DNA of 64,000 nt from Sphaerochaeta globosa str. Buddy (GTDB lineage: Bacteria > Spirochaetota > Spirochaetia > Sphaerochaetales > Sphaerochaetaceae): assembly GCF_000190435.1 (NCBI RefSeq), contig NC_015152.1:998458-1062457 (forward strand), written 5' to 3'. Shown one piece after another: positions 1 to 64,000 of the stretch (position 1 is the first letter of the stretch; each line of letters starts with the position of its first letter). A program made the position numbers and the translations under genes. The notes beneath the pieces were generated by a model, which worked only from the letters and a program-made list of their open reading frames with translations, was not told the origin of the DNA and did not search any database.

Positions 1-267
1 TCCCCTAAGGTGCTGGTAGTTGCCCAACCTACCCGTGGGTTGGATGTAGGTGCAATTGAATACATCAGAAAAAGAATCATTGCCGAGAGAGGGAAAGGCA
101 GGGCAATCCTGCTGATTTCCTTCGAGTTGGATGAGATCATGAACCTCTGTGACCGCATTGCAACCCTCAGCAAGGGGAGCATCGTAGCGGTAAACAAACA
201 GAATGAAATTACTGAATACGAAATAGGCCTGATGATGGCTGGTTCGAAGAAGGAGGCAGTACGATGA
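1..267 (+). CDS. Nucleoside ABC transporter ATP-binding protein, C-terminal fragment
   Basis: This is the last 88 codons of an ABC ATPase whose start lies left of the window. It carries the end of the second nucleotide-binding domain of an RbsA/YufO-type double ATPase: the D-loop region QPTRGLDVGA follows a lost Walker B, and the switch region reads LLISFELDEI, where the H-loop histidine is replaced, as is usual in the second half of this family. It would sit on the cytoplasmic face and energise the two permeases encoded next. The stop codon overlaps the next start (ATGA), showing tight translational coupling. The substrate assignment (nucleosides) comes from the downstream purine nucleoside phosphorylase and from the permease types. 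The Bmp-type binding protein expected upstream is not in the window. Confidence 0.9.
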   Translation, partial: SPKVLVVAQPTRGLDVGAIEYIRKRIIAERGKGRAILLISFELDEIMNLCDRIATLSKGSIVAVNKQNEITEYEIGLMMAGSKKEAVR

Positions 268-1364
268 AACTTACTCGTCAAAAACTCATCCAATCGGATG
301 GTGCTGTCTCGGTTCTTGTCGTAGTGCTTGGTTTTCTTGTCGGTACCATTTTGGTCGCGCTGGTGGGAAAGAACCCCTTGAACATGTACAAGGCACTCTT
401 TCAGGCATTAAGCGGGTATAACATCGACAATGGACGGATGAATATCCGTTACATTGCAGAGACGTTGAACTATTCAGTTCCCTTTATACTCTGCGGTCTT
501 TCGATGGGCTTTGCAAAGCGGGTAGGTCTGTTCAACATCGGTGGAGAAGGCCAGTACATCATGGGTCTGACCATCGCCCAGGCAATAGCATTGCTTGGGC
601 CCCAGGTTCCTGTATTGCATTGGCTGCTGGCCATCCTGGGTGCCATCGTAATCGGTTCTCTCTGGGGTGGGGTTGTAGGCATCCTCAAAGCCAAATATGA
701 AGTGAGTGAAGTGGTTTCCACCATCATGCTCAACTATGTGGCTCTCTACCTGAGTCGTATCATCTGCCTGCAATTGCCGGGTGCCACCACCTACAAGACG
801 GCCAACTTTCCCGAGACGGCTTTGATCGGCAATACCTTCTTCCAAAAAATTACCAACAATTCCCTTTTGAACAACGGCATTTTCATGATGGTCATTGCGG
901 TATTGGTCTATTGGTTCATCATGGAGAAAACCAGCCTCGGCTATGGTATGCGGGCCACCGGTTTCAATAAGGAGGCTGCAAGGGCCAGCGGAATTCCGGT
1001 TGTCAGATCCATCTCGATTTCCATGGCCATCAGCGGCGCCTTTGCAGGTCTGGCAGGCGGAATCGTCGCCCTTGGCTCCTTTAAGTATGGACGGGTTCTC
1101 TCGGGCATGGACAATTACGGCTTTGACGGTATTGCCGTTGCCTTGGTCGGTAACTGTACGGCTCTGGGAACAACCTTGGCAGGTTTCCTGTTCGGCCTTC
1201 TGAAGAACTCCCAAGCCCTGATGCAGGGCAAGCAGATACCCAAGGAGATTACCTTCATCATCCAGGGCCTGATCGTAATTTTCATCGCCCTGCGTTCGGC
1301 TTTGAAACTCTATCAGGAGTACCTGGATAAGAAGCAGTTGCAGAAGGAGGTAGGAATCAAATGA
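264..1364 (+). CDS. Nucleoside ABC transporter permease (YufP/NupP-like)
   Basis: A 366-residue integral membrane protein of the branched-chain/ribose-type ABC permease family. A single N-terminal helix (residues about 13-36) is followed by a periplasmic loop and a bundle of hydrophobic segments. The family pattern FNIGGEGQYIMG, a re-entrant region typical of nucleoside importers of the Bmp class, is at about residues 90-101, and the coupling region with GMRATGFNKEAARASGI is near 227-243. It starts four bases inside the ATPase stop and ends four bases inside the next permease, so the three are one transcript. With the ATPase and the second permease it should form the inner-membrane channel for nucleoside uptake. 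Exact substrate is inferred from context. Confidence 0.92.
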   Translation: MKLTRQKLIQSDGAVSVLVVVLGFLVGTILVALVGKNPLNMYKALFQALSGYNIDNGRMNIRYIAETLNYSVPFILCGLSMGFAKRVGLFNIGGEGQYIMGLTIAQAIALLGPQVPVLHWLLAILGAIVIGSLWGGVVGILKAKYEVSEVVSTIMLNYVALYLSRIICLQLPGATTYKTANFPETALIGNTFFQKITNNSLLNNGIFMMVIAVLVYWFIMEKTSLGYGMRATGFNKEAARASGIPVVRSISISMAISGAFAGLAGGIVALGSFKYGRVLSGMDNYGFDGIAVALVGNCTALGTTLAGFLFGLLKNSQALMQGKQIPKEITFIIQGLIVIFIALRSALKLYQEYLDKKQLQKEVGIK

Positions 1365-2272
1365 GTATGCTATGGGGAATGCTTCCTTCAATTTTGATGA
1401 TCGTCGCCCCGATTCTCATCACCGCCATCGGCGGCATGATTTGTGAGAAGGCGGGCGTCGTAAATATTGCACTCGAAGGACTGATGGCCATCGGTGCTTG
1501 CACTGCGGCTTCCGCCCATGTCCTGATGGAGAGCGCGGGAATGAATCCCAACCTTTCGCTTTTCCTGGCCTTGGCATTGGGCTTTGTCGTCGGCGGTCTC
1601 TTTTCGTTGGTACATGCGGTTGCCGCCATCAACCTGAATGCCGACCAGACCATAAGCGGCACGGGTATTAACCTATTGGCCAACGGGGTGACCATTTTCG
1701 CAAGCCAGATTCTTTTCAGTGCCGACCGAACCCGTGAGTTCCGCATGGGTATGCAGACTGACGCTCTGGGTATCTATCCCACGGCGTATATTGCCATTGC
1801 GGTGGTGCTTTTCTCTTGGTTTCTGCTCTATAAGATTCCTTTCGGGGTGCACCTCAGGGCATGCGGAGAACATCCGGGAGCAGCGGAGAGTGTGGGCATC
1901 AACGTCAAGAAGATGCGCTACTTTGCCGTCATCGCCAGCGGAGTGTTGGCCGGTCTTGCCGGTGGATGCGTCGTCCTTACCCAAACCATCCAATATACTT
2001 CAAACACCATCAACGGTCGTGGTTTCATCGCGTTGGCTGCCGTTTCATTCGGTAGGTGGAGACCCCTCGGGGTTACTGGGGCTGCTTTCCTGTTTGGAGC
2101 CGCCCAGGCGTTTGCCATTATTGCAAACAACTTCCCCGCCCTCAGGGTTCTTCCCTCGGAGGTGTTCAACATTCTTCCTTATGTAGTCACGCTTGCCGCC
2201 TTGGTGCTTTTCAGCGGCAAGAATTATGCACCCAGCGCTGCCGGTAAAGCGTATGAGAAGGGGGCCAGCTGA
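1361..2272 (+). CDS. Nucleoside ABC transporter permease (YufQ/NupQ-like)
   Basis: A 303-residue membrane permease, the second half of the nucleoside channel. The conserved early segment CEKAGVVNIALEGLM (about residues 28-42) and the later HLRACGEHPGAAESVGI coupling region (about 161-177) are those of the shorter partner in Bmp-linked nucleoside importers. At least eight hydrophobic helices are evident. The start overlaps the preceding stop by four bases and the stop (TGA) shares a base with the next ATG, continuing the polycistronic arrangement. Regulation cannot be read because the promoter lies outside the window. Confidence 0.92.
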   Translation: MSMLWGMLPSILMIVAPILITAIGGMICEKAGVVNIALEGLMAIGACTAASAHVLMESAGMNPNLSLFLALALGFVVGGLFSLVHAVAAINLNADQTISGTGINLLANGVTIFASQILFSADRTREFRMGMQTDALGIYPTAYIAIAVVLFSWFLLYKIPFGVHLRACGEHPGAAESVGINVKKMRYFAVIASGVLAGLAGGCVVLTQTIQYTSNTINGRGFIALAAVSFGRWRPLGVTGAAFLFGAAQAFAIIANNFPALRVLPSEVFNILPYVVTLAALVLFSGKNYAPSAAGKAYEKGAS

Positions 2273-2988
2273 TGACACCCCACAATCGTGCAGATAAGGC
2301 AGATATTGCTCCTGTTGTCCTCGCCCCAGGCGATCCGCTTCGTGCCAAGTTGGTTGCAGAACACTTCCTCAGTGATGCACGCCTTGTCACTGATGTAAGA
2401 AATATGTTGGGCTATACCGGTTTTTTCAAGGGACAAAAGGTCACAGTGATGGCAACCGGCATGGGCGGTCCCTCGATCGGCATCTACAGCTATGAACTGT
2501 TCACCACCTACGATGTGAAGGCGATCATCCGCATCGGTACCTGCGGAGGTCTGCAAAAACAGATCGGGATAGGGGATTTGGTCTGTGCCATGACTGCCAG
2601 CACTGATTCGGCTTGGGCCCATCAATACAACCTGAAGGGAACACTCAGTCCCTGCTGTGACAGTGAATTGCTGTTCAAAGCCGTTGACCAGGCAAAACAA
2701 TTAGGATATCCCTGTCATGCAGGCATGGTATTCTCCAGCGACCTGTTCTCCTCCTACAATGCCTTGGGACAGGAGAGTTGGAAGGCTTGGGCACGCATGG
2801 GTGCTCTTGCCCAGGATATGGAGACCTATGCCCTTTATGCAACTGCGGCTTGGACGGCGAAGCGCGCCCTTTCGCTTTTGACTATGACCGACAGCTGTGT
2901 AAGCGGGGAAGGTTTTGGCCCCGAAATGCGGAGCAAGGGTCTGTTTCCCATGATTGAAGTTGCCCTGGGCGTTGCGTTGGAGGTATAG
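2272..2988 (+). CDS. deoD: Purine nucleoside phosphorylase
   Basis: A 238-residue, full-length member of the small hexameric nucleoside phosphorylase family (NP-I, DeoD type), which splits purine (deoxy)nucleosides with phosphate into base and (deoxy)ribose-1-phosphate in the cytoplasm. Visible motifs are the phosphate loop GDPLRAK (residues 20-26), the RIGTCGG glycine motif (87-93), and the base/ribose-binding DMETYAL (183-189). A uridine phosphorylase function is less likely from the DeoD-like spacing but is not excluded. The start shares one base with the upstream permease stop, so imported nucleosides would be cleaved by a co-expressed enzyme. The nucleoside hydrolase on the facing strand adds a hydrolytic route. 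Confidence 0.88.
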   Translation: MTPHNRADKADIAPVVLAPGDPLRAKLVAEHFLSDARLVTDVRNMLGYTGFFKGQKVTVMATGMGGPSIGIYSYELFTTYDVKAIIRIGTCGGLQKQIGIGDLVCAMTASTDSAWAHQYNLKGTLSPCCDSELLFKAVDQAKQLGYPCHAGMVFSSDLFSSYNALGQESWKAWARMGALAQDMETYALYATAAWTAKRALSLLTMTDSCVSGEGFGPEMRSKGLFPMIEVALGVALEV

Positions 2989-2990
2989 CA

Positions 2991-3602
2991 ATGGATTTTC
3001 TAGAGGCCATGCAGCATCGGTTTGCCTGTAAGCAGTACGACCGACAGCGAATGCTTGAAGAGCTTGAGATTCATACGATTCTTGAGTACGGAAGGCTCAC
3101 TCCCACTTCCTTCGGTCTTGAGCTTTGGTCCTTTCATGTCGTAAAAAGTTTCCAGAAAAAAGAGGCGTTGTTTCATGCCTGTTTTGACCAGGAATCGGTC
3201 AGAACCAGTGCAGTAACCGTTGCAGTTTTGGTACGTACCGCTGCCTTTGCCAATCCTGATGGAGATCTGGTGCATACCCGCGGTAAGCGATTTCCCGATC
3301 CCTTGCCGGTATTCATCGATGATTATCGCCCCTATTACGAGTTTCTCAAATCAGAAGGAAGGCTCGACTGCTGGCTTAGGAGCCAAGGGTATTTGGCCAT
3401 TGCAAACATGATGACCGGTTCCGCCGCCATGGGTATCCAAAGCTGTGCAATTGAAGGCTTCGACGAGAAGAAGGTGCTCAGGGTTTTGGATGCGAATGCC
3501 GATCAGTGGCAGGTCTCCTTGCTGGCAACCTTCGGCTACCCTGCAGAACAGGAGCGGCCGAAGATTCGTGAAAGTTTGGATGAACTGGTTGTCTACCATT
3601 GA
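2991..3602 (+). CDS. Nitroreductase family NAD(P)H oxidoreductase
   Basis: A 203-residue flavoenzyme of the nitroreductase fold. The N-terminal MQHRFACKQYD resembles the FMN-phosphate binding R-x-S-x-R/K-x-Y/F-D/E segment at the start of this family; the middle (residues about 130-150) holds the AIANMMTGSAAMGIQSC helix, and the end has the LLATFGYP turn seen in NfsB-like enzymes. It would reduce nitroaromatic, quinone or similar substrates with NAD(P)H in the cytoplasm. It begins two bases after the phosphorylase stop, so it is co-transcribed with the nucleoside genes, but a role in nucleoside metabolism is not evident and may be incidental. It ends one base before the convergent nucleoside hydrolase gene. 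Confidence 0.85.
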   Translation: MDFLEAMQHRFACKQYDRQRMLEELEIHTILEYGRLTPTSFGLELWSFHVVKSFQKKEALFHACFDQESVRTSAVTVAVLVRTAAFANPDGDLVHTRGKRFPDPLPVFIDDYRPYYEFLKSEGRLDCWLRSQGYLAIANMMTGSAAMGIQSCAIEGFDEKKVLRVLDANADQWQVSLLATFGYPAEQERPKIRESLDELVVYH

Positions 3603-3603
3603 T

Positions 3604-4521
3604 TTAGGGAAGATTGGCCAGGGCACGCTCGACCAAGGTCCAAAACCAAGGGATGTCGATTCGTTTGGCAATCAAGACGCCATTTTCCGATATGGTGGCA
3701 ACTTTGGTTGTTTTTCCGTAGGTAGGACCTTCCTTGATGTCCACAGAAACCGTGCAATACTCAGTTTCCACCTTGGATGGATCGACTAGGTACGCTACGC
3801 ACAAAGGATCGTGCATCTGCGGCTCTCCCTGTCCCCGTTTTGTGTAGTTGGCGGTATAACTTTCCATGCAGGCACAGAATACTGCGTTGCTCAATCCTTT
3901 TCTGGTTTGGAAATCAGAGAGGCGATTTCGGCTGAGGGTGACTTGACGGGTGCAGTCCAAGGGAAAGAGCACCATTTTCGCACCGGATGAGAAAACACGT
4001 TCGGCTGCCTCGGGATCGGCAAAGGTGTTGAATTCTGCACTTTCTGTGACATTGCCCCGACTGAACGACCCTCCCATGATGATTATTTGTTTGCAAAGTC
4101 TTGCCACCGAAGGGTCCTGTTCAAAAGCGAGAGCCAGATCGGTGAGGGGACCTACACTGACGATGCTGAGTTGATGGGGATTGGCTTTCACCAACTTGAT
4201 GAGCTCTTCAATGCCGTCTTTGTCTTGCGCCTGCTGGAACTGCCTTGGTGCAAACACCGGGCCATCGAGGCCTGTTTTTCCATGGAAATCACCGGCTTCT
4301 ATCGGCTTTCGTACCAAAGGCTTGTCCGCTCCCTTGTACACAGGGCATCGTATTCCTGCCGTTTCCAGGACATTCAAGGTATTTTCCACTGTCTTGTCCA
4401 AACCGACATTGCCAGCTGTCGCAATGACTGCCTCAATGCTGATCTCTTCCAACCCTGCGGCGAGAAACAGGGCTACTGCATCATCCAAGCCTGTGTCGAC
4501 ATCCAAAATAATCCGTTCCAT
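3604..4521 (-). CDS. Inosine-uridine preferring nucleoside hydrolase
   Basis: A 305-residue nucleoside hydrolase (IunH superfamily), which hydrolyses ribonucleosides to free base and ribose. The N-terminal calcium/catalytic cluster is intact: LDVDTGLDD with aspartates at 7, 9, 13 and 14. The IIIMGGSF strand (about 147-154), the AEFNTFADPEAAERVF segment with the ribose-binding asparagine and aspartate (about 163-178) and the C-terminal HDPL motif (about 236-239) are also present. Length is normal for the family. It faces the nucleoside importer/phosphorylase operon tail to tail with one base between stops, so the cluster as a whole is a nucleoside salvage locus. Its promoter would lie in the 193-bp divergent region shared with the esterase gene. 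Confidence 0.9.
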   Translation of the reverse strand: MERIILDVDTGLDDAVALFLAAGLEEISIEAVIATAGNVGLDKTVENTLNVLETAGIRCPVYKGADKPLVRKPIEAGDFHGKTGLDGPVFAPRQFQQAQDKDGIEELIKLVKANPHQLSIVSVGPLTDLALAFEQDPSVARLCKQIIIMGGSFSRGNVTESAEFNTFADPEAAERVFSSGAKMVLFPLDCTRQVTLSRNRLSDFQTRKGLSNAVFCACMESYTANYTKRGQGEPQMHDPLCVAYLVDPSKVETEYCTVSVDIKEGPTYGKTTKVATISENGVLIAKRIDIPWFWTLVERALANLP

Positions 4522-4714
4522 CTAATTCCTCTTTGGCTAGACATCTGAATCTGCTTAAAACAGATAGAGAATGAGGTCCGTCAGGCTCTCGTGTGAATTG
4601 TATCAGTTTCCTATCGGATCTGGCAATGAAAGTTTTCCTGCTTGGATAGGGAGGTATGTTGATTGAGCATACATCCACAAGGCGATACCGAAAAAATGTG
4701 CTACTATTGGCTCT

Positions 4715-5515
4715 ATGAGAATCATACAAATTGCAGTAGGGCCGAATCAGGTTCCTCTAACCGGGTATTTACAGGACATCACCAGCGATGGGGGGATTCG
4801 CAACATCAGGCCGTCGGTTGTCATTTGCCCGGGAGGGGCGTATCGGTACCGTTCCGAGCGTGAACGCGATCCGGTTGCGCTTCACTTCTTGAACATGAGT
4901 TACAATGTCTTTATTCTCGACTACTCGGTACAGGAAGAAGCGAAGAATCTCAATCCGCTGCTCGAGGCAAGTGATGCCCTGATCAAGATTCGTGAACACG
5001 CACTAGCCTGGATGTGCGACCCCACCCGTATCGCCATCATCGGCTTCAGTGCAGGCGGCCACTTGGCGGCTTCGCTTGCCATCCTGCACAACCACGAGAT
5101 GGTTGTCAGCAGGCAGACGATCAAGGACGAGAACAACCGCCCTGACGCAGCGATCCTTTGTTATCCAGTGATCAGCGGTGGTGAATATGCCCATAAAGAG
5201 AGCTTGGAGTGGGTAAGCGGTGGGGACGAGAAGCTTCGCACCCTTTTCAGCCTGGAGAACCAAGTGACTGCATCCACCAGCCCGATGTTTATCTGGCATA
5301 CGGTTACCGATGCCTCGGTTCCGGTGGAAAACAGCATGCAGCTCGCTCTCAGTTTGAGACGCGAGCAGGTGCCGTTCGAATTGCATCTCTTTGAACAGGG
5401 AAGTCATGGACTGTCCATGTGCACACAAGAGGTAGGAACTCCCCATCCCGCGTGCAGACAGTGGGTGGACTTGGCCTCTACGTGGCTGAACAGTCGTTTC
5501 CACCACACCTTATAG
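4715..5515 (+). CDS. Alpha/beta hydrolase, acetyl-esterase type
   Basis: A 266-residue serine hydrolase of the BD-FAE/acetyl-xylan-esterase-like group. The oxyanion region CPGGAYRYRSERE (about residues 39-51) replaces the canonical HGGG, the nucleophile elbow is GFSAGGH with Ser112, and the C-terminal half has the acid (near VTDASVPVENS) and the histidine (EQGSHGLS). There is no signal peptide, so it should be cytoplasmic and de-acylate imported sugars or small esters; the natural substrate is unknown. No strong ribosome binding site precedes the ATG. Its last six bases overlap the end of the convergent flavoprotein gene. Confidence 0.85.
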   Translation: MRIIQIAVGPNQVPLTGYLQDITSDGGIRNIRPSVVICPGGAYRYRSERERDPVALHFLNMSYNVFILDYSVQEEAKNLNPLLEASDALIKIREHALAWMCDPTRIAIIGFSAGGHLAASLAILHNHEMVVSRQTIKDENNRPDAAILCYPVISGGEYAHKESLEWVSGGDEKLRTLFSLENQVTASTSPMFIWHTVTDASVPVENSMQLALSLRREQVPFELHLFEQGSHGLSMCTQEVGTPHPACRQWVDLASTWLNSRFHHTL

Positions 5516-6793
5516 GGCGGCGAGCATACCCTCTGCCGACCTGATTCCGCTGGCCCATGCCCCGGTGATACCGCGGCTGGTGCCGGCTCCATCACCTGCA
5601 AACCAGATATCCTCTTTGACACGGAAGTACTCATCGAGGTAGGCTGGTTTGTTTGCATACAGCTTGATCTCGGGGTAGTACATGATGGTTGAAGGGTGAA
5701 GCAAACCCGGGACGATGGTGTCCAGGTTCTTCATCGCCTTCCAAATCGCCCTGAGGATTTTTGCCGGAATGGCTAGAGAGATATCACCGGGGCAACAGGT
5801 GCGAAGGGTGGGTTCAAAGTCATACAGGTCGCCGCTGAAGCTTGCTTCCTTGCTGCGTGATCCTAGACGGAAGTCTCCGACGCGTTGCATAAGCGGCTGA
5901 CCGCCACCCATGAGAGCCGCCTGAAGGCCCAGGTTTTCTGCAAAAGCCTGGCCGCTTGCCAAGGGGGCGGTGAAACGGACAGTCTTGAGGATCGCAAAGT
6001 TTACCAGTCCATTGTCATGACGGGCGTCAGGGGCGAAGGCATGGCCGTTGACTGAGTACCATTGGTCGCCGCGGTTGGTTGCATAGCGTTCACGTACCAC
6101 GTGGGCGTTGCCGCTGTTGGTACAAAAGGTTCTGACCTTTTCGGGGAAGTAGAACTTCGGGTCATAATAGTCACGGACGATGGGGTAGTGCTCGATTCTG
6201 GTTTCCACCCGAAGTCCGATGTCCACAATATTGTCGATGAAGGGAATGGAGAGAGACCGCATCAGGTCCTGCAGGAAGTGAAAGCCTTTTCTTCCCGGGG
6301 CGACCAAGAGTTTCTTATAACCGATCTCCCGTTTTTCCGTTACAATGAACTGAGCTTCTGCATTCACACTTTCCATTGCTTCGCCTAGGGAAAGGTCCAC
6401 TCCGGCTTCTGAGAGCCTGGCAAGGAGTTCTTTGATCAAAAGCAGGCCGCCGTCTGTACCCAAGTGGGTTTGCTTGATCTCCAAAAGTGTACAACCCAAT
6501 CGTTCTGCACGCTTCTGGTAAACACCGATATTCGATTTGTCCAAGAAGGAAGGTTTAAGGAAATCGATAACCTCTTTGAGGTAGTGTTCAGCAACCTCTT
6601 GTGTCCAATATTCTACAGGAAACCCAATTGGGTAGGTGAAGTTCATTTTACAGTCATTGCGCATACCGCCGGTCGAAACCTTCTCGCGGTCGATCATCAG
6701 GATTTTTAGATCCGGTCGCTTTTGGATGAGTGTGAAGGCGGCTCCCATGCCAGCCGGTCCGCTTCCTACAATGACAACATCATACATGTCCAT
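5510..6793 (-). CDS. FAD-dependent dehydrogenase (COG2509-like)
   Basis: A flavoprotein of about 427 residues. I place the start at 6793 rather than at the upstream ATG (6850) because a GGGAGGG ribosome site sits six bases before it and the protein then begins directly with the dinucleotide-binding strand MDMYDVVIVGSGPAG. The GxGxxG Rossmann motif, a GAxxK-like FAD segment, an APGRKG loop in the middle and a C-terminal FAGDGAGTSRGITGAWASG motif that closes over the flavin match the family of uncharacterised NAD-utilising dehydrogenases related to geranylgeranyl-reductase-like and TrkA-like flavoproteins. The substrate is unknown. The gene runs divergently from the HTH/Fic-like gene and a 10-bp perfect hairpin lies in its 5-prime untranslated region. 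Confidence 0.85.
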   Translation of the reverse strand: MDMYDVVIVGSGPAGMGAAFTLIQKRPDLKILMIDREKVSTGGMRNDCKMNFTYPIGFPVEYWTQEVAEHYLKEVIDFLKPSFLDKSNIGVYQKRAERLGCTLLEIKQTHLGTDGGLLLIKELLARLSEAGVDLSLGEAMESVNAEAQFIVTEKREIGYKKLLVAPGRKGFHFLQDLMRSLSIPFIDNIVDIGLRVETRIEHYPIVRDYYDPKFYFPEKVRTFCTNSGNAHVVRERYATNRGDQWYSVNGHAFAPDARHDNGLVNFAILKTVRFTAPLASGQAFAENLGLQAALMGGGQPLMQRVGDFRLGSRSKEASFSGDLYDFEPTLRTCCPGDISLAIPAKILRAIWKAMKNLDTIVPGLLHPSTIMYYPEIKLYANKPAYLDEYFRVKEDIWFAGDGAGTSRGITGAWASGIRSAEGMLAAL

Positions 6794-6813
6794 GAAAACC
6801 CTCCCAGGTGTAA

Positions 6814-6836
6814 TTGGAAAGGGTCTCCCTTTCCAA
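6814..6836. promoter_or_regulatory. 10-bp perfect inverted repeat in a divergent promoter region
   Basis: TTGGAAAGGG at 6814-6823 is followed by a three-base gap and its exact complement CCCTTTCCAA at 6827-6836. It lies 20-43 bases upstream of the flavoprotein start and about 120 bases upstream of the divergent HTH gene. No T-run follows on either strand, so it is not a terminator. It may be an operator for the neighbouring HTH protein or a 5-prime RNA hairpin; which is unknown. Confidence 0.5.
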
Positions 6837-6953
6837 CCAATTATCCCCATTGTAGGGTGTTTCGTAAACCCCTTGTTGGTGTGCCTATCCTTGCACAGAG
6901 CCTGTATTCATGGTATTACACCAAAGTAGGAATAGTTGTTGTGAGGTGACAGA

Positions 6954-7847
6954 ATGTACATAAGTGCCAAGGAAGCTGCAAAGAAATGGGGTATCTCAGA
7001 ACGAAGAGTACGCATTCTCTGTTCAGAGGGCCGCGTCGATGGGGTGCTGAGAACTTCCTGGGCATGGAATATCCCTTCCGATGCTCCGAAACCGGGGGAT
7101 GGACGGCACCTTCGGCACATGAAGAACCATGACATGAGAATCGGCGGCATGGATTTCTCACGCTTGGAGGCTGAAGCACAGAATCTGAAGCGAATCACCC
7201 AAACCGAACAGTTCATTCGTTCCTACCACAGGCTGGTGACCCGGTTCGTCCTCTCTTCGTTTGCAAGTGAAGATAGTGCTGTGGAAGCCCAGGATTTGGC
7301 TGTACTGTACAATCGTTGCTTTGTTCCCTCCCTGCCTTTTGCAATGCAACTGTTGGCACTGAATATGCGCTCGATCCTGATACGCATGCTGTATCAGTAT
7401 GGATTGGGACCTATCGAGGGCAAAAGCCGACCGCACATGAGCGAGCAACGACTGAAAGAGTTGTACCAGATGATGTGTCAAGGACTTGAGGAGGAGGGTC
7501 CGGTTGCCTATCTGAACACCGAAAAAGTCCAGCAGATGGAAACCCTCTTTGTCCAATACGATCGTGACTGGGCTCATTTGCACCCCGTAGTCCGAGCTCT
7601 TTTCCTCTATGGGGAGCTGCTTCGGATACAGGCATTCGGCAAGTACGATGGTCTGTTGGCCAGTCTTGCGTTCGCCCAGGAGTTGATCAGTTTCGGGTAT
7701 CCGCCAACGCTTTTCGATGCTGAACATGTTGATGAGTTCAAAGCTGCGATGATATTGACCAGAAGCAGGGGTAATTATCAGAATGCACTGCGCATGCTTG
7801 AGCAGATGCTTCTCTTTGAGTGTTCCAAACTTACCACAAGGGAGTAG
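6954..7847 (+). CDS. HTH protein with a catalytically degenerate Fic-like domain
   Basis: A 297-residue protein. Residues 1-40 form an excisionase/MerR-like helix-turn-helix (SAKEAAKKWGISERRVRILC) ending in the WAWNIPSDAPKPGDGR tail that often joins such HTHs to Fic domains. Residues about 190-285 read like a Fic core: LHPVVRALFLYGELLRI, then QAFGKYDGLLASL, then FGYPP and an EFKAAM...RGNY helix pair. Against the canonical HPFxxGNGRxxR, the histidine is Gln226, Pro is Ala, Asn is Asp, and both arginines are Leu/Ser, so AMP transfer is not expected. I infer a DNA-binding regulator derived from a Fic protein. It is divergent from the flavoprotein and its stop lies five bases before the deacylase start, so it is likely co-transcribed with it. 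Confidence 0.7.
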   Translation: MYISAKEAAKKWGISERRVRILCSEGRVDGVLRTSWAWNIPSDAPKPGDGRHLRHMKNHDMRIGGMDFSRLEAEAQNLKRITQTEQFIRSYHRLVTRFVLSSFASEDSAVEAQDLAVLYNRCFVPSLPFAMQLLALNMRSILIRMLYQYGLGPIEGKSRPHMSEQRLKELYQMMCQGLEEEGPVAYLNTEKVQQMETLFVQYDRDWAHLHPVVRALFLYGELLRIQAFGKYDGLLASLAFAQELISFGYPPTLFDAEHVDEFKAAMILTRSRGNYQNALRMLEQMLLFECSKLTTRE

Positions 7848-7852
7848 TTACC

Positions 7853-9421
7853 ATGGTTGTGTTCTCCAATGCAACGGTGGTGGATGGCACCTCTTTTACC
7901 CCCTTCAAGGCTGATGTGCTTGTTGAGCATGGCCTTATAGAAGCAATTCTGCCGCCTTTGAGCGCACAATCTGAGAGTATGCTCGATTGTTCGAATCGCG
8001 TGTTGTGTCCGGGGTTTGTGGACATCCACGGTCATAGCGATCTCGAAGTACTGAGAAACCCCTCCATGAGGCCGAAGATCGGGCAGGGTATTACCACCGA
8101 GGTGGCAGGCAACTGCGGCATCGGGGTGTTTCCCGCCGAAGCGGGCAATCCCTTTCTGGCTGAACTCACCGGTGATGTCCTGGGCCGCTACCCGAAGGTC
8201 GGATGGCCTTCCTTTACGTCCTACCTCGATACGATGAGGCAGACAGGTAGCGGCACGAACATGGCTTTTTTGCAGGCACACAGCACACTGCGAAGTCTTG
8301 CTTTGGGGGGCAATCCAAACCGCCTTGCCACCGATTCAGAAGTCAAGCGCATGTGTCTGTATCTCCAACAGAGTTTACAGGAGGGGTGTATCGGCCTTTC
8401 CAGCGGCCTCTACTATGCTCCATGCCTGTTCGCCGACCGCAAGGAGTTGCTTGCGTTGCTTTCTGTTGTGAAGTCTTTCGACCGGCTCTTTTGCGTGCAT
8501 ATGCGTTGCGAAGGTTCCGACATCCTTTCCAGCATTGAAGAGGTCCTGGACCTTGCCCGCGAAAGTGGGGTGAAGCTTCAGATCAGCCATTTGAAGGTGA
8601 TAGGAAGGAAAAACCAGTATCTGGTTCCTTCCATGCTTGCTCTCATCGAACAAGCCCGCCAACAGGGTGTGGATGTCCAATTCGACCAATATCCCTATGA
8701 GTACGGATCGACCAGCCTCTTCAGCCTGCTTCCTCCTCCCTACCTGAGGCTGAACAGGGGTGAGCTTAAGAAGGTACTTGCTTGCAAGCAGGAGCGATCC
8801 TCCATCAAGACAATGATGGAGCTCGGACAGGGGTGGGACAGTATTGCCTCACTGTGCGGGTGGGATGCCATCAAGGTATTGGTGCTGCAAAGCAATCCCC
8901 GCTACGAGGGAAAAAGCATAGCTGAAATTGCCTGCGAGCGTGAGCAGGATCCCTATGAGGCTTTCTTTGACCTGCTTGCCGAGGAAGAGGGATCGGCCTT
9001 GATGACCGACGTGACCCAAAGTCAGGATTCTATCAAACGAATTCTCTCCCATCCTTTGATGTGTTTTGGAACCGATGCACTCTATGCCGGCAAGAAAGCC
9101 CATCCGAGAAGCTACCAGGCCGCCTTGCATCTGCTTGACCGGTATTGGAAACAGGAGCCGGTTCTCAGTCTTGAGCAACTTATCGCAAAAATGACCAGTT
9201 GTGGTGCAAAGCGCTTGGGCCTGTCCGACCGAGGCATGATAGCCAAGGGCTATAGGGCCGATTTGGTCCTGTTCGACCCGATCGGGCTTTGCGACCGTTC
9301 AAACGAGGCTCATCCAGAGACTCCAGCCTGTGGGCTGGACCTGGTTATGGTCAATGGGGTTATTGCTTTACAGAACGGCAGGTATACCGACAGCACCAGT
9401 GGACAGATATTGCTCGCCTAA
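7853..9421 (+). CDS. N-acyl-D-amino-acid deacylase (D-aminoacylase)
   Basis: A 522-residue amidohydrolase-superfamily enzyme. The start at 7853 is chosen because AGGGAG lies eight bases before it and it follows the previous stop; an upstream ATG at 7820 lies inside the previous gene. The metal-binding HGH (residues 59-61) in [12 protein letters not shown], the [10 protein letters not shown] strand with a further histidine and the late [19 protein letters not shown] segment are diagnostic for the D-aminoacylase/dihydroorotase-like branch. It would remove N-acyl groups from D-amino acids, such as those from peptidoglycan or diet, in the cytoplasm. Its partner genes are an HTH regulator upstream and, facing it, an amino acid ABC importer whose ATPase gene overlaps its stop by four bases. 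Confidence 0.88.
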
Positions 9422-10182
9422 TTCTGCTCGTAACGGTTGAGGAAGCGTTTGGTTCTGGGATTGGTCGGGTCGTTGAATAGCTGTTGGGGAGTCCCTTCCT
9501 CTACAATCAACCCATCATCCATAAAGATGACACGGTCTGATATGTCCCTGGCAAACGACATCTCATGGGTGACAACAATCATAGTCATCTTTTCCTTGGC
9601 AAGATCCTTGATGACCTTCAGGATTTCTCCCGTCAGTTCCGGGTCCAGGGCACTGGTCGGCTCGTCGAAGCAAAGCACATCAGGATTGAGTGCGAGGGCA
9701 CGGGCGATGCTGACACGTTGCTGTTGGCCACCCGAGAGCTGGCAGGGGTAGGCTTTTTCCTTCTCTTCCAGCCCCATTTTTGCCAAAAGGCTTCTTCCGA
9801 CCTGATTCGCTTCTTCTTTACTGCGTCCCAGGACATGCATCTGTGCTTCCGTGATATTTCTCAGCACACTCATGTGAGGGAAGAGGTTGAAACTCTGAAA
9901 GACCAGGCCGAGGTTCAGGCGCACCTCTTTGAGGGTCTCCTTGTTGGCATAGGAGACCTTGCCCTCTTCTGTCGTCCTCACCATTGTCTTGGAACAGACT
10001 TCGATGGTACCCCCGTCGATGGGTTCAAGCTGGGTGAGACAGCGCAGCAAGGTACTCTTTCCGCTCCCCGAGGGACCGATGATGGAGAGGACTTCCCCCT
10101 TGTTGAGGGTGAAGGAGATGCCCTTGAGCACTCCCAGTCCATCGAACTCTTTTTTCAGGTTTGCAACTGATATGATTTCCAT
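9418..10182 (-). CDS. glnQ: Polar amino acid ABC transporter ATP-binding protein
   Basis: A 254-residue ABC ATPase of the polar amino acid (GlnQ/HisP) type. Walker [10 protein letters not shown] is at residues 36-44, the signature LSGGQQQR and Walker [15 protein letters not shown] follow in the usual spacing, and the MIVVTHEM switch histidine is present. It works on the inner face of the cytoplasmic membrane with the permease encoded just upstream. AGGAG precedes the ATG, and the start lies nine bases from the permease stop. The symbol reflects family; the particular amino acid is not determinable. The last four bases overlap the convergent deacylase gene. Confidence 0.93.
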
Positions 10183-10191
10183 CCAGGTCTC

Positions 10192-10827
10192 CTAGTGGTA
10201 GTAGTTGAGCTTCTTCTCAAGCAGGTCGAAGGAGCGGGATACGAGTGCGTTCATGAGGAAGTAAAAGACGCCCGCAATGAAAATGGGCATGGTGGAGAAC
10301 TGTCTTGCTGATGCATTCTGTGCAACCCTGAACAACTCGGCAACGCCGATGGTCTGTGCAAGGGCTGTGTCCTTGACCAGGGTGATGACTTCGTTTCCCA
10401 TCGCAGGGATGATTCTCTTGACGACCTGAGGGGCAACAACATGGGTGAAGGTATGGGTTTTGGAGAATCCAAGGACCAAGGATGCCTCATATTGGCCGAT
10501 GGGGATGGATTGGATTCCTCCTCGGTAAATCTCGGCAAAATAGGCGGCATAGTTGATGACAAAGCCTACAATTACAGCAGTGAAGCGGTCATAGGAAGCT
10601 CCGAAAATATAGTATGGGGCGAAGTAGACAAACAGCAACTGCAGAATGAGAGGCGTTCCGCGCATGATCATGATGTAGATATTGACCATGTTGGAAATGA
10701 TTGGATTCTTGGACATCCTCCCTTTGGCTACCAACAAGCCCAATGGAAGGGAAAAGAGCAAGGTGAGGGCAAATATTTTCAGGCTCGTGACGGTTCCCGC
10801 CAGCATCTGCAGCAAGAGGTTTCCCAT
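10192..10827 (-). CDS. Polar amino acid ABC transporter permease
   Basis: A 211-residue membrane permease of the HisM/GlnP family, with the conserved N-terminal LLFSLPLGLLVAKGR and the family block IMRGTPLILQLLFVYF (about residues 53-68), and the cytoplasmic coupling sequence EASLVLGFSKTHTFTHVVAPQ (about 114-134). Four to five transmembrane helices are apparent. AGGAG is seven bases before the ATG. The gene follows the binding-protein gene with an 80-base gap that contains a rho-independent terminator, so less permease than binding protein is probably made. A homodimer with GlnQ is likely as only one permease gene exists here. Confidence 0.93.
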   Translation of the reverse strand: MGNLLLQMLAGTVTSLKIFALTLLFSLPLGLLVAKGRMSKNPIISNMVNIYIMIMRGTPLILQLLFVYFAPYYIFGASYDRFTAVIVGFVINYAAYFAEIYRGGIQSIPIGQYEASLVLGFSKTHTFTHVVAPQVVKRIIPAMGNEVITLVKDTALAQTIGVAELFRVAQNASARQFSTMPIFIAGVFYFLMNALVSRSFDLLEKKLNYYH

Positions 10828-10857
10828 GCAAGTCTCCTACAAAACGGATAGATTCCT

Positions 10858-10891
10858 AGAAAAAAAAGAAACGGGGAGCAATGCTCCCCGT
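10858..10891 (-). terminator. Intra-operon rho-independent terminator after the binding-protein gene
   Basis: ACGGGGAG (10871-10878) pairs with CTCCCCGT (10884-10891) around a five-base loop; on the minus strand the hairpin is followed by a run of T broken by one C (10861-10870). It sits between the binding-protein stop (10908) and the permease start (10827). This layout lets most transcripts stop after the binding protein and only a fraction continue into the membrane components, a known way to set ABC component ratios. Confidence 0.88.
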
Positions 10892-10907
10892 CATCATACC
10901 GTTTTCC

Positions 10908-11723
10908 TTATTTTCCGACAACGGTGATGTCTGAACCAAACCAGGTGGTGGAAATCTTGGCTAGGGTGCCATCGGCCTTCATAGCCAACAGCTGGCTCCA
11001 GACTGCGTCTGCGAGCTTCTGATCACCCTTTCTGAATCCGATACCGTAGTCTTCGGGGGCGAGTTCCTCGGTAAGGATTCTGAAAGCCTTGCCGCTGCGC
11101 TTGATGTTGTCGTTGGCAACTGTTACGTCGACAACCAAGGCATCGATACCGCCGATCTCAAGATCCATGAGGCCGGTCAGGTTCTCCTTGAACTCAATGA
11201 AAGTCTTGATGGACTTCTTGAAATCAGGAGAAGCGTCGATGGCACTGGAGGCCGAAGATCCTGCCTGGTAGCCGACGCTCTTGCCACTGAGGGAGGCGAG
11301 GGTGGTATACGGACTGTCATCGCGTACTACGACAACTTGTGCATTGTGAATGTAAGGAGCGGTGAACGTCATGGCCTGCTTGCGCTCTTCGGTGATGGTG
11401 AATCCGTTCCAAATGCAATCGATATTGCCGGTATTCAGCTCCTGCTCCTTGGCGTTCCAGTCGATCGGCTGTAATTTCAAGGTGACGCCCATGCGCTTGG
11501 TGACTTCTTTGGCGAGGTCTACGTCAAAGCCAACGATCTCTCCCTTCTCATTGCGGAAGCCCATCGGAGGGAAGTTGTCGTCTAATCCCATGACAAACTG
11601 GCCTTTGCTCATTACCTTATCCAAGGAGCTGTCTCCACCGATGGCTTGTTCCTTGGTGCCGGCGGCAAACAGACTTGCACTTACTAACAATAGGGTCAAC
11701 AGTACAACAGTGCATCGTTTCAT
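10908..11723 (-). CDS. Polar amino acid ABC transporter substrate-binding protein
   Basis: A 271-residue periplasmic binding protein of the family-3 (SBP_bac_3) class. A signal peptide of about 20 residues ends in LFAAGTKE, a spacing typical of spirochaetal binding proteins. The mature part opens with a VMGLDDNFPPMGF motif (glycine-aspartate then the aromatic ligand-binding loop), contains GFDVDLAKEVTKRMG and the DCIWNGFTITEERKQAM block, and near the C terminus the GIGFRKGD motif. It is first in a three-gene operon (binding protein, permease, ATPase) read on the minus strand. The amino acid bound cannot be named from sequence alone. Confidence 0.93.
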   Translation of the reverse strand: MKRCTVVLLTLLLVSASLFAAGTKEQAIGGDSSLDKVMSKGQFVMGLDDNFPPMGFRNEKGEIVGFDVDLAKEVTKRMGVTLKLQPIDWNAKEQELNTGNIDCIWNGFTITEERKQAMTFTAPYIHNAQVVVVRDDSPYTTLASLSGKSVGYQAGSSASSAIDASPDFKKSIKTFIEFKENLTGLMDLEIGGIDALVVDVTVANDNIKRSGKAFRILTEELAPEDYGIGFRKGDQKLADAVWSQLLAMKADGTLAKISTTWFGSDITVVGK

Positions 11724-11832
11724 TGTTCTTTCTCCTCAATTACAAACTAATTATACGCTCTTTTTGGAGAGTGTACCCGTAATGGAGGGAAAATTCCAGA
11801 CTTTCTGTATAAATATTCAGTTAATGTATATA

Positions 11833-12003
11833 TTAGTGACAGGAATCTGCAAATTTGCACCCTTTGCATGCACTGTTCTTTTTTGTGCCGCATGAAGCGC
11901 AACTCTCTTCCTTGCTCTGCTTGTGCAACGTTTTTAGTGCAAATATCACCAGTAAGACGATTACAAGGCCGACAAGAATATTGGAAATGATTGCTACAAG
12001 CAT
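11833..12003 (-). CDS. FeoB-associated Cys-rich membrane protein
   Basis: A 56-residue protein: a single N-terminal membrane helix (LVAIISNILVGLVIVLLVIF) followed by a cytoplasmic tail with six cysteines in CASCGTKKNSACKGC...DSC arrangement. I place the start at 12003, where TGAGGT precedes the ATG; the longer open frame to 12141 runs inside feoB. The stop of feoB lies seven bases upstream, so it is the third gene of feoA-feoB-small protein. Such short Cys-rich proteins accompany FeoB in many anaerobes and may assist iron transfer or complex assembly, a role like that of FeoC, but this is inference from context. Confidence 0.82.
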   Translation of the reverse strand: MLVAIISNILVGLVIVLLVIFALKTLHKQSKEESCASCGTKKNSACKGCKFADSCH

Positions 12004-12010
12004 ACAGACC

Positions 12011-13972
12011 TCACAGGAGTAGCAGGGTTGCATAGCGTACCAGCAACGCTGCCAAATAGGCGAATCCCGTCTGCCAAAGTACGGCAAACAGGAGTTTACG
12101 TTTGCTGCCAAGCTCCTTGAACATTGCGCTGATAGCGGCAATACAGGGAGAGGAGAGCAGGATGAACGTCATATAGGAGAGGGCGGTGTCGGCTGTGAAA
12201 AATGCACCCAGGGATGCCGTTCCGATGGTTACACTCAAGGTGCTGACAATTGATTCCTTTGCTGCAATGCCTGTAAGCAGTGCGACGCTTGCCTGCCAGA
12301 ACCCAAAACCCAGGGGAATGAACAGCGGTGAAATGATTCTTCCGAGCATGGCAAGCATGCTCAGTTCTGCATCCACGGCTTGCAAGCTGAAGGAATAGGA
12401 AGAGAGCAGGTAGATGATGATCGAGGAGAGCAGGATGATCGTCCCGGCTTTCTGGATGAATCCCAACGTACGCTCCTTTGTTTGCAGCCAAATGTTCTTT
12501 GCAGCGGGAATCTGATACCGGGGAAGTTCCAAAATGAATGCATTGGTTTCCTTATGCTTGTCCAAGGCGCGGGCAAGCAGGCCGGTTACCACGACCGCAA
12601 TAATTCCCAGGAGATACATAAGAGGGGCGATGAACCACTTGCCGGGGAAAAAGTAGGTAAGCATCAGGGCGAAGACCGGCATTTTTGCCCCGCAGGGTAT
12701 GAAAGGAGTCACGATGACGGTTAATTCCCGCTGTTTCTGGTGTTCGATGGTTCTGCTGCTCATAATGGCGGGAACGGAGCAGCCGGTACCGATCACCAAG
12801 GGGATGATGGATTTGCCGGAAAGACCCATGCTGCGCATCAGCCTGTCCATGATGAAGGCGATTCGGGCCATGTAGCCGCAGTCTTCCAGTACGGAGAGCA
12901 GGAGGAATAGCACAAAGAGTTGGGGAACAAAGGTCAGTACCGCCCCGACTCCTGCAATGATGCCGTCCACCAGAATGCCGGAAAGCAATGGATGCACCCC
13001 TACAGCATCGGCAAACGTCTGGATATGCAGGGAGGCAAAGGCAAAGAGGTTTTCCAACCAACCGGTTGTATATCCTCCCACTAAGCCGATGGAGAGGTAG
13101 AATACCCCAGCCATAATGGCTATGAACAGCGGGATGGCTCCGAACTTGCTGGTGGCGATGCTGTCAAAATTAAACTGTTTGGCCTGTATGGTCTTAATCT
13201 GGCAGTCTTTTGCAATATGCTCTGCTACCTTATATCGTTGGTCGATGATAATTGCCTGCACATCGTCGTCATAGTGCTCGACCAATTCCTTTCGGGCTTG
13301 TGCAATATACGTTTGGAAGGCTTGGGGTGGCTGGGGCATGGAAGAGATGAAAAGATCGTCGGCTTCCAGCAACTTGATGGCAGCCCAACGCATCTGCCTT
13401 CCCTTGGGAATCGTGTGCAGATAATCGTCTTCGATGATGGTGGTGATGTACCGTTCGACAAAATTGGAGAACAGCGGCTGCATGGGCAGTCGCTTCTGAT
13501 TCAGGCTGTGTTCGATTTCCTGGAGCAAGGCGATGATGCCGGTTCCCTTGCTCGCCGATATTTGTACGACGGGGCAGCCGGTCATTTGTGAGAGACGCTT
13601 TACATCGATGCGTATTCCCGCTTTTTCCAGCAGGTCTTCCATGTTCAATACAAGCAGAAGAGGTCTGCCCAACTCGGCCAGCTGATTGGTCAGATAGAGG
13701 CTTCGTTCAAGATTGGTTGCATCGATTACATCGATGATGAGGTCAGGTTGTTCATCCAGAATGTAACGCCGGGACAGTTTTTCCTCAGGCGAGTAAGGGG
13801 AAAGGGAATAGATACCCGGAAGGTCGAGAATCTTGTGGCCGTTGACCACTCCTTCCTTCTTTTCAACAGTGACTCCCGGCCAGTTGCCTACATAGGCAGT
13901 AGTTCCTGTCAGGGTATTGAAAAGCGTAGTTTTCCCGCAATTGGGATTTCCGATCAACGCAATTGTTTGCAT
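12011..13972 (-). CDS. feoB: Ferrous iron transport protein B
   Basis: A 653-residue Fe(II) transporter of the cytoplasmic membrane. The N-terminal G domain has G1 GNPNCGKT (residues 8-15), the G3 DLPG (50-53) and the G4 NMED (110-113); after the helical spacer (to about residue 270) comes the membrane region with the two Gate motifs, the first around GTGCSVPAIMSSRTI and a repeat of the pattern near the C terminus. Length is slightly under the usual 700-770 residues. It begins three bases after the feoA stop. Regulation is likely through the divergent DtxR-like repressor. No cysteine-rich C-terminal extension is present; that function is in the separate small gene downstream. Confidence 0.96.
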   Translation of the reverse strand: MQTIALIGNPNCGKTTLFNTLTGTTAYVGNWPGVTVEKKEGVVNGHKILDLPGIYSLSPYSPEEKLSRRYILDEQPDLIIDVIDATNLERSLYLTNQLAELGRPLLLVLNMEDLLEKAGIRIDVKRLSQMTGCPVVQISASKGTGIIALLQEIEHSLNQKRLPMQPLFSNFVERYITTIIEDDYLHTIPKGRQMRWAAIKLLEADDLFISSMPQPPQAFQTYIAQARKELVEHYDDDVQAIIIDQRYKVAEHIAKDCQIKTIQAKQFNFDSIATSKFGAIPLFIAIMAGVFYLSIGLVGGYTTGWLENLFAFASLHIQTFADAVGVHPLLSGILVDGIIAGVGAVLTFVPQLFVLFLLLSVLEDCGYMARIAFIMDRLMRSMGLSGKSIIPLVIGTGCSVPAIMSSRTIEHQKQRELTVIVTPFIPCGAKMPVFALMLTYFFPGKWFIAPLMYLLGIIAVVVTGLLARALDKHKETNAFILELPRYQIPAAKNIWLQTKERTLGFIQKAGTIILLSSIIIYLLSSYSFSLQAVDAELSMLAMLGRIISPLFIPLGFGFWQASVALLTGIAAKESIVSTLSVTIGTASLGAFFTADTALSYMTFILLSSPCIAAISAMFKELGSKRKLLFAVLWQTGFAYLAALLVRYATLLLL

Positions 13973-13975
13973 ATG

Positions 13976-14203
13976 CTATCTTAATTCAATGGCACGGGCT
14001 TCAGCTTTTCTGAGGCACAGATGATATCCACGCAACGAGACTTCCATCGGATCGCCCATCGGCGCTAGTTTAACAATTTCTACGCCAACCCCTTTGGTAA
14101 AGCCCATATCCATAAGTCTTCGCTTAAGCTGTGTCGGAGCATGGATTGCCTTCACAGCTCCCTTTTGACCTACGGTAAGTTCATCCATTGTTGTCTGCAT
14201 CAT
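13976..14203 (-). CDS. feoA: Ferrous iron transport protein A
   Basis: A 75-residue SH3-like cytoplasmic protein, the usual size for FeoA. The GxxxxVxxI-type start, LKRRLMDMGFTKGVGVEIVKLAPMGDP core and the final LSLRKAEAxxI-like strand (here LCLRKAEARAIEL) are characteristic. FeoA is needed for FeoB activity and probably binds its G domain. It is first in the feo operon, with a candidate promoter TTGACA-N17-TAACTT about 20-45 bases upstream, in the region shared with the divergent metal regulator. Confidence 0.93.
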   Translation of the reverse strand: MMQTTMDELTVGQKGAVKAIHAPTQLKRRLMDMGFTKGVGVEIVKLAPMGDPMEVSLRGYHLCLRKAEARAIELR

Positions 14204-14220
14204 AGTTTACCCTCAACCAT

Positions 14221-14249
14221 AAGTTAGCTGTTACAAACATTTGTGTCAA
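14221..14249 (-). promoter_or_regulatory. Candidate feoAB promoter
   Basis: On the minus strand TTGACA (14249-14244) is separated by 17 bases from TAACTT (14226-14221), just upstream of feoA (14203). The interval also contains an interrupted palindromic string around ACAAACATTTGT, which could serve as a metal-regulator operator, although it does not match a classic DtxR or MntR box. The assignment is by consensus only. Confidence 0.5.
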
Positions 14250-14302
14250 GGTTTTTTCTCTCTTCCGATGACAAATCGCTTGAGGCATGATACCATCACT
14301 GC

Positions 14303-14680
14303 ATGCAGAAGTCAGGGGAAGATTACCTTGAGGCCGTTTTGGCTCTCAGTCGGGAACATGAAAAGGTGCGGACAACCGATGTTGCCTTGCGCCTTGGTGT
14401 CTCCAAACCGAGTGTGAACCGGGCTATGAAGGTGCTCGCTTCTGAAGGGTATGTGACGCAGGAAACCTATGGAGATATCCATCTTACAGAGAAGGGTAGG
14501 CTCAAAGCTTCCCAGGTGTATTTTCGCCATACGACCCTTACCAGCTTTCTCAAGGATGTGCTGGGAGTGGATGCCGTCATTGCCGAGCAGGATGCCTGCC
14601 TTATCGAGCACGACATTTCCAGTGAAACCATGGAGAAACTTGCTTCGTTTTTACGCTCCTATCAAGGGCTGTCGTCGTAG
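14303..14680 (+). CDS. DtxR/MntR-family metal-dependent transcriptional regulator
   Basis: A 125-residue regulator. The N-terminal winged helix-turn-helix (SGEDYLEAVLALSRE, then TTDVALRLGVSKPSVNRAMKVL) and the dimerisation part with HTTLTSFLKDVLGVD and a final CLIEHDISSETMEKL are of the short DtxR type lacking an SH3 domain. The metal ligands expected in the second half (Glu, Cys, His of ECxxEH-like DACLIEHD) are present. Iron or manganese binding would turn on repression. It is divergent from feoA with 99 bases between, making the feo operon its obvious target. Which metal it senses is not decidable here. Confidence 0.9.
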   Translation: MQKSGEDYLEAVLALSREHEKVRTTDVALRLGVSKPSVNRAMKVLASEGYVTQETYGDIHLTEKGRLKASQVYFRHTTLTSFLKDVLGVDAVIAEQDACLIEHDISSETMEKLASFLRSYQGLSS

Positions 14681-14827
14681 TTCTTGTATACAGGTACTCC
14701 GATTCTGCTTTCTTCTCACCATTCTTGTTTGTCTACTCAAAATCGCATGCATAACCACAAAACCTTTTTCTTGTGGATTTCCAAAAGGCTTCTAGACTGA
14801 AAGTAGATAGACTTTAGGAGGTCTCAC

Positions 14828-16138
14828 ATGAAAAAGACATTCATCGCTGTGTTGCTCCTCGCTCTTTTGCTGCCTATTTCTCTGTTTGCCCAAGGCGCAA
14901 AAGAAGCTGTTGTTGATGAGAGCAAGCCCGTAACCATCCAGTACTGGACCCATGAGGATCCGGCCCGAACCCAGCTCGAGACTGAGCTTATCGCCAAGTT
15001 CATGGCAGATAACCCGAACATCACCGTTGTGCGCTCCACCCAGGCCTCAGTCAAGCAGATTGAGCTGGTACAGACCGCTTTCGCTGCCAATCAGGGTCCT
15101 GACATGTTCAACCTGCCGATCGAAAACCAGTATGCCTACATTACCAATGGTCGTGTAGCTCCTGTCGATTATCAGGCTGCAGGCTATGCCAACAAACAAG
15201 ATCTGTTGGACAAGTACATGGATGGCGTATTGGATACCGTAACCATCGATGGTGAGGTATACGGCCTTCCCTTGGAACTGACCAACTGGTCCATTTACCT
15301 GAACAAGAAAGTGTTCCGCTCCGCCGGCCTCGATCCTGAAAAGGATTATCCCAAGACTTGGGAAGAGATGGCTGACATCTCCGAGAAGCTGGTCATCCGT
15401 GATGGCGACATCCTCATCCGCCGCGGTTATGACTTCCGCTATCCGTATTATTTGACGTTCTTCGTTCCCATGGTGGAACAGCTTGGTGGTGACTTGCTCA
15501 GCGCCGATGGCAAGAAAGCCATCATTGGTGATGAAGCTTGGTTGAAGGCTCTTACGTATATGCAGCAGTGGGGACCGTCAGGTCGCAACCTCGGCTCACC
15601 GACCTACAAGAATGCCCGCAACCTGTTCAACCAGGACAACAACGACATCGCAATGGCCCATACCGGTTTGTATCAGCAGGGCAGAATCGAGAAGGACAAT
15701 CCGAACTTCTTCAATAGCGGCGAATGGATGGTAATTCCGTATCCTACCTTCAAGGATGCCGTTCGTGATGTTGCAGCATGCTATTATGGTCACTTCTTCA
15801 TGGTGAATGCCGACAGCGATCCTGCTGTACAGAAGGCAGCTTGGAAGCTTTCGGGCTACCTGCTCAGCCATGGCGAGGAGTACCTGACCCGCGGTGGAAA
15901 CATCATTCAGCCGACCAAGGCCCTGTTTGCCTCTGATACGCTGAAGAACATGCCTTACAGCCAGGTCTTCATCGACGATATGGCCCGCTCTCACATGATT
16001 TATTATGGAGAGAACTCGGCTCAGATCCAGACCCAGATCCGTAATGCTGTTGAATCTGTCATGCTCAGCGGAGTAAGTCCTGAAAAGGCTCTTGCAACAC
16101 TCAAAGCATCGGTACAGGAAATTATCGACGAGCAGTAA
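14828..16138 (+). CDS. Sugar ABC transporter substrate-binding protein
   Basis: A 436-residue family-1 extracellular binding protein. The signal peptide ends in LFAQGAKEA; the mature part starts with VTIQYWTHEDPAR, typical of the MalE/UgpB group, and contains the late aromatic-rich hinge segments of that family (for example GEWMVIPYPTF). TAGGAGGT is six bases before the ATG. It is first of a four-gene set (binding protein, two permeases, HAD hydrolase), and a strong hairpin with a T-run follows its stop, so it would be made in excess over the permeases. The convergent YesM/YesN pair is a likely regulator, and the ligand is presumably an oligosaccharide. Confidence 0.92.
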   Translation: MKKTFIAVLLLALLLPISLFAQGAKEAVVDESKPVTIQYWTHEDPARTQLETELIAKFMADNPNITVVRSTQASVKQIELVQTAFAANQGPDMFNLPIENQYAYITNGRVAPVDYQAAGYANKQDLLDKYMDGVLDTVTIDGEVYGLPLELTNWSIYLNKKVFRSAGLDPEKDYPKTWEEMADISEKLVIRDGDILIRRGYDFRYPYYLTFFVPMVEQLGGDLLSADGKKAIIGDEAWLKALTYMQQWGPSGRNLGSPTYKNARNLFNQDNNDIAMAHTGLYQQGRIEKDNPNFFNSGEWMVIPYPTFKDAVRDVAACYYGHFFMVNADSDPAVQKAAWKLSGYLLSHGEEYLTRGGNIIQPTKALFASDTLKNMPYSQVFIDDMARSHMIYYGENSAQIQTQIRNAVESVMLSGVSPEKALATLKASVQEIIDEQ

Positions 16139-16151
16139 GCATTCTCAATTC

Positions 16152-16190
16152 AGCGGTCCTGTGCCTGCAAGACAGGACCGCTTTCTTTTC
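16152..16190 (+). terminator. Intra-operon terminator/attenuator after the sugar-binding protein gene
   Basis: AGCGGTCCTGT (16152-16162) pairs perfectly with ACAGGACCGCT (16172-16182) over a nine-base loop and is followed by TTCTTTTC. It separates the binding-protein gene from its permease genes, the same layout as in the amino acid importer at 10858-10891. Confidence 0.88.
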
Positions 16191-16217
16191 AATTCTTATG
16201 CATCCCAGGAGAATAGT

Positions 16218-17150
16218 ATGGGTACGAAAAAATATCGGGGTATCGAGAGAAAGCAAGCTCGATGGGGATTTGTCTTTGTCATTCCTGCGATGCTCTTTTT
16301 CTCCTTGTTCAGTTTCTATCCGATCATCAATGCCATTTTTACCAGCTTTTTCGACAAGCGTGCGTTGAGCAAGTTACCCCCGAAGTTTCTTGGGCTCGGT
16401 AATTACATCAGACTGTTTGACCCCAGCAGGGCCAGCAGTGATCTCTCCTTTCTCAACAGCTTGAAATCCACGGTGGTCTTTACCCTCGGGACGTTCATCC
16501 CCCTGTTGATTGTCAGCCTCATATTGGCAGTTTTCATCAGCAATCTTTCCAGTGGAAAGACCAAGAAATTCCTCCAGATTTCCTATTACTGTCCGGCTAT
16601 TCTTTCCAGCGTAGTCGCGGCAACCATCTGGATGATTATCTTCGACCCCCGCGGCTTGGGAAACCAGTGGCTCAACGCTCTGATGAACACCCCCGGCGTC
16701 GACCGACGATGGCTTGTGGACCCGGTAATGGAACAGGTCTCCACGATGGTCATCTACTTCTGGAAGTATATCGGCTACTTTGTCATTCTTTTCATTACCG
16801 GTCTCGCCTCCATTCCCCCGACAATCTACGAGGCGTCCACCATCGATGGAGCGACTAAAAGCCAGGTATTCTGGCGTATCACCCTGCCGCTCTTGAAGCC
16901 GACCGTAGTCTTGGTTTCGGTTATGGCGATGCTGCAGTGTCTGAAGACGTTCAGTACCCAGTACATGCTCTATACCAACGGAGCTCCCCGCGCCCCGATC
17001 AACGTAATCACCTTTAATATTTATGTTACCGGTATTCGGGACCAGTACTTGGGTCGGGCCAGCGCAATGAGCGTCGTCCTGTTCATCATGATGTTGCTTT
17101 TGACCTTGCTTCAGTTCAAGACCACCAAGAGCGAGAATGTGGAATACTAG
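16218..17150 (+). CDS. Sugar ABC transporter permease (MalF/UgpA type)
   Basis: A 310-residue permease. The start at 16218 has AGGAG seven bases upstream; the longer frame to 16092 runs through the binding-protein end and the terminator. About six membrane helices are visible, beginning with WGFVFVIPAMLFFSLFSFYPI, and the cytoplasmic EAA coupling loop reads EASTIDGATKSQVFWRITLP (about residues 212-231). It pairs with the next permease to form the sugar channel. The gene that encodes the ATPase is not in this cluster, as is common where one MsiK/UgpC-like ATPase serves several importers. Confidence 0.92.
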   Translation: MGTKKYRGIERKQARWGFVFVIPAMLFFSLFSFYPIINAIFTSFFDKRALSKLPPKFLGLGNYIRLFDPSRASSDLSFLNSLKSTVVFTLGTFIPLLIVSLILAVFISNLSSGKTKKFLQISYYCPAILSSVVAATIWMIIFDPRGLGNQWLNALMNTPGVDRRWLVDPVMEQVSTMVIYFWKYIGYFVILFITGLASIPPTIYEASTIDGATKSQVFWRITLPLLKPTVVLVSVMAMLQCLKTFSTQYMLYTNGAPRAPINVITFNIYVTGIRDQYLGRASAMSVVLFIMMLLLTLLQFKTTKSENVEY

Positions 17151-17159
17151 GAGGACAGG

Positions 17160-18008
17160 ATGCAGATAGAAAAAAGATTCACCCTGCCGAAAATCGGCAT
17201 TTACCTTGTCCTCTTGGTTATGTTGACCTTCACGTTGATGCCGATTTTGTTCATGATCAGCGCATCGATGATGACCAGCCGCCAGATTCTGAAAATGCCT
17301 TACACCTGGATTCCCGATGGCATTGCCTGGGAAAACTTTGCAAAGGCCATCCAAGGCAACGACAAAACCTACATTTTTGTACGCAACATCTCCAACTCGT
17401 TGATCGTGAGCGTCTCGGTTGCCATTTCAACGGTACTTTTGGCCAGCCTTACCGGTTATGGGCTTGCCAAGTTCCGTTTCCGCGGTCGCAATACCGTATT
17501 CATGATGATTATGGCTACGATGATGATCCCTTTCGAAGCCATCATGATCCCGCTGTATATGGTAATTATGACACTGCACATCCAGAACTCCTACATAGGC
17601 TTGATTCTTCCTTTCATGGTAAGTGCTTTTGGTGTTTTTCAGATGAAGCAGTACCTGACAACGTTCCCTGCCGAGTTTCTCGATGCAGCACGCGTGGATG
17701 GTATGGGAGAGTTCGGCATTTATTGGGGTATCGTACTTCCCAACTGCAAGCCGGTCATAGCCACGTTGGCAATCCTTTCATTCCGCAGCCAGTGGGACAA
17801 CCTCTTGTGGCCGCTTTTGGTCAGCCAGAGTGATAAAATGAAGACCATTCCCCAGTACATCTCCTCGTTCGCTCTCGAACGCAGTACCGACGAAGGGGCA
17901 ATGATGGCGGCTGCCTTATTGGCTTCCATCCCGATGTTCATTCTTTTCATGTCGCTGACCAAGTATTTTATCGGTGGATCTGCCGTCTACGAATCAAGAA
18001 AGGGGTAA
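17160..18008 (+). CDS. Sugar ABC transporter permease (MalG/UgpE type)
   Basis: A 282-residue permease with six hydrophobic helices. The EAA loop reads EFLDAARVDGMGEFGIYWGI (about residues 172-191), matching the second subunit of carbohydrate importers. AGGAGG lies just before the ATG in the nine-base gap after the first permease. The stop is followed two bases later by the HAD hydrolase gene. The protein is a typical length and nothing looks broken. Confidence 0.92.
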   Translation: MQIEKRFTLPKIGIYLVLLVMLTFTLMPILFMISASMMTSRQILKMPYTWIPDGIAWENFAKAIQGNDKTYIFVRNISNSLIVSVSVAISTVLLASLTGYGLAKFRFRGRNTVFMMIMATMMIPFEAIMIPLYMVIMTLHIQNSYIGLILPFMVSAFGVFQMKQYLTTFPAEFLDAARVDGMGEFGIYWGIVLPNCKPVIATLAILSFRSQWDNLLWPLLVSQSDKMKTIPQYISSFALERSTDEGAMMAAALLASIPMFILFMSLTKYFIGGSAVYESRKG

Positions 18009-18010
18009 CT

Positions 18011-18862
18011 ATGTACGACCGACTCTGTACCGATTTGGATGCTGCCCACCCCGCCCAAGCGGTGTTGGGTCTGTATGCAGACCGATTGGATCGATTCCCG
18101 CTGGAGAGCTATCAAACCTCTTTGGATCGCTACCTGCTTGTCACCGACAAGCAGGCAGCCCTGGAGGAGGCTAAACGTTTAGGGATGGGCTTTATTCTCT
18201 TTGACACTCACTTCAGTGAACAGTCTCTCTTGGCCCATGCATCCTGGCTCGACTCTCCAATTCCCGCCTCTTGTTCGCTCTTCTTGTTCGATATGGGCAA
18301 CGTTGTCGTGAAGAACATCATGATGCTGGGCAAGATTGCAAAGCGTTACGACCTGGATCGTGAGGAGTTTTTTTCCGATTACCTGCATTATGAGTTCCCC
18401 CTGATGGAAGGCTTTCTCTCCAGTGCAGAGTACTGGCAGCATATCCGAGAGGTATTTGGAGTCAGTGTGGAAGGTGATCCCTTCTACGATGCTTTCGAGC
18501 CTGTATTCAATGATGAGATGGTCACTCTGATCAAAGCACTGCGAAAGGCCGGAAAGCGTGTGGTATGTGCTTCCAACACCATCGATCCCCACTGGCGGAT
18601 CCTCGATGACATGGGAGCCCTATCCCTGTTTGACAAGGTCTATGCTTCGCATCTGATGCATGCCACCAAGCCCTCGAAATACTTCTTTCGGCAGATTCTG
18701 CAAAGCGAAGGCTGCAGATTTGAGGATGCCTATTTCGTCGATGACCATGAACCGAACATCCACAAGGCCCGAAGCTTCGGCCTTGGTAGCCTGCTCTATG
18801 CCGACAAGGGTGGAAGAGGGGCTTCAGAACGCCTCTCTTCTATGTTTGCTTCCTTTCTATAA
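18011..18862 (+). CDS. HAD-family phosphatase with N-terminal extension
   Basis: A 283-residue cytoplasmic hydrolase. The HAD core starts only at residue 91 with FLFDMGNVVV, where Asp94 is the nucleophile and the second aspartate is replaced by the D-x-G-N form found in YihX-like sugar-phosphate phosphatases; motif II is CASNT (near 188) and motif IV is YFVDDHEPNI (near 245), with Lys of KPSKYFF between. The first 90 residues are an extension I do not recognise. It starts two bases after the permease gene, so a sugar-phosphate or related substrate from the imported sugar is likely. It ends six bases inside the end of the facing response-regulator gene. Confidence 0.82.
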   Translation: MYDRLCTDLDAAHPAQAVLGLYADRLDRFPLESYQTSLDRYLLVTDKQAALEEAKRLGMGFILFDTHFSEQSLLAHASWLDSPIPASCSLFLFDMGNVVVKNIMMLGKIAKRYDLDREEFFSDYLHYEFPLMEGFLSSAEYWQHIREVFGVSVEGDPFYDAFEPVFNDEMVTLIKALRKAGKRVVCASNTIDPHWRILDDMGALSLFDKVYASHLMHATKPSKYFFRQILQSEGCRFEDAYFVDDHEPNIHKARSFGLGSLLYADKGGRGASERLSSMFASFL

Positions 18863-19624
18863 GGTACCCAGCTCGTCGCGGAATTGCGTCGGAGTCTTGG
18901 TGGTGAACCGCTTGAAGATCTTGGCGAAGTAGCCCGGGGTGGGGAAGCCGCAACTGGTTGCAATCTCACCGATATTTTTCTTCGGGTCCTTCATCAGTTC
19001 AACCGACTTGTTGACTCTCCAAGCATTGAGGTATTGCAGGAAGTTCAATCCTGTCACCTCCTTGAACAAACGGGAGAGGTGGCTCTCGCTCAGTTCAAGG
19101 TAGGAAGCGGCTTCCTGCAGACCGACGGGGTTTGCAAAGTTGTCTGCAATGAAGGCAATGGTCGCATCGATGACATGGTTGTTCACATTGCGCGGCAGGG
19201 CGATAAGTTCATTCGTCGTGTTTGTACTCTTTTTCAATTGCTCAAAATCCTTGTCCTCTTCCTGGATTTTCTTAACCAGGGAGGCAAGGGTCTCCTCAAG
19301 TTCCTCATCATCGATAGGCTTGAGCAGGTAGTCGAAAACGCCGAGACGAATAGCCTGTTTCATATAGTTGAAGTCTGTATGGCCGGTCAGGATGACTGCG
19401 TGGTTGATCGGACAATGGCTGAGCATAGTAAGTCCGTCCTGAGCTGGAAGACGGATGTCGGTGATAACGATGTCCGGTTCGACACGCTTGATCAGCTGCT
19501 CTCCTTCCAATCCATCGGCGGCGGTCCCTACCAGGGTGAGCCCCAGCAGTTCCCAGCGGATCGAGGATACAATTTCCTCACGGACGATTTGTTCATCTTC
19601 TACAAATACTACACTATAGCTCAT
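18857..19624 (-). CDS. AraC-type response regulator (YesN-like)
   Basis: A 255-residue regulator. Residues 1-120 are a receiver domain with acidic residues in FVEDEQ (Glu9, Asp10), phospho-acceptor Asp56 in VITDIRLP, and the LLKPIDD lysine; residues about 155-255 form an AraC-type pair of helix-turn-helix motifs with the LSESHLSRLFKEVTG and IATSCGFPTPGYFAKIFKR elements. The gene follows the sensor kinase with three bases between, so the pair is co-expressed. It faces the sugar importer operon tail to tail and probably activates it in response to extracellular sugar. Confidence 0.92.
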   Translation of the reverse strand: MSYSVVFVEDEQIVREEIVSSIRWELLGLTLVGTAADGLEGEQLIKRVEPDIVITDIRLPAQDGLTMLSHCPINHAVILTGHTDFNYMKQAIRLGVFDYLLKPIDDEELEETLASLVKKIQEEDKDFEQLKKSTNTTNELIALPRNVNNHVIDATIAFIADNFANPVGLQEAASYLELSESHLSRLFKEVTGLNFLQYLNAWRVNKSVELMKDPKKNIGEIATSCGFPTPGYFAKIFKRFTTKTPTQFRDELGTL

Positions 19625-19627
19625 CGC

Positions 19628-21394
19628 TTATTTCCTCTCTTTTGAGTCGTCCGGGAATGATATGTTCACCGTCGTACCTTCACCGACCTTGCTGGTCAGC
19701 GAAAAGGTCATCTGCTTACCATAGGTAAGGAACAATCTCCTATATACATTGTATACACCAACGTGTGTCGAGTTGGCAAGTTCATCAAGGTCGTCAGGCA
19801 GTGTTCCCTTAGCAAATCCTACGCCATTATCCTCGATGGTGATGAAAACACGGCTGGAGAGTTTTACTATTCGCACCGAGAGCGTCCACTCTCCGGTTTT
19901 TGGCTCAAGACCGTGGATGATGGCATTTTCCACCAACGGTTGGATGATGAGCTTCGGGGTCTTGATCGAGGCACAGCTGGGATCGAGGTACGTCTGTACC
20001 TTTAGTTTCGAGCCAAAACGCAATCGCTGGATGGTAAGGTAGGAGTCGATGAGGGCCATGCTCTGTTCGAGGGTGCATTCACTCTCATGGTTGTCGATCG
20101 TGGAACGCAACAGTTTGCCCAGCTTCACGGTTATGGTGTAGATGTCCTCTTCTCCATGCAGTCGTGCAAGTGCTTTGATGGTATTGAGCGTATTGAACAG
20201 GAAGTGCGGATTCATCTGGCTTTCCAGAGCCTTGCGTTCGGCTTCGCTGAGTTTTTCCTGCTCTTCACGGGTGAGTTCGAGCAGGCTTACGATCTGCTTG
20301 ACCATGATATTGAAGGAGTGTTCGAGCTGGGCGAACTCCCAAATCCTGCTCTTGACTTCCTTGGTTTGCAGGTTGCCCCGTTCCACCTCTCCCATACGAT
20401 AGGCAAGATCCCGGATAGGTTGGGCTATTGAGCGCGAGAAGAGGAAGGAAAGTCCCATAGCCAGCAGGGTTCCTACTGCCATGGTGAGGGTGAATGCATA
20501 CAGAAGCCGGTCCAGACTTTCCTGGAAGGGGGCGGCACTGACACTTCCTGCCAGATGCAAATTTGTCCCTTGGATGGGTAGTAGGGAAACTATCGAGGAT
20601 CCTGTCTGCATGGTCCTACGCGAGTAATCTCCTTTGAGTTGCGATAAGGCGGGGAATTTGTCAAAGGTCCCATAGTGATCGGTGTGTACAAGGCTTGTGG
20701 CGTAGAAGTCTCGGTTGTCGATCAAAAGCACATCACTGAGCAACCGTTCAGTATTTACCAGGCTGCTCAGGGCTTCGGCAAAGATGTCAATGACCAGGTA
20801 TCCAAGGTTGGTCCCCTCGCTGTCATAGATCCGCCGTAAAATTGAGGCAACCACCTGTCTGCCGTTCTCTGCCATCCGGTGGCCCCGGATGCTGACGATA
20901 CTTGCAGTAGGGGAAATATTGGCATTCTGGCTGATGATTGAGTTCATATCCCAGTCGTTTCCGTGGTAGCGCAGATCATATACTTCGGGGAAGGTGTGCG
21001 TGCTTACCCGCACCCGACCTGCATTGCTGACAATATTGGCGCTTGCGAGATAGGTATCGCCGCGCATGACGCTGAACAGCAGTTGGTAGAGGTCTCGGCT
21101 TTCATGTGAGTTTGCATCCAGCTTGTCCTCTTCCATGATGCGTACAATGAGAGGGTCGGTGGAGAGTTGATACGCCTTGTGTCGGTAGCTTTCCAGGACC
21201 GAGGAAACCTTGGCCGCATCGGTGATAACGAGATTCATTGTCTGCTCGGTAAGGTACCTCTCTTGGTTTCTTCCCCTGATTAGTGCATAATAGGCAGAAA
21301 AGAGGCCGAGCGGGACTATGAGGACGATCAGGAAGTAGATGAGTAGTCTTCCGAAGAGCGTTCGGTTTCTCCAGAAGTAAGGCTTGCTATTCAT
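19628..21394 (-). CDS. Sensor histidine kinase (YesM-like)
   Basis: A membrane sensor kinase of about 588 residues. I take the ATG at 21394, where the protein opens with a short cytoplasmic tail and a strong transmembrane helix (LLIYFLIVLIVPLGLFSAYYAL); the frame stays open to 21571 but that part overlaps the ilv promoter region and looks non-coding. A periplasmic sensor region follows, a second helix (FTLTMAVGTLLAMGLSFLF), a HAMP segment, then the His_kinase block ESQMNPHFLFNTLN with the phosphorylated histidine, and an HATPase_c domain with NAIIHG and DNGVGF. Ribosome binding signal is weak. It is the partner of the YesN-like regulator. Confidence 0.88.
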   Translation of the reverse strand: MNSKPYFWRNRTLFGRLLIYFLIVLIVPLGLFSAYYALIRGRNQERYLTEQTMNLVITDAAKVSSVLESYRHKAYQLSTDPLIVRIMEEDKLDANSHESRDLYQLLFSVMRGDTYLASANIVSNAGRVRVSTHTFPEVYDLRYHGNDWDMNSIISQNANISPTASIVSIRGHRMAENGRQVVASILRRIYDSEGTNLGYLVIDIFAEALSSLVNTERLLSDVLLIDNRDFYATSLVHTDHYGTFDKFPALSQLKGDYSRRTMQTGSSIVSLLPIQGTNLHLAGSVSAAPFQESLDRLLYAFTLTMAVGTLLAMGLSFLFSRSIAQPIRDLAYRMGEVERGNLQTKEVKSRIWEFAQLEHSFNIMVKQIVSLLELTREEQEKLSEAERKALESQMNPHFLFNTLNTIKALARLHGEEDIYTITVKLGKLLRSTIDNHESECTLEQSMALIDSYLTIQRLRFGSKLKVQTYLDPSCASIKTPKLIIQPLVENAIIHGLEPKTGEWTLSVRIVKLSSRVFITIEDNGVGFAKGTLPDDLDELANSTHVGVYNVYRRLFLTYGKQMTFSLTSKVGEGTTVNISFPDDSKERK

Positions 21395-21486
21395 AAAAGT
21401 AGTGTATCTGCAATGCAGACTGAGAGCAAGAACTTCTATTTGTGGGAATTTTTTCTGCATAAAGATACTGTTTTTTGTATAAAGGG

Positions 21487-21516
21487 TTGACAGAAATCCT
21501 AAAAGAGAGCTACAAA
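21487..21516 (+). promoter_or_regulatory. Candidate promoter of the ilv-leu operon
   Basis: TTGACA (21487-21492) and TACAAA (21511-21516) are 18 bases apart, about 40-65 bases upstream of the leader peptide start at 21555. The -35 matches consensus fully and the -10 only in part. A small hairpin AACGGC/GCCGTT at 21522-21538 lies between promoter and leader peptide. Confidence 0.55.
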
Positions 21517-21554
21517 CAAGAAACGGCCCATCGCCGTTCATTGAGGAGAGTATC

Positions 21555-21755
21555 GTGAACGCGTTCACCAAGCAGGTGCCATCAATGCACCGGACAGCAG
21601 AGAGGAAAGGAAAGATACAGGACTGCTCTCAGTTCTGCTTTGCCACATCTGATTCTTCAAGCTCCAACCTCTTGCTTCTTGTACGCATCAACCTCCTCCC
21701 CCTCATTACTCTCATCACCCTCCTATTCATCGTAGTAAGCCTAATTATTCTCTGA
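21555..21755 (+). CDS. Branched-chain amino acid operon leader peptide
   Basis: A GTG-initiated frame of 66 codons with a good ribosome site (GAGGAG six bases upstream). Residues 39-66 contain 12 Leu, 6 Ile and 3 Val in 28 positions, including four consecutive leucines, and stop right at the base of a stable hairpin (21754-21794). The next gene is ilvN, first of nine branched-chain amino acid genes. This is the layout of a translation-coupled attenuator: ribosomes slowed by shortage of Leu, Ile or Val would change downstream RNA folding. The first 38 residues (Ser, Lys, Cys rich) are unexplained, and the peptide is longer than the roughly 30-residue enterobacterial ilv leaders. It has no other recognisable function. 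Confidence 0.82.
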   Translation: MNAFTKQVPSMHRTAERKGKIQDCSQFCFATSDSSSSNLLLLVRINLLPLITLITLLFIVVSLIIL

Positions 21756-21822
21756 CCACGGCTGCAGAGTGAGATACCTGCATGGACCGTGGTCGAAGAG
21801 CCCCCAAACAAAACCTGGGGAG
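21754..21822 (+). promoter_or_regulatory. Attenuator RNA structures between leader peptide and ilvN
   Basis: GACCACGG (21754-21761) pairs with CCGTGGTC (21787-21794), and inside it TGCAG (21763-21767) with CTGCA (21778-21782). A second small stem is CCCCA (21802-21806) with TGGGG (21816-21820). The GGGGAG at 21817-21822 can instead pair with CTCCCC at 21696-21701, which falls in leucine codons 48-50 of the leader, giving mutually exclusive folds controlled by ribosome position. No long T-run follows, so termination may be Rho-assisted or control may act on ilvN translation. Confidence 0.6.
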
Positions 21823-21866
21823 CAGTCGTTTATACCCAAGCACCATACGAAGGAGAGCAACAGCAT

Positions 21867-22397
21867 ATGAATAGTTCAGAAAACCGCTACACACTGGCCA
21901 TCCTGGTCAACAACCAACCTGGTGTGTTGATGCGCGTCGTCTCCCTCTTTTCCCGCAGGGGCTACAATATCGACAGCCTTTCGGTTGGCGAGACTGAAAA
22001 AGAGGATGTCAGCCGAATCACCATCGTGGTCAGCGGCGACCGTCCGGTAGTCGAGCAGATAAAAAAACAGGTGGGCAAGCTTATCGACGTCAAACGGGTC
22101 TATGAAATGACCCAGACGCGCAGCCTGCAGCGTGAATTGGTCATGGTCAAGGTTTCGACCAAGAGCGAAAGCCGCTCGCAGGTAGTGGAGCTGGCCCAAA
22201 TCTTCAAGGCGAAAATCATCGATGTCACCGCTATGACGGTGTCCCTGGAGATGACCGGAAGCTTGGATAAGATCCAATCCTTCCTCGATCTCATGATGCC
22301 GTACGGCATTGTCGAAATGGCCAGAACGGGTATTACGGCTCTGGAGCGTGGCTCGCGCGCTCTCAGTTCGATCAGTTACAGCGAGGATGAAGTTTGA
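21867..22397 (+). CDS. ilvN: Acetolactate synthase small (regulatory) subunit
   Basis: A 176-residue protein, starting at 21867 with AAGGAGAG upstream; the frame is open earlier but that part belongs to the attenuator. The N-terminal ACT domain (YTLAILVNNQPGVLMRVVSLFSRRGYNIDSLSVG) senses valine, and the C-terminal half is the ALS_ss_C domain. It activates the catalytic subunit and gives feedback inhibition. Unusually, its partner ilvB is the last gene of the operon, almost 9 kb downstream, rather than adjacent. Confidence 0.94.
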   Translation: MNSSENRYTLAILVNNQPGVLMRVVSLFSRRGYNIDSLSVGETEKEDVSRITIVVSGDRPVVEQIKKQVGKLIDVKRVYEMTQTRSLQRELVMVKVSTKSESRSQVVELAQIFKAKIIDVTAMTVSLEMTGSLDKIQSFLDLMMPYGIVEMARTGITALERGSRALSSISYSEDEV

Positions 22398-22426
22398 ACG
22401 CAACGCCCCAAGGGCGCTTACCATAA

Positions 22427-23449
<1,023 letters not shown>

Positions 23450-23481
23450 CATAAAAAATTTTCACTACCGGGAAGGACACT

Positions 23482-25095
23482 ATGGAAAAAGACAGAATCT
23501 ATATCTTCGATACCACACTCAGAGACGGCGAACAGGCTCCAGGCTACAGCATGAACCTTGATGAAAAAATTCGCATGGCCCTACAGCTAGAGGCCCTGGG
23601 CGTGGATATCCTGGAAGCTGGGTTTGCCATAGCGTCCCCCGGCGATTTTGCCAGCGTGCAGGCGATCAGCAAGGAGCTCAAGCAGACGGTGGTCGCCTCC
23701 CTTTCACGAGCATTGGAAAAGGATATCGATGCTGCGTGGGAGTCCGTCAAGTATGCCAAGCGGCCCAGGATTCATACCTTTCTGGCTACCAGCGACCTGC
23801 ATCTGCAGTACAAGCTGAAGATGAGCCGTGAGGATGCCCTTGCAAAAGCAAAGGCAATGGTTGCGTATGCACGCAACCTGAATGACGACGTTGAATTCTC
23901 CCTGGAAGATGCCACCCGGACCGATTTGGACTATATGTGCAGGGTGGTGGAAGCAGTCATTCAAGCAGGGGCGAATGTAGTAAATCTGCCCGATACTGTA
24001 GGATACTCCACTCCCGATGACATGACCCGTATGGTCAGTGCTGTTATGAACAGAGTGCCGAACATCGACAAGGCCATTATTGCCGTACACTGTCACAACG
24101 ACCTCGGCTTGGCGGTTGCCAATACCCTTGCCGGATTGAAAGCCGGTGCCAGGCAGGCGGAGTGCACGATGTGTGGTATTGGTGAACGGGCGGGAAATGC
24201 TGCATTGGAAGAGCTGGTGATGGGTATCCGTACCCGTAGCGATGAGTATCCTTACAGCCACAACATCAAGACCGAGGAAATCATCCGATCCTCACGCCTG
24301 CTCACCCAGATCACCGGCGTTAAGCCGAATCCTTCAAAAGCCATCGTCGGTGCCAATGCCTTTGCCCATGAGAGCGGTATTCACCAACACGGTATGATGG
24401 CCAACAGCCTCACCTATGAAATCATGACCCCTGAAAGCGTCGGTGTGATGAACACCAGTTTGGTGCTGGGAAAGCACAGCGGTCAGCACGCCTTTGAGAA
24501 GCGCATTGCAGACCTTGGCTATACGCTGGGTAAAGAGGAAGCCATAGCCCTCTTCGCCGAATTCAAGAACCTTGCCGACCGCAAGAAGACCATTACCGAT
24601 CGCGACATCATTGCTTTGGTGGAGAACGCAAGCCAGAGCACACCGATCATCTGGGAACTGGACAGTTTTGTGGTCAACAGCGGCAATATGATGACCAGTA
24701 CCGCCTGCGTCACCCTGCGTAAGGGTGAGAAAAAGTTCCAGGAAGTGGCCTGCGGAACCGGCCCGGTGTATGCTTCTTTGAGGGCAGTGGAGAAAATCAT
24801 CCGCCATCCCTTCAGTCTTGAGGACTACAGCCTGCAGGCCGTGACCGAGCATCGCGATGCCCTTGGCGAAGTCTTTGTGAAGATCAGCGATGGAAGGGGC
24901 ATCTATCGCGGAAGAGGCGTGAGTACCGACATCATCGAGGCTTCCATCCTTTCCTGTCTTGCAGCGGTGAACCGCATGCTTGACGAAAAGGTTGCTCCTA
25001 GCAGTGGAAGCCTGAAGCCGACCAGTCCTACGAATTTTGAGAATGACATGCTCAGCACGCACTCCGACAAGAAAAAGGAGAGAAGCGATGCGTAA
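23482..25095 (+). CDS. leuA: 2-isopropylmalate synthase
   Basis: A 537-residue enzyme of the DRE-TIM family that condenses acetyl-CoA with 2-ketoisovalerate, the first step of leucine synthesis. DTTLRDGEQAPG at residues 10-21 supplies the catalytic Arg and metal-binding Asp; HCHNDLGLAVAN holds the metal-binding histidines; the SGIHQHG motif follows. The C-terminal allosteric domain for leucine feedback (from about residue 390) is present. Ends with ATGCGTAA overlap into cimA. Confidence 0.94.
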   Translation: MEKDRIYIFDTTLRDGEQAPGYSMNLDEKIRMALQLEALGVDILEAGFAIASPGDFASVQAISKELKQTVVASLSRALEKDIDAAWESVKYAKRPRIHTFLATSDLHLQYKLKMSREDALAKAKAMVAYARNLNDDVEFSLEDATRTDLDYMCRVVEAVIQAGANVVNLPDTVGYSTPDDMTRMVSAVMNRVPNIDKAIIAVHCHNDLGLAVANTLAGLKAGARQAECTMCGIGERAGNAALEELVMGIRTRSDEYPYSHNIKTEEIIRSSRLLTQITGVKPNPSKAIVGANAFAHESGIHQHGMMANSLTYEIMTPESVGVMNTSLVLGKHSGQHAFEKRIADLGYTLGKEEAIALFAEFKNLADRKKTITDRDIIALVENASQSTPIIWELDSFVVNSGNMMTSTACVTLRKGEKKFQEVACGTGPVYASLRAVEKIIRHPFSLEDYSLQAVTEHRDALGEVFVKISDGRGIYRGRGVSTDIIEASILSCLAAVNRMLDEKVAPSSGSLKPTSPTNFENDMLSTHSDKKKERSDA

Positions 25096-26680
25096 GATTG
25101 CACTGTTTGACTCCACCCTGCGCGATGGCAGCCAAGCGGAGGGAATAAGCTTTTCCGTTGAGGACAAGCTCAAGATTGTCCAGGCTCTCGACACCTTGGG
25201 TGTTGCATACATCGAGGCGGGAAATCCCGGCTCGAATCCGAAGGATTTGGAGTTTTTCTTCCGATCCAAGGAGTTGACGCTGCAGCACTCCAAACTGGTT
25301 GCCTTCGGTTCCACCCGAAGAAGGAATACCAAAGCCGAGGAAGATCCGAATCTGAAGAGCCTGGTCAATGCAGGCACCTCCTACGTTGCCATTTTCGGCA
25401 AGAGCTGGGACTTTCATGTGACGGATATCATCCGTACCACGCTTGAGGAAAACCTTTCGATGATTGAGGACTCGATCCGATTCATCACCGAAAGCGGTTC
25501 TGAGGTGTTTTTCGATGCAGAGCACTATTTCGATGGGTACCTTTCCAACAAGGAGTATGCCCTCGATTCCCTTCGTGCAGCCCTTCGCGGTGGTGCTACG
25601 ACGCTGGTTCTCTGTGAAACACGAGGGGGCCTTATCAGCTCCGAGGTGAAACGGATTACCCAGGAGACGATGGCTTTGTTTCCCGGTGTTGATTTCGGCA
25701 TTCACACCCACGACGACGTTGGTTGTGCCGTAGCTTCCTCGATTGCCGCCGTGGAGGCGGGTGTGGTCCAGGTGCAGGGCACCCTGCTGGGTTTCGGGGA
25801 GCGATGCGGAAATGCCAACCTTGCTTCGGTTGCAGGAATCCTGGGAACCAAATTGGGCTGCGACTGCCTGTGCGGTGAGAACCTGGAACGATTGACAAGT
25901 GTATGCCGCAGGGTGGCGGAAGTTGCCAATGTACGCATTGCAGGTAGTTCCCCTTTCATAGGCAAAAGTGCTTTCGCCCACAAAGGCGGTATGCATATCG
26001 ATGGAGTGCAGAAGAATCCGCTCTCCTTCGAGCATATTGATCCGATGGAAGTCGGCAATGAACGCAGGCTTTTGATGAGCGAAGTGGCCGGTAGGGCTCT
26101 GATGCTCAAGCGCATTGCCCGTATTGCCCCGAATTTGGATAAGGATGATCCGGTCACCGTCAGCCTGATGGATGAGCTGAAGCATCTTGAATCAGAAGGC
26201 TATCAATTCGAGGGCGCCGAAAGCTCCTTTGACTTGGTGATCAGAAGGCATCTGAAAATGTACCGCCCCTATTTCAGCCTGGTGCATTACCAGACCATCG
26301 GAAGCAGTCCCTATGCCGACCCGCACAGCGATGCAACCCATGCTGCAGTGGTAAAGGTGAAGGTGAAAGGCGAAAGTGCCATCACAGCCGCCGAGGGTGA
26401 AGGTCCGGTCAACGCACTGGACCGGGCACTGAGAAAAGTGCTTGAGCAATTCTATCCGACGCTCAAGAGTGTGTACCTTACGGACTACAAAGTACGGGTG
26501 CTCGACTCTGCAGGTGCCACCGCTTCAAAGGTCAGGGTTCTCATTGAATCCTCCGACGGCAAGCAGAGCTGGTCCACCATCGGGGTGAGCAAGGACATCA
26601 TCGAGGCAAGCTGGTTTGCACTCAGTGATAGTATTGAATATAAATTAATCGCAGATGGCGTTGAGCCATCGGGCGAATGA
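25088..26680 (+). CDS. cimA: (R)-citramalate synthase
   Basis: A 530-residue DRE-TIM family enzyme paralogous to LeuA. The start at 25088 has AAGGAG seven bases upstream and overlaps the leuA end by eight bases. The distinguishing CimA pattern [24 protein letters not shown] at the N terminus, with [12 protein letters not shown] metal site and [12 protein letters not shown] later, separates it from isopropylmalate and homocitrate synthases. It joins acetyl-CoA and pyruvate to citramalate, which LeuCDB then turn into 2-oxobutyrate, the isoleucine precursor, without threonine deaminase. The C-terminal regulatory domain is present, probably for isoleucine feedback. Confidence 0.92.
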
Positions 26681-26699
26681 GAGTAAGGAGAATTTCCCT

Positions 26700-27968
26700 A
26701 TGGGTATGACGATGACACAGAAGATCCTGGCCCACCATGCCAACATGGAGTCTGTACGACCCGGTCAGTTGATTATGGCTGATCTTGACATGGTGCTCGG
26801 CAACGATATTACGGCCCCGGTGGCGATCAATGAGTTCCCGAAGTTCGGTAAACAGACCGTTTTTGACAAGGACAAGGTTGCCTTGGTTCCCGACCACTTC
26901 TCACCGAACAAGGATATCAAAGCCGCTGAGCAGTGCAAGTGCCTGCGTGATTTTGCCAATGATCACGAGATTACCAACTACTTTGATGTTGGGCAGATGG
27001 GAATCGAGCATGCCTTGCTTCCGGAAAAAGGCTTGGTCGGTGCTGGAGACCTTGTTATCGGCGCTGACAGCCATACCTGTACATACGGGGCCCTTGGTGC
27101 TTTTTCCACCGGTGTCGGCTCGACGGATATGGCCTGCGGCATGGCTACCGGCCAAGCTTGGTTCAAGGTTCCTTCGGCTCTCAAGTTCAACCTCAAAGGC
27201 AAGTTCAACCGTTACGTTTCCGGCAAGGATTTGATTCTGCACATCATCGGCATGATCGGTGTGGACGGGGCTTTGTACCAGAGCATGGAGTTCACCGGCG
27301 AAGGGGTGGCAAACCTGACCATCGACGACCGTTTCACGGTAGCCAACATGGCTATCGAGGCTGGTGCGAAGAATGGGATTTTCCCGGTGGATGACATAAC
27401 GCTTGCGTACTTGAAAGAACATTGCCGTAAAGAACCGGTGATCTATACTGCCGATGACGATGCACACTATGAGACAGTCTTTGACATCGACCTTTCCACC
27501 ATCAAGAGCACGGTGAGCTTTCCACACCTTCCTTCCAATACCCGAACCATCGATGAGGTGGGAGAGGTGAGGATCGACCAGGTTGTCATCGGTTCCTGCA
27601 CCAACGGCCATATCAGCGACCTCAGGGAGGCTGCTGCGATACTCAAGGGTAAGAGGGTTGCCAAGCACGTACGTGCCCTGATTTTCCCGGCTACCCAGAA
27701 AATCTGGAAGCAGGCGATGAACGAAGGACTTTTTGATATTTTTGTAGACAGCGGCTGTGCTGTCTCCACTCCCACCTGCGGCCCTTGCCTGGGCGGACAT
27801 ATGGGAATCCTTGCCGCCGGCGAGCGGGCGGTGAGCACCACCAACCGTAACTTCGTGGGAAGAATGGGACATGTGAAGAGTGAAGTGTATCTGGCTAGCC
27901 CTGCAGTGGCTGCCGCCAGTGCTATCGCCGGGTATATTGCAGACCCGAACAAGGTTATGGAGGCGTAA
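26700..27968 (+). CDS. leuC: 3-isopropylmalate dehydratase large subunit
   Basis: A 422-residue aconitase-family protein of the short (archaeal/Clostridium-type) form. Start at 26700 is supported by AAGGAG nine bases upstream. [4Fe-4S] cysteines are visible in [13 protein letters not shown] and in [27 protein letters not shown] is the substrate-binding region. It isomerises 2- and 3-isopropylmalate and, for isoleucine, citramalate through citraconate. The gene is followed by leuD with one base between. Confidence 0.95.
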
Positions 27969-27969
27969 G

Positions 27970-28467
27970 ATGCAGGTACAAGGATCTGTATTCAGATATG
28001 GGGACAATGTTGACACCGATGTCATCATTCCGGCGAGGTACCTCAATACCTCCAATCACAAGGAACTGGCCCAGCATTGCATGGAGGATATCGACCAGGA
28101 TTTCATCAAGCAGGTGAAAAGCGGCGATATCATGGTCGCAGACAAGAACTTTGGCTGCGGCTCAAGTCGTGAACATGCTCCTATTGCGATCAAGGAGAGC
28201 GGCATAAGCTGCGTCATCGCACGTACGTTTGCCCGCATTTTCTATCGCAATGCCATAAACATCGGCCTTCCCATCCTGGAGTGCCCCGAAGCCTGTGACG
28301 GAATAAAGGCCGGTGATGTGGTATCGGTTGATTTCTCCAGTGGCACCATCACCAATGTGACAACCAAGGCAGTGTTCCACAGTGAGCCCTTCCCTCCGTT
28401 CATGCAGGATTTGATCGCCAACGGCGGTCTGGCCGGCTACATCGCCAAGAAGGGGGAAAACCTATGA
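27970..28467 (+). CDS. leuD: 3-isopropylmalate dehydratase small subunit
   Basis: A 165-residue swivel-domain protein, start at 27970 immediately after the leuC stop. [11 protein letters not shown] near residue 15, the [12 protein letters not shown] loop (about 60-71) and the [14 protein letters not shown] segment are family hallmarks. The short length matches the short LeuC partner. It overlaps leuB by four bases. Confidence 0.95.
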
Positions 28468-29522
28468 AAAAACATATAGCGGTGGTAAGTGGTGATGGAA
28501 TCGGACCGGATATTATCCGGGAGGCTTTGAAGGTACTTGGTGCCGTTGGTGCGAAATTCGGCCATACTTTCACCACGTCCAGCTACCTGGCGGGAGGCGT
28601 CGCCCTTGATGCGGTAGGAATTCCCTTGCCGAAGGAGACCCTCGAAGGCTGCAAAAACAGCGACAGCGTGCTGCTGGGCGCCGTTGGCGGTCCGAAGTGG
28701 GATACCTTGGCCAGCAATCTCAGACCCGAGAAAGCCTTGCTCGGCCTGCGCGGGGGCTTGGGATTGTTCTGCAACCTGCGTCCCGCAATCCTTTACAAGC
28801 AACTCAGTGATGCTTGCCCGCTGAAAGCTGAGATCATCGGCGAGGGGCTGGACCTGATGGTGGTTCGCGAGCTTACCGGTGGCATCTATTTCGGTGAGCG
28901 GGGAAGAAGCGATGATGCGGCATACGATACCATGGCCTATACGGTCACCGAGATTGAACGCATACTTCGCAAGGCATTCGAAATCGCCCAGAAGCGGTCG
29001 AAGCGGCTGTGCAGTGTGGACAAGGCAAACATCCTGAACACCAGCCAGCTGTGGCGCGAAGTGATCAAACGGGTGCAGGTTGAGTATCCCGATGTCGAGG
29101 TAAGCCATCTGTACGTAGACAATGCAGCCATGCAGCTGGTCCGCAATCCGGGGCAGTTCGATGTAATCGTAACGGAGAACATGTTTGGTGACATTCTCAG
29201 TGATGAGGCCAGCCAAATTACCGGTTCGATCGGCATGCTTCCTTCAGCTTCCCTCAGGGAAGACAGTTTCGGCATGTATGAACCGATCCACGGTAGTGCC
29301 CCTGATATCGCAGGCAAGGACCTTGCCAACCCGATAGCAACCATTCTGTCGGTAGCAATGATGCTGCGCTACAGTTTTGGCTTGCAAGCTGAGGCTGAAT
29401 CGATCGAGAAAGCTGTCTCCAAGGTGCTGGATGGAGGGTATCGTACTGCCGACATCTATACACCAGGTATGAAAAAAGTTGGTACGAACGATATGGGTTC
29501 GTTGATCGCCCAGGCCCTGTAA
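28464..29522 (+). CDS. leuB: 3-isopropylmalate dehydrogenase
   Basis: A 352-residue NAD-dependent beta-decarboxylating dehydrogenase. The start [13 protein letters not shown], the substrate-binding arginines in LRPAILYK and [16 protein letters not shown], and the divalent-metal motif with DAxxMQL-like [31 protein letters not shown] are all present, as is [20 protein letters not shown] for cofactor binding. It oxidises 3-isopropylmalate (leucine) and 3-methylmalate (isoleucine by the citramalate route). Seventeen bases separate it from ilvD. Confidence 0.95.
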
Positions 29523-29538
29523 GAGGGGGAGGAAGAGG

Positions 29539-31224
29539 ATGGACACTACAAAGCAACGTTCTGCACAGATGACCGAGGGAGCCGAACGGAGTCCCCACCG
29601 GTCGTTGATGAAAGCCCTTGGATGGACCGACCGGGAAATACACATGCCGATCATCGGCATCGTCAACGGTGCCAATGAGATTATTCCGGGACATATCCAC
29701 CTAAACAGGATTGTCGATGCCGTAAAGGCCGGGGTGCGTCAGGCAGGGGGCAACCCTGTATCGTTTCCGGTTATTGGAGTCTGTGACGGTATCGCCATGG
29801 GACACACGGGAATGAAGTATTCGCTGGCAAGCCGCGAGATTATCGCCGACTCCATTGAAATCATGGCAACAGCTCATCCTTTTGATGCTTTGGTGTTCGT
29901 CCCCAACTGTGACAAGATTGTACCGGGCATGCTGATGGCTGCCGCAAGAATCAACATCCCTTCGATCTTTGTTTCCGGTGGTCCGATGCTTGCCGGCAAA
30001 ATTCCCGGTGAGAACACGTGTAAAACCAGCCTCTCGGTAATGTTCGAGAAGGTAGGAACCCATGCAGCAGGCTTGCTCAGCGATGAGGAGTTGCTTGCCT
30101 ATGAGGACAATGCCTGTCCGACCTGCGGTTCGTGCAGTGGTATGTTTACGGCAAACAGCATGAACTGCCTGACCGAAGCCATCGGTATGGGCCTTCCGGG
30201 TAACGGGACCATTCCCGCCGTCTACAGCGCCCGCGACCGTCTGGCCAAGGAAGCAGGGTACCAGATCATGGAGCTGCTGAAGAAGAACATCCGACCGCTG
30301 GACATCATGACCAAGGAAGCCTTTGCCAATGCCTTGGCGGTGGATATGGCCCTCGGATGCAGTACCAATACGATGCTTCATCTGCCGGCAATCGCCCATG
30401 AGTCCGGTGTTGCCTTGGATATTTTCATGGCGAATGACATCAGTGCGAAGATTCCGAACCTTTGCCATCTTGCTCCTGCAGGAGAGCACCACATTGAAGA
30501 CCTCTATGCGGCCGGCGGTGTGCTTGGTGTGATGCATGAGCTGGGAAAGGCAGGACTACTCAACCCGAAACTACTCACTGTCAGCGGTAAGTCGATCGGT
30601 GAATTGTATGAGAACACGATTGTCTACGACCATGAGGTGATTCGCCCCATCGAGCGTCCGTTCTCCAAGATGGGCGGCATCGCAGTCCTTCGTGGCAATC
30701 TTGCTCCCGATGGGGCGGTGGTCAAGCGCAGCGCAGTCGATGCGAAAATGCTGGTCCATGAAGGGCCTGCCCGTGTATTTGACAGCGAGGAGGCTTCCAT
30801 CAAGGCGATTTTCTCAGGCAAGATCAAGGCCGGTGATGTCATTGTCATCCGCTATGAGGGACCCAAGGGAGGGCCGGGCATGCGTGAGATGCTCAGTCCC
30901 ACCAGTGCCATTGCCGGCATGGGCTTGGACAAGGATGTCGCTCTTCTTACCGATGGACGGTTCAGTGGAGCCACCCGTGGAGCTTCGATCGGCCATGTAA
31001 GCCCGGAAGCCGCAGAAGGCGGACCCATCGGCTTGGTCGAGGAAGGCGATAGGATCAGAATCGACATTACCAAGGGATTATTGGAGTTGTTGGTCGACGA
31101 CGCAACGCTTGAGAAGCGGAGAAAAGTCTGGGTATGCAAGGAAAGCGAAATCCAGACTGGCTACTTGGCCCGCTACGCAAAGCAAGTGAGCAGTGCGTCC
31201 ACCGGCGCGATTTTCAGAACATAA
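29539..31224 (+). CDS. ilvD: Dihydroxy-acid dehydratase
   Basis: A 561-residue Fe-S dehydratase that forms 2-oxo acids in valine and isoleucine synthesis. Cluster cysteines appear in [12 protein letters not shown] and [37 protein letters not shown] near the C terminus is the conserved catalytic stretch. AGAGGGGGAGGAAG precedes the ATG. Full length and uninterrupted. Confidence 0.95.
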
Positions 31225-31236
31225 GGAGTACCTACC

Positions 31237-32919
31237 ATGCAGATGACCGGAGCCCAGATCATCATTGAGTGTTTGGTTGAACAGGGAGTTGATACCGTGT
31301 TTGGCTTTCCCGGAGGAGCAGTGCTTCCCCTCTACGATGCCCTGTACCAGAATCAAACCCGAGTACGCCATATTTTGACGAGCCATGAGCAAGGTGCCAG
31401 CCATGCTGCCGACGGGTATGCCCGCAGTACCGGAAAGGTCGGGGTATGCATTGCAACCAGCGGACCGGGTGCAACCAACCTGGTAACCGGTATAGCAACG
31501 GCCTATATGGACAGTGTGCCGATGGTGGCGATTACCGGAAACGTGACAACCCAGCTTTTGGGCAAGGATAGTTTTCAGGAAGTCGATATTACCGGCATCA
31601 CCATGCCGATCACCAAGCACAACTTCATCGTCAAGGATGTCGCAAACTTGGCGAAAACGCTTCGCAAAGCATTCCAGATCGCCCAGGAGGGCAGACCCGG
31701 CCCGGTTCTGATCGATGTACCCAAGGATGTGACCGTTCATACAGCAGATTTTGTTCCTGAAGTTCCCCAAAAGCTTGTCCCGCGTACCGAACGGCTCAGC
31801 GAGCAGAGCATGGAAGTTGCGCTTGCCTTGATCAAGGGCGCCGAGCGACCGATGTGTTATGTCGGTGGTGGGGTGATTCGTGCAAAGGCCAGTGAGGATT
31901 TGTCCCAATTCCTGGAGAATATCGACAGCCCTGCCTGTACCTCCCTGATGGGTTGCGGGGCGGTGAACTCATACAGTCCCCGCTTTACCGGTTTGGTGGG
32001 TATGCATGGAACCAAAGTTTCCAACATGTGCGTCTCCTCCTGCGACCTCTTGGTTGTAATCGGGGCAAGGTTCAGCGACCGCGTGGTAAGCAAAGCAAGT
32101 GCGTTTGCAAAAAATGCCAAGATCATCCATATCGATGTCGACCCGGCCGAGATCGACAAGAACATCAAGACCTACTGCCATGTGGTAGGTGATTTGAAGG
32201 TTGTGCTTGAAGAGCTCAATAAACGCATAGCAAAGCCAATGGTCCACACAACCTGGATGGAACAGGTTGCCGAGTACAAGAAGCGCTACCCCCTGCGTGT
32301 GGACAGCGAGAGTGAACGCAGCAAGGAAATCCTGAAAGCCTTGCAGGCTGTTCTGCCTCCTAACTTTTTTATTGTCACCGAGGTCGGCCAGCATCAGATG
32401 TGGGCCGCCCAGTTCCTCAAGCATGTCCAGCCGGGTCACTTCCTCACCAGCGGTGGGTTGGGGACCATGGGCTATGGCACCGGAGCTGCAATCGGGGCAC
32501 AAGTAGGCAACCCGGAAAGCCGGGTGGTCAACGTAGCCGGTGATGGTTCGTTCAGGATGAATTGCAACGAGCTTGCCACCATTGCACGCTATCACCTGCC
32601 TGTGGTCATTCTGTTGATGAACAACCATACGCTTGGCATGGTCAGGCAGTGGCAGACGCTGTTCTTTGACAAGCATTACAGCGAAACCACGCTGGACACC
32701 GATATCGATTGGGTGACCCTTGCCTCTGCTTTTGGCATCAAAGGCATGAGAATCCGTAAGGAAGACGATCCCAAGCCCATTCTCCAAGCTGCTTTGGATT
32801 TGGGAAAGGCTGTAGTCATCGAATGCGAGATACCCGTTGACGACAAGGTCTATCCGATGGTAGCCCCCGGGGCTTCCATCGAGGATATGTTGGGTGTACA
32901 GGAAGTGGGTGAATACTGA
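31237..32919 (+). CDS. ilvB: Acetolactate synthase large (catalytic) subunit
   Basis: A 560-residue thiamine-diphosphate enzyme. The catalytic Glu lies in LTSHEQGASHAADGYAR, FAD/substrate region follows, and the ThDP-binding GDGSFRMN...NNHTLGMVRQWQ motif is at about residues 432-470. It condenses two pyruvates, or pyruvate with 2-oxobutyrate. It is last in the operon and depends on IlvN, encoded first. Its last 70 bases overlap the end of a convergent XRE-type regulator gene, and no terminator is evident after it. Confidence 0.95.
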   Translation: MQMTGAQIIIECLVEQGVDTVFGFPGGAVLPLYDALYQNQTRVRHILTSHEQGASHAADGYARSTGKVGVCIATSGPGATNLVTGIATAYMDSVPMVAITGNVTTQLLGKDSFQEVDITGITMPITKHNFIVKDVANLAKTLRKAFQIAQEGRPGPVLIDVPKDVTVHTADFVPEVPQKLVPRTERLSEQSMEVALALIKGAERPMCYVGGGVIRAKASEDLSQFLENIDSPACTSLMGCGAVNSYSPRFTGLVGMHGTKVSNMCVSSCDLLVVIGARFSDRVVSKASAFAKNAKIIHIDVDPAEIDKNIKTYCHVVGDLKVVLEELNKRIAKPMVHTTWMEQVAEYKKRYPLRVDSESERSKEILKALQAVLPPNFFIVTEVGQHQMWAAQFLKHVQPGHFLTSGGLGTMGYGTGAAIGAQVGNPESRVVNVAGDGSFRMNCNELATIARYHLPVVILLMNNHTLGMVRQWQTLFFDKHYSETTLDTDIDWVTLASAFGIKGMRIRKEDDPKPILQAALDLGKAVVIECEIPVDDKVYPMVAPGASIEDMLGVQEVGEY

Positions 32920-33125
32920 TCCAAGTAGAGGACGAATTCCAGAAACGAGACCGAGAGGGCTGAGCAAATGCTTTGCATAGTCGGCAGCCTGGGAGTCCTT
33001 TTTCCTGATTCTATGTAATAGAGCTGGCTTCGCGAGAGGTCAGCTCTTTCTATGAGTTCTTCCTGGGTCATATTCTGTGCAAGTCTGAGAGCCTTGATGG
33101 CTTGTCCGATCGGTAACTGTTCCAT
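32850..33125 (-). CDS. XRE-family HTH regulator
   Basis: A 91-residue protein with a Cro/C1-type helix-turn-helix in residues about 8-60 (IKALRLAQNMTQEELIERADLSRSQLYYIESGKR...ICSALSVS); the remaining 30 residues share DNA with the last codons of ilvB read the other way. The HTH portion is clean and full length, so I believe the gene is real; the C-terminal tail beyond residue 68 may be a by-product of the overlap. Single-domain regulators of this type often act on their own or adjacent promoters. A relation to ilvB control through antisense transcription is conceivable. Confidence 0.75.
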   Translation of the reverse strand: MEQLPIGQAIKALRLAQNMTQEELIERADLSRSQLYYIESGKRTPRLPTMQSICSALSVSFLEFVLYLDQYSPTSCTPNISSMEAPGATIG

Positions 33126-33190
33126 ACAGAGAGTATGAACTTCGAAAACGGTGAATGACCGATTTGTGTCATAATCACGCTAAATACCAT

Positions 33191-33238
33191 ACTAAAGGAA
33201 AAGAAATACTAGCCTTTGCCAAGGCCTATTTCCTTAGT
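33191..33238. repeat. Imperfect inverted repeat upstream of the rubredoxin-domain gene
   Basis: ACTAAAGGAA (33191-33200) with TTCCTTAGT (33230-33238) encloses GCCTT-TGCC-AAGGC (33212-33225). It lies between the start of the XRE gene and the next gene on the plus strand. There is no T-run, so it is not a rho-independent terminator. It may be an operator or a structured leader. Confidence 0.4.
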
Positions 33239-33364
33239 CTCTTAAGTAACAATGGGTTATGTGCCTTAATCTTGTCGTATCACTAGGAGAGCGCAGACAG
33301 CAAATTCCCAAAAATGTGTCAGTTGATGGTATACTGTTGGTGAACGTTCAAGAGGAGGCTGCCA

Positions 33365-33835
33365 GTGGAAGACGACGTACGGGTAATGACAAGTGACGAG
33401 TTGGGTGCGCTGTGCTCCAATCTGCAGAAGGCTTGTGCCAAGCAATTACGAACCGAGGAAGCTGCCTTGTTCGGTAAGCTTGCTTCGTATTATGATCAGC
33501 ATCGAAAGGCTGAGCCTGATGCCAGCTACCAAAAATTGCTGAATCGGATCAACGAGGACCTCGGCCGTGCCTACGCACAAGCGAATGAGCTAGCCGGTTT
33601 GGCACAGGACCGTGGAGCCCTTAGGGCTTTGGTTTGGGCAGAGAAGGTTTCCAAGCTGCTGAAGAGCCTGCTGGTGCGGTATGAAAAACAAAAGCAAGGT
33701 CTTTTGGAGAATACCAGTGTCTGGGTATGCGAAATTTGCGGCTTTGTTTATGTAGGGGAGCAACCTCCCCAAGTCTGTCCCATCTGCAAAGTCCCCAGTT
33801 TCAAAATCCATGCAGTCCAAAAGGAGGCAATCTGA
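33365..33835 (+). CDS. Helical protein with C-terminal rubredoxin-like zinc/iron domain
   Basis: A 156-residue protein with a GTG start (AGGAGG seven bases before). Residues about 10-115 are helical without the iron ligands of rubrerythrins; residues about 119-150 form a rubredoxin-like knuckle pair, VCEICGFVYVGEQPPQVCPIC, with two CxxC motifs and a shortened loop as at the end of rubrerythrin. The stop overlaps the next gene (ATGA). It probably passes electrons or senses redox state with the ferredoxin-like partner. I recognise the C-terminal domain but not the whole protein. Confidence 0.72.
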   Translation: MEDDVRVMTSDELGALCSNLQKACAKQLRTEEAALFGKLASYYDQHRKAEPDASYQKLLNRINEDLGRAYAQANELAGLAQDRGALRALVWAEKVSKLLKSLLVRYEKQKQGLLENTSVWVCEICGFVYVGEQPPQVCPICKVPSFKIHAVQKEAI

Positions 33836-34320
33836 TGCATGCAGCAAGAAACATAGCATTGTGTACCAAGGATTGCGTCTGTTTGTTCATCTGTCCTACG
33901 GGAGCGACCGACACGGAAAATGGGCAGATAGATTTCTCCAAATGTCTCGACGGCTGTCGCCTTTGTGTTGATGCTTGTCCCAGCCATGCCCTGTATCTGG
34001 TACCATCCACATATCCCAATCCGCAGCCGAAGACTGAGCAGGTGAAAAATGTGATGTTGGACTTGGCAAAGAGCAAGGCTGAACAGGAAGCGCTTGCATT
34101 GCAGTTGGCACAGCAGAGCGATGACCCGATTTTTCGACAGCTCTGCAATACGGTGGCGATAAGCAATCGCATTCTTGCTGAAGATTGTCTTCGGGAAGCT
34201 GGATACATGCTCCCTCAAAGCGATGCGGTGCGTAAGCTTTTGATGCAGTTGCTGCAAAAGCATGAGCATGATTCTGATTTTCCCAAGGATGCAGTAGTGG
34301 CCTTATTGGCCAAGCTCTAG
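33835..34320 (+). CDS. 4Fe-4S ferredoxin-like protein with atypical cysteine spacing
   Basis: A 161-residue protein starting inside the previous stop. Two cluster motifs lie in residues 10-55: the second is C-x3-C-x2-C-x3-CP, and the first reads C-x3-C-x1-C-x3-CP instead of the standard CxxCxxCxxxCP. After about residue 65 there is a helical tail without cysteines until C124. The protein should be a cytoplasmic electron carrier working with the rubredoxin-domain protein. The altered first motif could weaken or change one cluster. A terminator follows the stop. Confidence 0.7.
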   Translation: MHAARNIALCTKDCVCLFICPTGATDTENGQIDFSKCLDGCRLCVDACPSHALYLVPSTYPNPQPKTEQVKNVMLDLAKSKAEQEALALQLAQQSDDPIFRQLCNTVAISNRILAEDCLREAGYMLPQSDAVRKLLMQLLQKHEHDSDFPKDAVVALLAKL

Positions 34321-34328
34321 AGAGCAGT

Positions 34329-34360
34329 CCCCGAGGCGTTCAGTTTCGGGGTTTTTTTTC
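34329..34360 (+). terminator. Rho-independent terminator of the rubredoxin/ferredoxin pair
   Basis: CCCCGA (34329-34334) pairs with TCGGGG (34346-34351) and is followed by eight T (34352-34359). The stop codon of the convergent MFS gene (34340-34342) lies within the loop. Confidence 0.85.
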
Positions 34361-35563
34361 TGTCAGGTAGAGAATGAACATGCCGGTCGAACCTACCAGG
34401 GCGGCAAGCCCGGTGGAAATCCACAGCAGATTCATTGAGTGTGCCTCTATGATGGTGCCTCCGATAATCGGGGCCATGGCATGTCCGGTTCCCATGATGA
34501 TCGGCAGGATTGCCGAGAAACGGGAGCGGTGGCTGATCGGGGTGTTGTTCGCCACATAGAAGTGTTCATTGGTGGCGTTGATGATCTCGCCGGTGGTGAA
34601 GATGACTGTCAAAGCAAGGAAGGCAAGGGGGCTGACGGCGAAGGCGAAGAGGGAGAAGCCGACGGCATACAAGAGGCCGCTTGCGGTGATGTTTGCCAAG
34701 GGGTGGAAGCGTCTGAGCTTTGCGACAATGATGGGGTTGCCGATGACGACCACTATGCCGTTGAGTGCCATCATCCTGCCATAGAGCACCGCTCCTTGCT
34801 GGTCGAACAGCTTGGTGGTCAACAGGGGAAGTGCGAAAAGGGTTTGGCTGTAGGCATAGCTGAAGAAGGTCGCCGAGACCGCGAAGAAGAGCAGTCGTGG
34901 ACGGGTAAGCAAAGCTTTCAGAATTCCCCCTTCTTCTCCCTTTTCAGTGGTTTTCCAACGCTTGCTCTCCTCGATGGTCTGTTTGGAAGGTTTGCTTTCC
35001 TTGATCTTGCACATAACCAATATGGTTGCAAGCACACCTGCAATGGCATTCCCGAAGAAAATCCAACCGGGATAGGTGTAGAAGAGATAACCTGCGATCA
35101 CCGGTCCGATGGCAAAACCGATGTTGTGCCCGAGGTAGATAAGGCTGAAGGAAACTTGGCGGTTCTCCATGGTGGTGATGTCGGTTTTCATTGCTTCCCT
35201 GGCCGGGTCGACCATACCGTCGAAGAACAGAGCCAACAGGACCAGATAGGGGATGATGGGTTGGCCTTCGAAGAACCCCGCAAGCAAAAAGCAGAGGTCC
35301 ATGAGCAGTTGAAAGATGACAAGCACCGGTTTTCGTCCGATGGTGTCGGCAAGCTTGCTGCCGATCATGAATCCGGGGACATAGAGAATTGAGGCAAAGG
35401 TCATATAGGTGCCGGCCTCCAGGGCTGAGTAACCCAGGCGCCGGGTGAGATAGAGGGTGAGAAAGGGGTAGACAAAAATTCCCACCGCGTTGATGACGGT
35501 GGAGAAGAAGAGTACGTAGATGGGCTGGGGGAGTCCACGGTAGATGGACAGGGGACTTTTCAT
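34340..35563 (-). CDS. Major facilitator superfamily transporter
   Basis: A 407-residue membrane protein with about twelve hydrophobic helices in two halves. The first cytoplasmic loop carries GSKLADTIGRKPVL (about residues 68-81), the MFS signature, and the fifth helix has the LGHNIGFAIGPVIAGYLF pattern of drug-efflux members. The substrate is unknown. The gene overlaps the end of the HAD phosphatase gene by four bases on the same strand, so the two form an operon. Confidence 0.88.
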   Translation of the reverse strand: MKSPLSIYRGLPQPIYVLFFSTVINAVGIFVYPFLTLYLTRRLGYSALEAGTYMTFASILYVPGFMIGSKLADTIGRKPVLVIFQLLMDLCFLLAGFFEGQPIIPYLVLLALFFDGMVDPAREAMKTDITTMENRQVSFSLIYLGHNIGFAIGPVIAGYLFYTYPGWIFFGNAIAGVLATILVMCKIKESKPSKQTIEESKRWKTTEKGEEGGILKALLTRPRLLFFAVSATFFSYAYSQTLFALPLLTTKLFDQQGAVLYGRMMALNGIVVVIGNPIIVAKLRRFHPLANITASGLLYAVGFSLFAFAVSPLAFLALTVIFTTGEIINATNEHFYVANNTPISHRSRFSAILPIIMGTGHAMAPIIGGTIIEAHSMNLLWISTGLAALVGSTGMFILYLTEKKPRN

Positions 35564-36366
35564 AGAATCGACTCAATTGCGAGGGCAAGGCCATCCTCGC
35601 TGTTGCTTTTAGTGACCGCTATGGCGTGCTCTTTCACGTCAGAGGGTGCATTGCCCATGGCTACCGAGTATCCACTGGCACGAAACATTCCGATGTCGTT
35701 ATAGTAATCGCCGACGGCCATCACAGAACCGGCATCGATTTTATAGGCATTGCATAATGATCGCACAGCATGACCTTTGTCGACTCCCCTGGCCAAAATC
35801 TCAATATATTTTGGAGAGGAGTTGAGAATATTCAGCGAGGTCCCGAAATTCTGTTGCAACTTTGCTTGCATCGCTTGTACGTAGGAAGGATCATGGTGCA
35901 TGCAAAGCACCTTGAATGGCCTTTCTCCAGGATAAAACGATGAAGCCAACTCACCAAAAGGAACTACACGACCTTCAGTACGTGAGGCTTCAACTTCAAT
36001 GTCGTACCAAGCGCTTCGCTTTTTGGTGTACCAGCTCTCATTGGTAAACACAAACGATTCCAAATCGGTGTGCTTCACTGCATCCAGAACCTCGAATGCT
36101 TGTTCGAGACGGATGGGATGAGCTTCCAGCTCATTGCCATCGTCATCGAGGGCCAAGGAGCCGTTGAAGCATCCAAGGGGTCCTTGGATACCAATTTCTT
36201 GTTGCAGAATCCTGAGGCTGGAACCGATGCGTCCACTGACCAAGGCAATGATGATGCCTTGGCGGCGGGCACGCTTGAGTGCTTCCTTGGTGCGCTCGGT
36301 TATCTGGTGCTCTCTATTGAGCAGGGTACCGTCAATATCGGTACAAATGAGTTTGCATTCAAACAT
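35560..36366 (-). CDS. Cof-type HAD phosphatase
   Basis: A 268-residue hydrolase of the HAD IIB (Cof) class. The start at 36366 opens directly with the phosphatase motif (CTDIDGTLL, nucleophile at about residue 9), although no clear ribosome site precedes it; the frame is open to 36588 but that portion runs through a palindromic intergenic region. Motif II LVSGR follows, then the C2B cap with YIEIL and motif IV VGDYYNDIGMF. Usual substrates are sugar phosphates, FMN or pyridoxal phosphate. It is followed immediately by the MFS gene. Confidence 0.85.
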   Translation of the reverse strand: MFECKLICTDIDGTLLNREHQITERTKEALKRARRQGIIIALVSGRIGSSLRILQQEIGIQGPLGCFNGSLALDDDGNELEAHPIRLEQAFEVLDAVKHTDLESFVFTNESWYTKKRSAWYDIEVEASRTEGRVVPFGELASSFYPGERPFKVLCMHHDPSYVQAMQAKLQQNFGTSLNILNSSPKYIEILARGVDKGHAVRSLCNAYKIDAGSVMAVGDYYNDIGMFRASGYSVAMGNAPSDVKEHAIAVTKSNSEDGLALAIESIL

Positions 36367-36544
36367 GCAAGCATAGTAGTACAAGCGTTCAGGCTTGTAC
36401 AGCCAGCTGACGCTTTGCATGCATTGAGCAAAGCTTGCTTGTTCGTTTGAGCTGAGTACCCAGATTGGAAACTCAAGAAATCGTGTATTTGTATGGAAGG
36501 GATATCTTGATATCTTCCAGGCGTAGGAGAGCCATATTGGCGCT

Positions 36545-36580
36545 CCATAATTCCATAATCTCGAGATTTTGGAATTATGG
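36545..36580. repeat. 36-bp near-perfect palindrome
   Basis: The left half CCATAATTCCATAATCTC and the right half GAGATTTTGGAATTATGG are complementary at 17 of 18 positions with no spacer. Further out, ATATTGGC (36534-36541) has its complement GCCAATAT at about 36620-36627. The centre is a CTCGAG. It could be the core of a small mobile or REP-like palindromic element. Confidence 0.7.
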
Positions 36581-36711
36581 AATCCCATACATCCAAGATC
36601 TCAGGACTATGGAACTATGGCCAATATACACAAGTACTTTGGGAAACAGCTAGTTTGTATTACTTTTAGCAGAGATTGTAGGCCATGGACAGAATACGTT
36701 TGCAAGAGCAC

Positions 36712-36739
36712 AAGGGACTTCGAGTATTCGAAGTCCCTT
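36712..36739 (-). terminator. 12-bp hairpin downstream of adhE
   Basis: AAGGGACTTCGA (36712-36723) and TCGAAGTCCCTT (36728-36739) form a perfect 12-bp stem with a four-base loop, ten bases after the adhE stop. Only a weak pyrimidine stretch follows on the minus strand, so it may be a terminator, an RNA-stabilising 3-prime end, or both. Confidence 0.6.
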
Positions 36740-36749
36740 CTCCATTGTT

Positions 36750-39413
36750 TTACGCTTCTGTATACGCCCTTCCATAGAAGGAGTCGAGGTACAGCTGCTT
36801 GATCTCGCTGATCAGCGGATAGCGGGGATTGGATCCCGTACATTGGTCATCGAACGCCTTCATGGCGAGCTCGTCAACCACGGCTAGGAATTCCTCTTCC
36901 TTTATGCCCCATTCCTTGATGGAGGAGGGGATATCCAGCTCTTTCTTCAGCTTTTCAATTCCAGCAACCAATGCTTGTACCCTCATCGCTTGCGTATCAC
37001 TGACTGTGGTCTGGATATACGGTGTATTCTCCTGGTCATTGACTGCCATGGCAATGTAATCGGCCGCCCTGGCGTACCTACTCACAGCAGACGGGTATTC
37101 GTACTGAGGGAAGGCTGCCTGCTTGGTGGGATTGTCGGTGGCGTTGTAGCGGATGACATTGCAAAGCAACAAGGCATTGGCCATTCCATGCGGTACATGG
37201 AACTGTGCACCCAGCTTGTGGGCCATTGAGTGGCAAACACCCAAAAATGCATTGGAAAATGCCATACCGGCGATGGTGGAGGCATTATGTACCTTCTCAC
37301 GGGCTTTCTTGTCATCACCGTTGCGATAGGCCTGCGGCAAGTACTTGAAGATCATGCGGGCAGCTTCAAGGCTCAGTCCGTTGGTGTAATCGGTGGACAT
37401 GCTTGAGGCCAGAGCTTCCAAAGCATGGGTCAGAACATCCAGGCCGCAGCTTGCCGTCAAGCCCTTGGGTTGGCCCATGGCCAGTTCACTGTCCACAATG
37501 GCCATGCTCGGGGTGAGGGCATAGTCGGCGATCGCCCACTTCATTCCCGTCTTCTCATCGGTGATGATGGCAAACGGGGTGACTTCACTGCCGGTGCCGC
37601 TGGTGGTGGGGATACATACCAGCTCTGCCTTCTTACCCATGTCGGGGAAGGCGTAGATGCGCTTTTGGATGTCCATGAACCGTAAGGCAAGGCCTTCGAA
37701 CTTGACCTCGGGATGCTCATAGAGCAGCCACATGATTTTCGCTGCATCCATGGGGGAACCTCCACCCAAACCGATGAGTACATCGGGCTTGAAGGCGTTG
37801 ATGAGCTTCATGCCTTCGGTAATCGTTGCCAGGGTGGGGTCGGGCTTTACTTGGTGAAAGGTCTCCGTCTCAATGCCGAGGCTGTCCAACGTGTCGGTGA
37901 TTTTCTCTACCATACCGCTGGTAAAAAGAAAAGAATCGGTGATGATGAAAGCACGTTTCTTGCCCTTGAGTTCTCCCAGAGCGATGGGAAGCGAACCATA
38001 TTTGAAATAGATTTTGGGAGGTAGTTTGAACCAGAGCATATTCTCTCTCCTTGCAGCTTCAGTCTTGATGTTCAACAGGTGCTTGGGACCCACATTCTCA
38101 CTGATGGAGTTGTTGCCCCAACTGCCGCAGCCCAACGTCAAAGAAGGTTCGAGGCGGAAGTTGTAGATATCCCCGATGGCACCTTGGCTTGCTGGCATAT
38201 TCACCAGAATTCTGCTGGTTTTCACCGTCTTGCTGTAGGTTTCGACTTTCTCTGTCTCTGTTTCATCGATATAGAGGACACTGGTATGGCCAAAGCCTCC
38301 GAGGGCGACCAGCTTGGCTGCCTTGTTCGTCCCATCACCGAAGTTGTCACACTTGTACATGGCAAGGACGGGGCTGAGCTTTTCGTGGGCGAAAGGCTCG
38401 TTTTCCTCGATGGAATCGACCTCGCCGATAAGGACTTTAGTTGCAGCGGGAACCTTAAAGCCGGCAATGCTGGCAACCTTGGTTGCACTCTGCCCGACAA
38501 TTGCAGGATTGACCGTTTTGCGCTTGGGGTCGATGATCACCTTGCGAAGCAGGTCGGCTTCTTCAGAAGAGAGAAAGCGGGCTCCCCGGTTCACAAATTC
38601 CTCTTTCACTGCGTCATAGATATCCTTATGGCAGATGACTGCTTGTTCGGAAGCACAAACCACACCGTTGTCAAAGGTTTTGGACATGAGAATGGAACTG
38701 ACGGCCATTTTTATATCGGCACTCTTGTCCACCAAAGCCGGGGTGTTGCCCGGTCCCACCCCGATGGCGGGAATTCCTGAGGAATAGGCACTCTTGACCA
38801 TGGAAGGGCCACCGGTTGCAAGAATAAGGTTCACCAAGGGGTTGTGCATCAGGTAATCGGTCTTTTCCATGGAGGGTTCTTCGATCCAAGCGATGATATC
38901 CTCGGGTGCACCAGCTTTCACAGCGGCCTCAAGAATGATTCTTGCAGCCTCACAGGTGCACTCCTTTGCACGGGGGTGGGGGCTGAAAATAATGGCATTG
39001 CGGGTTTTCAAGCTGATGAGGCTCTTGAATATTGCCGTACTGGTGGGGTTTGTAGTAGGGATGATGCCGCAGATGACTCCCTTTGGTTCGGCAATCTTCT
39101 TGATACCGAACCCTGCATCGGTCTCGATCACACCACACGTCTTATCATCCTTGTATTTGTGGAAGATATACTCGGCGGAGAAGTGGTTCTTGATGACCTT
39201 GTCCTCGACTATACCCATGCCTGTCTCCTTGACAGCCATGACAGCGAGTTTGATGCGTTCGTCGTTAGCCGCAATGGCGGCAGCGCGGAATATGGTGTCA
39301 ACCTGTTCTTGGCTATAGGTTGAGAATTTGATTTGTGCACGTTTTACCCGTTCGATGAGGGCTTGCAGTTCTTCTTGTCCTGCAAAAAGCTCTCCAATTT
39401 GTGTGTCTGCCAT
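36750..39413 (-). CDS. adhE: Bifunctional acetaldehyde-CoA/alcohol dehydrogenase
   Basis: An 887-residue fusion enzyme. Residues about 1-440 form the CoA-acylating aldehyde dehydrogenase with the catalytic cysteine in DNGVVCASEQAVI; residues about 455-880 are an iron-dependent alcohol dehydrogenase with GGGSPMDAAKIMW and the metal-binding histidines around AFSNAFLGVCHSMAHKLGAQFHVPHGMANA. It reduces acetyl-CoA to ethanol with NADH in fermentation and forms spirosomes in other bacteria. AGGAG precedes the ATG and a promoter candidate lies 35-60 bases upstream. The protein is single-gene and not operonic here. Confidence 0.96.
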   Translation of the reverse strand: MADTQIGELFAGQEELQALIERVKRAQIKFSTYSQEQVDTIFRAAAIAANDERIKLAVMAVKETGMGIVEDKVIKNHFSAEYIFHKYKDDKTCGVIETDAGFGIKKIAEPKGVICGIIPTTNPTSTAIFKSLISLKTRNAIIFSPHPRAKECTCEAARIILEAAVKAGAPEDIIAWIEEPSMEKTDYLMHNPLVNLILATGGPSMVKSAYSSGIPAIGVGPGNTPALVDKSADIKMAVSSILMSKTFDNGVVCASEQAVICHKDIYDAVKEEFVNRGARFLSSEEADLLRKVIIDPKRKTVNPAIVGQSATKVASIAGFKVPAATKVLIGEVDSIEENEPFAHEKLSPVLAMYKCDNFGDGTNKAAKLVALGGFGHTSVLYIDETETEKVETYSKTVKTSRILVNMPASQGAIGDIYNFRLEPSLTLGCGSWGNNSISENVGPKHLLNIKTEAARRENMLWFKLPPKIYFKYGSLPIALGELKGKKRAFIITDSFLFTSGMVEKITDTLDSLGIETETFHQVKPDPTLATITEGMKLINAFKPDVLIGLGGGSPMDAAKIMWLLYEHPEVKFEGLALRFMDIQKRIYAFPDMGKKAELVCIPTTSGTGSEVTPFAIITDEKTGMKWAIADYALTPSMAIVDSELAMGQPKGLTASCGLDVLTHALEALASSMSTDYTNGLSLEAARMIFKYLPQAYRNGDDKKAREKVHNASTIAGMAFSNAFLGVCHSMAHKLGAQFHVPHGMANALLLCNVIRYNATDNPTKQAAFPQYEYPSAVSRYARAADYIAMAVNDQENTPYIQTTVSDTQAMRVQALVAGIEKLKKELDIPSSIKEWGIKEEEFLAVVDELAMKAFDDQCTGSNPRYPLISEIKQLYLDSFYGRAYTEA

Positions 39414-39442
39414 GTTGCACTCCTAGGTGGTTTGATGACTTA

Positions 39443-39472
39443 AATGTATAAAAAATTATCTATTAAGGTCAA
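39443..39472 (-). promoter_or_regulatory. Candidate adhE promoter
   Basis: On the minus strand TTGACC (39472-39467) and TACATT (39448-39443) are 18 bases apart in an AT-rich region, leaving a leader of about 25 bases before the adhE ATG. No clear Rex box (TTGTGAnnnnnnTCACAA) is visible nearby. Confidence 0.5.
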
Positions 39473-39499
39473 GGGGATTTAAAAGATTACAGGATTAAA

Positions 39500-39540
39500 T
39501 AAGAAAAAAGAAATGCACTCAATCTGTATTGAATGCATTT
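39500..39540 (-). terminator. Rho-independent terminator of the NusG-II/Gx transporter operon
   Basis: AAATGCACTCAAT (39511-39523) and ATTGAATGCATTT (39528-39540) form a 13-bp stem with one mismatch; on the minus strand it is followed by CTTTTTTCTT. It lies 75 bases after the Gx-transporter stop and before adhE promoter DNA. Confidence 0.85.
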
Positions 39541-39614
39541 AAAAGTAATGAATATGATAAAAATGATTAATTAATATTCTAAAATTCTTTTAAAATATAG
39601 TAGATGTAATATTA

Positions 39615-40724
39615 CTACAAGAACTTGCTACTTAATGCTACTACCAGCACAAGAACGGTTCCCAAAGAAAAGAGGGATGTGTTGATTGCTCTTTTTTGCT
39701 TGCGGGGTACTGTAATGGTTTCTTCTCGCATTGCAGCACGCATGAGAGCTTGGTCCACACGCTCAGTCAAATTCCCTTTGGTATCGCGGAACGAGGTGGA
39801 GAGGATGCTAAAGTAAGCGAGGGTGAGCAACAGAATTGCCCCAGCTTTTCCCCGTATTTTTGGATTGCTTGCCACCAGACATTGGCTGGCTGCAAGCAGG
39901 CTCATCAGACGCAGGGCTTTCTGCAGGGCAAGGATGAGTGAACCTTCGGTGAAGGCGACAGATCCAAGGGAAAAGAGTACTTTGCCATTGGGTTCGAAGA
40001 GACTGAGCAGAACAAGGGAGAGAAGGAGCATCGCCGGCGGTAGCAGCCGTAGTTTCCTGCCTGAGAGTAGTTGCAGCACGTACATCAGAGCCGTAACCAA
40101 GGCAAGAAAAGCCAGTCCTTCGGTTGTGATGACAGCTGCTACGCAGAGCAGGCTTGCGACGGTTACCCAAAGGTAGTGTTTTGCCTCCTCGGTCAGGGGG
40201 ATGGCAAGTTCAAACTGCTGATCAGAGAGTGCCTTGGGCAGACTGCCTTTTTGCAGATACAGCTCGGAGAGCAAGCCCAATACAAAGCTGGACACCAAGC
40301 CGAGGGTGAGCATCAACGGGGCAGCGACCCAAATGGAAGGGCCGTAGGCCACCAGCGATGCCACCTCCAGCTGGGCAAGATTGCTGACGAAGGCTCCTGC
40401 AAGGCTGCATCCGACCAAAGACACGTTGCCCTTGAGCAATACTTTCAATGCTTTCATGACCAAGCCGCTTGAGAGGGTTCCGGCAAGTGAGATGAAGAAG
40501 AGGTAGGAAAACAGTGTTCCAGAAACCATACCCTGACCGATTGCCTTGAGTAGTAGAACGATGGAATATGCCTTGAGACTGAAAGAGTCGAGGATGATCA
40601 AAAGCGGCAGGTTGGCAAGGCCAAGCCTGAGGAAGGGAAGAGGCTTGGGTATGAGGTACTCCAACGTGGAGAGCAACAGGGTGACCGCTGCTACAAAGGC
40701 AATTTTTCGCTCAGTTCGTGACAT
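39615..40724 (-). CDS. Gx-transporter (Hpre_diP_synt_I) fused to an EcfT-like half
   Basis: A 369-residue membrane protein. Start at 40724 has AGGAGG six bases upstream; the ATG at 40757 has none. Residues about 1-170 match the Gx transporter/heptaprenyl-diphosphate-synthase-component-I family, with LEYLIPKPLPFLRLGLANLP typical of small ECF S-component-like proteins. Residues about 185-330 look like the T-component (EcfT): FSLGSVAFTEGSLILALQKALRLMSLLAASQ. No ATPase gene is adjacent. The gene overlaps the NusG-II gene by 14 bases, a pairing seen in many Firmicutes and spirochaetes, often near ApbE/Rnf functions. The ligand is unknown. Confidence 0.75.
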   Translation of the reverse strand: MSRTERKIAFVAAVTLLLSTLEYLIPKPLPFLRLGLANLPLLIILDSFSLKAYSIVLLLKAIGQGMVSGTLFSYLFFISLAGTLSSGLVMKALKVLLKGNVSLVGCSLAGAFVSNLAQLEVASLVAYGPSIWVAAPLMLTLGLVSSFVLGLLSELYLQKGSLPKALSDQQFELAIPLTEEAKHYLWVTVASLLCVAAVITTEGLAFLALVTALMYVLQLLSGRKLRLLPPAMLLLSLVLLSLFEPNGKVLFSLGSVAFTEGSLILALQKALRLMSLLAASQCLVASNPKIRGKAGAILLLTLAYFSILSTSFRDTKGNLTERVDQALMRAAMREETITVPRKQKRAINTSLFSLGTVLVLVVALSSKFL

Positions 40725-41088
40725 CGTCCACCTCCTTGTCCCCTTCTGTTTCACCAACGATGGTCAAAAGGACTTGGTTGGGTAGGCATGCGATCCAGCT
40801 TCTTTCGCTGAAAATGGGCCTCTGCTGGGTGCAGCTCTTGGTTGGGCATGCAGAGTCATGGATGTGGGCTTTGCCGTCCTCGATGAGAATATGGGTATCA
40901 CCAAGCGGGCCTTGGACGTGGATTTCCCGGTCGGTTGCCAGGGAGTACCGGTAGGTGCTGTCGTGGGTTTGCACCTGCAGGTATCCACTGCCGCCGCCAA
41001 GGGTGTTGCTGCTGATCGCCAGGATTGCAGCAATACACAGGCCAAGGATGATTGCGTCGGTGAGCAACGTGGCTAAAGAGCGTTTCAT
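40711..41088 (-). CDS. NusG domain II-containing protein
   Basis: A 125-residue protein with an N-terminal membrane helix (DAIILGLCIAAILAIS) and an extracytoplasmic beta domain with the diagnostic CPTKSC and ACLPN segments of the NusG_II family (DUF1312). I choose the ATG at 41088 since it gives a normal signal-anchor start; a TTG at 41124 is possible. It overlaps the Gx transporter gene. The family is usually linked to flavinylated electron-transfer systems, but the role here is not shown. Confidence 0.8.
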   Translation of the reverse strand: MKRSLATLLTDAIILGLCIAAILAISSNTLGGGSGYLQVQTHDSTYRYSLATDREIHVQGPLGDTHILIEDGKAHIHDSACPTKSCTQQRPIFSERSWIACLPNQVLLTIVGETEGDKEVDDVTN

Positions 41089-41313
41089 GGGATGCAGTGT
41101 AGCGTGGACGGAAGTGGTTTTCAATATGGGGTAGCAAGGAGTATTTCTTCACCCTCATGGGTGGTCCGTGAAGTATGTGGGTGAAATGGGTTTAATTTGA
41201 CAGTTGATTCACACTATGCTTATTATGATTAGGTATTGTGAAGATACTGTGTAGTAATGTGTTGACTAATCACAAACGCTTGTCAAGCGAACGAAGGTAT
41301 GGTGATGTAATTT

Positions 41314-42039
41314 ATGAAAGTGATCTATGTTGTTGATGGCAGTGTAGAGGATCGGGAAGGGATTAAGCAGTACCTTGAATTATCAGGGTATGAGGTACAG
41401 GCCTATGAGGATTTGCACGGGGTGCAGATGGCAATTTCCCGCCAGAGCCCTGACTTGCTTCTGTTGGATGTACAGTTGCCTGACGGCGATGGATTCAACT
41501 TTTTGAAAAAGTTGAAGCAGTCGTTCATGTTTCCGGTAATTTTTGTGACAGGCAGGGTTGCTGAGAGTGATAGGATTCTTGGGTTCGAGCTGGGTGCCGA
41601 TGACTATGTCTGCAAGCCGTTCAGTTCGAAGGAACTGGTGCTCAGGGTGCATGCCCTGTTTCGTAGGATTGACGTCAGTGTTTCGGCGTTCCGTAGCGGT
41701 TCGACCTGGACACTTGGCAATTCGGTTTTGCAGCTCGATGAGGTTTCCCACCTGTTCAATGTCGATGGGCATCAGGTTCCCCTTACTGCTGCTGAGTGGA
41801 GGATTATGAGCTATTTGGTAAGCAACAGTGGCATTCTCATTACCCGGTCCCAGATTCTGGAGCACTGTTTTGACTATAGCTTCGAGTCCTATGACAGAAT
41901 CGTCGATACCCATGTGAAGAATATGCGGGCGAAAATGGGGCCTCTTGGTTCGCAGTGGATCGAGACGGTGCGTGGATATGGATACCGATTCGCCGGTAAG
42001 AGTACATCCGGCAAGCCGGGCAGTGAAGCCCAGGATTAA
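41314..42039 (+). CDS. OmpR-type response regulator with altered acidic pocket
   Basis: A 241-residue protein: receiver domain (1-120) with phospho-acceptor Asp52 in LLLDVQLPDGDG, FVTGR switch Thr and CKPF lysine, and a winged-helix domain (about 135-230) ending in WIETVRGYGYRF. The acidic pair that normally binds Mg reads VVDGS, so only Asp8 is retained and the second acidic residue is Gly9. It is strongly similar to the next gene and lies four bases upstream of it. Phosphorylation may be weak or regulated differently from its twin. Confidence 0.9.
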   Translation: MKVIYVVDGSVEDREGIKQYLELSGYEVQAYEDLHGVQMAISRQSPDLLLLDVQLPDGDGFNFLKKLKQSFMFPVIFVTGRVAESDRILGFELGADDYVCKPFSSKELVLRVHALFRRIDVSVSAFRSGSTWTLGNSVLQLDEVSHLFNVDGHQVPLTAAEWRIMSYLVSNSGILITRSQILEHCFDYSFESYDRIVDTHVKNMRAKMGPLGSQWIETVRGYGYRFAGKSTSGKPGSEAQD

Positions 42040-42042
42040 GCT

Positions 42043-42762
42043 ATGACAGACAAGAAACAAGAGAACACTGAGCTGATTTATATAGTAGAAGACCATGAAG
42101 TTATCCGCGAGGGGGTGCGTCAGTACCTTGAACTCTCAGGGTATGCAGTACGGGGGTTTGCCAATTTGAAGAGTGCCAGGGAGGCGTTCGCCACCCAGAC
42201 ACCATCCTTATTGATTCAGGATGTGATGCTGCCCGATGGTGATGGGTTTGCTTTTGTGAAGCAATTGAAGGAAAAGACCGATTGTCCGGTAATTTTCATG
42301 ACCGCCCGAACCGAAGAGAGCGACCGCATCCTCGGCTTTGAACTGGGTGCCGATGACTATATTTCCAAGCCGTTCTCCCCAAAAGAGCTGGTGCTCAGGG
42401 TGCAGGCAGTCCTCAGGCGTTACCGTAACGGCAGTTATGAAATCAGCGATGGCCTATTGTATGTCGGGGAGCATTGGATGAGTTTTGATGAGCAGGACCA
42501 TCGTTTGGTTGTCGATGATGGAGAAATTGTGCTTACTGCTGCCGAGTGGAGAATTCTTGAGTATTTGGTCCAGAATTCCCATCACTTGGTTTCACGATCC
42601 CAGATTCTGGAAGAGTGTTTCGACTATTCGGTTGAATCGTATGAGCGGGTGGTAGACACCCATATCAAGAACATCAGATCAAAGCTCGGTGACGGGCCTT
42701 GGATCGAGACGGTTCGCGGCTATGGCTACCGCTTCATCGGCCATGAGAAAGAAAGAACATAA
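42043..42762 (+). CDS. OmpR-type response regulator
   Basis: A 239-residue regulator closely related to the preceding one in both halves (shared REGIKQYLELSGY-like and LGFELGADDY stretches). The receiver has a normal acidic pair (Glu16, Asp17), acceptor Asp60 in IQDVMLPDGDG, Thr in FMTAR and Lys in SKPF; the winged helix ends in WIETVRGYGYRF. It likely is the canonical target of the kinase downstream, three bases away. The pair probably arose by tandem duplication. Confidence 0.93.
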   Translation: MTDKKQENTELIYIVEDHEVIREGVRQYLELSGYAVRGFANLKSAREAFATQTPSLLIQDVMLPDGDGFAFVKQLKEKTDCPVIFMTARTEESDRILGFELGADDYISKPFSPKELVLRVQAVLRRYRNGSYEISDGLLYVGEHWMSFDEQDHRLVVDDGEIVLTAAEWRILEYLVQNSHHLVSRSQILEECFDYSVESYERVVDTHIKNIRSKLGDGPWIETVRGYGYRFIGHEKERT

Positions 42763-42765
42763 GGT

Positions 42766-44259
42766 ATGAGAAAGCAGTTTGTCCGACTATTTCTAAGTTT
42801 TGTATTGGTGGTAGCCGTTGTGCTGGGCATACAGGGTTTTGTCGTGCTGTTCAGCCTGCAAAACCAACGTGCTTCTTGGACTGAGTCGGTGTTCCAGGAG
42901 TACCTGAATACGTTTACTGCCAATCTGAAGGTTGGGCTTTCCAGCCGTCCGTCCTCGTTCATTGCCATTGAACAGGTTTTACTTGCTTCTGCCGATGACC
43001 GGGTCAGCGGCCTGTACATTCGTAATCCCGATGGGACGGTAGCCGTCGCCTATGGCAATACCAGCGCTGGCAATTCACTGCCCATCCCCAGGGAGCGGGA
43101 TGTCGAGCCGGAGAGACCTCCGATGCATCATGATATGCCTCTTGCCCAGGAGGAGATCGGAGAGCAAGGCTTTACTTCCTCTGTTATGCATAGTGATGTG
43201 TATGTGGTGAAGATTCTTCAGTCCGGCTCGGTTACTTCACTGTTGGTAAACAAGCAGTCCGAGCGCCAGAAGCAGACTATTCTGTTGCCTCCTCAGGTGA
43301 AAGCCAACGATATCGCTGGAAGCTTGGTGATTATGTACAACAATGAGGTATTGGGATCAGTCGATGTGCTGACCTATACTCCCTTTACCTATAAGAATAC
43401 CGGTCGGATGTTCAAGGGTTTGCTCTATCCCTTCCTTTGGGCCATGCCGTTTGCTTTCCTTATTGCCCTGTTGATGGCAGCTTCTGTTTCCAGGCGCAGC
43501 CAGCGGTATACCAGTGGAATCCAGAAAGCTCTTCAGTTGCTTTCCAATGGGGAGAACGGAGTCCAGCTTCCACGAACCAATATTGATGAACAGAAGGTTA
43601 TTAATGATTCAATCGAGCAGTTGGATGAGAACTTGCTACTCAACAAGGTGAGCAGGCAGGCCTGGCTGAGAAGCATCAGTCATGACCTCAATACTCCGGT
43701 TGCCAGTATGAAGTTGTTGCTCGATGGTATTGCCGATGGAGTGTTTCCGGCCAATGAGCAGACGCTTTCCAAAATCAAGAGGGAGAATGAAACACTCTCT
43801 GAGCGGATAGCTTTAGTTTCGCTGTATGCAAATCTCCAAAGTCCCGACACAAAAGCCACACAAAGGGAGCTCGATGTTTCCTCGTTCATCCAACAGGTGC
43901 TGGGCACCTTTTCTGAGGAACAGAAAGATCGGATATTCCTGGATGCCAATGATGCTCTTCTGATAGCTGACCAGAGACTACTTACCTATGCGTGTAAGGC
44001 GCTTTTGCTGAATGCCCTGCAGGCAAGCGATGAGTCGGTAGGGTGGGCGATCGGGGAAAACAGTATGACGTTCACCAATACGGGTCACTTGGCCGAGGGT
44101 ATCGATTTCTTCGAACCCTGGACCAAGGGAGACAGCAGCCGTGGTACTGCGGGAAGCGGATTGGGCCTTCCAATCGTCAAGCAGGTGATGCGCCTGCATA
44201 CTGGTTCTGCGACTATTGAACAACGAGAGAATACGGTTATTGTAAATCTCAAATGGTGA
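42766..44259 (+). CDS. Sensor histidine kinase
   Basis: A 497-residue membrane kinase. Transmembrane helices are at about residues 8-30 and 222-240, enclosing a 190-residue periplasmic sensor. HisKA has SISHDLNTPVASMKLLLDG with His306. The ATPase part has an N-box LLLNALQAS, a degenerate G1 (TNTG where DxG is usual) and G2 TAGSGLGLPIVKQ. It is the only kinase for two response regulators. Its end overlaps the convergent phosphodiesterase gene by eleven bases. Confidence 0.9.
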   Translation: MRKQFVRLFLSFVLVVAVVLGIQGFVVLFSLQNQRASWTESVFQEYLNTFTANLKVGLSSRPSSFIAIEQVLLASADDRVSGLYIRNPDGTVAVAYGNTSAGNSLPIPRERDVEPERPPMHHDMPLAQEEIGEQGFTSSVMHSDVYVVKILQSGSVTSLLVNKQSERQKQTILLPPQVKANDIAGSLVIMYNNEVLGSVDVLTYTPFTYKNTGRMFKGLLYPFLWAMPFAFLIALLMAASVSRRSQRYTSGIQKALQLLSNGENGVQLPRTNIDEQKVINDSIEQLDENLLLNKVSRQAWLRSISHDLNTPVASMKLLLDGIADGVFPANEQTLSKIKRENETLSERIALVSLYANLQSPDTKATQRELDVSSFIQQVLGTFSEEQKDRIFLDANDALLIADQRLLTYACKALLLNALQASDESVGWAIGENSMTFTNTGHLAEGIDFFEPWTKGDSSRGTAGSGLGLPIVKQVMRLHTGSATIEQRENTVIVNLKW

Positions 44260-44788
44260 GGCTCATAAGGGCTGTACCTGAAAAGTCGTAGATTGTGAAG
44301 GTTTTGTCTACTAGTAAGCAGTAGGAGGCGGGATAGCCGCCTTTTGGTATGGCTACCGAGCCAGGGTTTATGTATACCAATCCATCCTTCTCTTCTGCTA
44401 CCGGAATATGAGTATGCCCACTTATTACAATAGTCCCTGAAGAGAGTGGTGGAAGCGGTTTGTGGCCATGGTGAAGGTAGATCATACGCCCATCCAACTG
44501 CTGTAAGTACATGATTGCACTGTCTGAAAGTACGGGAAATTCCAGGACCATTTGATCCACTTCAGCTTCACAATTTCCTCTCACACAAATTAACGATTCT
44601 TTAACACTATTTTGTAGCCTACTCGTTTCTTTTGGGTTATACTCACAGGGAAGGTCATTTCGGGGGCCATGATAGAGCAAGTCCCCAAGCAGTATAAGCT
44701 TGGTGGCTTTGGATGATCGATAGACTTCTAGAAGCTTATGCATTGCATATGCACTTCCATGAATGTCTGAAGCAAAAAGGTATATCAT
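44249..44788 (-). CDS. YfcE-type phosphodiesterase
   Basis: A 179-residue calcineurin-like metallophosphoesterase. Metal ligands are clear: SDIHG (Asp8, His10), LGDLLYHGPRND (Asp36), RGNCEAE, HHGH and GHTHIP. The family hydrolyses phosphodiesters and acts in the cytoplasm. It lies alone on the minus strand, divergent from the porin-like gene, and its natural substrate is unknown. Confidence 0.9.
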   Translation of the reverse strand: MIYLFASDIHGSAYAMHKLLEVYRSSKATKLILLGDLLYHGPRNDLPCEYNPKETSRLQNSVKESLICVRGNCEAEVDQMVLEFPVLSDSAIMYLQQLDGRMIYLHHGHKPLPPLSSGTIVISGHTHIPVAEEKDGLVYINPGSVAIPKGGYPASYCLLVDKTFTIYDFSGTALMSLTI

Positions 44789-44884
44789 ACTTATATGATA
44801 CTAAAATCGGTTATGTACGGCAATGTTATTGACAAAGTAAAAGATATTGTCTTTGTAACCTTCTCGCCAATCACACAAAGTGGG

Positions 44885-45000
44885 TTTGTGCACACAAACC
44901 ACACACATTTACCTAAAAACCACACATGTACTCAAATAAACACTCACTACCATCACACTAATCCATCATTCCTACAAGGCTTGTCCATTCTACTCACAAA
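44885..45000 (+). promoter_or_regulatory. G-depleted, C/A-rich leader of the outer-membrane protein gene
   Basis: From 44891 to 44977 the plus strand holds a single G in 87 bases and about 31 C, mostly in CAC, CACAC and CCA strings. The stretch lies upstream of the porin-like start (45061), downstream of a TTGACA at 44829. Such sequence cannot fold and resembles Rho-binding (rut) RNA or an open ribosome-standby leader. Confidence 0.6.
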
Positions 45001-45060
45001 GTGCATCAGCATACTGATGTTACAAATAAACTCTCACGCAAAAAAATGGAGATTTACGTC

Positions 45061-46125
45061 ATGAAGAAAAAGTTTGTATTGACTCTGGCGCTGGTTCTCA
45101 TGGTTGCAGCTACCTTAGTTGCATTCCCAGTTGAATTCACAGGTTCTATTAAAGCTGGTTACACTTTAACCTTTGATCCGGTTAAATTCGTAGCAGCAAA
45201 CACACCTGAGATTAACATCGACGCCCTTTCTGTTACTGGTGATTTCTGGAAGGTTGCAGTTGCCGGTGGTACTCTTGCATTCGATACCGATAATGCTATC
45301 AAGGGCACTGTGAGCATCTATCTGGACAAGGCACTTGCCGAACAGGGTGTTGACATGGGCGATCTTACCCTTACCGTTTCTCTTGGTAACAAGAGTACTG
45401 TAAGTGGTCTCCATGTATATACCGATCCCAACGCTTCTGTTGGTGACAATGGTTACAGAGTACGTCAGAAGGGCGCCTATTCCACTGAAGTTCAGGTTGG
45501 TTATGGTTCCATGCTGACTGCTAGCGTTTCTGTTGATCCGACCGACAAGACCAACAAGCCCTTCCAGATTAGTGCAAAATCCACTCCTGTTGATGGGATT
45601 TCCGCTGCTGTTGCTTACACCAACTATGCAGAGAATAAGTTCAGAAAAGTTGCGGCTGCAAACTCCTATTCTTTGGACACCACAACTGGTTTTATTGTTG
45701 CGAAGACAGATAATACCACTAATCCTGTTGATGCAGACGGTGCTATCGGTGGGTCTGTTGCTGTAGACGTAGCTGCCCTTGTTGACCTCGACTTTGGTTT
45801 GAGTGTATCTGCAATTGACACTTACTTCCTCGGTTTTGAAGAGAACTACTTGCTCGCTGGTGTCAAGGCTTCTTACGAAGACATCGCAGCTTATGCTGAG
45901 TATCAGCTCTTTGATGGAACCAGCAACCTTATTGCTAAGGTTTCCTATGCTGGTATCGAGAATGCCAACGTATATGGAAAGCTGACTCTTGCTGACCTCA
46001 GCAATTCTGCTGCAACCATCGGCTTTGGTGGTGATTACACCATGGGTGGCGTGACCTATGCTCTTGATGCAGAATATGCAGCCAAGGCTCTGTCACTCAC
46101 TCCTTCTGTAAAGGTTTCTTTCTAA
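45061..46125 (+). CDS. Predicted outer-membrane beta-barrel protein
   Basis: A 354-residue secreted protein with a signal peptide (KKKFVLTLALVLMVAATLVA, cleavage before FPVEFTG). The mature part is Gly, Tyr, Ser and Asp rich with alternating hydrophobic strands (for example FTGSIKAGYTLTF, AAVAYTNYAEN, GGDYTMGGVTYALDAEYA) and ends in V-x-F, a C-terminal phenylalanine as in barrel proteins recognised by BamA. The start at 45061 follows GGAG. I do not recognise a specific porin family; it is probably an abundant outer-membrane protein. A terminator follows, then a group II intron. Confidence 0.75.
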   Translation: MKKKFVLTLALVLMVAATLVAFPVEFTGSIKAGYTLTFDPVKFVAANTPEINIDALSVTGDFWKVAVAGGTLAFDTDNAIKGTVSIYLDKALAEQGVDMGDLTLTVSLGNKSTVSGLHVYTDPNASVGDNGYRVRQKGAYSTEVQVGYGSMLTASVSVDPTDKTNKPFQISAKSTPVDGISAAVAYTNYAENKFRKVAAANSYSLDTTTGFIVAKTDNTTNPVDADGAIGGSVAVDVAALVDLDFGLSVSAIDTYFLGFEENYLLAGVKASYEDIAAYAEYQLFDGTSNLIAKVSYAGIENANVYGKLTLADLSNSAATIGFGGDYTMGGVTYALDAEYAAKALSLTPSVKVSF

Positions 46126-46149
46126 GCTAACATTTCAACTTTACCTTAC

Positions 46150-46180
46150 AAGTGGCCCATCGTTGATGGGTCACTTTTTC
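46150..46180 (+). terminator. Rho-independent terminator of the outer-membrane protein gene
   Basis: AAGTGGCCCATC (46150-46161) pairs with GATGGGTCACTT (46165-46176, one G-U) over a three-base loop and runs into five T. The group II intron begins at the next base, 46181, so the intron uses this terminator as its insertion site. Confidence 0.88.
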
Positions 46181-48218
46181 GTTTGCCCAGCATGGGCAAT
46201 ACTAGGTGGTGAAAGTCCACTGTGGGTGCGGTACTACCAAGGGGTAGAACCACTAGCTCAAGGCAAGTGCAAGCATGTGAGTGCTTGTGTGAAGGAAGCC
46301 GACGGCAAAGTCCCGAGCCAACGAACAGAAACCGGATACAAGGCCGGTTGACAGGATGAGTCCGCGAAAAAGTGACGAAATCCAACCGCGAAGTCAACAG
46401 GTAAATCCAGTGGCCGCATGGGATGAAAGTTATTGCCATTAACTGGGGAGGTCTGCGTCCTGTCCTCTAGCCTGCAATATCGGTGACGATGGGGACAAGG
46501 CACATGGAGGGTCAAAGCAACATGTGCTGTTCGGCCGCAGAAGTCAGCAGAGGTCATAGTAGCGGCATCGGAATGACGTGAAGGACCGAACGATTGAACG
46601 CTCTTGAGAGCGAAAACGCCAACCCGTTGCAAAGGGGGGAAGAGAAGATTGCGGGAAAATAAACCAAGCGACCGACTCGGAACCTGTATTTGTACAACAG
46701 GGGAGGAAGGAAACTATGACAAGAGAAGGCATGGCAGCGCCGAACACCACGCTTTGTGAGAAGCTCGTTTCCGATGACAACCTGACCAAGGCCGCCAAGA
46801 AGGTCAGGTCCAACAACGGGGCGCCAGGCGTTGACGGCATACTGGCCGAAGATGCATTGGCGTACCTGCTGAAGAACCAGGAAAGGATTGTCAGCGAGAT
46901 TATCACGAGGAAGTACAAGCCGAGTCCTGTGAGAAGGGTGGAAATACCCAAGGCAAACGGCAAGAAGAGACTGCTGGGCATCCCAACCGTAAGGGACAGG
47001 ATAGTCCAGCAAGCGATGGTACAGGTGCTGACACCAGTGTTCGAGCCGACATTCTCGGACTTCAGCTTCGGCTACAGGCCGAACCGGAGTGCAGAGGATG
47101 CGGTGAGGCTCGCTCAGCTCTACATGTCCGAGGGCTACAACCACGTTGTGGATCTCGATCTCTCCCAGTTCTTCGATACCGTAGACCATGACATCCTCAT
47201 GGGTCTGGTGGACAAGGACATGGAAGACAAGGACATCAGAAGGCTAATCTTCGTATTCCTCAAGGCGGGAGTGATGGATAGGGGAAAATTGGAGAAAACC
47301 GAGCTAGGTGTTGGCCAGGGAAACCCATTGAGCCCACTGCTGGCAAATGTATACCTGACGCCGTTTGACAAGGAAATGGAGAAAAGAGGGCTCAGATTCG
47401 TCCGCTATGCCGACGATTGCCAACTTTTCACCAAATCCGACTACGCGGCGGCGCGTGTGATGAAGAACGCAACGAAGTATCTGGAAGGCAAGCTGAAGCT
47501 GAAGGTGAATGTCGAAAAGACAGAAGCCAGAGAAGCTGAAGGGTCCTGTTTTCTAGGATTCACCTTCATCACCCTGGGAAGCAAGGAAAATGGAAGAGGG
47601 GTGTGCAGACCAAGGGATAAGAAAACCGAGAGTCTCAAGGGGAAACTCAAGGAGATAACCAAGAGGAACCGAGGAGTGCCGATACATCAGGTAATCACGG
47701 AAATAAATGAAACCATGTTGGGTTGGCTTGCCTACTATGCACGGGGAAATATCCTATCTTGGCTGATGAAGGAACTCCTCCCTTGGCTGAGAAGAAGGAT
47801 ACGGCAATACCTGTGGAAGATTTGGAAGACTGGCAAAAGTCGGAAAAGACACCTCAGGAAAGCCGGAGTACCCGAACGGCAAATCAAAACGATAACAGGA
47901 TGGTCATCACGTAGCTACTGGAAAATGAGCCTCGTGTTGGGTCGACTGATTACTAACGAGAGGCTGACAGAGTACTTCGGATTGCGGGACTTCGAGGGCA
48001 TCCTCAGAAAATGGCACAAGAAGAGAATGGAGCGTGACTATGAGCTCGTCTTCAATGACTACCTGTGTAGGCAGTATGGAGAGGAGCAGGAGACAAGGTT
48101 GCTGATGGACGTATATTCATGTGTCAATTGGTAATGTCGTTTGATTGAACCGCCCGGTACCGAACGGTATGCCGGTTGGTGTGGGAGGTTGGGACCGTGA
48201 GGCCTCTGCCTACCCGAT
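46181..48218 (+). mobile_element. Group II intron with RT/maturase gene
   Basis: About 2.04 kb. The 5-prime end reads GTTTGCCCAGCATGGGC, followed by the conserved GGTGGTGAAAGTCCACT of domain I. The encoded reverse transcriptase is at 46716-48134. Domain V is 48147-48180 (34 bases, GAACCGCC...GGTTGGT, catalytic triad CGC at 48151-48153), and domain VI runs to TACCCGAT at 48211-48218. Both boundaries are inferred from consensus. It sits directly behind a rho-independent terminator, a target choice typical of class C introns. The 535 bases before the ORF are the structural RNA of domains I-IV. Confidence 0.88.
46716..48134 (+). CDS. ltrA: Group II intron reverse transcriptase/maturase
   Basis: A 472-residue RT. 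Motifs RT-1 to RT-7 are in order: NNGAPGVDG, KRLLGIPTVRDRIVQQA, FSFGYRPNRSAEDA, VVDLDLSQFFDTVDH, QGNPLSPLLANVYL, the catalytic RYADDC (active-site aspartates intact) and FLGFTF; the GIIM maturase domain with WLAYYARGN...WKIWKTG follows (about 315-440). No HNH endonuclease domain is present, so retrohoming would rely on nicks or replication forks. GGAGGAAGG lies just before the ATG. The ORF is intact, so the element may still be mobile. Confidence 0.95.
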   Translation: MTREGMAAPNTTLCEKLVSDDNLTKAAKKVRSNNGAPGVDGILAEDALAYLLKNQERIVSEIITRKYKPSPVRRVEIPKANGKKRLLGIPTVRDRIVQQAMVQVLTPVFEPTFSDFSFGYRPNRSAEDAVRLAQLYMSEGYNHVVDLDLSQFFDTVDHDILMGLVDKDMEDKDIRRLIFVFLKAGVMDRGKLEKTELGVGQGNPLSPLLANVYLTPFDKEMEKRGLRFVRYADDCQLFTKSDYAAARVMKNATKYLEGKLKLKVNVEKTEAREAEGSCFLGFTFITLGSKENGRGVCRPRDKKTESLKGKLKEITKRNRGVPIHQVITEINETMLGWLAYYARGNILSWLMKELLPWLRRRIRQYLWKIWKTGKSRKRHLRKAGVPERQIKTITGWSSRSYWKMSLVLGRLITNERLTEYFGLRDFEGILRKWHKKRMERDYELVFNDYLCRQYGEEQETRLLMDVYSCVNW

Positions 48219-48253
48219 TATCTATCTGGTATACTCATTGCAAGGAGCATCCC

Positions 48254-48694
48254 ATGACAACCACTGCCACAACCGTCCAAGACTTTCTAGCTTCCTTGAC
48301 AATTGAACAACGCTCAGTGATCGACCCTGTGCGCTCAACGATCCTCTCCCATCTCCCCTCAGGCTTTGTAGAAACCATCAACTGGGGCATGCTTAGCTAT
48401 GAGATACCCTTGGAATTGTATCCCAACACCTACAACAAAAAGCCATTAAGCTATATTGGCTTGGCAGTACAGAAGCAGTATTACTCTCTCTATCTCATGC
48501 CAGCCTACATGGATCAGAATGTGTATCAGACGTTGATGAATGCCTTTGAGAAGGCAGGCAAGAAGCTCTCCATGGGAAAGTCTTGTATTCGCTTCAAGAA
48601 AGTAGAAGATCTCCCCCTGGAACTGATCGGGTCCATTATAGCTTCTCATACAGTAGAATCGTTCATTGCAGCCTATGAGAAAACAAGAGGATGA
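48254..48694 (+). CDS. DUF1801 (YdhG-like) domain protein
   Basis: A 146-residue protein, start at 48254 supported by AAGGAG. The pattern RSTILSHLPSGFVETINWGMLSYEIP and the later SYIGLAVQKQYYSLYLM and GKSCIRFKKVEDLPLELI are the core of the DUF1801/iron-chaperone-like fold (YdhG family). The molecular function is not known. The intron ends 35 bases upstream, so its promoter must lie in the short 3-prime exon or within the intron. Confidence 0.82.
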   Translation: MTTTATTVQDFLASLTIEQRSVIDPVRSTILSHLPSGFVETINWGMLSYEIPLELYPNTYNKKPLSYIGLAVQKQYYSLYLMPAYMDQNVYQTLMNAFEKAGKKLSMGKSCIRFKKVEDLPLELIGSIIASHTVESFIAAYEKTRG

Positions 48695-48697
48695 TAG

Positions 48698-49513
48698 CTA
48701 CATCTGTTTCTTGGAAACTGAATCGTAGGTGGTTTTTAACGAATTTCTGACCTGTTGAGAGGTATCGTAGAGGTAATTTGTCAGAACCTCTATCAGGAAA
48801 TAGAAGGGAAGGCGTGTACCCAGTTCCGCTTCCAAGGCTGGGATTCTGATAGCTGTTATGAGAAACAAATCAGAGAGCTTCACCAATGGTGATTTTACAT
48901 GGTTGGTGAAGGAAATCACCTTAGCCTTTACTTTCTTTGCAACATTGACCGTATCCAGGATTTCATTTGTGGTTCCTGAAAAGGAGAATACAAAGACTAC
49001 ATCCTCTTCGTTAAGAAGAGAAACCCGATAGGATTGCATATGATTATCTGCATCGAGGCTGGTATTATCGAATCCCATTCTAAGTAATCTGTAGGCGAAC
49101 TCCTCAGCCATAGGAAAGGAGCCTCCAAAGCCCAACAATACAATCTTTCTCGCTTGTATGATGGCATCAGCAATATCGATGATGGTCTGATCATCAATAT
49201 TGCGCATGGTCACATTCAACTGTTTGAAAACAAGTTTCCTATAACTACCTAGAAGAGAATTCTCTTCCAGGTCGGATTTTTGTTGTCCATTTGGATTCTC
49301 TGTTGCCAGGCGGATTTTGAAATCCTGAAAGCCTTCGCAACCAATCTTCTTGCAAAATCGAATAATGGAACCATATCCTACCTTGCTCTCCTCAATCACT
49401 TCAGTAATGGTCTTGAAGATGATATTGGGATTGTTGTGGATATAGGCAATGAGCTTCCTTTCGGTAGCACTAAACTGGTTGCTTTGGCTTTCAATGATGT
49501 CAGTAATTAACAT
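48698..49513 (-). CDS. MurR/RpiR-family transcriptional regulator
   Basis: A 271-residue regulator. I take the ATG at 49513, with AAGG seven bases upstream; a GTG two codons earlier is possible. The N-terminal HTH_6 domain spans about residues 10-75 (FSATERKLIAYI, then TITEVIEESKVGYGSIIRFCKKIG) and a SIS domain follows (about 125-255) with the FGGSFPMAEEFAYRLLRMG and SFSGTTNEI sugar-phosphate-binding loops. It is last in the operon and probably represses it, responding to the sugar phosphate made by the encoded kinase. Confidence 0.9.
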   Translation of the reverse strand: MLITDIIESQSNQFSATERKLIAYIHNNPNIIFKTITEVIEESKVGYGSIIRFCKKIGCEGFQDFKIRLATENPNGQQKSDLEENSLLGSYRKLVFKQLNVTMRNIDDQTIIDIADAIIQARKIVLLGFGGSFPMAEEFAYRLLRMGFDNTSLDADNHMQSYRVSLLNEEDVVFVFSFSGTTNEILDTVNVAKKVKAKVISFTNHVKSPLVKLSDLFLITAIRIPALEAELGTRLPFYFLIEVLTNYLYDTSQQVRNSLKTTYDSVSKKQM

Positions 49514-49555
49514 TCGCACACCTTGCTGTGAATATGTAGTGTTTATTCGTATTGG

Positions 49556-50608
49556 TTATTCAGTCGTTGTTACCTTACTACCATAACGGGGGATGCCTGT
49601 ATAGGGGTTTTTCGAGCATGCAAAGGTTATCATGAGAGCCTGAAAGGCACTCATCATCCCTAAAGCAGCAAGAATGTCATCCCCACTGGGAAATCTCACT
49701 GTAACCGATCTCTCCAGCGCTTTGTAGGAAGATGCATCAAATACCACGATTGAGAAACCTGCTCTTTTCGCTAATTCCTCAAAACTACTAGATAATTGAC
49801 CCAACGGACCGTCCTGACGGAAGAGTACCAAGGCAGTATCGGAGCTTAAAATTTCTGTAGGGCCGTGACGCAACTGTCCTGATTCAAGACAAAGTACCGC
49901 TTTGCGGCTCAGTTCCTCACAGCCAAGTGCGAACAAGTGAGCAAGTGGACTGAAGAGACTTCTTCCTGTTGCCACCACATTTCCTGCCTGGATAATCAAG
50001 CCCAATGCCTTCTCGAGGGACTCTATCGTCTCAGGTCTATTCTGGAGGGCTCTCAGGACATCTTTCTTGCTACCCAGCCCTAGAGCGGAACAGGCGCTTG
50101 CCATAATAGCAATTGTTAATGTAACACTCCGTGTTCCTGCAAACGCTTTTTCCTCCCCGCCTGCAGCAACCAAGGCATTGGTTTTTCTGCCGATGGTACT
50201 ATTTGCATTAAGAGTTATGCTGAACAGTTGATTTCCCTCAAGAAGGGAGAGACATCTCACCGTTTCGACTGACTCTCCCGATTGACTGGTCAGAAGGATG
50301 GGAGCCTTTCCGAAGGGAAGTGGATCATACAAGTATTCAGAAGCGCTTATTGCAAGCGCTTGAACACCAAGCTTTCTCAGTTGCAAAGCAAAAAGCTCGT
50401 TAGCATAATGAGAGGCTCCCATGCCCAACAACAACAAAGCATTACTGGCCTTAATGGCCTTTGCTAATTCTCTGATACCTTCCTTGGCTGAATCAAGGCT
50501 TTCCACTGCATCACCGACTTGCCTATCCATTTCAGCAAGAATGGCCTGCACCCCACTGTTGTCCTGCAGCAAGCAGGCATACTTTTCAATCATCGCACGC
50601 ATGTTCAT
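49556..50608 (-). CDS. Sugar isomerase/deaminase with two SIS domains
   Basis: A 350-residue protein with tandem SIS domains, as in the isomerase half of GlmS and in AgaS and FrlB. MGASHYANELFALQLRKLG (about 59-77) and LTSQSGESVETVRCL (about 105-119) are the first site; TGRSLFSPLAHLFALGCEELSRKA and SGQLRHGPTE of the second half provide the active-site glutamate and histidine. It likely converts an amino- or keto-sugar phosphate after import. It sits between the ROK kinase (overlap of four bases) and the regulator gene. Confidence 0.82.
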   Translation of the reverse strand: MNMRAMIEKYACLLQDNSGVQAILAEMDRQVGDAVESLDSAKEGIRELAKAIKASNALLLLGMGASHYANELFALQLRKLGVQALAISASEYLYDPLPFGKAPILLTSQSGESVETVRCLSLLEGNQLFSITLNANSTIGRKTNALVAAGGEEKAFAGTRSVTLTIAIMASACSALGLGSKKDVLRALQNRPETIESLEKALGLIIQAGNVVATGRSLFSPLAHLFALGCEELSRKAVLCLESGQLRHGPTEILSSDTALVLFRQDGPLGQLSSSFEELAKRAGFSIVVFDASSYKALERSVTVRFPSGDDILAALGMMSAFQALMITFACSKNPYTGIPRYGSKVTTTE

Positions 50609-51489
50609 CTCCCTTCATTTCTATAAGCCATCAATGCAGCACCAAGACTGCCTGCCCGTGAGCCGGCGATACAAGGTTCGAGCTTGGTTCTTCCATAGAC
50701 CGGAAGAAAAGCATCGAGTCTTTCTTGGACTGCTTGTAGTACATAGGACTCAAAAAACCGCTGCATACCACCCCCGATATAGACACACGTAGGATGGAAA
50801 AGCGTCGCCAATGTGCTGACTGCGTCACAAAGAGCGGTTTCCAATGCATCAGCAAACAAACTATCTTTGGTTTGCATAAGCTCTTCGGCAGTACAACCAT
50901 ATTGCAGGAGGGCATGTTTATTGATGCCAGTGCCGGATAGGATGTGCTCCATGCAGTTGTTTCGGCCACAATAACAATAATCTTGGGCAAAAACGCTGGT
51001 GGTAATATGCCCGATTTCTGGGTGGATGCCCCCAGGAATTCTGAATAGTTCGCCTTCCATCCGGACCGAGACACCTACTCCTGTCCCAAAGGTGATCATA
51101 AGCGTATTCTCCGGTGCAGGAGCGTGCTGGAATACTTCCCCGATATGTGCTGTATTCGCATCGTTGTCGACCAGTACAGGAACCTTGCAAGCTTTGTTCA
51201 ATAGGTCGCTGATACTATGTCCTTCCAAGCCGGGTAACGTATACGGGTTCTCAATCACCCCGCTGCGATAATCTACGGGACCGGTACAACCGATACCGAT
51301 ACCAGCCAAATTGGCATTGCATGCTTTGATATGTTTTGTGATGGTATCGTCACACGTTTTTACAAAAGCTTCGATCCCTCGTTCTGAATTTGTAGCAAAG
51401 GAGGACTCAAAACAAATTTGGGCCTCCTCATTCAGGCCAAGTACTTTGACCGAGGTTCCTCCGATATCCAAACCGACATAGACACTCAT
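50605..51489 (-). CDS. ROK-family sugar kinase
   Basis: A 294-residue kinase. DIGGTSVK (residues 8-15) is the phosphate loop; the ROK zinc motif reads CYCGRNNCMEHILSG (about 166-180), and catalytic Asp is in VDNDAN. It would phosphorylate an imported hexose or N-acetylhexosamine with ATP. It overlaps the permease gene upstream by four bases and the SIS gene downstream by four bases, so all are one operon. Confidence 0.9.
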   Translation of the reverse strand: MSVYVGLDIGGTSVKVLGLNEEAQICFESSFATNSERGIEAFVKTCDDTITKHIKACNANLAGIGIGCTGPVDYRSGVIENPYTLPGLEGHSISDLLNKACKVPVLVDNDANTAHIGEVFQHAPAPENTLMITFGTGVGVSVRMEGELFRIPGGIHPEIGHITTSVFAQDYCYCGRNNCMEHILSGTGINKHALLQYGCTAEELMQTKDSLFADALETALCDAVSTLATLFHPTCVYIGGGMQRFFESYVLQAVQERLDAFLPVYGRTKLEPCIAGSRAGSLGAALMAYRNEGR

Positions 51490-52334
51490 TCTTTCACTCC
51501 ACCTTGTACCAAGCCTCTGATTAAGGCACGTTGGAAGAGAATTCCAATAAGAACAGGAGGAGTGGACGCAATAACGCCACCGGCAGCAACCAGGTTGTAG
51601 TTCGATTGCCTACCTGAAGCAAGGTTTGCGATGACCACCGGCAGGGTGATAGCTTCCTTGCTGCTGGTAAAGAGCAGTGCATAGAAGTACTCATCCCACG
51701 CCATAATCAAGGCAAGTAGACCTACCGTACCTAAGGCAGGCAGCAACAGAGGCATGACGATCAACATGATTCGTTTGACTACTCCCGCCCCGTCTATGAT
51801 CGCAGACTCCTCCAATTCATACGGTATGGAGTCGATATTCTCCTTGATCAGCCACACGCAGAAAGGAAGGACGATGGTGCAGTATACAAGCGCAAGGGAT
51901 AGGGAGTTGTCCAACCAACTCATGCGAGTCAGCATACGATACAACGGAAGTGCATATGCCACCGGTGGCAGCATGAATGTGAATATGGCTACCGTGAGCA
52001 CAATACTTTTCTTTCCCGGATAGCGGGACAGCACCCATGAAGCCGGGACTGTTACCAACAAGGAAATGAATACAGCAACGAAAGCTGTGGTGAGGCTGTT
52101 GCGCAAAGCGTTCACAAAAAGCTCTCCTCTGCTGTTGATGCCCATCGTCAAGAGGTCCTTGTAACTGGAAATATCCACCTTGGAAGGAATCCACCGCAAG
52201 GGCTTTTGGGTCAGGTCATTTGCACTACTGAAGGACATGATGATCAACCAAATAAAGGGCGCAAGCAGGTATATAACCAAACAGATGACTGCGAGGTAGA
52301 GGAGTGTTGTATAAAGAGGTTTTCGCTTCAGCAT
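51486..52334 (-). CDS. Carbohydrate ABC transporter permease (MalG type)
   Basis: A 282-residue permease beginning at 52334, with AAGGAG seven bases upstream (an ATG further up lies in the neighbour gene). Six membrane helices are seen and the EAA loop is EESAIIDGAGVVKRIMLIVMP. One base separates its start from the previous permease stop. No ATPase gene is present in the operon, as in the other sugar importer of this window. Confidence 0.9.
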   Translation of the reverse strand: MLKRKPLYTTLLYLAVICLVIYLLAPFIWLIIMSFSSANDLTQKPLRWIPSKVDISSYKDLLTMGINSRGELFVNALRNSLTTAFVAVFISLLVTVPASWVLSRYPGKKSIVLTVAIFTFMLPPVAYALPLYRMLTRMSWLDNSLSLALVYCTIVLPFCVWLIKENIDSIPYELEESAIIDGAGVVKRIMLIVMPLLLPALGTVGLLALIMAWDEYFYALLFTSSKEAITLPVVIANLASGRQSNYNLVAAGGVIASTPPVLIGILFQRALIRGLVQGGVKE

Positions 52335-52335
52335 A

Positions 52336-53211
52336 TTATCGCTCCTTCCTCGATATGTTACGCAAATAGAAGGCAATGAGAATCATGATCAAACAGACCA
52401 TGATGATTGCATACGCAGCGCCTGAACCCATACGGGAGTTCGTAAACGCTTCCTGGTAGACGAATATGCTTCCCGATCGGGTCTTGTTTGCAGGTCCTCC
52501 CTTGGTCATGACATAAATAATATCGAAGACCTTCACAGCCTCGATGATTCTCAGTACCAAAGCAACTTGAAGGGAGGGAATCAAATGGGGGAGAGTAATG
52601 TAGCGAAAACGCTGCCATGCATTCGCTCCATCAATTTTGGCCGCTTCAATTTGGCTGTCTGAGAGGGATTGAAGCGAGGCAAGTGCGATCATGGCAACCA
52701 AGGAAAAGTTTTTCCAGACATCGGCGAACATGACTGAGCCTAATGCCTTGTCTGCACTTCCCAGCCAGCTGACATATTTCTCGATGAAACCAAATTGAAA
52801 CAACAGGGAGTTCAAGGCCCCATACTCGGGATTGTAGATAAGCCGCCACATAATGGCATTCACCGTGGTGGGTACTGCCCAAGGAAGGATTAAGAGAGCC
52901 CGCACGAGATTCCTTCCTCGAAAGGGTTCGTTCAGCAAAAGCGCCACACTGGTTCCTAAAACCATTTCGGATGAGACCACCACCAAAGCAAAGAGAGCGG
53001 ACACTTTCAATGCATCAAGAAACCCCTGGGTTTTAATGCCGGTGATGAAATTCTCAAATCCTACAAACATAGGTTTTGTGACATCCATCAGCTGGGAATC
53101 AGTAAAGCTGAGTATAAAGGTTTGTATGAGCGGCCACCCGATAACTGCTCCCATGACAAGAATCATGGGAGCGAGCAACAGGGAATACCATCGTGTTCCC
53201 CGGATAGCCAT
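52336..53211 (-). CDS. Carbohydrate ABC transporter permease (MalF/UgpA type)
   Basis: A 291-residue permease with six hydrophobic segments, starting with YSLLLAPMILVMGAVIGWPLI; the EAA loop is EAAKIDGANAWQRFRYITLP (about residues 188-207). It pairs with the next permease. Its start overlaps the binding-protein stop by one base. Confidence 0.92.
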   Translation of the reverse strand: MAIRGTRWYSLLLAPMILVMGAVIGWPLIQTFILSFTDSQLMDVTKPMFVGFENFITGIKTQGFLDALKVSALFALVVVSSEMVLGTSVALLLNEPFRGRNLVRALLILPWAVPTTVNAIMWRLIYNPEYGALNSLLFQFGFIEKYVSWLGSADKALGSVMFADVWKNFSLVAMIALASLQSLSDSQIEAAKIDGANAWQRFRYITLPHLIPSLQVALVLRIIEAVKVFDIIYVMTKGGPANKTRSGSIFVYQEAFTNSRMGSGAAYAIIMVCLIMILIAFYLRNISRKER

Positions 53212-54470
53212 TACTTGAGTCCTTTTACCATTTGTACAGCATCACTCAGAGCCTGTTTGGGTGTTTTCTCTCCATACAATGCAGTCTGGATATGCTGCTG
53301 GAAGATTGCACTAACTTCCTGATAATTTGGAACGCTTGGCCTGACATTCATGATGGAGAAAGCTTTCTTTGCTGCTGCCACCAAATCGGTTCGTCCAGCT
53401 TGGATAGCAGGATCATCATAACTTGCAGACCACACAGGAAGCTGCAGATTGGAGTAGGTGTCCTGCACTTCCTTACTGGAGAGGTACAGAATGTATGCCA
53501 ACGCTTCCTTGGGATTCTTGGATTTAGATAGCACCGAGAGTCCCATGGAACCACTCATTGCAGCAGAATCCTTAACTCCCTTTGATCCGGGAAGGACCAT
53601 GATCGCTACATCTTCCTTCTTCAGCTTGCTCTCAGCAGGATCACTGGCCAAGGCATACATATAGCCCCAGTTGAGCGTGAAGGCTGCATCACCAGTAGAG
53701 AATACACGACGTACATCCTCTTCAAGGTACTCAAGGGAGTTGGGATTCAAGAGTCCTTCCTGCTTGAGTGCAACGAGGAACTCAAGTGCTTTAACTCCAC
53801 TGGTATCAAGAATGTAATTACCTTGAGCATCCTGGAAAGAACCACCAAAGGCTTCCAGGAAGTTCGAATACACGCAAATCAAAGCTTCGGCTTGGGCGAG
53901 ACTGAATACAAAGGGATATTCAACTATGTTCTTTGCCTTCAGAGCACGACCCATCTCAACCATCTCTTCCACGCTCTTCGGGGCGCTTGCATACCCAGCA
54001 GCTTTCAGCATGGTGGGGTTATAAAAAAGATACATGGTATCCAAGAACCAGGGAAGACCTACTACTTTGCCTTTCTTGGTAGTAAAGTTCCATCCGCCGG
54101 CAAGTACTCCGTCACGATAGAGCTGAGGAATATTCGCTGTGATGTCGGTGAGCATTCCTTTGCTGTCGTATTCGGTGAACCAAATATCGTCCACCAGTAC
54201 TGCATCGTAGGAGTTGTTCGAGCCATAGGCGAGCAGAGTCTTATTCCTGAGTTCCTCATACGGAACAAACTCCGTATACACCTTGACGTTCGGGTTTGCC
54301 TTCATGAAGTCTGCAGTCATGTCATTGACGTTTTGTTCAGAGTAGGCTGCTTGAGCCATTCCCAAAAACCTGAGTTCAATCATCTCGTTTGGGGCACTCT
54401 CTTTGGTTCCAGCACCAAACATTGGAAGCAGGCAGAATAAGCAGAGCAATACTACGAAACCTTTTCTCAT
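53211..54470 (-). CDS. Carbohydrate ABC transporter substrate-binding protein
   Basis: A 419-residue family-1 binding protein with a signal peptide (FVVLLCLFCLLPMFG then AGTKES, the same spirochaete-like mature start as the other two binding proteins). The mature part contains LRFLGMAQAAYSEQNVNDM and the typical GLPWFLDTMYLFYN sugar-contact region. It is the first gene of an operon of binding protein, two permeases, ROK kinase, SIS enzyme and RpiR regulator, which suggests an amino-sugar or uncommon hexose substrate. Confidence 0.92.
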   Translation of the reverse strand: MRKGFVVLLCLFCLLPMFGAGTKESAPNEMIELRFLGMAQAAYSEQNVNDMTADFMKANPNVKVYTEFVPYEELRNKTLLAYGSNNSYDAVLVDDIWFTEYDSKGMLTDITANIPQLYRDGVLAGGWNFTTKKGKVVGLPWFLDTMYLFYNPTMLKAAGYASAPKSVEEMVEMGRALKAKNIVEYPFVFSLAQAEALICVYSNFLEAFGGSFQDAQGNYILDTSGVKALEFLVALKQEGLLNPNSLEYLEEDVRRVFSTGDAAFTLNWGYMYALASDPAESKLKKEDVAIMVLPGSKGVKDSAAMSGSMGLSVLSKSKNPKEALAYILYLSSKEVQDTYSNLQLPVWSASYDDPAIQAGRTDLVAAAKKAFSIMNVRPSVPNYQEVSAIFQQHIQTALYGEKTPKQALSDAVQMVKGLK

Positions 54471-54875
54471 GTGTTCCTCCTTGCATAGGATATTGATAGT
54501 TCCTATGCGTTTCCTTTTGTTTGTAGTATCGAACGGGTTGCTTGAAAAATCAAGGATAAAATATCCATAAAAATTATAAGTGTGGATATTAGATACATTT
54601 CGACTAGAGGTGTTTTCTCTCGTTAACTCATTTGGCTTATAGGACGAATGCTTGACGAAACTGAGGAATTGGATTTACAGTAGCGCATAGTCAATTACGT
54701 ACATGGAGTTTGGATGTTACACTCAAATCTGGATTCGGTGATGCAACCCCGGTAAACGGTGTTGTGTAAGCCTTCTAGAAAAGAATCTTTCTGAAAGAAC
54801 CATCAACACCCGTTCCGGGGCAATCCTACCAAACAGCGGTAGGCTGTTTTGCATATCTTAGCCGGACGGATAACC
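54471..54875. other. Divergent intergenic region with long imperfect hairpin
   Basis: A gene-free stretch of 405 bases between the sugar operon and rsgA. The left 150 bases are AT rich and should hold the operon promoter. From 54747 to 54820 there is a 16-pair imperfect inverted repeat (CCCCGG...ACGG-GTTG with CAAC-ACC-CGTT-CCGGGG) around a 39-base loop. AAACAGC/GCTGTTTT at 54830-54850 forms a further small hairpin with a short T-run just before rsgA. Confidence 0.5.
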
Positions 54876-55973
54876 ATGAATACAAATTTTGAATCTTTAA
54901 CTTCTCTTTTCATCTATGGATGGAATGAATATCTCTCAAATGCTTTCTTGCCATATCAAAACCAAGGCTACATCCCTCTACGCATCAACAGGGAAGGGCG
55001 TGGTTTGTTTTGGGGAACTGATGGGCAGCAGCAACTGCTTCTCGAACGTTCAGGCACCTTTCAGAACATGCAGGACCTTGGTATACAACCATCCCCGGTA
55101 GTAGGTGATTGGTGTGCCGTACAGCCATATGCTTCAGACCGTGGTCTTATTGAAGCCGTGCTTCCAAGAGGGACTACCTTTCATAAACCCGTAGTGCATG
55201 AACAATACGGCATAGAAGGGGAAGCTTTGGCTGTTGTAGCCAATGTCGAATTTGGTGCTATCGTGATGGATGCAGTACACGACTTCAATCTGCGTCGCAT
55301 CGAACGGTTTGTATCGCTCTTGCATGCTGAAGCAATCCAGCCACTGCTGATACTCACCAAGATTGATCTTCTAGAAGAACCAGAGAGCTATCGAGCGCGA
55401 GTGCTTAGCAGGTTTCCCGACCTTCCAGTATTCCTTGTCGATTCTCTTTCTGCTGTTGGCATCCAACAGTTGCTTTCCTATCTTCAGCCCACTACAACCC
55501 TCATGTTGATCGGCCTGAGTGGGGCTGGCAAGTCAACATTGCTCAACTGTCTGAGCAACGCGATGGTAGCCAAGACTGGTGAGGTAAGGGCTCAGGATGG
55601 ACGAGGGCGGCATACCACCACCAGCAGGCAGCTGTATCTACTCCCCAATGGTACCATTCTTATCGACACACCAGGACTAAGGGCTGTGGGGATGAACAGC
55701 AACTCAGGTGATGTAGAAGAATCCTTCTCTGACATCTATGCATTGGCTCAAGGGTGCAAATTCTCCGACTGCACGCATACAGGAGAACCCGGGTGTGCAG
55801 TGCAAGCAGCTCTGCTTGCAGGGGAGATCGAACAAGACCGGTTCCTCAATTTCTTGGAACTTCGGGGCGAAGCGCAAAGCTATGAGGAAATTATGGCAAG
55901 GCGCAAGCAGAAGGACAAAGCCTTGGGGAAGTTGCTCTATCACTATCGAAGAGGATCACATGAGTATGACTGA
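54876..55973 (+). CDS. rsgA: Small ribosomal subunit biogenesis GTPase RsgA
   Basis: A 365-residue circularly permuted GTPase. The N-terminal OB domain is followed by G4 LTKIDLL, then G1 GLSGAGKSTL, G3 DTPGLR and a C-terminal zinc site CKFSDCTHTGEPGC, in the permuted order of RsgA/YjeQ. It helps late maturation of the 30S subunit. The start at 54876 has only a modest ribosome site. The RNHCP gene overlaps its last 14 bases. Confidence 0.94.
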   Translation: MNTNFESLTSLFIYGWNEYLSNAFLPYQNQGYIPLRINREGRGLFWGTDGQQQLLLERSGTFQNMQDLGIQPSPVVGDWCAVQPYASDRGLIEAVLPRGTTFHKPVVHEQYGIEGEALAVVANVEFGAIVMDAVHDFNLRRIERFVSLLHAEAIQPLLILTKIDLLEEPESYRARVLSRFPDLPVFLVDSLSAVGIQQLLSYLQPTTTLMLIGLSGAGKSTLLNCLSNAMVAKTGEVRAQDGRGRHTTTSRQLYLLPNGTILIDTPGLRAVGMNSNSGDVEESFSDIYALAQGCKFSDCTHTGEPGCAVQAALLAGEIEQDRFLNFLELRGEAQSYEEIMARRKQKDKALGKLLYHYRRGSHEYD

Positions 55974-56271
55974 GTCGGATGATTTTATCTGCGTTCATTG
56001 CGGTATGCCTGTCAGTGGCTTGGCATGGGGTACCAAGCACCGCAATCATTGTCCACATTGCCTGCATAGCAGGCATGTGGATATGAGACCGGGTGACAGA
56101 GCATGTTTGTGTAAAGGGGAGATGCAGCCAATTGCATTGTGGCAGAAGGCTGATGGAGAACTCATGATTCTCCATCGCTGTCAAACCTGCGGGATGATCA
56201 AGGCAAACAGAGCAGCAGGAGATGATAACCTTCTGGCTTTACAAGCGCTGTTGCCGAGGATTGTTGGATAA
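55960..56271 (+). CDS. RNHCP domain protein
   Basis: A 103-residue zinc-finger protein starting within rsgA (GAGG six bases upstream). Cys/His pairs occur as CVHCG, HRNHCPHCLHSRHVD, a lone CLC and CQTCG, the pattern of the RNHCP domain family. Its function is unknown; translation coupling to rsgA suggests a link to ribosome assembly. The ORF open upstream to 55738 is the rsgA gene in another frame. Confidence 0.82.
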   Translation: MSMTESDDFICVHCGMPVSGLAWGTKHRNHCPHCLHSRHVDMRPGDRACLCKGEMQPIALWQKADGELMILHRCQTCGMIKANRAAGDDNLLALQALLPRIVG

Positions 56272-56401
56272 AGCTTGTTTGGATGTGAAGATATGTGGAG
56301 TTTTGTGAAAGCCTATTGAATTGCTATTCATTACCATTGACCTATTGTCATTCTCTTCTCATACTGTGTATATACCCTAGAAAGGTAGTAGGAGTTTATG
56401 T

Positions 56402-56575
56402 ATGATGTTGATTTTTACCGTCCTTATTCTCTTTGCCGCGTACTACTTCATGAAAAACCGGAATTCTGTTGTGCCGGTGAAACAACTGACTACGTTGGAA
56501 ATCTTAAAAAGACGCTATGCCATGGGAGAGATTTCTAGAGAACAATATTTGGTAATGCTTAAAGAATTTGAGTAG
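56402..56575 (+). CDS. Small SHOCT-domain membrane protein
   Basis: A 57-codon gene with AGGAG eight bases before ATG. The product has an N-terminal membrane helix (residues 2-16, LIFTVLILFAAYYF) and a C-terminal SHOCT motif, LEILKRRYAMGEISREQY, found in short regulatory or oligomerising modules. The next gene encodes a second, similar protein; their spacing (11 bases) makes one transcript. The function is unknown. Confidence 0.8.
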   Translation: MMLIFTVLILFAAYYFMKNRNSVVPVKQLTTLEILKRRYAMGEISREQYLVMLKEFE

Positions 56576-56586
56576 GAGGATAGAGA

Positions 56587-56853
56587 ATGTTTCACACTAT
56601 GTTTTGGAATACCGGAAGATTAGCAGGTCCTTGTTTTGGGTATGGTTGGTCAGGCGGTATGCCATGGGTAATGGGCTTAGCCTCGCTTGCCCTGGTTGCT
56701 GCTCTAGTCCTTTCCATTATCGCCATTGTCAGAACTTCCAAGGGCAAGAAGAAGGATAATTCTTCTGAGGCTCTCACCATTATCGGTCAGCGCTATGCCA
56801 AAGGCGAGTTGACCAAGGAAGAGTATGAGGCAATAAAGAAAGATCTGCTATAA
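56587..56853 (+). CDS. SHOCT-domain membrane protein
   Basis: An 88-residue protein with one hydrophobic segment (residues about 27-48, WVMGLASLALVAALVLSIIAI) and a C-terminal SHOCT motif, IGQRYAKGELTKEEYEAIK. AGGAGG precedes the ATG. It forms a pair with the preceding small gene and is followed by a strong terminator. Function unknown; such proteins are often found near metal- or envelope-related genes. Confidence 0.85.
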   Translation: MFHTMFWNTGRLAGPCFGYGWSGGMPWVMGLASLALVAALVLSIIAIVRTSKGKKKDNSSEALTIIGQRYAKGELTKEEYEAIKKDLL

Positions 56854-56872
56854 GAGCTAGATACTAAATTAG

Positions 56873-56924
56873 GTCCCCTCATAGCAACGCAATTGTTTTG
56901 CATTGCCAATGAGGGGACTTTATT
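56873..56924 (+). terminator. Rho-independent terminator after the SHOCT pair
   Basis: GTCCCCTCAT (56873-56882) pairs with ATGAGGGGAC (56909-56918), followed by TTTATT. The stem encloses an inner GCAA/TTGC hairpin. Confidence 0.85.
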
Positions 56925-56964
56925 ATACGACTGGGTTGAGATGTAATTCCGGTAGACGCATTCG

Positions 56965-57387
56965 TCAAATTGGTTGGAATACTCCCTGAGTGAAGGTTTT
57001 GCCGTTCAAAGGTCCAGTTCCTATGCAAGTCATACTCAATTTGTTGTTGTCCAAAGTGAATGAAATGGTGATTGTTAAATCTAAACCTGAAGTGTCATTA
57101 TTATCTATGGAAGAATCATCTGCATTATAATCATAGGTTCCAGTTAACACCCCATCCTGATAGGTTCCGTCACCCCAGCACCAGTACGAATACGTACCAT
57201 CTTCCCATCCGATATCAGCACCGGTGGCATCGGTGAGAATGAAGGCCGTAATTGCCGTATATCCTCCTTGGTCGGGGAAATTCCAAGTGCCTTCTAGCTC
57301 CTCAACCGTGAATGATGAACCATCCTTACACCCGACAGCCAAACCAAGCAATGTAACTGCTAGTAATACCAGTACTATCTTTTTCAT
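56965..57387 (-). CDS. Small lipoprotein of unknown function
   Basis: A 140-residue protein with a lipoprotein signal peptide: a basic start, hydrophobic core and lipobox LAVGC with the acylated cysteine at 20. The mature part reads like a small lipocalin-type beta barrel (LEGTWNFPDQGGYT...GTYSYWCWGDGTYQDGVLTGTYDY...NNKLSMTCIG). I do not recognise a specific family. It lies alone between the SHOCT genes and the copper operon. Confidence 0.82.
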   Translation of the reverse strand: MKKIVLVLLAVTLLGLAVGCKDGSSFTVEELEGTWNFPDQGGYTAITAFILTDATGADIGWEDGTYSYWCWGDGTYQDGVLTGTYDYNADDSSIDNNDTSGLDLTITISFTLDNNKLSMTCIGTGPLNGKTFTQGVFQPI

Positions 57388-57753
57388 ACCCTAATTCCTC
57401 GTTGCTATGCATCTTTGGCTACGCACATGTGCAGCCTCCATGTCCTTGTACCAAGAAATGGTAATTGAGATAGGTGGATTATGAAGATGGTTTTCCTTTG
57501 GAGAAACGGTGGCGAGGGTCTGAAAGCGTGTTACTCCGGTTGTTGCATTAAAGCTTTCATTACCTTGTCTTTGAATGGTTTATGTATGCCTTGTGACGAT
57601 GGATGGAAAGATGTAGTACATAGTTGCCTCCAGACACATCCGTGTATCTGTAGTATAAATTATGGAGGCAGGAATGCAAGAGGAGAGCCTCTTTACTAAG
57701 AAAAACCCCTTGGATTGCTCCAAGAGGTTTCATTGTTCGTATGCCTGTTTCTG
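57388..57753. other. Intergenic region containing the copA terminator and a weak Cys-rich frame
   Basis: No confident gene is seen in these 366 bases. A frame at 57481-57699 would encode 72 residues with eight cysteines, with AGGTGG before its ATG; it has no recognised homologue and codon content is unremarkable. The promoter of the lipoprotein gene should be in the left part and the copA terminator is at 57698-57731. Confidence 0.5.
57698..57731 (-). terminator. Rho-independent terminator of copA
   Basis: AACCCCTTGGA (57704-57714) pairs with TCCAAGAGGTT (57719-57729) over a four-base loop; on the minus strand it is followed by TTTTTCTT. It lies 23 bases after the copA stop. Confidence 0.88.
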
Positions 57754-59952
57754 TTACTTGAACCTATTGAGCCTCAGTGCATTGAGTACTACACACACAC
57801 TGGACATCGACATGGCAAAGGCAGCAAACATCGGACTGAGCTGAGGACCACCAAAAAGAGTAAATACTCCAGTTGCAAGTGGAATGCCCAGAATGTTATA
57901 GAAGAATGCCCAGAAGAGGTTCTGGTGGATGTTGCGCATGGTAGCTTTGGAAAGCTTGATCGCCTTGGTGACATCCTGCAAGTTATTGCGAACCAGCACC
58001 ACATCGGCAGTCTCTCTGGCAACATCGGTAGCACTTCCAACCGCAATGCCGATATCGGCCTTTGCCAAGGCAGGTGCATCGTTGATGCCATCTCCAACCA
58101 TGGCCACCTTGCCTTGTTTTGCATAAGACGCTATGGCTTCCTCCTTCTGTCCGGGAAGTTGGCCGGCAAGGTAGGAGTCAACGCCAGCTTCTTTGGCAAT
58201 AGCCTTAGCCGTGCGCTCATTGTCCCCGGTGAGCATAATGGTTTTCATCCCCAGTGCCTTAAGCTCGGCAATGGCTTGTTTTGTCTCCTTTCGAAGCGTA
58301 TCGGCCACAGCGATGATACCGATGAACTCGGTATCGTTAGCCACCAGAAGGGGAGTCTTACCCTGGTCCGAAAGCTTGGCAAGCTCCTCTGTGCTTACCT
58401 TGCTGATTGTGATGCCATTCTCCTCCATCAATGCTGTATTGCCGATGCGTATGATTGAAGTGCCGAGTTTTCCCTGTATACCGCGACCGACCAAAGCCTC
58501 AAATTCCTGAACTTCTGTCAGTTGGAGTCCTTCTTCCTTCGCCTTGGACACTACAGCGCGTGAGAGCGGATGCTCGCTGCTCTGTTCAAGACTAGCCGCG
58601 AGTTGAAGCATCTTCCTTGGGTTGGTTGCGATAACGTCAGTTACCTTGGGCTTACCCTCCGTCAGCGTGCCCGTCTTGTCGAACATAACCGTTTCGACCT
58701 GCTTCAGCTGTTCAATGGCAGCGGCATGACGGAAGAGAATCCCCAGTCTTGCACCTTTGCCCGAAGAAACCATAATGGCTATCGGAGTGGCTAGGCCCAA
58801 GGAACATGGACAGGCAATGACCAGCACGCTCACAGCCCTGAGAATGGCGATGTCGATCGCTGTTCCTGCGAGTATCCAAGCAATGAGGGTGAGTACTGAA
58901 ATGCCCATGACAATCGGGACAAACACCCCGGAGATTTTGTCGGCAACCCTGGCGATGGGGGCCTTGGAACCCTGAGCCTGTTGCACCAAGGTAATGATAT
59001 TCGCCAGCGCAGTATCAGAACCTACCTTGCTCGCCCTATATTGCAATACTCCTGTGGTATTGAGCGTTGCGGCATAGACTTCGCTGCCCAGGCTCTTTTC
59101 CACCGGAAGGCTCTCTCCGGTAAGCAGTGACTCATCGATTGCCGAGAAGCCGGAGAGTACTACACCGTCGACAGGCAGCTTCTCTCCGGGCTTGACCATG
59201 ACAATATCATCGACCTGAACCTGGCTTGCATCAATGGTAACCTGTTGTCCTTCACGCAGGACTGTGGCGGTAGCGGGAGCAAGCTCCATGAGCTTTCGGA
59301 TAGCCTCTCCCGTTCTGCCTTTGCTGCGATGTTCAAGATACCGGCCAAGCATCACCAACGTGATGATCGTTCCCACTCCCTCGAAGTAGAGATGATCGTG
59401 AGCAACCATATGGTTGCCCCTGAGGATCTCGAATATTCCCCAGAAGCTGTACAGAAAGCTTGCCGTCGTTCCGATGGCAACCAGGCTGTCCATGTTCGGC
59501 TCGCGCTTGATCAGGGTGGTAAATCCCTTGGTGAAGAACGCAGAGCCTGCGACCATCGTACCTGCGGCAAAGGCCAACTGCAGCAACGCATTCGTCAGAT
59601 GGGAGATGGGAAGCTTGAGACCGAGCATCGGTCCCATCGCCAACACCAAGAGGAAACCGGTCAGGATGGCTGAAATGAGCAAGCGATGCCCAAGCGTAAC
59701 CAAATCACGCTTCTTTTCCTCTTCCTTGGTTGTATAATCAACTGCCTCTACGACAGAATAGCCAATTTTCTGCACGGCTTTCTTGATACCATCCAAATTC
59801 AGATTGGACTCATCGAAGGCAATGGTTGCTGTTTCCGTAGCAAGATTGACCTGGGCTTTTTCCACTCCCTGTAGCTTGTTCAGCGTTCGCTCAACAGCCG
59901 AGGAGCAGGAAGCACAGGTCATGCCACCAATTCCTACCTGTATTTCTTTCAC
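57754..59952 (-). CDS. copA: Copper-exporting P1B-type ATPase
   Basis: A 732-residue heavy-metal ATPase. One N-terminal HMA domain carries GMTCASC (Cys13, Cys16). The membrane part has the ion-binding CPC at 381-383; the cytoplasmic loops show TGES (278-281), DKTGT (phosphorylated Asp425), SEHPLS and [11 protein letters not shown] with one HMA domain fits Cu(I) export. A GTG start overlaps the copZ stop (GTGA) and has a good ribosome site (GAGGTG). It probably is the output of the CsoR circuit. Confidence 0.95.
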
Positions 59953-60152
59953 TCTTTCACCTCAAATCCAATTTCGACGATTAAGCGCTTTGCTTCTTCA
60001 ATGGTCTCTTCCTTGGCATGCTTGATTACTACTTTGCCGCTTTTTGCATCGGCCTTCGCATTCTGTATATCCTCAATCTGATTCAATGCATTGACCATTC
60101 TGGTCTCACAGCCATTGCAATGCATCCCTTCGGTGATCAGTGTAGTTTTCAT
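59949..60152 (-). CDS. copZ: Copper chaperone (CopZ-like HMA protein)
   Basis: A 67-residue single HMA domain: GMHCNGCE (Cys12 and Cys15) at the N terminus and the IVEIGFEV C-terminal strand. It would carry Cu(I) to CopA, with which it overlaps by four bases. A small hairpin (60171-60186) precedes its ribosome site. No CsoR palindrome lies directly upstream; transcription may come from csoR. Confidence 0.9.
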
Positions 60153-60251
60153 AGTCTCTCATTCTCCTTGTTCCCTCGGAAGGGAAATTTTTCACATATA
60201 CTCTAGACAGAGCCAATTTTTTCAGCTACTATCGCTCATGTACTCAATAGC

Positions 60252-60323
60252 GGGCGGTTAACTCAGCGGGAGAGTGCCACGTTGACATCGTGGAAGTCGC
60301 CAGTTCAATCCTGGCATCGCCTA
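60252..60323 (+). tRNA. tRNA-Val (anticodon GAC)
   Basis: The cloverleaf closes fully: acceptor GGGCGGT/ATCGCCT with G-U pairs, D-stem ACTC/GAGT, anticodon stem CCACG/CGTGG with loop TTGACAT (anticodon GAC, reading GUC and GUU), and T-stem GCCAG/CTGGC with loop TTCAATC. Discriminator A at 60323; CCA is not encoded. It lies on the plus strand between copZ and csoR, both on the minus strand. A terminator follows. Confidence 0.96.
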
Positions 60324-60325
60324 TA

Positions 60326-60358
60326 AGCAAGCACCCAATTCGGTTGCTTGCTTTTTTA
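60326..60358 (+). terminator. Terminator of tRNA-Val, overlapping csoR stop
   Basis: AGCAAGCA (60326-60333) pairs with TGCTTGCT (60345-60352), followed by six T up to 60357. The T-run includes the csoR stop codon (60356-60358) on the other strand. Read on the minus strand the hairpin has no T-run, so it should not stop csoR transcripts. Confidence 0.85.
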
Positions 60359-60634
60359 TTGCCTGCGGAAGTCGGACATGACATCCATCAACTCTTTAAT
60401 CTTCCTGTCACGTTCCTGGTCATCGTCACTGCGCATGGCATCCACCACGCAGGTGTTGAGGTGGTTCTCCATCACCAGGTCCTCGACCTTCTTCAATGCA
60501 GAGATGACTGCAGACAATTGCAGAAGAATATCGACACAGTACCGATCCTGTTGCACCATATTCCGAATTCCCTTTACCTGACCCTCGATCCTGGCAAGCC
60601 TGGGATCGATTTTTTCTTTTGTTTCCGCTCTCAT
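60356..60634 (-). CDS. csoR: CsoR-family copper-sensing repressor
   Basis: A 92-residue DUF156 protein. The Cu(I)-binding Cys-His-Cys triad is present: Cys33 in DRYCVDIL, His58 and Cys62 in NHLNTCV. ARIEGQVKGIRNMV is the family DNA-binding helix. Copper binding would release DNA. The start codon lies at or within one or two bases of the predicted transcription start, with no ribosome site, so it should be leaderless. An operator palindrome is in its own promoter. Confidence 0.93.
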   Translation of the reverse strand: MRAETKEKIDPRLARIEGQVKGIRNMVQQDRYCVDILLQLSAVISALKKVEDLVMENHLNTCVVDAMRSDDDQERDRKIKELMDVMSDFRRQ

Positions 60635-60640
60635 GCTTTA

Positions 60641-60669
60641 TATATATACCCCCGTAGGGTATTTGTCAA
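60641..60669 (-). promoter_or_regulatory. csoR promoter with CsoR operator in the spacer
   Basis: Minus strand TTGACA (60669-60664) and TATATA (60646-60641) are 17 bases apart. The spacer holds ATACCC-N5-GGGTAT (60646-60662), a typical CsoR-type G/C-tract palindrome. Transcription is predicted to begin about seven bases after the -10, at 60634, which is the first base of the csoR ATG. Confidence 0.8.
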
Positions 60670-60693
60670 GGAGGTGCAAAATGCTAAAAAACT

Positions 60694-60721
60694 TTGATTG
60701 TAGCTTTTATATTCATATTAT
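60694..60721 (+). promoter_or_regulatory. Candidate promoter of the thioredoxin-like lipoprotein gene
   Basis: TTGATT (60694-60699) and TATTAT (60716-60721) are 16 bases apart on the plus strand, giving a start near 60728. The second CsoR palindrome then lies about 10-28 bases downstream of the start, where a bound repressor would block elongation. Confidence 0.5.
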
Positions 60722-60738
60722 ATATTTTTAGATAAAAT

Positions 60739-60755
60739 ATACCCCAAGAGGGTAT
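60739..60755. promoter_or_regulatory. Second CsoR-type operator
   Basis: ATACCC-CAAGA-GGGTAT has the same six-base half-sites and five-base spacing as the csoR promoter palindrome 77 bases away. It precedes the thioredoxin-like lipoprotein gene (start 60825), linking it to copper control. Confidence 0.75.
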
Positions 60756-60824
60756 AAGGAATTCCATTTCCATTTGCTATGTCATTATGGCTTGGATATA
60801 CTGAATGCATTGTCTGGAGGAAGT

Positions 60825-61376
60825 ATGAAACGCCTGCTCATCGTATGTGTCCTTTTTCTGTTTCTTTTACCAAGTTGTACTACTGTTTCCGTCCAAAACG
60901 AACAAACTCCTTTTGAGGTGCTTACTGACTCTGTAGTAGATCGAAATGGAGCGAAAATTGACATCAATGCCCAGTACATCCTGCTTTACTATGCGGCCGA
61001 GTGGTGCCCCTATTGCGTTGAGTACGCCCAGCAGCTGAAGCAGACCTACAGCCAACTCAAGCAGCTGTATGGCTCCTCGGTAGAATTCATTTTCGTAGGT
61101 CATATCAAAGATACCTCCAACGACCAGCTCCTGGCCTTTATGGACCAGGGCTCATATCCCTTTGGGTACCTGCCATTTGATAAACGAGCACAGAGTGGGG
61201 TGATGGAGTTACTTGGAGAGAACCGATTCTACATTCCCGGCTTTCTGTTGCTCGATGCACAAGGGAATATCCTCGCATCCTCAAACGGGGAGAGCAAAGA
61301 CGACTATGTCCGTGACCGTCCCCTGTATCACCTGCAGAGCCTCCTGATGCAGGACTGTGCTTCCTGCCAGAAATAA
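60825..61376 (+). CDS. Thioredoxin-like lipoprotein
   Basis: A 183-residue protein, start at 60825 with GGAGG upstream. The signal peptide ends at a lipobox LLPSC (Cys18), so it should be anchored in the envelope. A thioredoxin-type fold follows with active-site WCPYC (about residues 60-64), the PGFLLLDAQGNIL strand with cis-proline position, and a C-terminal CASC pair. Likely role: thiol reduction or copper handling outside the cytoplasm. The CsoR palindrome in its leader ties it to copper stress. Confidence 0.82.
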   Translation: MKRLLIVCVLFLFLLPSCTTVSVQNEQTPFEVLTDSVVDRNGAKIDINAQYILLYYAAEWCPYCVEYAQQLKQTYSQLKQLYGSSVEFIFVGHIKDTSNDQLLAFMDQGSYPFGYLPFDKRAQSGVMELLGENRFYIPGFLLLDAQGNILASSNGESKDDYVRDRPLYHLQSLLMQDCASCQK

Positions 61377-61449
61377 ATAGGGTAGTGCTCTTCGGATATT
61401 TTGATGAATAGCACTATACTGTCCTCTGGCTTTAGGCAAGGAGCGGGCA

Positions 61450-61893
61450 ATGCGAAGCATAGAAGATCACGTACACCATTGCTATTGGGATAACGACACA
61501 AATTGTGCTCGTACCATGCTGTTGTACTTGGCCTCATATTTTAAGATTCCGCTCCAAGCCCAAACCTTGAACGCTGCTATCGGTATGCATGGGGCAGGTG
61601 GTTTCAGAGCCCAATGCGGACTGGTGGAGGGAGCCTTGATGTTCCTGGGAATATTCTTTGCACAAAAAGGGCTGAAAGAAGAAGCCATAAGTAAGCTCTG
61701 CTATACCTATGCAGAGCAATTCAAAGAAGAATTCTCATCGCTGGAATGCAGGGTTCTGCGCCCAAACGGATTTCAGAAAATCGATCCACCCCACGCTTGC
61801 GAGGGCCTGACAGTGCAAGCAATTGCATTCACCCGCAATTTCATCCAGCACTCGAAGGAGGCCTTTGCGTATGCAAACACCCTTACTGACTGA
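61450..61893 (+). CDS. C-GCAxxG-C-C family protein
   Basis: A 147-residue member of the family of putative redox/metal proteins named for its cysteine pattern. Here TNCARTMLLYL, FRAQCGLVEGALMFLG and later LCYTY and HACEG cysteines match, though the usual GCA reads NCA. The protein is cytoplasmic with no signal. It overlaps the start of the acyltransferase gene by 23 bases. Its biochemical role is not known; it may bind metal or Fe-S. Confidence 0.78.
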   Translation: MRSIEDHVHHCYWDNDTNCARTMLLYLASYFKIPLQAQTLNAAIGMHGAGGFRAQCGLVEGALMFLGIFFAQKGLKEEAISKLCYTYAEQFKEEFSSLECRVLRPNGFQKIDPPHACEGLTVQAIAFTRNFIQHSKEAFAYANTLTD

Positions 61894-63139
61894 ACGAACC
61901 CATCTTTTCTGTCCCAGCATCAAGGTTGCTGTTGTCGTGAACATCGAGGGAGCGGTCAGCTTTGCGATGCTGGAATCAGCGATTAGGCAAGCAGTAGCTG
62001 CCAATGAAATTCTATGTTCCACCATCGGTCTTGATTCCGATGGCACTGCATACTATCGCCCAACCGAAAAACCGCTGTATACGCTGAGCCGATCGGATGA
62101 GATGTGGGAGACCTTGGTTGCCGCTGCACATCGCAAGCCATGCAACCTGGAGGAAGGCCCCCTGTTGGATTGCTTTGTCGTGCAGACTGAACCGGACCTG
62201 CAGCTCTTGCTTGTCGCCCACCATTTGGTAGGCGATGGCCTTTCCATGGCCCTCTTCGTGCAGGATGTCATGAAAGCCCTCGCAGGCTCTCCTTTGGTGT
62301 TCAAACCGCTGTCCCTTCTTTCTTCTGATTCTGTCGGTGATTCACGCAACCTGAATCCTGTGACGCGTTTTCTTCTTGATAGGCAAAATCGTTTATGGAG
62401 GAAAACAGGCAAGGCTTTTTCCTATGCCGATTACCAACGCATGGTTCACTCCTATTGGACTGACCGAGGAATACACATCGCTAGTCAGAATATGCACGGA
62501 GAAACCCTTGAAAAGCTGCTTCATTTCGCTAAAACCCACAAACTGACGCTCAATAGCATCATTTCCACTGCCCTGTTCAAGGTGAAAGGTGAGAAGGCAA
62601 AGCTGGGAATAGCTGCGAGTATTCGTCCTGATGGCTACCAAGGGATGGGAAATTATGCCTCGGGCATCTCTGTACACTATTCGTACAAAAGCTCCAAGGA
62701 CTTTACTGAGAATGCCCAAACCATTCAGAGGCTCATTCAGAAGAAAACCCAGAACGACGATGCAAAGTACTTCCTGCTGCGATTTCTCCAAGCCCTCGAT
62801 CCCACCCTTATCGATGCAGCTTATTTCGCCGCCTATGATGGGTATGACAACCCCATTGCCAAGAGAATGCAAAGCATGTTTGGCTACCATGGAAAGCCCA
62901 CTCAGATCGGGCTTTCCAATCTGATGGTGCTTCCCATCGGGGCTCAGTACGGTCCGTATCGACTCTCGCGTTTCTGCTTCATACCCCCTCTGGTTCCCAA
63001 CAACGATACCATTGTGGGAGTAGCTACGCTTGGCATGTCCATGGAGCTTTCCCTAATTGGTTCACAAAGCGAGTCGTTGGATGAGATCAAAACGACACTT
63101 GAACGGGTTGTGCAGGAACTGGTGGACCTTGTCAGGTGA
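61871..63139 (+). CDS. HHxxxDG condensation/acyltransferase-like protein
   Basis: A 422-residue protein of the CoA-dependent acyltransferase/condensation superfamily (alcohol acetyltransferase-like). The active-site HHLVGDG is at residues 117-123; the second half contains KLGIAASIRPDGYQGMGNYASG and LSNLM strands of the fold. The start at 61871 has AGGAGG eight bases before; the longer ORF is out of place. It is stand-alone, with no carrier protein or adenylation domain nearby, so acyl transfer to a small alcohol or amine is more likely than peptide synthesis. Confidence 0.78.
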   Translation: MQTPLLTERTHLFCPSIKVAVVVNIEGAVSFAMLESAIRQAVAANEILCSTIGLDSDGTAYYRPTEKPLYTLSRSDEMWETLVAAAHRKPCNLEEGPLLDCFVVQTEPDLQLLLVAHHLVGDGLSMALFVQDVMKALAGSPLVFKPLSLLSSDSVGDSRNLNPVTRFLLDRQNRLWRKTGKAFSYADYQRMVHSYWTDRGIHIASQNMHGETLEKLLHFAKTHKLTLNSIISTALFKVKGEKAKLGIAASIRPDGYQGMGNYASGISVHYSYKSSKDFTENAQTIQRLIQKKTQNDDAKYFLLRFLQALDPTLIDAAYFAAYDGYDNPIAKRMQSMFGYHGKPTQIGLSNLMVLPIGAQYGPYRLSRFCFIPPLVPNNDTIVGVATLGMSMELSLIGSQSESLDEIKTTLERVVQELVDLVR

Positions 63140-63293
63140 GATTGGTCTTCCTGATGAAAAGTGGAAATGTTTCTTAATGTTTCCTTAAGGTAGTACATAA
63201 TTACTTTATATAGCAGAAAATATGATTGCTCAAGGCTTGAGTGTTACTTCATTGTTGAGTATTCTTTTTACATAACAACAAAAGGAGAAAACT

Positions 63294-63680
63294 ATGCCTG
63301 GAAAATTTGTGATCACCAAAACACCGAAAGGATTTTTCCGTTTCAGCTTGCAGGCTGCTAACTATCAGACTGTACTCACCAGCAAGAATTACTCATCCCT
63401 GGCAACCTGCCGCGATGGAGTGGAAACTATCAAAAAGAATGCCCTTGCACCTGTAGAGGACCAGACCGTGAAGAATACCGAGGCCTTGAAGTATCCAAAG
63501 TATGAGGTCTATTTCGACACTGCTGGAAAGTACCGCTATCGCCTGCTTGCCTCAAATGGCCAGAACGTTGCCATGGCTGAAGATGGCTATGCTACCAAAT
63601 CAGGATGCCTCAACGGTATCGATGCGATCAGCCGAGCAGCGGTCGATGCCACTGTCGATGAGAGCGCTCTGGAACAATAA
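63294..63680 (+). CDS. YegP-like DUF1508 protein with two repeats
   Basis: A 128-residue cytoplasmic protein with two DUF1508 units: FVITKTPKGFFRFSLQAANYQTVLTSKNYSSLATCRDGVETIKKNA (about 5-49) and YEVYFDTAGKYRYRLLASNGQNVAMAEDGYATKSGCLNGIDAI (about 69-111). Consensus G/R-F-R/W-x-L-x-A-x-N-x2 and Y-S/A-S-K-x2-C are seen in both. The function of YegP is unknown. AAAGGAG is seven bases before ATG, and a terminator follows. Confidence 0.88.
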   Translation: MPGKFVITKTPKGFFRFSLQAANYQTVLTSKNYSSLATCRDGVETIKKNALAPVEDQTVKNTEALKYPKYEVYFDTAGKYRYRLLASNGQNVAMAEDGYATKSGCLNGIDAISRAAVDATVDESALEQ

Positions 63681-63696
63681 ACTGATTACATTGCAT

Positions 63697-63730
63697 AAAG
63701 CCCGCCTGTGTTGTAACGGCGGGCTTTCTT
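63697..63730 (+). terminator. Rho-independent terminator after the YegP-like gene
   Basis: AAAGCCCGCC (63697-63706) pairs with GGCGGGCTTT (63718-63727) over an eleven-base loop, followed by CTT. Confidence 0.88.
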
Positions 63731-63782
63731 AACTCTTTATCTTGCAATTCTCTTTTGTTATGCCCATAATGCCTAGCTGTAT

Positions 63783-64000
63783 ATGAAATACCGCAAACCC
63801 AAACATCACTTGCTTTTCATAAGCATGATTCTCATTATAAGTCTCTCATCCTGCACCAAGCGCCCCGTCGAGCCACAAGCCCAAAGTTTCTTGATGCTTG
63901 GCACGGTATGTAAAATCACCATCTATGACAAACCCACTGAAGAGGCGTTCAAGGCTGCCTTTGCAAGGCTTAGGGAAATTGAGCAGAAAATGACACTGCA
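63783..64000 (+). CDS. apbE: FAD:protein FMN transferase (ApbE), N-terminal fragment
   Basis: The first 72 codons of a lipoprotein, cut by the window edge. The signal peptide has the lipobox LSSC (Cys24). [37 protein letters not shown] matches the start of the ApbE domain, which transfers FMN to Thr residues of Rnf/Nqr-type proteins outside the cytoplasm. The ribosome site is weak. Confidence 0.85.

Follow-up and report, generated by a model that had tools for sequence, protein, structure and literature searches.

The enteric leader attenuators of branched-chain amino acid (BCAA) genes, namely ilvL of ilvGMEDA, the ilvBN leader, and leuL, have leaders of about 30 codons. The Sphaerochaeta locus analysed here resembles them in having a short Leu/Ile/Val-rich leader before BCAA genes, a stop codon adjoining the antiterminator strand, and a preference for a rare Leu codon, and differs from them in having a leader of 66 codons, a GTG start, no U-tract, and downstream hairpins (P2 and P3) that do not overlap. 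The tnaC leader of the tna operon combines a leader peptide with Rho-dependent termination; it is a model for one possible off-step here, and differs in sensing free tryptophan, through nascent-peptide arrest, rather than tRNA charging. In Corynebacterium, the ilvB-II motif comprises a BCAA-codon-rich uORF before ilv genes, with AUG, GUG, and UUG starts; unlike the Sphaerochaeta leader, it has 15–17 codons and an intrinsic terminator, and the two are likened by description, with no sequence relation evident (PMC10272879). In Leptospira, a spirochaete, the ilvB motif WRC-14-1 comprises a BCAA-rich uORF ~70 nt before an ilv gene with predicted attenuation, so attenuators of this kind already have a precedent in the phylum; this motif, likewise compared by description, has seven representatives, precedes ilvB rather than ilvN, and contains runs of Val codons (PMC8632094, PMC10272879). 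The Staphylococcus aureus ilv-leu operon has a leucine-rich attenuator peptide, backed by genetic evidence, and, as here, one leader serves the whole operon; unlike here, the organism is a Firmicute and the attenuator has an intrinsic terminator with a poly-U tail (PMC5794164). The literature searched, which covered few subscription journals, contains no description of such a system for Sphaerochaeta. Our analysis would add an entire spirochaete family to the range of BCAA leader attenuation, which in this family is apparently undescribed in that literature and absent from Rfam.

The window, a 64,000-nt stretch of the 3.32-Mb single-contig genome of Sphaerochaeta globosa str. Buddy, contains nine collinear genes, ilvN-ilvC-leuA-citramalate synthase-leuC-leuD-leuB-ilvD-ilvB (21867–32919), all identified by NCBIfam matches above curated cut-offs. 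The leader region is flanked by a divergent sensor kinase gene on one side and ilvN on the other, and all of its elements are on the + strand. The promoter (21487–21516) comprises TTGACA at 21487–21492, a spacer of 17–18, and CTACAA/TACAAA at 21510–21516, and GGGTTGACA together with a −10-like box at equal spacing is conserved across all g1 species printed. The leader RNA has a 5′ hairpin (AACGGC/GCCGTT, 21522–21538) directly 5′ of the leader ribosome-binding site GAGGAG (21543–21548). A hairpin is present at the equivalent place in 12 of 12 g1 loci folded, with stems that differ among loci (ACGGC/GCCGT, ACAGC/GCTGT, GGCT/AGCC, or CCTGC/GCAGG), and the ribosome-binding site, GAGGAG or AAGGAG, keeps its spacing in all g1 leaders. 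The 66-codon leader peptide gene (21555–21755) starts with GTG and contains, near its beginning, a small hairpin (GGTGC/GCACC, 21575–21591), paired in 100% of 12 distinct sequences with C-G, A-U, or U-A as its last pair, and, at its end, a Leu/Ile/Val block (21669–21752; 21 of 28 codons, ending IVVSLIIL) distinguished by composition, conservation, and codon bias. P2 (21756–21792), the candidate equivalent of an antiterminator, begins at the first base 3′ of the stop codon and pairs strand 2 (CCACGG, 21756–21761) with strand 3 (CCGTGG, 21787–21792). P3 (21800–21823), GC-rich and in terminator position, pairs GCCCCC (21800–21805) with GGGG-A-GC (21817–21823). Between P3 and the ilvN ribosome-binding site AAGGAG (21850–21855) lies a TATACCCA motif (21831–21838) that recurs in g1 and g41 with minor variation. 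None of 100 shuffles folds as well as the whole leader RNA (z −3.0). The original prediction of a 66-codon GTG frame with a ribosome site, a Leu/Ile/Val end block, a stop at the base of a stable hairpin, and a nine-gene ilv-leu operon starting with ilvN at 21867 holds at each of these positions. As a separate observation on gene order, ilvN is first and ilvB last, which sets the acetolactate synthase subunits seven genes apart; in the more distant class members L028–L031, ilvN appears directly behind an ilvB-like coding sequence.

The frame is extreme in composition and conserved in position. Among the 1,298 stop-ended frames in the 64-kb window that reach 28 codons or more, it ranks first for Leu, Ile, and Val in the final 28 residues (21; runner-up, 17), and the per-sequence maximum expected at random is 12–15 in 28 (20 Markov-shuffled 64-kb sequences). 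The next most Leu/Ile/Val-rich frame ends, at + strand stops 45313 and 45766 (15 and 17 of 28), lie close to each other and are possibly shadow frames. The leader frame is present in each of the 23 genomes of the genus that have an ilvN match, with a GTG or TTG start and a GAGGAG- or AAGGAG-type ribosome site; most of these leaders end in IVVSLIIL, and the rest end in a Leu/Ile/Val-rich variant. Across whole leaders, pN/pS is 0.14–0.65 and below 1 in 9 of 9 pairs, and gaps are whole codons, which points to coding constraint on the leader; we regard this constraint as moderate because a few part-leader values approach 0.9. Reading the frame as a leader peptide, with translation predicted from conservation, is strongly supported.

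Codon counts in leaders of the long-leader clade differ from those in the window's genes. For Leu, CTG accounts for 0 of 119 codons (vs 31% in window genes), TTG for 3 of 119 (vs 21%), and CTA for 24 of 119 (vs 2.1%); for Val, GTA accounts for 26 of 32 (vs 21%); and for Ile, ATT accounts for 46 of 67 (vs 30%). A large share of the CTA, GTA, and ATT codons lies within the invariant tail of the leader. This use of rare codons fits a putative tRNA-charging sensor.

The two downstream hairpins are conserved in different ways. The lower stem of P2 does not vary across 18 distinct sequences; in its upper stem, each of the five pairs shows compensatory changes (13 cells, a level that none of the shuffles attained). 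The core of P3 is 95.8% paired, and its changes in the window-lineage alignment are one-sided only, with none compensatory. Covariation among relatives, originally proposed as a check, is found in the P2 upper stem and is absent from P3. P2 and P3 do not overlap in the window's lineage and are compatible in the window; mutual exclusion of the g11/g39 type, described below, is not evident. Because P3 folds with or without P2, it is not predicted to be a switched terminator by itself.

Further candidate pairings were considered and rejected. An extended GTGG/TTAT helix, tried as a 3:4 equivalent, is always pairable, has one-sided changes only, and equals shuffles. The alternative folds originally proposed to arise from pairing of CTCCCC with GGGGAG do not stand as a switch: in almost every species, shuffling the codon order yields the same duplex energy. 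CTCCCC, assigned to Leu codons 48–50, covers Leu48-Pro49, so that not all three codons are Leu. A long-range GTAAGC:GCTTAT helix, which closes a three-way junction in folds, is broken in L018–L020, and in L021–L024 its 5′ strand is missing while the 3′ sequence is still kept. A search with Rfam covariance models (T-box, riboswitch, and other) gave no membership, the sole match being a sub-threshold snoRNA (E 0.16), and a genome search did not find the leader hairpin at other sites. Five His-run matches in the genome, considered as a possible His-rich leader, are not leaders.

To place the locus in its family, we compared 139 Sphaerochaetaceae genomes (an order-level search gives the same 139), found an ilvN match in 94, and read the upstream DNA of all 94. 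A Leu/Ile/Val-rich leader precedes ilvN in 92 of the 94; reading the upstream DNA did not reveal one in L103 or L116. In nearly all family members, a CCACGG-like strand lies 0–3 nt 3′ of the leader stop (6 nt in L104), within the stretch that a ribosome terminating there would mask. The sister genera g11 and g39 have the textbook attenuator, in which strand 2 sits at the stop codon and is followed by strand 3 (CCCGTGGT), strand 4, and a T-run. In particular, local folds at 52 g11 and g39 loci have median energies of −13.6 kcal/mol for 2:3 and −16.6 kcal/mol for 3:4, with strand 3 pairing either way in mutually exclusive hairpins; in these genera, a ribosome at the stop would mask strand 2 and permit the terminator, and a ribosome stalled upstream would permit 2:3. 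Genera g42, g45, g5, and g3 have a strong 3:4-like hairpin without an adjacent U-tract. In these four genera (L082, L105, L107, L117, L026, L088, and L095), GGTGC(A) lies between strands 2 and 3 and its complement, (T)GCAC(C), lies before the ilvN ribosome site; the two form a candidate long-range pair in these U-less relatives.

The comparison reveals that leader length and U-tract vary together. Leaders in the window's lineage have 55–74 residues and no U-tract; the same-genus leaders of L021–L024 have 35–39 codons and a U-rich stretch after P3, with the P3 equivalent in L023 and L024 followed by T6; and leaders in sister genera have 17–30 codons and T-runs. Over a family-wide range of 17 to 89 codons, the best U-stretch is inversely related to leader length (Spearman −0.65 for 91 leaders, which are related sequences, so that P values are not independent). 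Specifically, leaders with at least 7 T in 8 bases have 17–39 codons, except L104 and L117 (56–57 codons), whose T-runs do not adjoin the hairpin, and leaders with at most 5 T in 8 have 39–89 codons. Inspection of the window's sequence and comparison with relatives did not reveal a U-run after P2 or P3; after P2, there are at most 5 T per 8 bases in the window and 3–5 in the long-leader clade. The originally noted departures from the classic ilv leader (great length, GTG start, and no T-run) hold for the window's lineage, and, with four congeners having 35–39 codons and a U-rich tail, length and the missing T-run are traits of that lineage. On an ilvN+ilvC tree, U-rich forms occur in g11 and g39 plus two places within g1, and g4, U-poor and with 53 codons, branches within g39 at low support; a few transitions seem likely in the family.

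We regard the locus as a whole as very probably a ribosome-mediated attenuator of the ilv-leu operon, of a known kind. The window contains a frame rich in end-product codons, an operon making Leu, Ile, and Val, and a maskable strand that pairs downstream. We assign it to a variant form because it lacks the U-tract that defines the classical terminator-type attenuator; the classical hairpin plus U-tract is present in g11, g39, L023, and L024, and is absent from the window. Judged from sequence, the system is homologous to the canonical 2:3/3:4 attenuators of the sister genera. In the proposed mechanism, translation of the leader peptide would test the charging of tRNA-Leu, tRNA-Ile, and tRNA-Val. 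If one charged tRNA is short, a ribosome would stall in the Leu/Ile/Val block, leaving strand 2 free, so that P2 would form and the operon would be on. If all are charged, a ribosome at the stop codon would cover strand 2, P2 would not form, and expression would be stopped before or at ilvN. Because strand 2 keeps its conserved position next to the stop codon, the same decision, ribosome at the stop vs ribosome stalled upstream, would be common to the family.

The off-step in the window's lineage is probably factor-assisted. Our first choice, at slightly below an even call, is factor-assisted termination of transcription, for example by Rho; a translational block of ilvN takes second place and is unlikely; and P3 acting as an intrinsic terminator of a weak or unusual type, listed after it, is equally so. 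A more specific rival proposal, less likely than not, is that the Leu/Ile/Val block is itself a Rho loading site that slow ribosomes hide under starvation. The block is rich in C (36%) and poor in G (8%), a rho gene is present in the genome, the U-tract is missing, and leader-controlled Rho termination exists in tnaC of E. coli. However, relatives with canonical terminators avoid G-containing Leu codons to a comparable degree, so the composition of the block is not diagnostic of Rho and we reject its C-richness as evidence.

Intrinsic termination at P3, working with the poor U-stretch AGCAGTCGTTTATA, would agree with the position of P3, which matches that of the U-tailed hairpin in the short-leader congeners L021–L024. 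It is improbable given the scarcity of T in the 8-base stretches counted above, and given that nothing switches a hairpin that forms whether or not P2 does.

Still less probable is translational attenuation in which a leader vacated by ribosomes would let its pyrimidine-rich Leu block close the ilvN ribosome site by base pairing, silencing ilvN, and slow ribosomes on the block would keep the site open. For the majority of long-leader Sphaerochaeta species, the cost of opening the ilvN site is ~4–8 kcal/mol with the block exposed vs 0.3–3.5 with it covered, and long leaders accompany loss of the U-tract. However, the pairing, strong in folds, is accounted for by codon composition, its strength being equal to that of codon-order shuffles; the effect in the window is small (3.0 vs 1.4) and below shuffles; and a stall early in the block would free the pairing strand, giving the wrong direction. 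A chance origin of the frame, or its coding for an unrelated small membrane protein (a Leu/Ile/Val-rich tail would also suit a membrane anchor), is extremely improbable in view of the conserved position before ilvN, the strand 2 fixed at the stop codon, the variable N-terminal part and length (17–89 codons), and the extremity of the block relative to random sequence.

We offer as a speculative and rather doubtful extension that attenuators in several Sphaerochaetaceae lineages lost or gained the intrinsic terminator while keeping the sensor and strand 2, and that the lengthened Leu/Ile/Val tract of the U-less form serves as both sensor and effector (Rho loading site or shield of the ilvN ribosome site). 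If so, leader length and terminator swap places during evolution. The family offers a natural comparison among close relatives with a common sensor and strand 2: in some, a short leader goes with a canonical terminator, and in others, cultured Sphaerochaeta among them, the U-tract is missing and the leader is two to three times as long. This comparison makes it testable how an attenuator loses its terminator yet works.

Two further elements lie upstream of the promoter. An imperfect palindrome, AT-rich and resembling an operator (TGCATAAAgATACTGTTTTTTGTATAAAG), lies directly upstream of the −35 box, at 21455–21485, and is conserved across most of the g1 species; its version in relatives is TGCATAAACATACTGTTTTATGAATA, and similar TGCAT/ATTCAT boxes are found upstream of the promoter in g39 and g11. 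Because the palindrome recalls ARG-box-like sites, a putative repressor may provide an additional tier of regulation. Genus g39 has, upstream of the ilv promoter and ~330 bases before ilvN, a separate conserved membrane-like micro-ORF of 21–23 residues (e.g. MEAIVICLLGGIIIWALTRKQ; loci L050, L054, L055, L062, L064, L066, L067, L070, L072–L075, L080, and L086).
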